34,786 bases of DNA, taken from positions 67,626 to 102,411 of the forward strand of contig PCWG01000018.1 in assembly GCA_002787235.1 (NCBI GenBank), written 5' to 3'. The translations under genes and the position numbers were made by a program. Below the pieces are notes generated by a model, which worked only from the letters and a program-made list of their open reading frames with translations, was not told the DNA's origin and did no database searches. Below, in pieces: positions 1 through 34,786 of the stretch (the stretch's first letter is position 1; every line of letters starts with the position of its first letter). The DNA comes from Nitrospinae bacterium CG11_big_fil_rev_8_21_14_0_20_45_15 (lineage in GTDB: Bacteria; Nitrospinota; Nitrospinia; Nitrospinales; VA-1).

Positions 1-958
1 TGACCTCGACCGGAGCGTCGAATATTTCGTAGACACGATGAACGGCACCGAGGGTTTCCTGCGCTTGTGTGTAGACACGGACGAAGGTTCCGATGGGGCC
101 GGCAACGATGAGGGCGTAGAGAAAAAATGCCGCCAATTCACCGGGTGAGGTGGTGCCTTCCATGACTTGATTGCCGCCGTACCATATCAGACAGGCGGAA
201 ATGAGAAAAGTCATGCACAGAATAACAGGTCCGAAGGAAGCAGAAATTTTCAATTTTCCCAAAGAGATATCGAAGGCCGATTCAATTTCTTTGCGGAAGC
301 GTTTGTTCTCATGCGATTCTCGTCCGTAGGATTTGACGACTTTAATGGAAGACACGGCTTCTTCCATAACCACAGCGGCTTGAGCCAGTTGGTCCTGGAC
401 AGCTCCTGCCAGACCGCGTAATTTTCTCCCGAAAATACGAGCACCTATCATCAGGGGAGGCAGAATCAGCAATATGAGCCCGGTCAATTTCCAGTTGAGG
501 TATAGAATGATGGCCAGCGCACCGATGAGGGTGATGGTTTGGCGAAGGATTGCAACAGGTATGGAGACCAGTGCTTTTTCGATGACGGAAATGTCGTTGC
601 TCATCCGCGACAAAATATCCCCGACACGCTGGGATTGAAAAAAACGCAGGGAAAGTTCTTGCATGCGTTTGAAAAAATCGATACGGAAATCAGCGGTCAC
701 TCTTTGCCCGACATAACCGAAGATGTAATTGTGCGTTACCGAAAAGATGGCTTGCAGAAGAATGATGCCGATCAGTTGCAGAGTCAGACTATTCAGAATG
801 GTTTCATTTTTTAGAACCAGTGCGGCATTCACCATGTTCTTGACGATCAGGGGCAGTATCAAATTGATCGCGGAGGTGATCGTCAGACAAAAAAATGCCC
901 AAATAATGATTTTTTTATAGGGTTTGGTGTAAGCCAGTATTCTGGAAAAACTTTTCAT
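1..958 (-). CDS. ABC exporter (MsbA/lipid-flippase type), N-terminal part
   Basis: The minus strand is open from an ATG at 956-958 to the window edge, about 319 codons with no stop, so the C-terminal ATPase domain lies outside. The protein begins MKSFSRILAYTKPYKK. It has hydrophobic segments near residues 18-40, 57-80, 135-175 and 245-290. Between them are the typical exporter helices containing FFQSQRVGDILSRMSND and EEAVSSIKVVKSYGRE, which are hallmarks of the type I exporter transmembrane domain. The family is usually 570-600 residues and acts as a homodimer in the inner membrane; the MsbA branch moves lipid A-core, while others export drugs or peptides. The substrate cannot be read from this half. 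The ribosome site is weak. Confident as an ABC exporter, less so as MsbA itself. Confidence 0.88.
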   Translation of the reverse strand, partial: MKSFSRILAYTKPYKKIIIWAFFCLTITSAINLILPLIVKNMVNAALVLKNETILNSLTLQLIGIILLQAIFSVTHNYIFGYVGQRVTADFRIDFFKRMQELSLRFFQSQRVGDILSRMSNDISVIEKALVSIPVAILRQTITLIGALAIILYLNWKLTGLILLILPPLMIGARIFGRKLRGLAGAVQDQLAQAAVVMEEAVSSIKVVKSYGRESHENKRFRKEIESAFDISLGKLKISASFGPVILCMTFLISACLIWYGGNQVMEGTTSPGELAAFFLYALIVAGPIGTFVRVYTQAQETLGAVHRVYEIFDAPVEV

Positions 959-1198
959 GTCTTATAGTCGTTGACCGTAAAGTCGGAGAGCGGAGTCTGG
1001 TTCTGTGAAAATGTTGCTGGGCTACCAGAATCGGACGTAATTTAAAATTTATTTTCAAAAAAGTTTAACATTCTACGTGCTCAAAAAAAACAAATCAATG
1101 GAATTCATCCCGAAATCTTTGATTTTTATGTCAGTTTATTCTTCTGGGCAGTTCCTTCCTGATTAGAAAATTTCCAATAAAAAATATGATATTAATCC

Positions 1199-1225
1199 TA
1201 AAGTTTGCTTATGTTTCACCGTTAA
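1199..1225 (+). promoter_or_regulatory. Sigma-28 (FliA)-type flagellar promoter
   Basis: TAAAGTTT at 1199-1206 equals the enterobacterial sigma-28 -35 element exactly. After 11 bases, ACCGTTAA at 1218-1225 matches 6 of 8 positions of GCCGATAA. The spacing is the standard 11 bases. It points toward the FlaG-like gene whose ATG lies about 105 bases downstream, which fits a late flagellar gene. The rest of the 372-base gap between 958 and 1331 is AT-rich and shows no gene. Confidence 0.7.
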
Positions 1226-1330
1226 GGAGATTGGGAAGGCTCCCTGAACCTGACATTGGTACTCTCAGAAAGGTGGTTTTCTTAAAGAATTATTTTGGAG
1301 TGGTCGAATAACTAAGGAAAGAGGCTAGTC

Positions 1331-1693
1331 ATGGATACTCAGTCGGTTACATCAGAAATGATATCGACATCTACGAGACACTCGACAACAAGCCAAAGCG
1401 TCAAGAAACCTTCGTCGCAACTAAGCAGTCCCGTTGAGGCGATCCCGGACAAAGACTCGGTAACGGTTTCTCTGGCGGGGAAGCAAGCTCTCGCTAATGG
1501 TGTCACCGGGACCGGGAACAACCCTGCGGATGCAACGGCATCTGCAAGTCAACGAAAGTTGTCCGTCACAGAAGACAATAGGGTGGTTCTCAAAATTGTT
1601 GACGGTCAAACGCAGAAGGTAGTTCGACAAATCCCTGATGAAGAGATTGTTCGCCTGCGCGATGCGGTACAGAGAAGTCTTGAGAATTTGTAA
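1331..1693 (+). CDS. flaG: FlaG-like flagellar protein
   Basis: This is a 120-residue protein. Residues 1-75 are polar, rich in Ser, Thr and Gly, and likely disordered. The last 45 residues form a compact FlaG domain: VVLKIVDGQTQKVVRQIPD followed by EEIVRLRDAV. This matches the family pattern of a beta hairpin ending in R-Q-I-P-x-E-E. FlaG proteins are about 110-140 residues and influence flagellar filament length or assembly; their exact role is not settled. The ATG is preceded by AAGGAAAGAGG. A sigma-28-type promoter lies upstream and a second small gene follows after 61 bases. No flagellin or hook gene is in the window, so this is a detached flagellar unit or the edge of a locus. Confidence 0.82.
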   Translation: MDTQSVTSEMISTSTRHSTTSQSVKKPSSQLSSPVEAIPDKDSVTVSLAGKQALANGVTGTGNNPADATASASQRKLSVTEDNRVVLKIVDGQTQKVVRQIPDEEIVRLRDAVQRSLENL

Positions 1694-1754
1694 GTCAAAA
1701 TCTGTATTTTAAAGAGCCTTATTAGGGTTTTTCATATTAAGAAAGGGGTCTGTC

Positions 1755-2012
1755 ATGGAAATCGGTGGTTTGGGTAATGCTTCGGCAACGACTCGATTGA
1801 GCTCGGATTCGGCAAAGGCCGGGTCAAGTGATGGTGATAGTTTGAGCGCAACGACTCAGCAAGCAGGTGGTGCGTCGAGAGAGGCTGAAACCAGCCCCAT
1901 TCCTCCTGCCAATGCGGCGGGAGATGCTCCTTCAAATCAGAATAATGTTTCGAGTCAAGGTGGAGGGGGTAGCACAAACGGCTCCGGGAGCATCATTAGC
2001 ATCACTGCTTAG
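1755..2012 (+). CDS. Small low-complexity Ser/Gly/Ala-rich protein downstream of flaG
   Basis: An 85-residue reading frame opens at ATG 1755 behind a good ribosome site (AGAAAGGGG). It starts MEIGGLGNASATTRL and is made mostly of Ser, Gly, Ala, Thr and Asn, ending GSGSIISITA. There is no signal peptide, membrane segment or recognisable domain. Its leader resembles that of the FlaG-like gene before it (AAGAGGCTAGTC and AAGGGGTCTGTC just before ATGGA). A strong terminator follows, so both genes are probably one transcript. It could be a flagellum-associated accessory protein; I do not recognise the family. Confidence 0.55.
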   Translation: MEIGGLGNASATTRLSSDSAKAGSSDGDSLSATTQQAGGASREAETSPIPPANAAGDAPSNQNNVSSQGGGGSTNGSGSIISITA

Positions 2013-2032
2013 TTTATAGCAAGGGGATGTAC

Positions 2033-2066
2033 AAAAGCCTCCGCTTAGGCGGGGGCTTTTTGTTTT
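2033..2066 (+). terminator. Rho-independent terminator
   Basis: A 12-bp stem pairs 2033-2044 (AAAAGCCTCCGC) with 2049-2060 (GCGGGGGCTTTT), with one G-T wobble and a TTAG loop. TTTTTGTTTTT follows directly. It ends the flaG-like transcript. Confidence 0.9.
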
Positions 2067-2105
2067 TGCGACTTCCATTCTCAGACCACAGCCGGGAACT
2101 TCTAA

Positions 2106-2861
2106 CTACTCTCCGAGTCCCATGGTCAAAAGATGACCCTTTTGGGAAAAAACCACTTTATTGGGAGTGATATTTTCCAAAATGGCTCCTGCCACAGTTT
2201 CACCCTGCTTCAGCTTTTTGTTCTTTTCTGTCGGCGTTGAAATAAAAATATGGTTGGAAGGGCTTTTGTCCTTAAAGAAAATAATGCCCTTGATCTTAAT
2301 GCCTTCAATCGTACCATGTGCAATAGACTTTGTTGTTTGTTGGATCGCAGTCTTGGGTTGCGGATGCTGAGCTGAGGGAGGTGTCAACGCCTGTTCTATA
2401 GCGGGTCTTGATTGTGATTTTAATTTTGGTTCAACTTGTGCGGATGTCGGTGCCGATGCAACGATTTTCTTTGCCGGGATTTCTGCAGGTGGAGAAATTT
2501 TCGTATATGCTGGTTTGGGGGTTTCTGGTATCGCGGACAGTGAAAAACCGAGTTGTGACGAAGGTTTCTTCACAGGTTGCGCTATCTGCATTTGCGTTTT
2601 GGGTGCGATGGGGTGAATGCTTGTCGTTTCTAATTTTTGGGAAACATTTGTTTCTTTCATATAAAAAAACGCAATGGTTATGCCCATCACTATTCCACAA
2701 ACAGTCAATCCCGCGAACAGCCATATTTTTTTATCAATTCCATTTGATTGCAAATAAGCAGGGCCGTCTCCCTGCAAAACCATTTCCTTGAGGTCCAGGT
2801 TTTTTTGCAGATCGTTTTTATCTTGTTCCAGCTTCTTAAGCGTTTTTAAAATTGTACTCAT
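2106..2861 (-). CDS. gspB: GspB-like type II secretion accessory protein
   Basis: This 251-residue protein has a short cytoplasmic start (MSTILKTLKKLEQDK), one membrane helix near residues 46-68 and a long Pro/Ser/Lys-rich periplasmic linker. A C-terminal domain of about 65 residues follows, with GIIFFKDKSPSNHIFIS, LKQGETVAGAILENITPNK and VVFSQKGHLLTMGL. That is the GspB/PulB C-terminal fold, related to PilP/GspC HR domains. GspB works with GspA to insert or anchor the secretin in the envelope. It lies 53 bases after the GspA/ExeA-like gene on the same strand, the expected partner. The GspB domain is short and variable, so identity rests on both the domain and the context. Confidence 0.75.
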   Translation of the reverse strand: MSTILKTLKKLEQDKNDLQKNLDLKEMVLQGDGPAYLQSNGIDKKIWLFAGLTVCGIVMGITIAFFYMKETNVSQKLETTSIHPIAPKTQMQIAQPVKKPSSQLGFSLSAIPETPKPAYTKISPPAEIPAKKIVASAPTSAQVEPKLKSQSRPAIEQALTPPSAQHPQPKTAIQQTTKSIAHGTIEGIKIKGIIFFKDKSPSNHIFISTPTEKNKKLKQGETVAGAILENITPNKVVFSQKGHLLTMGLGE

Positions 2862-2914
2862 TATTTATCTGCTCTAGAGGATACAACCATCGATTCGGTA
2901 ATAACTGTTTAGGT

Positions 2915-5002
2915 TCATTGGATTATTAACTTTGGAGTGGAATAAATATCGAGCTGGCTGTACAAGGTCAATTTGCTTTCTGCATTGAATTTCCCATCGT
3001 CAGGAATTTTGTTGTTTCTCTGGAATGCCTGAATAGCCGAGACGGTTTTGGGGCCCAGGTTGAGCGATTCACTGCCTTTGAAATACCCCAGAACCCGCAA
3101 ATTTTTCTGGAGCCAGATGGATTCTTTCCCACTGAACCCGGATTCAAAATCTTCGGGTAGATTTTCAAAATCCTTCCATAAAATGATGGCTTTTCTTGTC
3201 CACAAACGGTCCAGCAGTTCCAGTGGCATTTTCATGCGGTCGATAGAACCGAAGGAACCACTGTCACCTTCCAACGATGTGAGTGACAGATATTTTGTCC
3301 CTTGGGAATTTGGGAGCGCAATTTCCAGCATGGCTGGATAATTCAGAGCTCTCAACCTTTCGAAAGTCGCGTTGCTTTCGTACACTTTCATCCCATAGTC
3401 ATCCTGCACCTTTTGCAGATTCTCAATTCCCGTCGTATCTATATTCCAGGCTTTCAGCAACCACTTCATTGCTTCCTGTTTACTTTCATTCAATGTCAGG
3501 CTGGATAAATAGGTAACGAGTTTACTTTCTTCGGCGATGAAGAGGGCATTGGAAGCAGGTGAAACTGGTTCCTGCAAATCACTTGTTGTTGGGACGCTGA
3601 CTGCCAGCACAGGTTCTGGCGAGGACGGCGTTTCAATATTTGGCTTGATCGGGTCTGCATGGGTGGATGTTGGGGCGGTCTTTTTTTTGATAGAGATAGC
3701 CGATGCCAATTGTGCGGAATTTTTGGCTATCATCGATTGAATATCTTTCCCGATATTTGCTTTGCTGGTTGTGAAGTCTGGCAGAACGAAGTACTTGGCT
3801 GTGAAGAAAACAGTTGCCAGGCCCAGAGCAACGGGTATCAAAGTTCGCCAGATAAAAGCACCTTTGTTTGCAAGGGGTCGGATCGCACCTATGTCTTTAA
3901 CGGCAAGCTTGACGACCTTGGGAGTGATGTTTTTGACATTCAAAGTGTATGCAATCAATAAGGCACGATCGGTGATAACGTTGATCATGCGTGGGATGCC
4001 GTGCGAATAGCGATAGATCCATCGAGCTCCCTGGCGTGGGATTCGAACCTTGCCCTTTCCCAAGGCGACATTGAGTCGATGGTGGATGTAACCGCGAGTC
4101 TCCTCAAAGTTGAGAGGCAGTAGCTCCCAGCTGATGGTGATGCGCTGTCTCAGTTGTCGCAGTCCGTCTTTTTCAAGCAGGTCATCAAGTTCTGGCTGTC
4201 CGATGAGAACAATCTGAATTAATTTTTCAGTTTCAGTTTCCAGATTGGATAGCAGTCGCAGTTGCTCCAACACGCTGGGTTGCAGGTCTTGCGCTTCATC
4301 TATGATGACTACGACTCTGTTTTCTTTTTTTCTTTCCGCAAGTAGAAAATGATTCAATGTATCGATGAGGAACTTCTTGCTGTTGCTTTCTGCTGGCAAA
4401 CCCAGCTCGGAGTTGATGGTTTGAAGAAGCTCCAGCTCATCAATGCAGGGATTGAAAATATATGCGATGTTAAAATTACTTTTCAGTTCGCGCAGAAAGC
4501 TTCTGCAAATAGTGGTCTTGCCCGTTCCCACTTCGCCGATGATTTTTAAAAATCCGTTATTTTCCTGCAAACCATAAACAAGATGGGCCAAAACCTCTTT
4601 GTGCTTGGGACTCAGATAGAAATATTTTGGGTCGGGAGTCAAATCAAAGGGTTTCTCTGTGAAACCGTAATAGTCCTGATAAACGTTCAGAGTTTTATCG
4701 TCTTTTGTTCGAGCGAACGGATTGTTTCTCGATTTCTTGGATTCGGGTGCGGGGAAATCTTTTTTGTCAATATTGTGTTCAGCGTCGTAAGCAGATCTTT
4801 TTTTCTGATCGGATAAGGTATCGAACGCCTCTTGAAGCATGGCAATGGGATCCCCCTGATTATTTTCCAAAGATTGCTTTCCATTTCTGGCATCAAATTC
4901 TTTCACCAATCGATAATAAGCCTGGTTGATTTGACTTTGGTTTGCGGCCGGAGAAATGTCCAGCATTTCGTAAAAATTTTGGGAGGAGGCAGTGATTGGC
5001 AT
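2915..5002 (-). CDS. gspA: ExeA/GspA-like AAA ATPase with N-terminal J-like domain and peptidoglycan-binding domain
   Basis: The protein has 695 residues. Residues 8-75 look like a J domain (YEMLDISPAA, then LQEAFDTLSDQKKRSAYD). The His-Pro-Asp triad is absent, with EFDARN at its place. Residues 110-370 are an ExeA-type AAA ATPase: Walker A GEVGTGKTT at 156-164, Walker B VVIIDEAQD at 231-239, and the sensor region SNLETETEKLIQIVLIGQPEL. A membrane helix spans about 389-408. After a Pro/Ser-rich stretch, the C-terminal ~65 residues form a PG_binding_1 repeat (LRVLGYFKG, TVSAIQAFQRNNKIPDDGKF). ExeA hydrolyses ATP and binds peptidoglycan to let the secretin assemble. Downstream is the GspB-like gene. 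The J-like extension is not part of classical ExeA. Confidence 0.88.
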   Translation of the reverse strand: MPITASSQNFYEMLDISPAANQSQINQAYYRLVKEFDARNGKQSLENNQGDPIAMLQEAFDTLSDQKKRSAYDAEHNIDKKDFPAPESKKSRNNPFARTKDDKTLNVYQDYYGFTEKPFDLTPDPKYFYLSPKHKEVLAHLVYGLQENNGFLKIIGEVGTGKTTICRSFLRELKSNFNIAYIFNPCIDELELLQTINSELGLPAESNSKKFLIDTLNHFLLAERKKENRVVVIIDEAQDLQPSVLEQLRLLSNLETETEKLIQIVLIGQPELDDLLEKDGLRQLRQRITISWELLPLNFEETRGYIHHRLNVALGKGKVRIPRQGARWIYRYSHGIPRMINVITDRALLIAYTLNVKNITPKVVKLAVKDIGAIRPLANKGAFIWRTLIPVALGLATVFFTAKYFVLPDFTTSKANIGKDIQSMIAKNSAQLASAISIKKKTAPTSTHADPIKPNIETPSSPEPVLAVSVPTTSDLQEPVSPASNALFIAEESKLVTYLSSLTLNESKQEAMKWLLKAWNIDTTGIENLQKVQDDYGMKVYESNATFERLRALNYPAMLEIALPNSQGTKYLSLTSLEGDSGSFGSIDRMKMPLELLDRLWTRKAIILWKDFENLPEDFESGFSGKESIWLQKNLRVLGYFKGSESLNLGPKTVSAIQAFQRNNKIPDDGKFNAESKLTLYSQLDIYSTPKLIIQ

Positions 5003-5118
5003 ATCTTCAATTAAATAAAAGGGTATTGTTGATTGCTAAATGAATAAAAAACACGCTGTTTGGAAATAATTTCGCAGGCACAAGACCGTATAAAAAGCCT
5101 GAATTTTAATAAATCGTT

Positions 5119-5146
5119 ATTATACAATAGCTTGCTATTAATTCAA
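5119..5146 (-). promoter_or_regulatory. Sigma-70-type promoter of gspA-gspB with a palindrome in the spacer
   Basis: Read on the minus strand, TTGAAT (5146-5141) is followed after 16 bases by a perfect TATAAT (5124-5119). The spacer contains the inverted repeat AATAGC-TT-GCTATT at 5126-5139, which could be an operator. The predicted start is about 110 bases before the GspA-like ATG. Confidence 0.5.
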
Positions 5147-5204
5147 ATAAAATCAATGGTTTGCGTAGAAGTTTTGAGAATGAATTTTCAAACGGTAATT
5201 TTGA

Positions 5205-5234
5205 TTGTCGGTAATGCCGAGCATGGGATACTAT
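5205..5234 (+). promoter_or_regulatory. Possible promoter of the HTH-MBL gene
   Basis: TTGTCG at 5205-5210 and TACTAT at 5229-5234 are separated by 18 bases, about 48 bases before the ATG at 5282. Both boxes are only fair matches to consensus. Confidence 0.3.
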
Positions 5235-5281
5235 TGAAAGGCTAGGGTGCGTCCTTTATTTCAACTCTATTTGTGTAGAAA

Positions 5282-6118
5282 ATGACATTTCCTTTAGAAG
5301 ATGAATTTGGTGATATTGTGCAAAAAGCTCGCGATCGCAGGCCCTGGTCGCAGGCAGAGCTTGCGCGTGAAACAGGTTTGAGCTCATCAGTTGTGATGCG
5401 GATTGAAAATTGTGATTTGATTCCCGATGCTGTGGACATCGCAAAAATAGCCAAAGCTCTGGATTTGCACGAGCCTTCGTTACAGGCGATCGCAAATGGA
5501 AAATGGGAGCCGGAAAAACAACCTGAGCTTTGTGGGGATTTTGAAGTCGTTTGTTTGCAAGTCTTCATGGGATCTTATCCCGTAAAATGTTATCTCTTGA
5601 TATGCAAGAAAACCCGCATGACAGCGATTGTCGATACGGGCGGTAATCCAAAAGAGATCATCAATGCGGCAAAACAATGGGGCGTTACCCCTGGCATGGT
5701 TTTACTCACCCACACACACCCCGATCATGCGGGAGGACTCAACGTATTGCTGAAGCAATGGCCGCTGAAGGTTTATGTCGGTAAAAAAGAACCGCGTTCC
5801 GGGATGAGTGGATCCCCTCATTATGTTGAAGATGGAGAAAAAATTCAGTTGGGGGCGTTGACGGTTGAAGCGATCCAGACGCCGGGACATACTCCCGGCG
5901 GTGTGTCTTATCGACTGGGTTCGGTTGTGTTTTCCGGGGATTGTATTTTCGCAGGTTCTATGGGGCGGGCCAATACCTCTTGGTCGGCATTGTACCAGTC
6001 GGTGAGTCAACGGTTGCTGGCATTTCCCAATGAGACTCGTTTGTTGCCCGGTCATGGTCCTGCCACCACTGTTGGCGAGGAAAAACTTCACAATCCATTT
6101 TTCTTCTATAAAAAGTGA
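5282..6118 (+). CDS. XRE-type HTH fused to a metallo-beta-lactamase hydrolase
   Basis: The protein has 278 residues. Residues 10-72 are a Cro/XRE helix-turn-helix (QAELARETGLSSSVVMRIEN, DIAKIAKALDL). Residues 85-278 are a glyoxalase II-like metallo-beta-lactamase fold with a complete metal site: THTHPDH (His144, His146, Asp148, His149), PGHTPG (His203), FSGD (Asp220) and PGHG (His258). The ending TTVGEEKLHNPF is typical of small hydroxyacylglutathione hydrolase-like enzymes. Such enzymes cleave thioesters or similar substrates; the substrate here is unknown. The HTH suggests that it binds DNA, perhaps sensing its own substrate. It is divergent from gspA-gspB, across a gap holding a palindrome. 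The start has only a weak ribosome site. Confidence 0.85.
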   Translation: MTFPLEDEFGDIVQKARDRRPWSQAELARETGLSSSVVMRIENCDLIPDAVDIAKIAKALDLHEPSLQAIANGKWEPEKQPELCGDFEVVCLQVFMGSYPVKCYLLICKKTRMTAIVDTGGNPKEIINAAKQWGVTPGMVLLTHTHPDHAGGLNVLLKQWPLKVYVGKKEPRSGMSGSPHYVEDGEKIQLGALTVEAIQTPGHTPGGVSYRLGSVVFSGDCIFAGSMGRANTSWSALYQSVSQRLLAFPNETRLLPGHGPATTVGEEKLHNPFFFYKK

Positions 6119-6189
6119 GTGGGTTCGCCAAACCTTTTTGGAATCACCCTTGGATGCAAATTATTTATCCACATTGTAAAATCGTAACG

Positions 6190-6218
6190 TTGTTGGAAGA
6201 ATAGCTCTGTGCTATGCT
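6190..6218 (+). promoter_or_regulatory. Possible extended -10 promoter upstream of the VCBS lipoprotein
   Basis: TTGTTG at 6190-6195, a 17-base spacer and TATGCT at 6213-6218 preceded by TGC (extended -10). It lies before the hairpin at 6253-6275, so that hairpin would be inside the leader of the next gene. Confidence 0.35.
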
Positions 6219-6252
6219 CCCATGTTTTTTGATTCACACTCAATGATTTATT

Positions 6253-6275
6253 ACCGCTATCTCAGGCGGTTTTTT
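6253..6275 (+). terminator. Terminator-like hairpin between the HTH-MBL gene and the lipoprotein
   Basis: ACCGC (6253-6257) pairs with GCGGT (6266-6270) around an 8-base loop, followed by six T. It may end the HTH-MBL transcript. It lies only 20 bases before the next ATG, so it could also act as an attenuator for the lipoprotein gene. Confidence 0.65.
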
Positions 6276-6295
6276 CGTAACCTTCAGGTAATTGA

Positions 6296-7456
6296 ATGAA
6301 AAAAATTCTAATAGTCCTTCTCCTTATAGGGTTAGGGGTTTTATCTTCCTGCACGCCGCCAAAGCCTGCTCCCAAAATGCCGCAGTTGTTTTATCTGGGC
6401 TATGCCATGGAAGCAGGAGCGGGGCCTTCGTTCATGATTTCGAAGGATTTTAATAAGGACGGAAATCTTGATTTGATCGTCACCAATAGCGGCGATCATA
6501 CATTTTCGTATTTTAAGGGACGAGGAGACGGTCGCTTTGATGATCAGATTGTATTCCGCACCGGGCAAGATCCGATTTGTATCACCACAGGATTGTTCAA
6601 CGCAGATGCCTATCTCGATCTGGCGGTGGTGAATTATGCCGACCAGTCCATTCAGATCTATTTGAATACCAAGACGGGAAGTTTCAGGAATACCGGACAA
6701 ATCATACATCCCGGTAAAATACCGATCAACATTGCGGCGGGTGATTTCAACACGGACGGCATGGACGATTTAGCCGTTTCGATGCGTTATCATAAAGTGA
6801 ATATTCTTTTGGCTCAGGGCAATGGTAAATTTTCAGAGCCCGTTGAGGTGCCTGTTCGCGGACAACCCACAGGCGTGGTGGTGGGAGACTATAACCGCGA
6901 TAAGAAAATGGACGTTGGTGTTGCTCTGGCAGGATCGGGAAACACGGGTGTTCAGGTTTTATGGGGGAAAGGCGATGGCACATTCGACGCTTCTAAACTT
7001 TACAAGGGAGGCGGACAACCTTTGACCATTGTCGCTCTCGATTCAAACAACGACGGCTATGGCGATTTTGTTACCTCCAGCAACGTGCTTCACTCCATGA
7101 CCTCTGTTGTCAGCGACGGGAGTGGCGGGTTCACCACGTGGAAAGATTTTGCTTCAGGAAACTTTCCGAAATTTGTCGCTGCGGCTGATTTTACCGGAGA
7201 TGGCAAGGATGACCTTGTTGTGAGCAATGCGACCGACGATAAAATTTCGATTTCTCTGGGAAGGGGAGACGGTACGTTCACCTATCCTCCCATTTATCAT
7301 AGTACGGATGAATATCCGCAAGGACTTGCAACGGGTGATTTTAACAAGGACGGTCTCATAGACATCGCGGTGGCTTGCAGAGACAAAAATATCATCGATA
7401 TTTTTCTAAAGAAGGATATGGTCAACCCCAAGACAGAACCGATGAAGAAAAGCTGA
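6296..7456 (+). CDS. VCBS/FG-GAP repeat lipoprotein
   Basis: A 386-residue protein opens with a lipoprotein signal: MKKILIVLLLIGLGVLSSC, with the lipobox Cys at residue 19, followed by a Pro/Lys-rich tether. The rest is seven repeats of about 45-50 residues with calcium-loop motifs of the type D-x-N-x-D-G-x-x-D-L: DFNKDGNLDLIV, LFNADAYLDLAV, DFNTDGMDDLAV, DYNRDKKMDVGV, DSNNDGYGDFVT, DFTGDGKDDLVV and DFNKDGLIDIAV. These build a seven-blade beta-propeller of the FG-GAP/VCBS type. Such proteins sit on the outer or inner membrane and often bind ligands or surfaces; no enzymatic residues are seen. The ribosome site is CAGGT before the ATG. The partner is unknown. Confidence 0.85.
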   Translation: MKKILIVLLLIGLGVLSSCTPPKPAPKMPQLFYLGYAMEAGAGPSFMISKDFNKDGNLDLIVTNSGDHTFSYFKGRGDGRFDDQIVFRTGQDPICITTGLFNADAYLDLAVVNYADQSIQIYLNTKTGSFRNTGQIIHPGKIPINIAAGDFNTDGMDDLAVSMRYHKVNILLAQGNGKFSEPVEVPVRGQPTGVVVGDYNRDKKMDVGVALAGSGNTGVQVLWGKGDGTFDASKLYKGGGQPLTIVALDSNNDGYGDFVTSSNVLHSMTSVVSDGSGGFTTWKDFASGNFPKFVAAADFTGDGKDDLVVSNATDDKISISLGRGDGTFTYPPIYHSTDEYPQGLATGDFNKDGLIDIAVACRDKNIIDIFLKKDMVNPKTEPMKKS

Positions 7457-7515
7457 GTTTAAGATTCATTCCAAGCATTTTAATTGGGCAATTTGAAAAC
7501 ACTTTGGCTTGTAGC

Positions 7516-9261
7516 TTATAAAGCTTTGAGGGTGCCTTCGGGGAAGACGGCGAAGATTTTCTCCGCGCCCAGATTTTTGGCGACGGCCATAACGTTTTGG
7601 TAGCCCGCCATATGGTTGTTGGCTGAAGGGATGAGTATGGCATCGTAGTGGGCGTCTTTCAGCCGGGATTGCAATTCTTGCGAGAGGGCATTTTCTGCGA
7701 AGAACCCGCTTCCATACGAATAATAGTTTCCAACGAAGTCCGTTGCCTGAAAATGATTTTGCATGGCATCTTGTCCCAAAAGATCGGAGGACGTTCCTGT
7801 TCGTTCCTTAAGACTTGCAAGGACCAGTTCGACGAACCAGGGTCGGGCGCAACGCAGGGTCAAAACTTTTGCGGTGGGCGATAGGGCTTCAAAGCTGATT
7901 TTCGCAGAGTCGGCAAAGGCCAAAGAGTTGAATTCAGCTTTTCCCCGGTCAAAGGCATCCAATGCGGAGACTCGATTTTCCAGAATTTTGTCTGCCGAAT
8001 AGTTGGGATAACTCACCACCACACTGCCGCCGCCGTCGAAGGCCTCCCACTCCATATCCGGTGGCAATTGTCCTGCCGATACAGAGCTGTTGTAAAAATC
8101 AGTCCCCGGTTGCGGGGTATTTATTGAGACTTGAATTTCTGCAAGCAGGCCCTGATTGGACAATTCATAAATAAGTTCGACCGTTTTTCTGTCTTCCTCA
8201 TAGGTCGATCCCAGCCCGCCAATACTGAAAGTCCCGTACACCAGCATACCAATCTCTTTGGAAAATTTTAAAGTTTTCCATAGATTCTTAAGATCGTGTT
8301 TTTTTCCCAAAGTCATTTTTTCTGCGATGACATCGCTTCCCGTTTCCACACCGATGCGGACTTTGTAATAACCAGCAGACCGCATCTCTTCGAGAGCTTC
8401 CCTGTCCAGTGAAGCGTATTCGCACATGGCTTCGTATTTTAAATTGTCAAGACCTGCCCCACGAATAGCTTTTGCCAGAGCGATGTTGAAGCTTTTTTTG
8501 ATGTTGTGGACTTCTTCATCGAAAAAGACGCCTTCCATCTCAGGATATTTTTCTTTGAGGGTACGAATCTCCTCGACGACGTTGTCAACATTCCGTGGCC
8601 GCCAGTTCAGTTCGTCGTAGTAAAGCGTTGCTGCGGCGCAGAAATTACAACGGCGCGGGCATCCTCTAGACGCGTACATTTGAATTTGTCGGTATCGGCA
8701 ATTGGGTTCGTGGTAATCGATTCGGCGGATGTCATCGTCTTCGGGAAAAGGGAGTTTGTGGATGTCTATCAACTCGCCTCTTGGATTGGGGTAGATGCCC
8801 GGTATGGAGCGCGGGTCTTTGCCGCGAACGAGGTCGAGAACTGCAAATTCGTACTCACCGATGCAAACGAAGTCTGCGGTTTTGAGGACGGTTTCAGGAT
8901 CGGCCATGGGGTGCTGTCCTGTGAAAATCAGGCGAGTGCCAAAAGCTTCTTTGGCGGCCTTGGCCAATCGTAAATCTTCACGCAGGGTTCGGGTCGAGCT
9001 TTCCATCACCAGCCAGTCGGGCTGTTCTTCTTCCAATTTGGAAAAATAGGTCTGGAAATCCCAGCCCATCAAAGCTCCATCTAAAAATTTCACATCATGA
9101 GATGTTTCCCGTTTTAATAAGGAAGAAGTGTATGCCAGTTCCCACGGGTAGTAACCGCAATTGGTGAAATTTTTTACACCGAGCGACCAACGCGAAGGAA
9201 CATGCACCATGTGGTAGCCGTTCGAGTCCACGCCTACGGAATTGGCGACGACGATTTTCAT
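7516..9261 (-). CDS. B12-type radical SAM protein with C-terminal GT9-like domain (copy 2)
   Basis: The protein has 581 residues. Residues 1-150 are a Rossmann-like B12-binding-type domain (SSLLKRETSHDVKFLDG, LIFTGQHPMADPE), without a clear DxHxxG. Residues 185-430 are a radical SAM core with the cluster motif CPRRCNFC (Cys201, Cys205, Cys208), then GVFFDEEVHN, VRIGVETGSD and INTPQPGTDFY. Residues 463-577 form an extra Rossmann-like domain (KVLTLRCARPWF, YDAILIPSANNHMAGYQNV) resembling the adjacent 181-residue protein. B12-type radical SAM enzymes often methylate or rearrange unactivated carbons in lipids and natural products; the substrate here is unknown. The start overlaps the stop of the preceding gene by 4 bases (ATGA), so translation is coupled. 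Confidence 0.85.
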   Translation of the reverse strand: MKIVVANSVGVDSNGYHMVHVPSRWSLGVKNFTNCGYYPWELAYTSSLLKRETSHDVKFLDGALMGWDFQTYFSKLEEEQPDWLVMESSTRTLREDLRLAKAAKEAFGTRLIFTGQHPMADPETVLKTADFVCIGEYEFAVLDLVRGKDPRSIPGIYPNPRGELIDIHKLPFPEDDDIRRIDYHEPNCRYRQIQMYASRGCPRRCNFCAAATLYYDELNWRPRNVDNVVEEIRTLKEKYPEMEGVFFDEEVHNIKKSFNIALAKAIRGAGLDNLKYEAMCEYASLDREALEEMRSAGYYKVRIGVETGSDVIAEKMTLGKKHDLKNLWKTLKFSKEIGMLVYGTFSIGGLGSTYEEDRKTVELIYELSNQGLLAEIQVSINTPQPGTDFYNSSVSAGQLPPDMEWEAFDGGGSVVVSYPNYSADKILENRVSALDAFDRGKAEFNSLAFADSAKISFEALSPTAKVLTLRCARPWFVELVLASLKERTGTSSDLLGQDAMQNHFQATDFVGNYYSYGSGFFAENALSQELQSRLKDAHYDAILIPSANNHMAGYQNVMAVAKNLGAEKIFAVFPEGTLKAL

Positions 9262-9803
9262 ACGGTGCCTTTTTTTGATGCGGCAGGAAAAATTTTCCGA
9301 AACAAAAATTCACCTGCAAATCCGAGCGTGATGCTGGCAAATAGAATGACGGTTGTGAGCATATTGACCACAACGAGCAGAAGTGTGGATTTCTCCAATA
9401 GAATTTTTTTGAGTAGAGAGGAACTGCTCAATTCTTGATAGGCGATTCGGGCATTGTAGCCACGCAACTTCTTGGGCTTGATGATCCAGCCTATCAGGTC
9501 GATATTGGAGTATCCCAGTCCGTGGTCGATATTGTAAAGAGAAACGGCCAGATCAAATTTACAGCGTCGAAGAATTCTGAAATTCTTCATTCCCAGATTC
9601 AATACCGACATGCGCCCGGATGCCTTGAGACTCATCACCTCATCTATCAAGGGGTGCGGTTCTCCTGACTCGACCCATGTGCAGGGTGCCAGAAGGGTGA
9701 TTCGTGAGTTGGGGTACTCCGCTTTAAGAGACTCCAGAGTTGCGTTCAGAATACGTGCGGCAGAACGGATCACCAGAATTTTTTTGGGCGCGGCGTCTGT
9801 CAT
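9258..9803 (-). CDS. Short glycosyltransferase 9-like protein with C-terminal membrane helix
   Basis: The protein has 181 residues. Residues 7-125 resemble the N-terminal half of GT9 (ADP-heptose:LPS heptosyltransferase-like) proteins: KKILVIRSAARILNATLESL, YPNSRITLLAP, HPLIDEV and FDLAVSLYN. The C-terminal nucleotide-sugar-binding half is missing. The chain ends instead in a hydrophobic segment near residues 138-167 and a basic tail. Without the donor-binding half it is probably not a working transferase. It may be a binding or scaffold protein on the inner membrane. It sits between two radical SAM genes with 4-base overlaps on both sides, and the same domain type appears at the C-termini of both. 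GT9 affinity is judged by eye. Confidence 0.65.
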   Translation of the reverse strand: MTDAAPKKILVIRSAARILNATLESLKAEYPNSRITLLAPCTWVESGEPHPLIDEVMSLKASGRMSVLNLGMKNFRILRRCKFDLAVSLYNIDHGLGYSNIDLIGWIIKPKKLRGYNARIAYQELSSSSLLKKILLEKSTLLLVVVNMLTTVILFASITLGFAGEFLFRKIFPAASKKGTV

Positions 9804-11587
9804 TTTAAATGCGATCGGCCGCAGTCGCCTGGATTGTCAAGGTCGAACACTTTTCCTTCAACATTGACAGCCAACAGTTTTGGGATGCCCAAACGTTTTG
9901 CAATGGCTTTGACTTCGGCGTAACCGTTGCCAGAGATATTGTTGTATGGAATAACGCCTATCTCGTAAGAACGTTTCTGCAAGGATTCGAGCAAGGGCTC
10001 GGGAAATTCAGAACTGTTGAAAGGTCTGGAACCGTATGTGTGGATGTCTCGCAAGCGTTTATTTTGGGCTAGTTCCTTTTCAACGGCAGTTTGACCGACC
10101 GCAGAAATAGGGGCCGAACCAAATCGTTCAGACAATGAATTGACGATGTCGTTGAATTGTTTCATTCGTGAACTTCTGAATACGAGAATCTCTCCATTGC
10201 GATCGAGATTGATGGAAGAAAAGTTGTCTTTGGCTGTTGCAGAATAGCGTTGATTGAATCCCATTTCATAAAGAGTTTCAGCCTCGCGGAAATTGGCCAT
10301 GACTTTCTCTGCCGGATATTCAGGGTTGTCCACAACACAATGATTGCCACCATCGAAATGTTTCCAATCGAGGTTCCGCAGATAGCCTTTTTTCAGCATC
10401 CGGTTATAAAACGGAGTGCCGGGCTGAGGGGTGCTGATGGACAACTGGAAACGCCATAGCAGGCCATTGTCTAATAATTCGCGTATGAATCGTACGGTTT
10501 TCTTGTCGCATTCATCGGTAGAGCCTTCGCCGCCAAAGGTGAAAGTTCCGTAAAATTTGAGACCGATGCGGGTTCCGTACTCCATCAGTTGTTTTAATTT
10601 TTTGATGTTGAATTTTTTCATCAACTCCATGCCACGCGCGGCATGTTCTCCGGCTGTTTCAATTCCGAGCCGAACCATGTAGTAGCCCGCCGCTTTCATA
10701 TGATCCAGGACCTCTTCGTCCATCGGCCATTGTCCACACATGACATCGTATTTGAGATCGTCGAGTCCGTTATCGCGAATGGCTTTGGTGAGGTCTATGA
10801 TGTATTTTTTGCTTCCGTTGTGAACTTCTTCGTCGAAAAAGATCCCTTCCATTTGCGGGTATTTGGCGCGCAAGGTCTGGAGTTCGTGAATCACATTTTC
10901 AGGATCGCGAGGTCTCCAGTTGGGCCGGGAATAAGAAATGTTTCCGCAAACGCAGAAGGTACAGGATAGAGGACATCCTCTCGAAGCATAGGCCTGTATT
11001 TCCAGATACTCACTCGAAGGTTCGCCGGGCATGCCGTATCGCAATCGGGAAACGTCATCGTCTTCAGGCAAAGGGAGATCGTTCACATCCAGAGGGGAAC
11101 GCAGGTTCAAATTTGGGAAAAGGCCGGGGATATCGTTGCGATTTTTTCCTTGCAGGATGTCTCTCACAACCAGTTCGTATTCGCGCAAAACCACATAATC
11201 AGCGTATTCACTGACTTCCTCAGGAAAAGTGGTGGCATGCGGACCGCAGAGGATCAATTTGGTTCCAAACCGTTTTTTCAGCTCTTTGGCGAAGCGACTG
11301 TCTGCGGCAATGGTACGTGTGGCACTGTCCATGACCAGATAATCGGGTGCCATCTCTGAAACCTTTTCCACGAAGGCGTCGTGATCCAGCTTGTCAAGAC
11401 AACCGTCAAAGAATCGCACTTCGTGATCGGTGTCCCTTTTGAGCATCGAGGAACAGTAGGCCAACTGCCAGGGATAGTAGGTGAAGATGTTTAAATCCTT
11501 AGAGCTGTTTGTCCAGCGGCTGGGCGAGTGGATCATCGCGTTTCCGTCAATATCAATGCCTACGGAATTGCATACGGCAACTTTCAT
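9800..11587 (-). CDS. B12-type radical SAM protein with C-terminal GT9-like domain (copy 1)
   Basis: This 595-residue protein is a paralogue of the 581-residue one and shares YPW-LAY-SS-LKR near the start, the conserved D-S/E-S-x-TRT stretch, FFDEEVHN, and STPQPGT-FYN. The cluster motif is CPLSCTFC (Cys205, Cys209, Cys212). The N-terminal ~150 residues form a B12-type Rossmann domain (LILCGPHATTFPEE). The C-terminal domain spans about 465-580 (EILVFRSSRMKQF, VIPYNNISGNGYAEV). It is the first gene of a three-gene unit whose members overlap by 4 bases. The pair most likely arose by duplication and then diverged. Product and substrate are unknown; modification of a lipid or glycan is an inference from the GT9-like domain. 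Confidence 0.85.
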   Translation of the reverse strand: MKVAVCNSVGIDIDGNAMIHSPSRWTNSSKDLNIFTYYPWQLAYCSSMLKRDTDHEVRFFDGCLDKLDHDAFVEKVSEMAPDYLVMDSATRTIAADSRFAKELKKRFGTKLILCGPHATTFPEEVSEYADYVVLREYELVVRDILQGKNRNDIPGLFPNLNLRSPLDVNDLPLPEDDDVSRLRYGMPGEPSSEYLEIQAYASRGCPLSCTFCVCGNISYSRPNWRPRDPENVIHELQTLRAKYPQMEGIFFDEEVHNGSKKYIIDLTKAIRDNGLDDLKYDVMCGQWPMDEEVLDHMKAAGYYMVRLGIETAGEHAARGMELMKKFNIKKLKQLMEYGTRIGLKFYGTFTFGGEGSTDECDKKTVRFIRELLDNGLLWRFQLSISTPQPGTPFYNRMLKKGYLRNLDWKHFDGGNHCVVDNPEYPAEKVMANFREAETLYEMGFNQRYSATAKDNFSSINLDRNGEILVFRSSRMKQFNDIVNSLSERFGSAPISAVGQTAVEKELAQNKRLRDIHTYGSRPFNSSEFPEPLLESLQKRSYEIGVIPYNNISGNGYAEVKAIAKRLGIPKLLAVNVEGKVFDLDNPGDCGRSHLK

Positions 11588-11841
11588 ATATATTCTCTTG
11601 AAAAGATGGAATTGATGTTTTTAGCTGTCATTGTCCAGACGAGCAGTTTCGCGAACCTTTTGAAATGGAAGCGGAATGATACTAAAGAGCTTATACATAC
11701 GTTTGAGCAGAATTGAAGATTCAAGTCTGTCTGTAACCGGCTCCGCAAAAAATTCTAATGTTACTATCGGCGTAAATCAAATAAAACTTTAAGATTACGG
11801 TGTGTTGAGAATACCGTTTGAGGGGTACCGTGATTGCCGAC

Positions 11842-11869
11842 TTGCAAATACAGCGGTTTGATTTATTAT
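11842..11869 (+). promoter_or_regulatory. Possible ftsY promoter
   Basis: TTGCAA (11842-11847), 16-base spacer, TATTAT (11864-11869). A perfect TATAAT also occurs at 11936-11941 but without a good -35. The 408-base gap from 11588 to 11995 shows no gene. It contains ACGGT/ACCGT repeats around 11797-11831 of unknown meaning. Confidence 0.4.
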
Positions 11870-11995
11870 GATCCGATGGCAGGTTTACGGCAATTGCAGG
11901 GAATGCTCTGCCAACGTTCGTACATTATAATGAATAAAGCAGGCTTTGGGGAATCAATCCCGCTTGTTGAGATTTAAATTTTTGGGAAAGAATTG

Positions 11996-12964
11996 ATGAC
12001 AGAAGATACGAAACAGAAAGAACCCGAACAGAAAAAAGGCGGTTTTTTTTCGCGATTGAAGGAAGGCCTCCAAAAAACACGATCTTCCATGGTTGGGGGA
12101 CTCAGTTCCATCATCGGAGGAAAGGGGAACCTGGGGCCGGAAACGATGGAAGAGTTGGAAGAAGCTCTGTTGAAAGCAGATGTGGGGCTTTCTGCAACCC
12201 ATTATATTCTGGAACAACTCAGAGAAGGCATCAAAAAAGAAAAAATCAAGGAAAAACCCGAAGCGATGGCTTTACTGCAACGTATTTTGACCAAGCTTTT
12301 GGATGAGAACCAGACAGAGTTGGAATTTCCTGAAGGAGAACCTTTGATCATTTTGATGGTGGGAATCAACGGTTCAGGAAAAACGACAACGATTGGGAAA
12401 TTGTCGGCTTATTGGAAAGGTCAGGGGAAAAGTTTATTGATCGCCGCTGGCGATACCTTTCGAGCCGCTGCCATCGAGCAATTGCAGGTTTGGGCGAAAA
12501 GAGGGGGAATCACCTGTGTTCATCAAAAAGCGGGTTCTGACCCCTCTGCCGTAGCTTACGATGGTGTTCAGGCCGCTGTTGTTCGCAAAATGGATCTGGC
12601 CATGATTGACACTGCAGGTCGTTTGCAAACCAACACTAATTTGATGGAAGAGTTAAAAAAGGTCAAACGAGTGATTGGAAAAGTACTTCCTACGGCCCCG
12701 CATGAAGTTTGGCTGGTTCTGGATTCTTCGATCGGGCAAAACAGCATTTCGCAAGCCCGGTTGTTTCATGAAGCATTGGGCGTGACGGGATTGGTGATGA
12801 CCAAGCTGGACGGTTCCGGCAAAGGGGGTGTCTTGTTTTATCTGGCTAGAGAGATGAAAATACCCGTTCGTTTTATTGGAGTCGGTGAGCAGACGGAAGA
12901 TCTGCAACCCTTCGTCGCCAGCGATTTTGTATCCGCATTGCTGGCACCGGAAAGCTCAAAATGA
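11996..12964 (+). CDS. ftsY: Signal recognition particle receptor FtsY
   Basis: The protein has 322 residues from the ATG at 11996 (a TTG one codon earlier is also possible; GGGAAAG precedes both). A short acidic/basic start (DTKQKEPEQKKGG) replaces the long A domain. The N domain follows (TMEELEEALLKADVGLSATHYILEQL). The G domain has G1 GINGSGKTTT, the insertion box with GDTFRAAAIEQLQVWAKR, G3 DTAGRLQ, and G4 TKLDGSGKGG, ending IGVGEQTEDLQPF. FtsY is the membrane GTPase that receives ribosome-SRP complexes at the translocon. One site is unusual: DSSIGQNS replaces the common DATTGQNA. It appears monocistronic, with a terminator after it. Confidence 0.95.
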   Translation: MTEDTKQKEPEQKKGGFFSRLKEGLQKTRSSMVGGLSSIIGGKGNLGPETMEELEEALLKADVGLSATHYILEQLREGIKKEKIKEKPEAMALLQRILTKLLDENQTELEFPEGEPLIILMVGINGSGKTTTIGKLSAYWKGQGKSLLIAAGDTFRAAAIEQLQVWAKRGGITCVHQKAGSDPSAVAYDGVQAAVVRKMDLAMIDTAGRLQTNTNLMEELKKVKRVIGKVLPTAPHEVWLVLDSSIGQNSISQARLFHEALGVTGLVMTKLDGSGKGGVLFYLAREMKIPVRFIGVGEQTEDLQPFVASDFVSALLAPESSK

Positions 12965-13027
12965 ATTAAGAACAAGTCTGTGAACGGTAGAATTTTTTAC
13001 AGATTTGGGATGGTTTGAAATTCAGAG

Positions 13028-13063
13028 CGACGTTTTCGCTGATATCAGCGGGAGCGTCGTTTT
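13028..13063 (+). terminator. ftsY terminator overlapping the 3' end of the convergent gene
   Basis: CGACG (13028-13032) pairs with CGTCG (13055-13059). Inside is a 14-base palindrome, CGCTGATATCAGCG, at 13037-13050. TTTT follows on the plus strand. The structure covers the stop codon of the convergent outer membrane protein gene. Confidence 0.65.
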
Positions 13064-13788
13064 CTATTTCTGATGCTTTCAACTTTTGAGGAGGGATTGT
13101 CCCAGATCATGGGAAGGTCAAAATAAAATCGAAGTCCGAGTTCCAGATTGTGTGTGGATAAATCCAGAGAGTTTCCGTTTAAAACAAAGTAAGACGTTGT
13201 CAGGTATTTATAAGTGGTGAAGAATTCATAGCTGTTATACGGCGTGTAACTCATCCCGACAATGACTTGCCCCGCAGGTACGGAATTGTGACCGTCAAGA
13301 TCATACGTGCCGTCTATGACAGCAATGCCGGCTCCAGCCCCAAAGTTTAATTTGAAATTCTCAGAGGTCTGAACGTCCATCAATACATTTAGCAGAAATG
13401 CCTGGCTGGTCAAGCTCCCGCCGATGGAGGTTTCTCCTGCCAATGAGGATACCCGGGCGACATCCGTTTTTTTGTAGGCATATTCCCCTTCGAATCTGAA
13501 GGGTCCCTGTAAATCCATGCCAAAAGCCAGATTCAGACCAAAACCGGATCGCGTGATGACTTCTGCTTCAAGCAATGTGGCCTGAGATATCAGAGAAGGG
13601 CCAGCGGTTTCCAGAGAAATATCCTCTGGGAAAACGGCAGAGCCCGAGAAGCTGAAGTATATTTTGTCTGCAGACAATGTCCGCGAATTTCCCGCAAAAC
13701 TCACCCCTGTATTGAGGAATAAGGCGATGCCTGCAAAAGCATAAAAAAGACATCGGAGTTTTGTTTTTAAGAGATCGGGAAAAATCAT
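13045..13788 (-). CDS. Outer membrane beta-barrel protein (OmpA/OprF-type barrel, no C-terminal domain)
   Basis: This 247-residue protein has a signal peptide of about 32 residues (basic start, LFYAFAGIALFLNTGVSFAG). The mature part alternates amphipathic strands: GFGLNLAFGMDL, FRFEGEYAYKK, SQAFLLNVLMDVQTSENFKLNFGAGAG, VIVGMSYTPYNSYEFFTTYKYL and HNLELGLRFYFDLP. This is the pattern of an 8-strand outer membrane barrel such as the OMP_b-brl family. The last ~20 residues are basic (RKRRSR) rather than ending in an aromatic, which is unusual for a BamA-folded barrel. The function is not known. It converges with ftsY and their 3' ends lie 81 bases apart. Confidence 0.72.
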   Translation of the reverse strand: MIFPDLLKTKLRCLFYAFAGIALFLNTGVSFAGNSRTLSADKIYFSFSGSAVFPEDISLETAGPSLISQATLLEAEVITRSGFGLNLAFGMDLQGPFRFEGEYAYKKTDVARVSSLAGETSIGGSLTSQAFLLNVLMDVQTSENFKLNFGAGAGIAVIDGTYDLDGHNSVPAGQVIVGMSYTPYNSYEFFTTYKYLTTSYFVLNGNSLDLSTHNLELGLRFYFDLPMIWDNPSSKVESIRNRKRRSR

Positions 13789-14008
13789 GATCGTTTGAAA
13801 TTCAAAAAAATAATCGCTCCAGACTCGTTGACAAGTCAGAAGGTTGTTTAAATTAAGGTTGAGTGGGTGATACTAGTGTAACGGCGAAAAAAAGGCAAAC
13901 TGAATAAGTTTTGTGTAATTAAGGAGGGGAATGGGTGCGGAGTATCAGGCTTCAGACTTCTGATATTCACTTCAAAGCTAAAGACCCGGTAAATATTTGA
14001 AATAAAAA

Positions 14009-14082
14009 TGGAGGTGCCGGGCGGGATCGAACCGCCGATAAAGGTTTTGCAGACCTTGGCCTTACCGCTTGGCGACGGCACC
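14009..14082 (-). tRNA. tRNA-Cys (GCA)
   Basis: On the minus strand the acceptor stem GGTGCCG (14082-14076) pairs with CGGCACC (14019-14013). The anticodon loop has GCA, the T arm GGTTCGATCC, and discriminator U with an encoded CCA (14011-14009). U73 is the Cys identity base. It lies 29 bases after tRNA-Gly and is probably co-transcribed. Confidence 0.95.
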
Positions 14083-14111
14083 TCGATATAAAAATGAAAT
14101 AAAAAAGGGGG

Positions 14112-14188
<77 letters not shown>

Positions 14189-14300
14189 ATCTAATATATT
14201 GGAAAGGCTCTACCGTATTCTGTCGGGTGACAAACGATACAAGCACTGTCTTCAAAAATAGAAGTGTAGATTATAATGAGGAATGCTGTTTTGTCAATTT

Positions 14301-14891
14301 CTATTTTGACTTAAATTTATTTTCTGTTCCCGTTAACAGGCGTTTGATATTTGCATGGTGCCGTTCGATGATGAAAATCGCGATAAAGCTGGATAATAAG
14401 ATATAGGGCTGTGGTTCTTTGAAGTACCAGGCAAGCATAGGAATGGCAAATGCTGAGAGTATGGAACCGAGGGAAACGTATCTGAAACTCCACAAGATGA
14501 GTCCGAAAATACCTGTGGCGCAAAGTGTGGGGATCGGGATGACATACAGCAAGACACCGAGTCCTGTCGCTACTCCTTTTCCACCTTTGAATTTAAGAAA
14601 AACAGAGTACAAATGTCCGGTAAAAGCCAAAGCACCTGCAATGGCGATCCCTGTGGGTTCTTTTAAGAAATGGTCCGCGAGGAATACTGCGAGCATCCCT
14701 TTGAGAAGATCACCGATTAAAGTCAAAACACCGGCTTTTTTCCCCAGCACACGGGCGGCATTGGTGGCACCGATGTTGCCGCTCCCGTGTTCTGTTAGAT
14801 TTATTTTTTGGGTACGAGCCAGCACAACCCCAAAGGGGATCGATCCGAGCAGGTAGGCGACCAGTCCTGTTATGATTAATTCCATTTCCAT
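14301..14891 (-). CDS. plsY: Glycerol-3-phosphate acyltransferase PlsY
   Basis: This 196-residue polytopic membrane protein has the three PlsY motifs: SIPFGVVLAR near the start, GSGNIGATNAARVLGKKAG, and FKGGKGVATGLGVL. Five to six hydrophobic helices run through it, as in the family. PlsY moves an acyl group from acyl-phosphate to glycerol-3-phosphate, the first step of phospholipid synthesis in most bacteria; its partner PlsX is not in the window. It lies 25 bases downstream of the sigma factor gene on the same strand and 114 bases before tRNA-Gly. Length and motifs are normal. Confidence 0.96.
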   Translation of the reverse strand: MEMELIITGLVAYLLGSIPFGVVLARTQKINLTEHGSGNIGATNAARVLGKKAGVLTLIGDLLKGMLAVFLADHFLKEPTGIAIAGALAFTGHLYSVFLKFKGGKGVATGLGVLLYVIPIPTLCATGIFGLILWSFRYVSLGSILSAFAIPMLAWYFKEPQPYILLSSFIAIFIIERHHANIKRLLTGTENKFKSK

Positions 14892-14916
14892 AATGGAACT
14901 ATTTATAACATGAGAG

Positions 14917-15819
14917 TTATGAATCTACCGAATTATCTTGATAGAGGAGTTGCGCTCGCAATTTGAGCCGGGATTTGGCTTTTTTTTCTATTTGGCGTAT
15001 GCGTTCGCGTGACAGTCCCATTTCTTTACCAATTTCTTCCAGAGTTTGGGCTGGGCCATCGAAACCGAAGCGCAGGCGAAGTATTTTTTCTTCTCGTTCG
15101 TTTAAATCCTTGAGGAAGTGGTCGATTTTAATACTCAAGGTTTCCTGCATGATTTGGTCGTCGTATGGAATCGCATCGGCATTTTCGAGCAAATCAAGAT
15201 ATGGTGTGTCATTGTCCTGTCTTAGGGGGCAATCAAGAGAAACCTGGGTTCGGTAAGCGCGTAAGAGGGTTTCGATTTCATCCTCTTTCATGTCCATGCT
15301 GATAGCCAACTCTTCCTGGGTTGGCTCTCTATCCAGAGTTTGAGAGAGTCTATTGAAGGATTTCCCGATTTTTGAAATTTTTCCGGCCTGTTTGACAGGA
15401 ATTCTTACAGGATGGGCGTGATCGGACAAGGCATGGAGTATCGCTTGACGAATCCACCACACGGCGTAGGTGATGAACCTCACTTCCCGGTCGGGATCAA
15501 AGCGTTTTGCGGCTTGCACGAGGCCAATATTTCCTTCTTCAATCAAGTCTTGAAGTGATAAGCCGCAACCGCGATATTTGTTAGCAACGTTGACAACGTA
15601 TTTGAGATTTCTGCGAACCAGTTCCTGTAATGGAAATAAATCATTTTTGTCCTTTATAGACCGCACCAGCTTGCACTCTTCTTCCTTGGACAAGGGTTGG
15701 ATTTTCCCAATGTCGTGCATGTATCGGCTCAACGCATCTTGATCCAGTCCATAGTTTTCTTTGTCTGGCTTGTCGTTTTTTAAGGTCATAGAGAATTGAT
15801 TTGTGGATGGCTCGATCAT
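14917..15819 (-). CDS. Sigma-70 family RNA polymerase sigma factor (group 2, RpoS/RpoD-like)
   Basis: The protein has 300 residues. Region 1.2 is DALSRYMHDIGKIQPLSKEEE. Region 2 includes LKYVVNVANKYRGCGLSLQDL, EGNIGLVQAAKRFDP and ITYAVWWIRQAI. Region 3 (REPTQEELAISMDM) is present. Region 4 has the helix-turn-helix LEEIGKEMGLSRERIRQIEKKA. The long region 1.1 and non-conserved insert of a primary sigma are missing, so it is a group 2 factor like RpoS rather than RpoD. It lies 89 bases after bamD and 25 before plsY. The ATG at 15819 has no obvious ribosome site; the Met at residue 11 (15789) is an alternative. Confidence 0.9.
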   Translation of the reverse strand: MIEPSTNQFSMTLKNDKPDKENYGLDQDALSRYMHDIGKIQPLSKEEECKLVRSIKDKNDLFPLQELVRRNLKYVVNVANKYRGCGLSLQDLIEEGNIGLVQAAKRFDPDREVRFITYAVWWIRQAILHALSDHAHPVRIPVKQAGKISKIGKSFNRLSQTLDREPTQEELAISMDMKEDEIETLLRAYRTQVSLDCPLRQDNDTPYLDLLENADAIPYDDQIMQETLSIKIDHFLKDLNEREEKILRLRFGFDGPAQTLEEIGKEMGLSRERIRQIEKKAKSRLKLRAQLLYQDNSVDS

Positions 15820-15908
15820 ATTGACAAAGTTTGTGCCCTTTTAATTCTATAATTCCTGTGATTTGATTTGTTCAAATATCCATTCTTATAGCTTGCAGGT
15901 GATAGATT

Positions 15909-16694
15909 CTATTTTGATGCTTTCTTGTTTCTTGAGGTTTTGGGGTAATCGAGTCTGGCCTGCTTTGTGAACACACCCTTGGGGAACTGTTTGAATAGTT
16001 CATCAAATGTTTTTTTGGCGGCCTCGAAATTTTGTTCCTTCAAATAAGATTCACCCAGCATGTATAGAGCTTCTTCAACGAATTTTTGATTGGGGTATTC
16101 TTTTAATACACCTTCCAATCTTAAAATAGAGGCTTGAAAGGACTGAGTTCGGAAATAAAATTTGCCAATTTCAAACATGTTTGTCGCCAGAGTTTCCTTT
16201 GATTTTTCCAGCTTTTTTTTAGATTCCGCAACGTATTTGCTATCAGGGAAGGTGCTGATAAGCAGTTCAAATCCTCTAATGGCTTTTTGTGTGTGCGTTT
16301 GGTCTCTGGAAGCAACGTCCATCTGCCGAAAATCGCACATGGATGCATAAAAAAAAGCGCGGTCTGCATATTTGTGTGCCGGGTGTTGTTGTGTGAATCG
16401 CATGTATTGAAATTTTGCTTCTTCAAATTCTTCATCGTTATAATGGACATCTCCCAACAACATGAGGGCACTGATGCGCTCTTGGCTGTTGGGGTACTCT
16501 TCCAGCAGTTGCTGAAATGCTTCGATGGCTTCAGTCGACTGATGACTTTTGGCTAATTCTTTCCCTTTTTGTAGAAGCTTGTCAGGTGGGAGATTAAAAC
16601 GTGATTTGGTTGAAGTGCACCCCCAACTCGACAGAAGTGTGAAAATAAATGCAATTGGCAAAACAAAGGATGATAATAATCGTACAATTTTCAT
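15909..16694 (-). CDS. bamD: Outer membrane assembly lipoprotein BamD
   Basis: The protein has 261 residues with a lipoprotein signal (hydrophobic run then LLSSWGC, lipidated Cys near residue 26). Five TPR-like repeats follow: LLQKGKELAKSHQSTEAIEAF, ALMLLGDVHYNDEEFEEAKF, HKYADRAFFYASMCDF, MFEIGKFYFRTQSFQASI and ALYMLGESYLKEQNFEAAKK. Size and repeat layout fit BamD/YfiO, the essential BAM subunit that inserts beta-barrels. It heads a minus-strand run with the sigma factor and plsY. A divergent exbB-type gene lies 144 bases upstream. Confidence 0.88.
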   Translation of the reverse strand: MKIVRLLSSFVLPIAFIFTLLSSWGCTSTKSRFNLPPDKLLQKGKELAKSHQSTEAIEAFQQLLEEYPNSQERISALMLLGDVHYNDEEFEEAKFQYMRFTQQHPAHKYADRAFFYASMCDFRQMDVASRDQTHTQKAIRGFELLISTFPDSKYVAESKKKLEKSKETLATNMFEIGKFYFRTQSFQASILRLEGVLKEYPNQKFVEEALYMLGESYLKEQNFEAAKKTFDELFKQFPKGVFTKQARLDYPKTSRNKKASK

Positions 16695-16773
16695 GGTGAC
16701 TCACTGAGATGAATAAAGTCCTATTATATAGGATTGAGAAGGCTACAACAAAGAATAGATAGATCGTTTGGGT

Positions 16774-16803
16774 TTGCTATGCACAATTTCTTCATGTTAT
16801 AAC
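16774..16803 (+). promoter_or_regulatory. Promoter of exbB-exbD
   Basis: TTGCTA (16774-16779), 18-base spacer, TATAAC (16798-16803) with an extended -10 TG. It is in the divergent gap between bamD and exbB, about 35 bases before the ATG. Confidence 0.5.
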
Positions 16804-16837
16804 AAGGTCTTAACTGTGGGCATTCTTGGGAACTAAT

Positions 16838-17659
16838 ATGTTTTTAAAAATTATAATTGGTTTTATTGGGATTTCCCTATTTGTTTTGGGGAATTCTTCA
16901 GCGGCAATGGCGGCGGATGAAGTCGCTTCCTGGGGGCTTCTTGCTGTGATGGAGAAGGGTGGTTTTATGATGTATCCCATCATTTTTTGTTCTGTTTTGA
17001 TGGTGGGCATCTCCTTTGAAAGAGCTTATAGCCTGCGTCGTTCAAATATTATCAATTCTGAGTTCCTCAATAACGTCCGAGAGCATTGGGATTGGAAAGA
17101 TATCCAGCTAGGGCTCCGTTTGTGCAGTGCCCACGACAATTCCCTTTCCCGTGTTCTAAAGGCAGGATTGCTCCGTTTCGGCGGTCGTCTGGATGAGATC
17201 GAAGGTGCGATTGAAGGGGCGGGTCAGCATGAGGCGTCCTTGATGAATTCCAACTTGAGAGTGCTTGGAGCGGTCGCAAACATCACTCCGATGATGGGTC
17301 TATTGGGAACAGTTTTTGGCATGATCAAGGCCTTTAATGTTATTTCTCAAAGTGGAACGGGGAACCCTGGGTTGGTCGCAAGTGGTATTTCTGAGGCATT
17401 GATCACGACTGCGGCGGGCATGGTTGTAGGAATCCCAGCGTTGGCTCTCTATCATTATTTCCGGGGCAAAATTGATCGCTATGTCTTTGAAATGGAAGAA
17501 ATTTCATTTCAGCTGGTGGAAGAGTTGTCGTATGAGGCGGCGCAACAAAAAATGCCAAATTCCAAAAAACGTCCCGTTAAAACACCTCCTCCGATTACGC
17601 CAATGAGCAAGAGGAAACCCCAAACTGAACCGTCTAAAGCCGTCGAAACGGCAGAATGA
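16838..17659 (+). CDS. ExbB/TolQ/MotA-type proton channel protein with signal peptide
   Basis: The protein has 273 residues from the ATG at 16838, which follows TTGGGA at normal spacing; a TTG at 16826 would add four residues before the hydrophobic signal and is less likely. An N-terminal signal-like helix (IIIGFIGISLFVLG, cut near AAMAAD) precedes the first TolQ helix (YPIIFCSVLMVGISFERAYSL). The MotA_ExbB domain follows with LRVLGAVANITPMMGLLGTV, FGMIKAF and SEALITTAAGMVVGIPALALY. The tail is Pro/Lys-rich. ExbB and ExbD use the proton gradient to drive TonB-like or Tol-like partners. The exbD gene starts 6 bases after the stop. No TonB or Tol gene follows. Confidence 0.88.
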   Translation: MFLKIIIGFIGISLFVLGNSSAAMAADEVASWGLLAVMEKGGFMMYPIIFCSVLMVGISFERAYSLRRSNIINSEFLNNVREHWDWKDIQLGLRLCSAHDNSLSRVLKAGLLRFGGRLDEIEGAIEGAGQHEASLMNSNLRVLGAVANITPMMGLLGTVFGMIKAFNVISQSGTGNPGLVASGISEALITTAAGMVVGIPALALYHYFRGKIDRYVFEMEEISFQLVEELSYEAAQQKMPNSKKRPVKTPPPITPMSKRKPQTEPSKAVETAE

Positions 17660-17665
17660 TTACAA

Positions 17666-18064
17666 GTGCAATTTCGTAGGGAAGATGAGGATAATTTTGC
17701 ACTCGATCTCACTCCTTTGATCGATGTTGTTTTCCTGTTGCTCATATTTTTTATGGTCTCAACGGTATTCGTTGATTTTAACCGGCGCATGGATTTGACT
17801 TTGCCCTCTTCGAAATCGTCGTCTTCGGAGGACCCCGGGAAGGTATTGACGATTGAGTTGACTGCCGATCAAAAAATGTTTTTTCAGGGGACTCAAATCT
17901 CAATTTCACAACTTGAATCTAAACTTAGAGCCGTCATCAAAGCCGGGGGAAAAAAATCGGCTGTAGTAAGAGCGGACAAGGGACTTTCGTTTGGGAAAGT
18001 CATCGAAGTTATGGGAATTTTGAGAGCAGAAAAAATTGAGGATATCAGCGTCGCAGTGAAATGA
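17666..18064 (+). CDS. ExbD/TolR-type proton channel subunit
   Basis: A 132-residue protein starts at GTG 17666. It has one N-terminal helix containing the functional aspartate: LTPLIDVVFLLLIFFMVST. The periplasmic ExbD domain follows (DLTLPSSKS, VLTIELTADQKMFFQGTQIS, KKSAVVRADKGLSFGKVIEVM). The protein is typical in size for ExbD. It is transcribed with the ExbB gene. It ends 29 bases before the stop of the convergent small orphan gene; no clear terminator is visible. Confidence 0.92.
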   Translation: MQFRREDEDNFALDLTPLIDVVFLLLIFFMVSTVFVDFNRRMDLTLPSSKSSSSEDPGKVLTIELTADQKMFFQGTQISISQLESKLRAVIKAGGKKSAVVRADKGLSFGKVIEVMGILRAEKIEDISVAVK

Positions 18065-18093
18065 GCTTTATGATCTTTGCCGTTGCATTAGGA

Positions 18094-18390
18094 TTAGCGG
18101 CGTAGCAATTGAGCTCTGCGGTTCTTTAGGACAATCCATTCATTCATCTTCCGAATTTCCTTAAGGGTCAAAATTGCCAGCACAGATTCAGGGGTGGAGT
18201 GATCTTCGTCGTTGATGACGACGCAGTAATTTCTATCTATGTAAGCGGCGACATGTGCTTTGAATTGGGGTAACTCAAACAACTCTGCAAATACGGCTTT
18301 ATTATATTCAGGGTCGGCATTGCCTGACTCAAATTTGTCGAGTTTGGAGCTCAATTTATTTTGAAATTTTGCCTGGATTACAATGGCCAT
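18094..18390 (-). CDS. Hypothetical small protein (98 residues)
   Basis: I do not recognise this family. The frame starts MAIVIQAKFQNKLSSKLDKF and ends in a basic tail (RRAQLLRR). It is mixed alpha/beta in appearance, with AYIDRNYCVVINDEDH in the middle and no signal peptide or membrane helix. A weak AGAGGACC sits before the ATG at 18390. It lies between the convergent exbD gene and the divergent aminopeptidase gene. Moderate composition and a clean start support it as a real gene. Confidence 0.6.
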   Translation of the reverse strand: MAIVIQAKFQNKLSSKLDKFESGNADPEYNKAVFAELFELPQFKAHVAAYIDRNYCVVINDEDHSTPESVLAILTLKEIRKMNEWIVLKNRRAQLLRR

Positions 18391-18539
18391 AAAAAGGTCC
18401 TCTGTTTTATCTTCCAGAAATAAAAACGCCTTATTTAACTGTTATCATAACACTTTTATCTGAGCCAATGAATTCGAAATCATAGATGAAGTTTTTTTCT
18501 GATTCTAAGATTAAGATACCTTGTGAAAGGGGATACGAT

Positions 18540-19844
18540 TTGAATAAAGATTCATCTCAATCAAAAATTTGTGCACGCGAGCTTTTGAGCTATATAGATA
18601 AGGCTCCAACCCAGTTTCATGCGGTTGCGGTGAGTGCTGAAATTTTAGAAACAAATGGTTTTCAACGGTTGTATGAAAAGGATGCCTGGAAATTGACACC
18701 GGGTGGCAAGTACTACGTTGTGCGAAACAGTTCATCGTTAATTGCATTTTTGTTGGGGACCGAGGAGATAGAAAGTGCGGGTTTCCATATTATCGGCGCA
18801 CATACTGATAGCCCTAACTTGAGACTGAAGCCCAATCCAGAGTATGAAAAATCGGGCTATGGGCAACTGGGTGTCGAAACTTATGGCGGGGTCTTGCTTG
18901 CTTCGTGGTTGGATCGGGATTTGTCTTTGGCCGGGCGCGTCTTTGTTCAAAATGAAGAGGGTGGGCCGTGTGAAAAACTGGTCTGCTTCGAAAATCCTCT
19001 ATTGAGAATTTCGCAATTGGCGATCCATTTGAATAGAAACGTAAATGAAAATGGACTGATTCTCAATAAACAAACCCATCTCCCTCCCATTTTTACTATG
19101 GCAGGTGGTTCCTCAAAGTCAAATCTCAATCAATTGCTCGCGGGTCGTTTGCAATGTGAAACCGATCAAATTGTGGGTTACGATTTGGCCTTGTACGACA
19201 CACAAAAGGGATCTTTGGGCGGTCTCAATGAAGAATTCATATTCACTTCCCGACAGGATGACCTGGCCTCTTGCCATGCGGGTTTGAAGGCGTTGGTAGA
19301 TTCTCCTGAGAGCACGAAATCCACACGGGTTCTGGCTTTGCATGACCACGAAGAAGTAGGGAGTGCTTCCGCGCAAGGTGCAGAATCACTATTCTTAAAA
19401 GATGTTTTGGAAAGAATTGTAGGCAGTTCAAAACCACGTGAAGATTTTTTTAGAGCACTGTCACAGTCCTTCTGTATATCAGCGGACATGGCTCATGCAG
19501 TTCATCCCAACTATTCAGACTTGCATGATATTCGGCATATGCCAATCGTGAATCAAGGACCAGTGCTCAAGATGAACGTGAATCAGAAATATGCGACCGA
19601 TGGCGCAACGGGAATGTTTTTTGAAAATTTATGTAAAGATGTTGAAATTCCCTTGCAAAAATTTGTCATCCGCTCGGACCTTATGTGTGGAAGCACGATC
19701 GGCCCCATCTCTGCGACCAATCTTGGAATTCAGACCGTGGATGTTGGCAATCCAATGCTGTCGATGCATTCTATCCGGGAAATGTCCGGGACTGCAGATC
19801 ACGCGAGCATGGTTACTGTTTTCAAACATTTTTATTCAATTTGA
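18540..19844 (+). CDS. M18 family aminopeptidase (aspartyl aminopeptidase-like)
   Basis: The frame is open from ATG 18486, but I choose TTG 18540 (434 residues). AAAGGGG lies just before it, and the protein then begins at the usual point of the family (KICARELLSYIDKAPTQFHAV). Motifs of M18 are GAHTDSPNLRLKP, DRQDDL-like SRQDDLASCHAGL, LHDHEEVGSASAQGA, ISADMAHAVHPNYSD, and GTADHASM near the end. These give the two-zinc site of M18 enzymes, which release N-terminal Asp/Glu or other residues from peptides in the cytoplasm. The length fits the family (420-460). It appears to be a single-gene unit. The exact specificity cannot be read. Confidence 0.93.
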   Translation: MNKDSSQSKICARELLSYIDKAPTQFHAVAVSAEILETNGFQRLYEKDAWKLTPGGKYYVVRNSSSLIAFLLGTEEIESAGFHIIGAHTDSPNLRLKPNPEYEKSGYGQLGVETYGGVLLASWLDRDLSLAGRVFVQNEEGGPCEKLVCFENPLLRISQLAIHLNRNVNENGLILNKQTHLPPIFTMAGGSSKSNLNQLLAGRLQCETDQIVGYDLALYDTQKGSLGGLNEEFIFTSRQDDLASCHAGLKALVDSPESTKSTRVLALHDHEEVGSASAQGAESLFLKDVLERIVGSSKPREDFFRALSQSFCISADMAHAVHPNYSDLHDIRHMPIVNQGPVLKMNVNQKYATDGATGMFFENLCKDVEIPLQKFVIRSDLMCGSTIGPISATNLGIQTVDVGNPMLSMHSIREMSGTADHASMVTVFKHFYSI

Positions 19845-19884
19845 ATAATCGAGATTTTTCAAAAGCAATTATTGATGACGACTT

Positions 19885-20496
19885 TTAGTTGACCTGCTGA
19901 AAATCGTTTTCCCATTTTTGAGCAAGGGTTTTTGCTTTTGAAATTTCTTCAGGCGACATGATTTCTTCGAGTTCCTTCTCGGTTTTGGTAGCCATTCGGT
20001 AACCTTTTTTGCTTGCCAGATGGAGCCATTTGTAAGCTTTGATATAGTCCTGGGGAATGCCATCGCCCAGATAATAAAACATTCCCAGGCTGTGTTGAGC
20101 ATTTATAAAACCGTGCTCTGCAGATTTTTTGTACCACTTCAGTGTTTCTTGTTTGTCTTTGGGAAACAGGCCCCTCCCTCGATAGTAGAGAAAACCTACA
20201 TAATATTCTGCCTCAGGATAACCCTGACTGGCAGACAAAGTCAGCCATTTCGCAGATTCCATTTCATCCACTTCGACATCCGTTCCGGGCATTCCCTGAT
20301 AAACAGTTGCTAACGCATATTGAGCTTCGGCGTTGCCTTGATGGGCCAGTTCCTTGATTATAAAAACAAAAGTTTTGGGATCTTTATTTCTATAAGCCTG
20401 CTTCGCTCTTTCGAGTTCCCCATTTGCGTCTGCAAAAGTCTGGTTTGTGATACCCACTAAAAGAGCTATTGTCAAAAATGCGGCCCATGGTTTCAT
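19885..20496 (-). CDS. Secreted Sel1-repeat (TPR-like) protein
   Basis: The frame opens at 20583, but the Met at 20496 is chosen because GGAG sits 7 bases upstream and the protein then begins with a signal peptide (MKPWAAFLTIALLVG, cut near FADANG). The 203-residue product has Sel1-like repeats: GNAEAQYALATVYQGMPG, YPEAEYYVGFLYYRGRGLFP, and INAQHSLGMFYYLGDGIP. These form solenoids for protein contacts in the periplasm. It lies 76 bases after the MoxR-type gene and may be the last gene of that operon. Confidence 0.82.
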   Translation of the reverse strand: MKPWAAFLTIALLVGITNQTFADANGELERAKQAYRNKDPKTFVFIIKELAHQGNAEAQYALATVYQGMPGTDVEVDEMESAKWLTLSASQGYPEAEYYVGFLYYRGRGLFPKDKQETLKWYKKSAEHGFINAQHSLGMFYYLGDGIPQDYIKAYKWLHLASKKGYRMATKTEKELEEIMSPEEISKAKTLAQKWENDFQQVN

Positions 20497-20572
20497 TTTT
20501 GTACTCCAGTAAGATGCGCTCAAGTCCGGCGCAGTCGGTTTAAACATTGTCATCGTGCGTTCGCTGAGACCG

Positions 20573-21562
20573 TTACCTTTCATTAACCCAGGCGAGGAGT
20601 TTGTCTACGATATCTGCCGACGTGATATTTTCCGCTTCGGCTTTAAAATTTAAAATGATGCGATGTTCCAGTGTTTGTCGGGCGATGCTTTTGATATCCG
20701 CAATCGATACCGTCGTTCGATTGTCGAGCAAGGCTTTTGCTTTGGCTCCTAAAAGCAGGTACTGAGAGGCACGGGGACCCGCACCCCAATCGACCCATTC
20801 CTTGATAAAGTCAGGAGCCGTACCATTTTCACCCGGGCGGGTCGCCTGGGTCAGGCGCACGGCGTATTGCGCGACATGATCGGATACGGGCACGCGTGGA
20901 ATCAGGTTTTGGAAATTTTGGATTTCCTCTGCATTCAATACGATTTCCAGTTTGGGATGCTCGCCCGAGGTGGTAGAAAGTGCGATCTCAACTTCTTGCT
21001 CATAACTGGGGTAGGGCACATTGATGAGGAACATGAATCGGTCGAGTTGCGCTTCGGGTAGTGGATAAGTGCCTTCGTGCTCGATCGGATTCTGCGTGGC
21101 AAACACAAGAAAAGGGGGTGCCAGATCGTAAGTGGTACCGCCCACCGTCACCTGTTTTTCCTGCATGGCCTGAAGCAGTGCCGCCTGTGTTTTAGGGGGT
21201 GTGCGATTGATTTCATCGGCCAGAATGATATTTGAAAAAATAGGCCCTTTGATGAATCGAAAAGAACGACCTTTGCCAGAACCATCATCATAGAGAATTT
21301 CGGTTCCCGTTATGTCTGAAGGCATCAAGTCGGGTGTGAATTGAATCCGGCTGAATTTAAGATTGAGAACTTGAGCGATGGATCGCATCAGCAAGGTTTT
21401 GGCCAAACCGGGGACGCCAACGAACAGACAATGACCGTTGCATAAAAGGGCGATGAATAAATTTTCGATGACTTCCTCTTGACCGATGATGATCTTGCGA
21501 AGTTCCTGTGAGACTTTTTCCTTGGCGCGCAATAACTCCTGCGCTTTTTCGAGGTCGTCCAT
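20573..21562 (-). CDS. MoxR family AAA+ ATPase
   Basis: The protein has 329 residues with an AAA+ core: Walker A GVPGLAKT at 49-56, Walker B ILADEINR, the MoxR insertion PPKTQAALLQAMQEKQVT, NPIEHEGTYPLPEAQLDRFM and sensor 2 near WGAGPRASQYLL. MoxR ATPases are chaperone-like and usually act with VWA or DUF58 proteins to mature envelope or enzyme complexes. Here the gene follows the gluzincin-like TPR gene by 46 bases, and there is no DUF58 or VWA gene beside it. CAAAGGAATC provides a ribosome site. Confidence 0.95.
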   Translation of the reverse strand: MDDLEKAQELLRAKEKVSQELRKIIIGQEEVIENLFIALLCNGHCLFVGVPGLAKTLLMRSIAQVLNLKFSRIQFTPDLMPSDITGTEILYDDGSGKGRSFRFIKGPIFSNIILADEINRTPPKTQAALLQAMQEKQVTVGGTTYDLAPPFLVFATQNPIEHEGTYPLPEAQLDRFMFLINVPYPSYEQEVEIALSTTSGEHPKLEIVLNAEEIQNFQNLIPRVPVSDHVAQYAVRLTQATRPGENGTAPDFIKEWVDWGAGPRASQYLLLGAKAKALLDNRTTVSIADIKSIARQTLEHRIILNFKAEAENITSADIVDKLLAWVNER

Positions 21563-21608
21563 TAATAGATTCCTTTGTGATTTTTCTGATGAGCCTGTGT
21601 TGTCCGAG

Positions 21609-23171
21609 TCATTTTATATGACGACGGAGTTGTTCTTGAAATTCTTTTTTATCCGACAATCCCTGCTTCGTATAAATTTGAATCAAACGATCGTAAACAA
21701 TCGGATTGAACGGATTGACGCGTTGAGCTTCTTCAAAAAACTTTTGCGCTTGTGGATAACGCTGGGATTGCAGGTAGGTCTCTCCCAGGTTGAGTAAGGT
21801 CGTATGAAAATGAGGATAGTGCTTTAAACTTTTCATCAAAAGAGCTTCGGCCTGATCGTTTTTTCCGGTTCTCAAATAAGTTCCTGCAAGCTTGTTGTAC
21901 ACAATGGGATTGAGTGTTTCGGCCTCATTGACGGCTTTCTCATATTCTAGAACAGCGGCTTCAACGAAGTTTCTCGATTTCAGAATATCTGCAAGAAAAA
22001 CCAGATCGCGCGTGCGTTTTTCTTCTATTTCCAGATAAGCGGCTTCTTCGGAATCCTGCCCGCCTTTTTTGAATTTTGAGGTCAAGGTCTTATGACCCGG
22101 AATAAAACTCAGATTGAGTTTTCGTATGCGCTTTTTCCAATTATCCTGAAACTCTGACAATGAAGTACCGAGAGCGATCTCAAGCGTCGATTGAAAATCA
22201 TTCCCTTGTGCGAGCTGGGTCAATAGCTGAGACAGAAAAGAGTCCCCTTTCAACTCGGCGATGTATTCCATCATCGTAGAAACTTCAGCGTAGGCGAGTT
22301 GCACGTCCTCGGCAGATTTGAGCTTGGCAAGAGACGGCATCATGTTTTCCAACGGAATGTAATAATCATGCTGGAAAGCACCGGCGAGAACCGTTTCCAT
22401 GATAGGGCTCAGATAATGCTTTTCATCACGCCAGCGAGTTTCCAGGAATTTTGCGGCACCTTCATGGAGCCATAAGGGGAAACGGTTCCGACTCTTTCGT
22501 GTCAGCAGATAATGCACGAATTCGTGGCTCAAAGTATCGAGCCAGTTGTATCCCCGCACCAGATAGCGAGGAGAGATGATCATGATGCGGTTGTATTTGC
22601 AAAGAGCGACCGTGCCCGAAGTTTCTATATCCTGCAAGGTCAAAGGCGATACGCGCGACAGGGCTTCCCTGCCGGGATAAATTTCGATCACGACCTTTGC
22701 GCCGGGGTGAAAATCCAGAATGTCGCCAAGCACCTTGTAGGACTTCTCCAAAGCTTCTTCGGCGAAGGGTAGCAAAACTTCATCCGAACCTTCCGGATAT
22801 CTGAAAATAAAATGTTCGGATTCCCGGGTGACGAAATGCTCGGTGACTTGCAGCGTTTCTTTTGCCATCATTTTGAATTCAGTGACCTCTTGATGAGAGC
22901 CTCCCACATGCTTCAAACGATCCACAGCCAGGGCATAATTGCTCTTGAAAAAATCGATGCGTGCCAGCAGGAAATGCGCGTCGCCGGATTCGGGAAATTT
23001 TTCTAAAAGGGACAATGCCAGTTTTTCAGCCTGTTCGATATCCCAATCATTGATCAATTCATGTCCCGTGTAGACCTGATCGGGGACGGGCATTATTTCT
23101 GCGTCAACCGTGTGAGTCAGCGCAGAAAACAAAAATAGGCTGATGAATAAAAAAAACGGAATCGACTTCAC
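21609..23171 (-). CDS. Secreted MA-type (gluzincin) peptidase with TPR tail
   Basis: The protein has 520 residues with a signal peptide (KSIPFFLFISLFLFSALTH, cut near VDA). Residues 35-100 include a TPR-like stretch. Residues 115-350 resemble peptidase MA: HEFVH at 216-220 supplies two zinc ligands and the catalytic Glu, and HEGAAKFLE at 236-244 supplies the third ligand. TPR repeats follow at about 400-510 (YNKLAGTYLRTGKNDQAEAL, LLNLGETYLQSQRYPQAQKF). It would act in the periplasm. It overlaps the upstream large gene by 4 bases and precedes moxR. The zinc site is intact, so activity is likely; substrates are unknown. Confidence 0.85.
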   Translation of the reverse strand: MKSIPFFLFISLFLFSALTHTVDAEIMPVPDQVYTGHELINDWDIEQAEKLALSLLEKFPESGDAHFLLARIDFFKSNYALAVDRLKHVGGSHQEVTEFKMMAKETLQVTEHFVTRESEHFIFRYPEGSDEVLLPFAEEALEKSYKVLGDILDFHPGAKVVIEIYPGREALSRVSPLTLQDIETSGTVALCKYNRIMIISPRYLVRGYNWLDTLSHEFVHYLLTRKSRNRFPLWLHEGAAKFLETRWRDEKHYLSPIMETVLAGAFQHDYYIPLENMMPSLAKLKSAEDVQLAYAEVSTMMEYIAELKGDSFLSQLLTQLAQGNDFQSTLEIALGTSLSEFQDNWKKRIRKLNLSFIPGHKTLTSKFKKGGQDSEEAAYLEIEEKRTRDLVFLADILKSRNFVEAAVLEYEKAVNEAETLNPIVYNKLAGTYLRTGKNDQAEALLMKSLKHYPHFHTTLLNLGETYLQSQRYPQAQKFFEEAQRVNPFNPIVYDRLIQIYTKQGLSDKKEFQEQLRRHIK

Positions 23172-26100
23172 TTGACCAGTTCCTTGTAATATTCCATCAC
23201 TCTGCGTTCGTAGGATTGCGGCGTGAATTTTTTCATCGCGTCCATAATATCTTCTCGAAATTCCTGTGGAGCTTTGTATTGATCCTCAGAGGGAAGAAGC
23301 ACTTTTTCTTTTTCCATACGCGGTGACCCGCCTCTTTGCTGATCTTTTGCCCGACCGGTTCCCAACTTCATTGGCGAATTACGACCGCCTTGTTTGCCCG
23401 GCTCTTCGCCTCCCTTTTTCATTTCCTCAAGCATTTCTTTGGTTTTTTTGAGTCCATTGAGAGCTTTGCGGCCGGAAGAAACACTGCTGTTGACATCGGG
23501 TTCCTTTAAATCATCGCTGGTTTGTTTCATGTCGCGACTGGTTTGTTCCATTTGTCTTGCGAGTTCGGGAGGTATCGTCGGATTGTCGCGATTCATCTCG
23601 GCAAAACGCTTGGCGATATCATCCGTATCTTTCCGCATTCCTTGTTGTCGCTGAGCCATTTCTTCCATTTGAGATTTATTTTCCGGCGTGAGACGCGATT
23701 GAAAATTTTCTTTCATGGCTCGTCCCAAAGTCCCAAGTTTTTTGGAAATTTCACTGTTGAGTCGGCTCACCTCTTTCAAGTCTTTGTCCAGTCGATCGGC
23801 GATGTCTTCTTTTCTGTTTCTGGAACTTCGCAAATTACTTTCTTGTCGGTAAATTTCAGGATAGATGTTTTGAAACTCACGATTGAATTCGTTGAGATCG
23901 GACAGCCGAGCTAATTCTTCCAGTGTTTCATACTGTTTTTGAATCGAAGGCAGAGATTTTCTGAATTGTTCGAAGGATCGTACGCGCAGAGAATCGATTT
24001 CACGCTCGATCTCCGAGTAGGCGTGTCGCGTTTCTCTCAATTGTTTAAAGTGTTCTTCTGAATTGCCTTTCAACTCCGCGTCGAGAGTTTTTTGCTGAAC
24101 GGATTTTAATTTTTCTTCAGTCAGGGCTTTCTCATCAAGCAGATCATCGAGTTTTTTGATCGTAGGATGCAATGATAGATAGTCTTTATCTTCTTTGAGA
24201 AGGGTCTGGATTTGTTCGACCAGTTGGCGCAATTCTTCAAAAAATGTATCCATCTCTTTTGAAAAAGACTCAGATTGGGCTTTTCGCAATTCCTGATTGA
24301 TGTCAGATGTTTGATCGAGAAGTTCTTTCTGTTTCTTTTCGAGAGACTCGATTTGATTGAAAGATTCTTCCAATTGTTTCATGATTTTTTGATCAATCAT
24401 TTCGTCCATTTCATTTCGAGCCTGTTCGAGCTGATGGGACATCGTTTGCAAATCCCGGGTCAATTCTTCCAACTCTTTCATTGCTTCTTCCATCTTGCCG
24501 TCCTTCGCCAGATCGGAAATACGATCCAGTGCGGCCGAGAGTTTTTCCATCTTGAGATGTTCGATGGCATTCTTATTTAAAAATTCGTCTGGACGAGACT
24601 GTGTCTGCTTGGCGAGTTGATCCATGATTTTCTGCAAGGTTTTTCGTATTTCATCCAACTGGGAGTTCAGCTCCGAAGGACTCGGTGGAGATTTTTTGTC
24701 CAGAATATTTTGAAATTCTTCTTTCAATGCTTCTGTCAATTCTTCAAGTTGGTTTTCCAAATCCATCACCTGTTCCATTTTCTGACGATTGGTCATTTTG
24801 ATGAGGAACAAGATGTCCCGCTCCAGTTGAGCGACCAGTCGCGAGTGGAGTGATCGATGCAGTGAATCATCCAATGAAATAGGCGTGGGTTTGTTGTTGA
24901 GAGGTTGTCGCATATCCGTGAGGGCACGGATATGTTCCTGACGCAATTCAGTGAGTCCCGAAATCAAATTGGCCATCAGGTTCAAATAGGACTGGGGAAA
25001 CCCTTCAATGACTTGGGAGCGTTCTAATATCGTTTGGGCAATGCCAATGCTTTCGACCATGTGATCGGTATTGCTGATAAAGAGTTTCTTCCATTTTTCA
25101 GGACCCCCGACCTGCTGATTCAATGCCACTCCGGTTACCAGATTGTCGGCCAGCAGAGCAATGAGAGATTCTATCAAATGATCCTGCAAGGCGATGATGT
25201 CCTGACGTTCCTTCTGCGAATCAAAAATGGTGAAGCGGTAACTTTCGGATTGACCGAGGTTGGGGCCCTGTACGTTGTCGATGTCCTTGACTTCAAGGTA
25301 ATACTGTACTTCGTCGCCCGAATGAAGATCCAGCGTTGCAAGGTCCCATAAATAATTGTCTTTATATTCTTTTTCCGGAACGCTGAGTTTTTTGATTGTG
25401 TTACGCACGATTTCGCCATTGATATGAGCCACCAGATCCACTTGAGCGATTCCATAGTCGTCGTTACTTTCATAGAACATTTTTATTTTATCATTATCAA
25501 AGTAGACGGGCTGAGGGTTGGATAGAAAAAGCATGATATAGGGAGCCCGGTCCTTTTCCAGCTCGATGGAAAATTTCTGTGGCAACAACTGCCGGTGACC
25601 GTTTTCGTCTCTCACCTGAATTTGATAAAACCCTTTTTTACGCACCAGAAAAGATCCGGTGAAAGATTCTTCATTTGCAGGTTGCATGGAGTAGGGGTCC
25701 TCTTCATTGACAATCAGCTCGGCACCTTGAACGTGAGGGAAAATCTTCGCGGTCAATACGACTTCGGTCCCCGGTAAGGCTGTCACCGAACCATCAGAAG
25801 GAGATTCCGTTTCGCTTTGTTTTTTTGTATAAGCGGGGAATTGAAAGCGTAGAGACATTTCCTCAATCGTATAAACTTTTTCTGGAACCGGAATGGGTGC
25901 CGAAGGGGACTCGTTTGCAGAGATTACGACATCTGCCAAATCGTCTGAAGATCGAAACCAGTTGGCATAACCCTGAGTCAAATAATCAGGGGCGGATATG
26001 ATAAGCACCAACCAAAGGCCCGCGACTCCCATCAGAATTTTTGTGGATCGAAGGGTGTCCGAACGGTCGAGAAAATCTTCTGGCTTCCACTGCTGAAGAG

Positions 26101-26503
26101 CGAGTTGGGTTTTCGCCAGCAATTGGCGAATGAAAGCCAGAGAAGTTGCTTTGTCGGACTCTGGAGAATCGAGTTTCACTTGCAGTTGCAGAGAGCTGAG
26201 TAAATCGTTGTTCAACTCGGGGTGTTGCGTCTCGATCAGCAGGGCCGCCGAGTGGTCGGGGAATTCTGAAAATAGTTCGCGAAAAAAATAGCGGTATAAA
26301 ATCCAAAGAGCAGGGGGCAAGGCAATCGCCAGATAGGGCTGAAAGTCCTGAGCGAAGCCGATCAAATTTGAAAAACAAATCGCAAGAAAGAGCGAGATAC
26401 CAAGCCAGGAGAGCAAATGGAAAACTCCCATAAGAACTTGGTCTTGCGATCGCCCTTTTTTGATCTGGCGGATGAAATGATTTATGTACGCGCGCGGTTC
26501 CAT
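23168..26503 (-). CDS. Large DUF4175-like membrane coiled-coil protein
   Basis: The protein has 1111 residues. Two or three N-terminal membrane helices (GISLFLAICFSNLIG, YLAIALPPALWILY, and GVAGLWLVLIISAP near 155-170) precede a periplasmic part of Ig-like strands (about 200-420, e.g. LRFQFPAYTKK, VVLTAKIFPHV, YYLEVKDIDNV). Residues 560-1010 are almost continuous Glu/Lys/Gln-rich coiled coil. The C-terminus, DAMKKFTPQSYERRVMEYYK, is the typical end of DUF4175/TIGR02302 proteins. Such proteins occur beside MoxR ATPases, and their function is unknown. It is the first gene of the run with the peptidase, moxR and perhaps the Sel1 gene. The family label comes from architecture and tail motif. Confidence 0.75.
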   Translation of the reverse strand: MEPRAYINHFIRQIKKGRSQDQVLMGVFHLLSWLGISLFLAICFSNLIGFAQDFQPYLAIALPPALWILYRYFFRELFSEFPDHSAALLIETQHPELNNDLLSSLQLQVKLDSPESDKATSLAFIRQLLAKTQLALQQWKPEDFLDRSDTLRSTKILMGVAGLWLVLIISAPDYLTQGYANWFRSSDDLADVVISANESPSAPIPVPEKVYTIEEMSLRFQFPAYTKKQSETESPSDGSVTALPGTEVVLTAKIFPHVQGAELIVNEEDPYSMQPANEESFTGSFLVRKKGFYQIQVRDENGHRQLLPQKFSIELEKDRAPYIMLFLSNPQPVYFDNDKIKMFYESNDDYGIAQVDLVAHINGEIVRNTIKKLSVPEKEYKDNYLWDLATLDLHSGDEVQYYLEVKDIDNVQGPNLGQSESYRFTIFDSQKERQDIIALQDHLIESLIALLADNLVTGVALNQQVGGPEKWKKLFISNTDHMVESIGIAQTILERSQVIEGFPQSYLNLMANLISGLTELRQEHIRALTDMRQPLNNKPTPISLDDSLHRSLHSRLVAQLERDILFLIKMTNRQKMEQVMDLENQLEELTEALKEEFQNILDKKSPPSPSELNSQLDEIRKTLQKIMDQLAKQTQSRPDEFLNKNAIEHLKMEKLSAALDRISDLAKDGKMEEAMKELEELTRDLQTMSHQLEQARNEMDEMIDQKIMKQLEESFNQIESLEKKQKELLDQTSDINQELRKAQSESFSKEMDTFFEELRQLVEQIQTLLKEDKDYLSLHPTIKKLDDLLDEKALTEEKLKSVQQKTLDAELKGNSEEHFKQLRETRHAYSEIEREIDSLRVRSFEQFRKSLPSIQKQYETLEELARLSDLNEFNREFQNIYPEIYRQESNLRSSRNRKEDIADRLDKDLKEVSRLNSEISKKLGTLGRAMKENFQSRLTPENKSQMEEMAQRQQGMRKDTDDIAKRFAEMNRDNPTIPPELARQMEQTSRDMKQTSDDLKEPDVNSSVSSGRKALNGLKKTKEMLEEMKKGGEEPGKQGGRNSPMKLGTGRAKDQQRGGSPRMEKEKVLLPSEDQYKAPQEFREDIMDAMKKFTPQSYERRVMEYYKELVK

Positions 26504-26686
26504 AAGCGGATGAAATTGGGGATAAGAGTAGTCATCAGTATTTTATCAAACTTATGCGCGAAACGAAAAGTTTCGTGGAGTAAATGATCGGAAAAGATTT
26601 TGAGTTGCTGGTTAGTTTTTTAGGATCATCAAATGATTAAGTGTTGTCGGATCCAGGCAGGAGAATGAATTAGAGATGAACAGCTT

Positions 26687-27328
26687 CTAGTCCGCAGATT
26701 TTTCTTTAGTCCAGGGCCGATCACAATTCTTGGTTTTAAAAAAATCGCCGCCCTTTGCAGTTTTGTCATCCGTTCCCCAATGGGTTGTCTTTTCCAATTT
26801 TTTAAATAAGGGAATGTGTTTTGAACAATGGATGTAAGCCTCCTCAATATCTACCAAAACCCAACGCTCGGGTTTTACTTCATCGTCTAAACAAGGATCT
26901 TTGGGGAGAGCTTTTGTCAGGGCTGTTTCTTTTGAGATTTGGTCATTCTCGATGATTCTGGCTTTTCCGTTCACATGCAGGCCAATAGAATCCAGAGTGA
27001 AATCGATAAACATGATTCCAATATGCGGATTTTCCAAAATATTTCCAAGGCTAGCTAAAACCCCATTGCCCCGGTATTCGGGGTAAGCCAGAGTTTTTTT
27101 GTTCAGCACTTTGACAAAACCGGGTTTCCCAGCCCGAAAAGAGCTGTCGCATTCACCCTTGGCATCGGAGGTGGCAATGAATGCCATCTCTTGGCGAGAG
27201 ATAAACTCACACATGCTGGCATTGAGATAATCCAGCATTTGTTTGTTATAAAAAGTCGTCGCTTTGCGGGAAGTTCCCTGTGTCTTTTGTAAACGGTGTT
27301 CGCCATCCGAACCGGGTATCACTGCCAT
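26687..27328 (-). CDS. Pyridoxamine 5'-phosphate oxidase-like (PPOX) flavoprotein
   Basis: The protein has 213 residues. The split-barrel core is seen in MAFIATSDAKGECDSSFRAG, KTLAYPEYRGNGVLASLGNI, PHIGIMFIDF, GLHVNGKARIIEN, and ERWVLVDIEEAYIHCSKHIP. This layout is that of PPOX-class FMN-binding proteins that reduce or oxidise small molecules or act as general flavin reductases, rather than of PdxH itself. The Cys-His pair in IHCSKH is a common feature of this subgroup. The substrate is unknown. The gene has a 245-base gap before it, holding a gene fragment; the 183-base gap after it contains a small CGAAAC/GTTTCG hairpin at 26559-26575. Confidence 0.8.
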   Translation of the reverse strand: MAVIPGSDGEHRLQKTQGTSRKATTFYNKQMLDYLNASMCEFISRQEMAFIATSDAKGECDSSFRAGKPGFVKVLNKKTLAYPEYRGNGVLASLGNILENPHIGIMFIDFTLDSIGLHVNGKARIIENDQISKETALTKALPKDPCLDDEVKPERWVLVDIEEAYIHCSKHIPLFKKLEKTTHWGTDDKTAKGGDFFKTKNCDRPWTKEKSAD

Positions 27329-27402
27329 GTGGCCTCTATAAGAGTTTGCTAAATTGAGGAACGCTTGATTACAAGCTTCTCTAAAAATAGAATTTGAAAT
27401 CC

Positions 27403-27465
27403 GTTGCGAGAGAAGCCGCGTATTTCAATATTCAGTTGATCCTCATGAATAGGAGTGGGTGCTGG
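27403..27465 (-). pseudogene. Decayed copy of the 3' end of the 649-residue protein gene
   Basis: These 63 bases match the last 21 sense codons of the downstream-numbered gene (28151-28213) at 55 positions by my count. The encoded peptide ends QLNIEIRGFSRN, identical to the intact protein's end, with 17 of 21 residues shared. The intact TGA is GGA here, so the stop is lost. Upstream of 27465 the similarity fades and no start codon is present. It looks like the remnant of a tandem duplicate, or the target of a local duplication. Confidence 0.75.
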
Positions 27466-27507
27466 ATTTGGATTGCACGATGTCGAATAAACGCTAAAAA
27501 ATTTTGA

Positions 27508-27524
27508 TTTTATCACTGATAAAA
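27508..27524 (-). terminator. AT-rich hairpin, possible terminator of the DsrE-like gene
   Basis: TTTTATC and GATAAAA pair around a 3-base loop. On the minus strand, a run of T follows 6 bases later (27496-27501). This is 50-65 bases after the DsrE-like stop at 27574. The stem is weak and could also be an operator. Confidence 0.35.
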
Positions 27525-27573
27525 ATTTGCGGATGATGTTTTGTTCGATGATTTTACCGCAAGGGTTGTTTCG

Positions 27574-28026
27574 TTATGGTTTGATATAGAGGTAGCCTTG
27601 TTCCTGTAGATCGGCAATGCGTTTAACGGCTACAGGGTGTTCCGTTGGAATAAATCCATCCAGAAGCGTGGCCAGAGGTCTGTCGTATAGTTTCATGGAC
27701 ACTTGACACATTTCTGGCTTCACACCCTTATCTATTACTATTTTTAGCTTCTTTACCAACTCCATATCGGCGTCGACTTTATCAAACAACATCAGGGCGG
27801 GGCCGTGAACGACGACTTTTATATCGATCTTGTCTGGGCCACCCTCAGCCTCAATATGTTTATTGATCAACGCCATGGCATAATTGACAACTTTAATCTC
27901 TGAACTGTCGATGTGGTAAAGCACCTTCAGTTTTCCGTCAGGTCCGCGATGGCTCCCTGCATCAACTGCCGAAACACCAGTAAACAACATGAACGAAGAT
28001 AAAATCAGTGCTGTGAAATTTTTCAT
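27574..28026 (-). CDS. Periplasmic DsrE/DsrF-like protein
   Basis: The frame is open much further upstream, but the start at 28026 is chosen: GAGG sits 9 bases before it and the 150-residue product then opens with a signal peptide (MKNFTALILSSFMLFTGV, cut near VDA). The mature part has a DsrE fold: KLKVLYHIDSSEIKVVNYAM, GPDKIDIKVVVHGPAL, MELVKKLKIVIDKGVKPEMC and a C-terminal VKRIADLQEQGYLYIKP. DsrE-like proteins handle sulfur or bind small ligands. A single Cys (in PEMCQ) is at the usual place of the conserved DsrE Cys. It follows the 649-residue gene after 121 bases. The sulfur role is inferred only from the family. Confidence 0.82.
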   Translation of the reverse strand: MKNFTALILSSFMLFTGVSAVDAGSHRGPDGKLKVLYHIDSSEIKVVNYAMALINKHIEAEGGPDKIDIKVVVHGPALMLFDKVDADMELVKKLKIVIDKGVKPEMCQVSMKLYDRPLATLLDGFIPTEHPVAVKRIADLQEQGYLYIKP

Positions 28027-28147
28027 CCTATTGACCTCGAAAAAAGTTATGTAAAGATTCTTTTTAAGATGGTGTTCATTCGGAAATGGTTTCAAAAGGT
28101 ATTTTGGAATTGATTCAATTACCTGGCCATCTAAAAGTAGCTGTCGT

Positions 28148-30097
28148 TCAGTTGCGCGAGAAGCCGCGTATTTCAATATTAAGTTGTTCATCAGGAATAG
28201 GAGTGGGCTCCGGTTCTTTGATGATGCTACTGAGATCTCTTTTCTCCAGATAAAAAATGGTTTGATCGGGATTGATTTTATTTTCTGGACACATTTTAAG
28301 GTGTTGCTGAAAGAACGGCATGTTCCCCATCGTATCGTTGTAATGGCAGTCCAGACCAAAAAAATCGAAGAGACCCTGCATGGGGCGTGGACCTGCGAGA
28401 AATAAAATACCGCCAGGCAACAACGCTTCAACCGCGTGTTGCAAAATCAACTGGCAGGTATTCTGGTCCTGAAAATACATCTGTGGAATCCATTTGAAAA
28501 TCAATCCGAATTTCCCCTTATAAATTTCCTCTACATTTTCTCTCTCTGGCAGGAATGAAACTTTTTTTAGATTGTCCAATTGGCCTTTGGACACGCCATG
28601 ATCCCATAACAACTGGGCATTGCGTTGCGCCAACTCCGGGTCGCTGAACAATACCGTGTACTCGCGCTCGGTGGAGCTGTCCACACATCCGGCAATGACC
28701 ATGTCAAAGGTATGGATGAGAACGCGTTCGACCTTTTTTAGTTTCTCCGGCATTCCCGGCGACATTTCCATATAGTAGATGATCTGGTCCAATGCCATCG
28801 GTTGCAGGCCAGATTCATCAATTTCAGCCGCCCCTTCGGGATAAAACGGCAAGGCGTAAAACTTTTTGACAGGGTCCACCTTCGGCGGAAAACCGTTGAA
28901 GAACCATTTCCATGTATAAGGGTATTGTGGGGAGATACGGTAAGGTGTGGTTTCAGGTGTGATTTTCCAATTCGATGAAAATGGGATTTCCCTGATGAGA
29001 GCTCCATCACGTATGAGAAAACTGCTCACCCCAACTTGCACATCTCTTTCGCAAGAACTTTTACCGCCCTTCATTGTGTTGATATAGGGAATGGCAACAT
29101 CGTCTTCGAGACCTGTGACCTTGAATAAATAGCCTTCCTGAACGGTCAGACAAATTTTATGCTCTTTGCTGAAGTAGCGCCAGGGCGGATGAGGTCTCAG
29201 TGTCCACTCGATCTCATGCGAACGGTTGGGATCCATGAAAACCTGAAAAATTTTCTGACCGCGCGGGCCTTTGGGTTCAAAGAAAGAGGAAAATATATTA
29301 AACGCCGCACGTGAAGGGTAAGTCGGCAAGCCACGATAGAGTAGAGGTTTCATCTCACCTGCACGGCTTTGATCGTCGCACAATCCCCATACAAATTCAA
29401 AAACAGCACCGCCCGAGCCGGGCAGAGTGGATTGAAACAACTCAACCACAGGGATCAGATCAAGGTTGGCCCAGTTCACAGAAAACATAAAGCTGATGAA
29501 AATATTTTTTTCAAACGTTCCGTCGATCAGCGCATACAATCCATCTTTGACGAGTTCGACTTTGTATTTCCCACCACCTTGATGTGTCAGTCGATCATCC
29601 GTATAGAAATACTTCACCTCAGAGAATGGAACCCTCCACGCCTCTGCGGCTTTCTCACGCAGATCGTCCAGCACGAGTTTCTCCCAGCCCTCTTGCGAGC
29701 TGATGTCGATTTGCGAAGTGAAAGTTTTCGCTTGAGGTTTCAGACCGACCCATTGCTTGCAGTCCAATTGCATGCGCGCCAGCTTGAGGATGGTTTCGCC
29801 GGATGTTTCATCTTTCCCCCAAAGAGCTTCGTGTAAAGGTTCGCCTTCTGGATCGGAAAATAAAAACCGTCTGCCTTCGGCATCATAAAAAACCATATGG
29901 CCGGTAGGGTAAATTTTAATGCGAGTGTTTTTTATCGTGGGAGCGTCATTGATGAACCAGCATTCCCCGGCTTCGGTCTTATTTTTTTTAAGAAGCGATA
30001 TCTGTCCTTTGATCGCCTCGACGTTTTGTGTGTTTTCAGGGAAGCGGATCGCGTCCGGGTGATTCAAGGCATTTAAAAAATTATCTTCAATAGTCAC
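28148..30097 (-). CDS. Uncharacterised 649-residue protein, C-terminal part methyltransferase-like
   Basis: I do not recognise this protein. It starts at GTG 30097 behind AAAGG at 8 bases spacing. Residues 1-420 contain a mix of beta-rich sequence with many Trp and Phe (IKIYPTGHMVFYDAEGRR, FVWGLCDDQSRAGEM), and no signal peptide or membrane helix. Residues 430-620 look like a Rossmann fold of class I methyltransferases: RVLIHTFDMVIAG, EYTVLFSDPELAQRNAQLLW, KGKFGLIFKWIPQMYF and HAVEALLPGGILFLAGPRP. The C-terminus is Pro-rich, then QLNIEIRGFSRN. A DsrE-like gene follows. The methyltransferase suggestion is weak because no clear GxGxG motif is seen. Confidence 0.7.
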   Translation of the reverse strand: MTIEDNFLNALNHPDAIRFPENTQNVEAIKGQISLLKKNKTEAGECWFINDAPTIKNTRIKIYPTGHMVFYDAEGRRFLFSDPEGEPLHEALWGKDETSGETILKLARMQLDCKQWVGLKPQAKTFTSQIDISSQEGWEKLVLDDLREKAAEAWRVPFSEVKYFYTDDRLTHQGGGKYKVELVKDGLYALIDGTFEKNIFISFMFSVNWANLDLIPVVELFQSTLPGSGGAVFEFVWGLCDDQSRAGEMKPLLYRGLPTYPSRAAFNIFSSFFEPKGPRGQKIFQVFMDPNRSHEIEWTLRPHPPWRYFSKEHKICLTVQEGYLFKVTGLEDDVAIPYINTMKGGKSSCERDVQVGVSSFLIRDGALIREIPFSSNWKITPETTPYRISPQYPYTWKWFFNGFPPKVDPVKKFYALPFYPEGAAEIDESGLQPMALDQIIYYMEMSPGMPEKLKKVERVLIHTFDMVIAGCVDSSTEREYTVLFSDPELAQRNAQLLWDHGVSKGQLDNLKKVSFLPERENVEEIYKGKFGLIFKWIPQMYFQDQNTCQLILQHAVEALLPGGILFLAGPRPMQGLFDFFGLDCHYNDTMGNMPFFQQHLKMCPENKINPDQTIFYLEKRDLSSIIKEPEPTPIPDEQLNIEIRGFSRN

Positions 30098-30249
30098 AGG
30101 AGAAGCCTTTGCTTTAGAAGTTGCAGATGAGTCAGCTAGTATAGATGATAATGTTTAAAGGGAAAATAATAAATCGGTACTCGACAGCAAGCTATTTGTC
30201 CCCGGTTTTATTTGCAAAATTCAATTCTTTTTGTAAAGCATCCTCGTCA

Positions 30250-30278
30250 TTGACGCAAGCGCGGATAAGATATATAAT
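30250..30278 (+). promoter_or_regulatory. Near-consensus sigma-70 promoter of the TPR gene
   Basis: TTGACG (30250-30255), 17-base spacer, perfect TATAAT (30273-30278). It drives rightward, leaving a leader of about 140 bases before the ATG at 30425. The rest of the 327-base divergent gap (30098-30424) holds no gene. Confidence 0.75.
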
Positions 30279-30424
30279 TCCGCACTTACCTCAGATCAAT
30301 TCAAATCGCGTTATTGCGTAATACTAATATTTTGAAAATTTTGAGTTGGGTTCATAAGAGTTGTTTCCTCGTTTAGGTTAGGGAACATTCAAGAATTCTA
30401 CTCCAATGAATTTGGGAACAATCC

Positions 30425-33025
30425 ATGGACGAAGGAAGGCAGTACGAAAAGCAAGGCTTTGAAAGTCTAAAAAATAAGGACATCAAAGGTGCGGAATCCA
30501 GTTTTAATAAAGCACTCGAGGCTTTCCGCGCCGAAGGCGACGAAATAGGGCAGGCGTATATTTTGGGGAATCTGGGCAATATTTGCTTTCAGACACGACG
30601 CTTGGACAAAGCCGAGTCGTATTACACCGAATCTTTGAATTTGATGGAAAAACTCAAAGATGGCAAAGGAATGGAAAGTTCCCTTGGGAACCTGGGGAGT
30701 ATATTCTTCTATAAAGGAGATCTCGACAAGTCGATCGAATACTACGAACGCGCTCTTTATTTGATGAAGGATGCAAAAGAATCCGAAGGTCAGGCCATAT
30801 ACAGCGAGTATTTGGGGAACGTGTACCTCAAGAAAGAAGACCCCAACCGCGCTGGAGATTATTACGACAAAGCCCGCCAATTGATGGACCCGTCCACACA
30901 AAAAGAATCCATAGAACAAATAGATCAGAAAATCTCAGCCCTCAAAAAACATCCCAAATACGTCGATAAGGAAAACGAATCCTTGTGGGCTGAAGCCGAA
31001 AAGTTAATACGCGACGGTCAAGCCAAAGACGCTTTGAAAAAGTTTCAAGAGCTGGAAGAAATGGCATTTCAGGCCCAGAGACTGGATCTGGCTGAAAAAG
31101 CGATCCGTCGATCGATCGAACTTTATGAAAAGCTGGGAGACACCTATTCCGCAGGCGTTTGTCTGGGGAATTTATCGGCCCTGTTACTGCAACAAGGTTT
31201 TAAAGGTGACGCTGAAAAATTGACTCAGGCCGAAACCGCCTGTTTGAAAGCAGTAGCCGCAGTCAATAAAGACAAAGATACCCGTCGCTATACCTACCTG
31301 ATCGGTAGCTTGGGAAGCATTTATCTGCATAAAAAAGAATTGGAAAAAGCCTGGGATTATTACAGCCAGACTTTGCCCTTGATGAATCAGATCGGGGACA
31401 ACGATGGATTGGCGCGAGGTTATGCCAATCTGGGCGACGTCAAAGCCCTGCAAAGCGACTGGGATTCCGCATTGGAAAACTACCACAAGTCCCTTGAGTT
31501 GATGGAGCAATCCAATAACGAAAAAGGGATGGCAATGCAGTGTGAGGTTTTGGCCGATATCTATTTGAAGAAGAAAGATTTCGCGCAAGCCGAAGGCTTC
31601 TATATGAGAGCCAGCGGACTTTATGAGAGCCTGAAAGATAACCAAAATCACAATTTGGTGCAGGAAAAAATTCTCTATATCATGCGAATGCCAGAGTATT
31701 TGGAAAAGCGTCGGGAAGAACTGCTTGCAGAGCTCAAAAGCCCTGCAACAGAAAAAGACGAAGACAAGAGATTCAACCTTCTGGACGAGTTGGGGAATCT
31801 CTATATACTGGCCAATCAGCCAAAGGAAGCCATCGCTACCCTGCAAGAAGTATTAACATTGAAAGAAAAGAAAAAAGACGAAAGCGGGATCACCCAGACA
31901 CGAATCAGCCTGGGGAATATGTACATGGAGCTGAACGCACCCGAAACCGCCGCAGAACATTTTGATGCCGCTATCCAGATAAAAGAGAAACTTTCTGACG
32001 CGGATGGCATGAACGAGCTCTACGCCAACCACGGTTCCGTTCTTTTGATGAGTGGCAGACTGGATCTGGCTGAAAAATCCATGAAGAAAGCCTTCAAATT
32101 AAACAAGGCGCAGAATAATGAAAATGGATTGATCCGGGATCACCAAAACCTGGGCAACCTGTGTCTTCAAAAAACAGATTGGGTCGCGGCCGAGAAACAC
32201 TATCTGAAGTCCCTTGAGATAAACAAACGACTTGGCAACAAATGGGGAGTGGCCGAAGATTACAGGAACCAGTGCAACCTCTATCAAAAAAAAGAAGATT
32301 GGAATCAGGCCTTGAAATACGGTCTCTTGGCCTTGGAAGCTTCAAAAGAGGCTCAGGACGACAGAGGTTGTTGTCACGACAGTCGAACCCTGGCGCAAAT
32401 ATATTCCGAAAAGAAGGATCGTAATAAACAAGAAGAGTATTATTTGCAGGCCTTTGAACTTTCACAAAAACTTGGCGACCCATCAGAGCAGGTCATTGAC
32501 TTTAGAAATTTGGGCAAATATTATCTTGAGCGTGGATATAGAGAAAAAGCGGAGGAAAAATTTAAAGCCGCCTACGATATATCCGTGCGAATGAAGAATA
32601 AAAAAGAGATCGCAGAAGATTTCAGAAACCTTGGCAACCTGGAATTTTCTAATGGTAAAAGGTTAGAAGCCGAGCAAAATTATTTGCAGGCTTTGAAACT
32701 GACTGAGGAAATTCAGGATTTCAACGGAGTTGGCAAAGACCAGACCTATCTCGGCAATTTGAAATTCCGGGACGGCGAATTTGAAACAGCAGAAAAATAT
32801 TTTGATCAAGCCGTAGAAAACTTTACAACAGTAAAAAATTGGGGCAATTTGATTCAGTTACTGCTCACCATTGCCCGTATGGAAATCGTTGTTTCCAGAA
32901 AAGAGGAAGGCACTAAATATCTGGATATGGCGAAAGAGTTGTCAAAGAAAATGGGAGATCCCGAAGAACTGGTTTCTACCATTGAAGAAATTGCGAAAAT
33001 GAAAGATAGCGTTGATCAACGCTAG
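30425..33025 (+). CDS. Large cytoplasmic TPR-repeat protein (866 residues)
   Basis: The protein has 866 residues without signal peptide or membrane helices. It is almost wholly made of TPRs of the 40-residue Asn/Gly-rich type (tetratricopeptide repeats as in LGN/kinesin light chain): ILGNLGNICFQTRRLDKAES, SLGNLGSIFFYKGDLDKSIE, GYANLGDVKALQSDWDSALE, DHQNLGNLCLQKTDWVAAEK, and FRNLGNLEFSNGKRLEAEQN, with about 18 repeats by eye. Two short helical linkers near 160-200 and 415-440 (KKHPKYVDK, RMPEYLEKR) break the array into three blocks. This builds a superhelix for binding partners; no enzymatic domain is attached. The ribosome site is weak. Neighbours give no clue to the partner. Confidence 0.88.
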   Translation: MDEGRQYEKQGFESLKNKDIKGAESSFNKALEAFRAEGDEIGQAYILGNLGNICFQTRRLDKAESYYTESLNLMEKLKDGKGMESSLGNLGSIFFYKGDLDKSIEYYERALYLMKDAKESEGQAIYSEYLGNVYLKKEDPNRAGDYYDKARQLMDPSTQKESIEQIDQKISALKKHPKYVDKENESLWAEAEKLIRDGQAKDALKKFQELEEMAFQAQRLDLAEKAIRRSIELYEKLGDTYSAGVCLGNLSALLLQQGFKGDAEKLTQAETACLKAVAAVNKDKDTRRYTYLIGSLGSIYLHKKELEKAWDYYSQTLPLMNQIGDNDGLARGYANLGDVKALQSDWDSALENYHKSLELMEQSNNEKGMAMQCEVLADIYLKKKDFAQAEGFYMRASGLYESLKDNQNHNLVQEKILYIMRMPEYLEKRREELLAELKSPATEKDEDKRFNLLDELGNLYILANQPKEAIATLQEVLTLKEKKKDESGITQTRISLGNMYMELNAPETAAEHFDAAIQIKEKLSDADGMNELYANHGSVLLMSGRLDLAEKSMKKAFKLNKAQNNENGLIRDHQNLGNLCLQKTDWVAAEKHYLKSLEINKRLGNKWGVAEDYRNQCNLYQKKEDWNQALKYGLLALEASKEAQDDRGCCHDSRTLAQIYSEKKDRNKQEEYYLQAFELSQKLGDPSEQVIDFRNLGKYYLERGYREKAEEKFKAAYDISVRMKNKKEIAEDFRNLGNLEFSNGKRLEAEQNYLQALKLTEEIQDFNGVGKDQTYLGNLKFRDGEFETAEKYFDQAVENFTTVKNWGNLIQLLLTIARMEIVVSRKEEGTKYLDMAKELSKKMGDPEELVSTIEEIAKMKDSVDQR

Positions 33026-33206
33026 AATGAGTGTGGTTTTGCAATTGGTTTAAGAAGTAGCACTGAAACAGAGTTTAAGAGTGCTTGGCTAATAACCCAT
33101 TTGAAAACAATAGGTTGCTATTCTTCTTTGAAAAAGGGGGAATGTGGTCATTGAGAAGTCTTGATTTTCTGGTACTTTATCGTATCAATCGTGAACTTGA
33201 TTTCCC

Positions 33207-33235
33207 TTGACAATGAGCCGGAAAGTACCTATAAA
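33207..33235 (+). promoter_or_regulatory. Near-consensus sigma-70 promoter of the 419-residue gene
   Basis: TTGACA (33207-33212), 17-base spacer, TATAAA (33230-33235). The leader of about 70 bases contains the hairpin at 33265-33282. The 286-base gap otherwise shows no gene. Confidence 0.75.
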
Positions 33236-33264
33236 ACTATATATTAACTAGAAAAATAGAAAAA

Positions 33265-33282
33265 GAAAACTTCATAGTTTTC
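33265..33282 (+). other. Leader hairpin before the 419-residue gene
   Basis: GAAAACT and AGTTTTC pair perfectly around a TCAT loop, 29 bases before the ATG. There is no T run after it, so it is not a terminator; it may shape the mRNA leader or be an operator. Confidence 0.4.
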
Positions 33283-33311
33283 CTAATAATCCAAGCGGTT
33301 AAAAGCTCTTT

Positions 33312-34571
33312 ATGAAAATTTCCTTTAGCCCGCAGTTGATGGAAGAGTCTGTCTTCAGACATCTCAACCATTTAGAACGATCTGGGTATCGATCCGAGTA
33401 CGATGAATATCATTCCTTGGCCGATCCTATTTATGAACTCCCGGAAGATGACAGGGAGATCGCCTTTGAAAAGGTAAATAAAATATTTTTCGTTGAGAGA
33501 TTGAAACTCGGCGATCATGTTTTGAGGGCCTTGGAGGCTTGTGGTCTTATCCCAAAAAGAAAACGTGCGAGACGTCGGATAGAGACTGCCCCGTCCCTGC
33601 TTGAAGCAAAGACAAAAATTGAAGACGATACAGCGCAGGAATCATTAGAAGAGTCTTCAGAAGAAAATTCAGAGTCAGAAAGTCCAGCGTCAGAAAGTTC
33701 AGAATCCCCCTCAAGTGAAGCATCTCCCGCCACCCCAGAAGAAAAATCTTCAGTAGTACCAAGCGATTACAATCCAACTGAAGATTCAGCTTCCCAAGCT
33801 CCTGTAGAAGTGGATGAAGATGATATCGCGTACGACCTAGCTCGCGATTTTGAGGAGAGGATCAAGGAAGTTGTCGTGAAGCGAGCGATCAATAAAGTGG
33901 ACGAGGGATCGAACGTTTTGAATCGAATTTCCGGCAGACCGATTATAGAATTGAGAGTTCTTGCCAGTCGCTTCTCTAACCCGGAAGACGTTAAAGACCT
34001 GGGAGCTTTTTTGATTCAGGAATTCATGCATGCCAAGGATATGGTAGATCCTGAATTCGATTATGAAGATGCATTCATACCCGGCAATCCTTCTATCAAA
34101 AATCTGATAACAGCACGGTTCCGTTTGTTATGGAACATGTACGTAGACTCCCGCCTTGAGCGAATGGGTGTTATCTCCACCATGCCGAAGGAAGCCAGAT
34201 TCCGCGAATTTGATAACTTCTATCGCAAGGTTCCCGACAAACAAAGAAGAGGAATCTTTGAAGGCGTGTGGCGTACAGAAGTGTTTACTCATGAAGAGTT
34301 GTTGTCCATGGCGACCGACTTGGAAACTCTCATGACCAAATATATTGATGATGTTGAATTTACTGAAGAGGAAAGAGACTACATCCATTTGCAGGGTGCA
34401 CCTTGTCCGCTGTGTAAATTTCCGACTTATAACTGGGTTGACGATCCTGAAAGTATTTGTGATGAAATGGTTCTCGAAGCCATTCAGATCGACTTCCCAG
34501 ATTGGGAGAACAGGGATGGTGCCTGTGACCGCTGTATTGAAGTGTATGAATTGCGTGCAGGAGTGGGGTGA
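33312..34571 (+). CDS. Uncharacterised acidic protein with C-terminal Cys cluster (419 residues)
   Basis: I do not recognise the family. Residues 1-95 are a helical domain (MKISFSPQLMEESVFRHLNH, FEKVNKIFFVERLKLGDHVL) ending in a basic patch (PKRKRARRR). Residues 100-165 are a Ser/Glu/Pro low-complexity linker. Residues 170-370 are mostly helical (YDLARDFEERIKEVVVKRAI, RFRLLWNMYVDSRLERMGVI). The last 50 residues hold CPLCKFP, a lone Cys (SICDEM) and CDRCIEVYEL, which could bind zinc or iron as C-x2-C pairs. No signal peptide is visible. The gene has a strong promoter but a poor ribosome site. It is likely a regulatory or scaffold protein, but that is a guess. Confidence 0.78.
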   Translation: MKISFSPQLMEESVFRHLNHLERSGYRSEYDEYHSLADPIYELPEDDREIAFEKVNKIFFVERLKLGDHVLRALEACGLIPKRKRARRRIETAPSLLEAKTKIEDDTAQESLEESSEENSESESPASESSESPSSEASPATPEEKSSVVPSDYNPTEDSASQAPVEVDEDDIAYDLARDFEERIKEVVVKRAINKVDEGSNVLNRISGRPIIELRVLASRFSNPEDVKDLGAFLIQEFMHAKDMVDPEFDYEDAFIPGNPSIKNLITARFRLLWNMYVDSRLERMGVISTMPKEARFREFDNFYRKVPDKQRRGIFEGVWRTEVFTHEELLSMATDLETLMTKYIDDVEFTEEERDYIHLQGAPCPLCKFPTYNWVDDPESICDEMVLEAIQIDFPDWENRDGACDRCIEVYELRAGVG

Positions 34572-34746
34572 TCTTTAGTCGTATCTCCGCTAGAGATAAA
34601 GTTTCTGTCGCATGGGGGGGGATTGTAATCCAAACCAAGAGCAGAAGTACTGGTGTTGAAAAGCTATTGTAGTTTATATAGAAGTGCTAGTTTTAGTTGA
34701 ATGAGTTTATTCAAGTAGTATTTCGAATCCATTTAATTGGGAGGGC

Positions 34747-34786
34747 ATGAAGAAAATGAGATTAAACAGGAGGAAATTCTTGCAGG
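34747..34786 (+). CDS. Start of a gene with a Tat-like signal, cut by the window edge
   Basis: The ATG at 34747 (or 34756) follows GGGAGGG and opens MKKMRLNRRKFLQ, which fits the twin-arginine signal pattern R-R-x-F-L. Only 13 codons are in the window, so nothing about the mature protein can be said. Tat substrates are folded, often cofactor-bearing, exported proteins. The 175-base gap before it shows only a weak ATCTC/GAGAT hairpin near 34585. Confidence 0.55.
   Translation, partial: MKKMRLNRRKFLQ

Follow-up and report, generated by a model that had tools for sequence, protein, structure and literature searches.

A conserved three-gene unit of the Nitrospinota, in which two predicted radical SAM enzymes and a small membrane-anchored protein share one GT9-like domain, follows the Maf transferases in its distribution. 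Because the unit comes and goes with these flagellin glycosyltransferases, it suggests an undescribed radical step in the making of the flagellar sugar coat. We judge the chances evenly balanced that the three genes, here called A, B and C, form a module dedicated to the synthesis or modification of a flagellin-glycan sugar. Among the marine nitrite oxidisers known, Nitrospinae are the most abundant, and if the proposal is true, radical chemistry would extend their known toolkit for flagellar glycans.

Results

The unit lies in a window of 34,786 nucleotides, the whole stretch of DNA that was analysed, from a Nitrospinota genome. It consists of three minus-strand genes: A (9800..11587), for a 595-residue B12-type radical SAM protein with a GT9 N-lobe-like tail; B (9258..9803), for a free-standing GT9 N-lobe-like protein of 181 residues with a C-terminal membrane helix; and C (7516..9261), for a 581-residue paralogue of A with the same kinds of domain. 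Each gene overlaps the next by 4 bases, as the preliminary description of this DNA had stated, and the overlap is ATGA at each junction. The locus is bounded by the divergent gene ftsY (11993..12964, plus strand; Pfam SRP54), a conserved neighbour, and by a convergent gene for an FG-GAP repeat protein (6296..7456, plus strand; assigned with Pfam), with no flagellar or glycan genes nearby. Both flanking genes were used as locus markers; ftsY is a marker only and is not thought to have a share in the unit's function. Beyond this locus, positions 2915-5002 of the window encode a single ExeA/GspA-like protein with an added J domain, in which DnaJ and AAA ATPase domains are combined with a peptidoglycan-binding domain at the C-terminus, and positions 5282-6118 encode a metallo-beta-lactamase fold domain fused to a helix-turn-helix domain.

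Named relatives found in a scan with two peptide patterns of A, which distant relatives may escape, were all Nitrospinota, mostly Nitrospinaceae or Nitrospina. A search for the same gene order in related genomes had been proposed as a check, and the order proved to be conserved: A-B-C stand on one strand in 29 of 35 loci, in three families, while of the remaining six loci three run into contig ends and the other three hold B-C only (a fourth family, f2, genus g10). Genomes of f2 carry an additional related radical SAM gene elsewhere, in a TPR/GT2/radical SAM/methyltransferase cluster; its product has TPR repeats where A and C have the GT9-like tail. Family f3 likewise has an additional related radical SAM gene, as judged by similarity and gene sizes only. 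In the f2 genomes without A, such a cluster (L153:4139-16372; also L154 and L155) comprises two B12 radical SAM genes, two GT2 genes, genes for TPR proteins and a methyltransferase gene, and its first radical SAM protein is the closest relative of A and C outside the unit.

Loss of the unit leaves recognizable sites, as ftsY directly adjoins the FG-GAP gene in genomes G010, G011, G031, G042, G044 and G048. At another locus (L161:10862-12627, G009:C3), the first part of A is fused in frame to C, B is deleted and C carries a frameshift. This copy is a decayed unit, as expected of recombination between the paralogues A and C, and neither FliG nor Maf was found in that genome.

A and C are 43% identical end to end, and A shares 68-95% identity with its orthologues. 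Both proteins have an N-terminal B12-binding-type Rossmann domain that scores above the Pfam cut-off for PF02310 (A: residues 37-142, 11162..11479, minus strand, E 4.2e-8; C: residues 43-141, 8839..9135, minus strand, E 7.3e-9), followed by a radical SAM core above the cut-off for PF04055 (A: residues 201-367, 10487..10987, minus strand; C: residues 197-364, 8170..8673, minus strand). The CxxxCxxC cysteines of the core, at 205-212 in A and 201-208 in C, are invariant in the aligned orthologues. Based on their sequences, A and C are predicted class-B radical SAM enzymes, that is, enzymes with a B12-type Rossmann domain. The top NCBIfam model for both is HpnJ (TIGR03471), with 136 bits for A and 149 for C against a cut-off of 577.6, and both score far under every other NCBIfam family cut-off as well, so homology does not reveal which reaction they catalyse. 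Among solved structures, A and C are most like AprD4 (6fd2), a radical SAM 1,2-diol dehydratase that acts on an aminosugar; for A it comes first in both sequence and fold, as a distant match of 35.8 bits.

The preliminary description had seen the layout of the free-standing protein B in the tails of A and C, and profile comparison with hhalign showed the three to be homologous. Residues 4-127 of B align with residues 462-585 of A (probability 98.3%, E 2.6e-14), and B also aligns with residues 455-581 of C (96.2%, E 2.2e-9); the matches fall on the tails and never on the B12-type Rossmann domains. Plain BLASTP did not find the A/B and B/C similarity, and the homology is visible by profiles alone; when many genomes are searched in six frames, the B profile also recovers the A and C tails. 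The domain occupies residues 462-585 of A (9833..10204, minus strand), residues 6-125 of B (9429..9788, minus strand) and residues 463-577 of C (7531..7875, minus strand). The motif that had been reported for its end is present in a slightly different form, with the consensus [FY]-[DE]-x(6,7)-N-[NI]-x(2)-[GA]-(x)-G-Y. In B the domain is followed by a hydrophobic helix, taken as a membrane anchor, at about residues 134-168 (9300..9404, minus strand), and all 31 B proteins have a hydrophobic 19-residue window above 1.6 on the Kyte-Doolittle scale. B has no Pfam or NCBIfam match, and Pfam searches across all B members gave chance matches only.

The structural claim is based on the fold matches of B, on the order of strands and helices and on sequence profiles. 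In the model of B (pLDDT 81.8), strands alternate with helices and a single long helix follows at residues 127-171. The AF2 model of A was poor overall (pLDDT 64.8), so only its tail was used; the tail reaches pLDDT 80-91 over most of its length, and its confident part has the same strand and helix order as B. A Foldseek search of the PDB with the B model gave only two matches below 1e-3, both GT9 enzymes (3tov, 4.4e-4; 1psw, 5.7e-4), and the B sequence profile ranks the same entries first (0.003 and 0.31, respectively). The genome's own GT9 protein also matches (94.9%). The top PDB matches of B, two GT9 glycosyltransferases, thus identify the shared domain as a GT9 N-lobe. The hhalign, Foldseek and profile results together support the view, put forward in the preliminary description, that three copies of a GT9 N-terminal-like domain are in use, one of them on a membrane anchor.

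In a joint alignment, the GD motif of GT9, which holds the catalytic Asp of heptosyltransferases, was missing in all rows of B, A tails and C tails and was present in all GT9 rows, and the loop after strand 4 of the shared domain carries a new N-[NI]-x2-[GA]-x-G-Y insert. No C-terminal donor-binding lobe was found, as B ends in the membrane helix and A and C end with the shared domain. Because the catalytic GD is lacking in all three copies and the donor lobe is absent, GT9 catalysis by the shared domain is not supported, and the domain is unlikely to be a glycosyltransferase. Its probable role is that of a binding or docking module, not of an enzyme.

Co-occurrence was compared as presence over the phylum, with Maf scored as PF01973 (Maf / MptE-like), a family that covers several subtypes. 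Among genomes of the order with a judgeable locus, most of them incomplete MAGs, 42 had both the unit and Maf, 16 had neither, one had the unit only and none had Maf only (phi 0.96), an association reached after several families were tried. A Maf transferase was thus found in 42 of the 43 unit-bearing genomes, with four matches in the source genome, and the single discordant genome (G020), with the unit and without Maf, is 76% complete. The assemblies of three genomes that appeared to have Maf only (G023, G066 and G068) contain no ftsY either, so the region of the locus is missing there. On the FtsY tree the unit changed state at least seven times, and all five supported independent pairs agree with Maf, giving a sign test of 0.0625, the lowest value that can be reached with five pairs.

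The control families followed the unit less closely, with phi values of 0.17 for FliG, 0.17 for Wzy_C and 0.48 for flagellin, which tracks the unit partly; the flagellin count fits less well than Maf. NeuB was uninformative because its model matches some synthase in almost every genome. In the FliG tree, which lacks three of 40 loci, including G003 and G011, the FliG proteins of genomes without the unit are orthologues of those of unit-bearing relatives. The link is therefore not merely to the flagellar motor, and this result speaks against the unit as a tracker of one flagellum type. Almost every genome of the order has squalene-hopene cyclase, whether the unit is present or absent. The preliminary description had suggested modification of a lipid or glycan near the inner membrane; the distribution narrows that suggestion, as the unit tracks Maf and does not track the O-antigen polymerase/ligase, the motor or the hopanoid cyclase.

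By position, the unit's own genes were not found in a flagellar or glycan cluster, and linkage to Maf is confined to B-like relatives from outside the order. These single-domain B-like proteins with the same motif belong to families f5 and f9. Same-strand, operon-like runs of B-like and Maf genes occur in four genomes, and in two of these the runs include radical SAM genes. L143 has genes for Maf-like, TPR, methyltransferase, B-like, GT4 and B12 radical SAM proteins, all on one strand; L146 has Maf-like, TPR, B-like and GT4; L145 has Maf-like, TPR and B-like; and L148 has Maf-like, two genes, GT2, B-like, radical SAM/SPASM and ATP-grasp. The GT2, B-like, radical SAM/SPASM and ATP-grasp cassette is also found at L147, and again at L144 with NeuB and flagellin on the same contig. 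At a further locus (L073:4675-6327), a B-like domain and a hydrophobic stretch are fused to a GT4-like glycosyltransferase, and the fusion gene lies beside a B12 radical SAM gene and a radical SAM/SPASM gene. Across these varied arrangements, the domain thus turns up repeatedly in the company of radical SAM and glycan genes.

In the source genome, the flagellin array ends in genes for a cytidylyltransferase and a sugar-type GFO/IDH/MocA oxidoreductase, and a PF01973 protein gene adjoins those of FlgE and FliK, which together fit a CMP-sugar flagellin glycosylation. In many Nitrospinota genomes, a gene of the Wzy_C family (O-antigen ligase / O-oligosaccharyltransferase type) lies within about 5-10 kb of the flagellin array (G014:C3, G043:C30, G038:C35, G005:C181, G026:C6, G041:C11, G039:C27, G018:C22 and G004:C1).

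Discussion

Our proposal draws on the domain make-up of the proteins, the homology of the three domains, the conserved gene order, and the co-occurrence and genomic linkage with Maf. From these we infer a substrate, a reaction, the formation of a complex and an order of steps. A and C would act by radical chemistry on the sugar or an activated or carrier-bound form of it, with deoxygenation, methylation and epimerisation as candidate reactions. Their non-catalytic GT9 N-lobe domains may hold the glycan substrate or dock to partners, and B, the same domain on a membrane helix, could serve to recruit both enzymes to the inner membrane. Maf transferases would then put the product on flagellin before export. 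The specific reaction of A and C, predicted as radical chemistry on the flagellin-glycan sugar, is offered with low confidence. Nitrospinae have been reported, by genome analysis, to be B12 auxotrophs (PMC8026999).

A broader role in surface glycans deserves weighing, in which the unit, working at the inner membrane, would modify the LPS core, O-antigen or capsule, and the link with Maf would be indirect, through a shared sugar or lifestyle. The LPS core is normally built by GT9 enzymes, B-like proteins elsewhere have neighbours that resemble those of surface-glycan clusters (GT2, GT4, ATP-grasp and methyltransferase genes), and the A- and C-like radical SAM genes of f2 sit in such a cluster. 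However, Wzy_C does not follow the unit (phi 0.17), and the unit is lost along with Maf while the glycan genes stay. We therefore regard such a role as unlikely, but by no means negligible.

Two further readings appear highly improbable to us. The unit might modify a lipid, such as a hopanoid head group, in an HpnJ-like manner, given that HpnJ is the top NCBIfam model for A and C and that hopanoid genes have been reported for Nitrospinae (PMC8026999). The scores nevertheless fall far under the HpnJ cut-off, and because the cyclase is present with and without the unit, nearly order-wide, the unit has been lost without hopanoid loss; we rejected a hopanoid link on this distribution. Alternatively, A and C might modify the flagellin protein itself, for example by side-chain C-methylation, with the GT9-like domains docking to flagellin or Maf, as some class-B relatives among the matches act on peptides or proteins (ApyD; MgmA) and the unit co-occurs with multi-flagellin genomes. 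The aminosugar substrate of AprD4, the nearest solved structure by sequence and fold, argues against this, as do the GT9 N-lobes, which belong to glycan pathways, and the fusion of the domain to a GT4 enzyme.

Action on a flagellin-glycan sugar is thus the reading that we prefer. It would entail a previously undescribed radical SAM step in flagellin glycosylation, carried out by a complex in which a catalytically empty GT9 N-lobe serves as a substrate-holding or docking module common to two enzymes and one membrane anchor; this joint claim we hold tentatively, as somewhat less than an even prospect. In the literature searched, no paper connected nonulosonic acid with radical SAM, and the only match for flagellin glycosylation together with radical SAM was unrelated. 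More generally, the shared domain represents an unannotated family, a GT9 N-lobe without GD, with the signature N-[NI]-x2-[GA]-x-G-Y and no Pfam or NCBIfam match, and this GT9-like family recurs beside radical SAM enzymes in several gene arrangements.

Compared with known systems, the shared domain resembles GT9 enzymes (ADP-heptose:LPS heptosyltransferase II, 1psw; 3tov) in N-lobe fold and sequence profile, but it differs in having no GD and no donor lobe, in its new loop, and in serving as the tail of a radical SAM enzyme or riding on a membrane helix. AprD4 has the B12-type Rossmann domain and radical SAM core of A and C, whereas it lacks the GT9-like tail and matches with 35.8 bits only. 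Among NCBIfam models, HpnJ fits the core of both best, yet 136-149 bits stand against its cut-off of 577.6, and the unit's distribution has no hopanoid link. The glycosylation of flagellin by Maf enzymes with nonulosonic acids is established (PMC11339370). Throughout the order such Maf/CMP-nonulosonate systems co-occur with the unit, and outside the order they are linked to B-like proteins; they differ from our proposal in the radical SAM step, which we did not find described for them in the literature searched.
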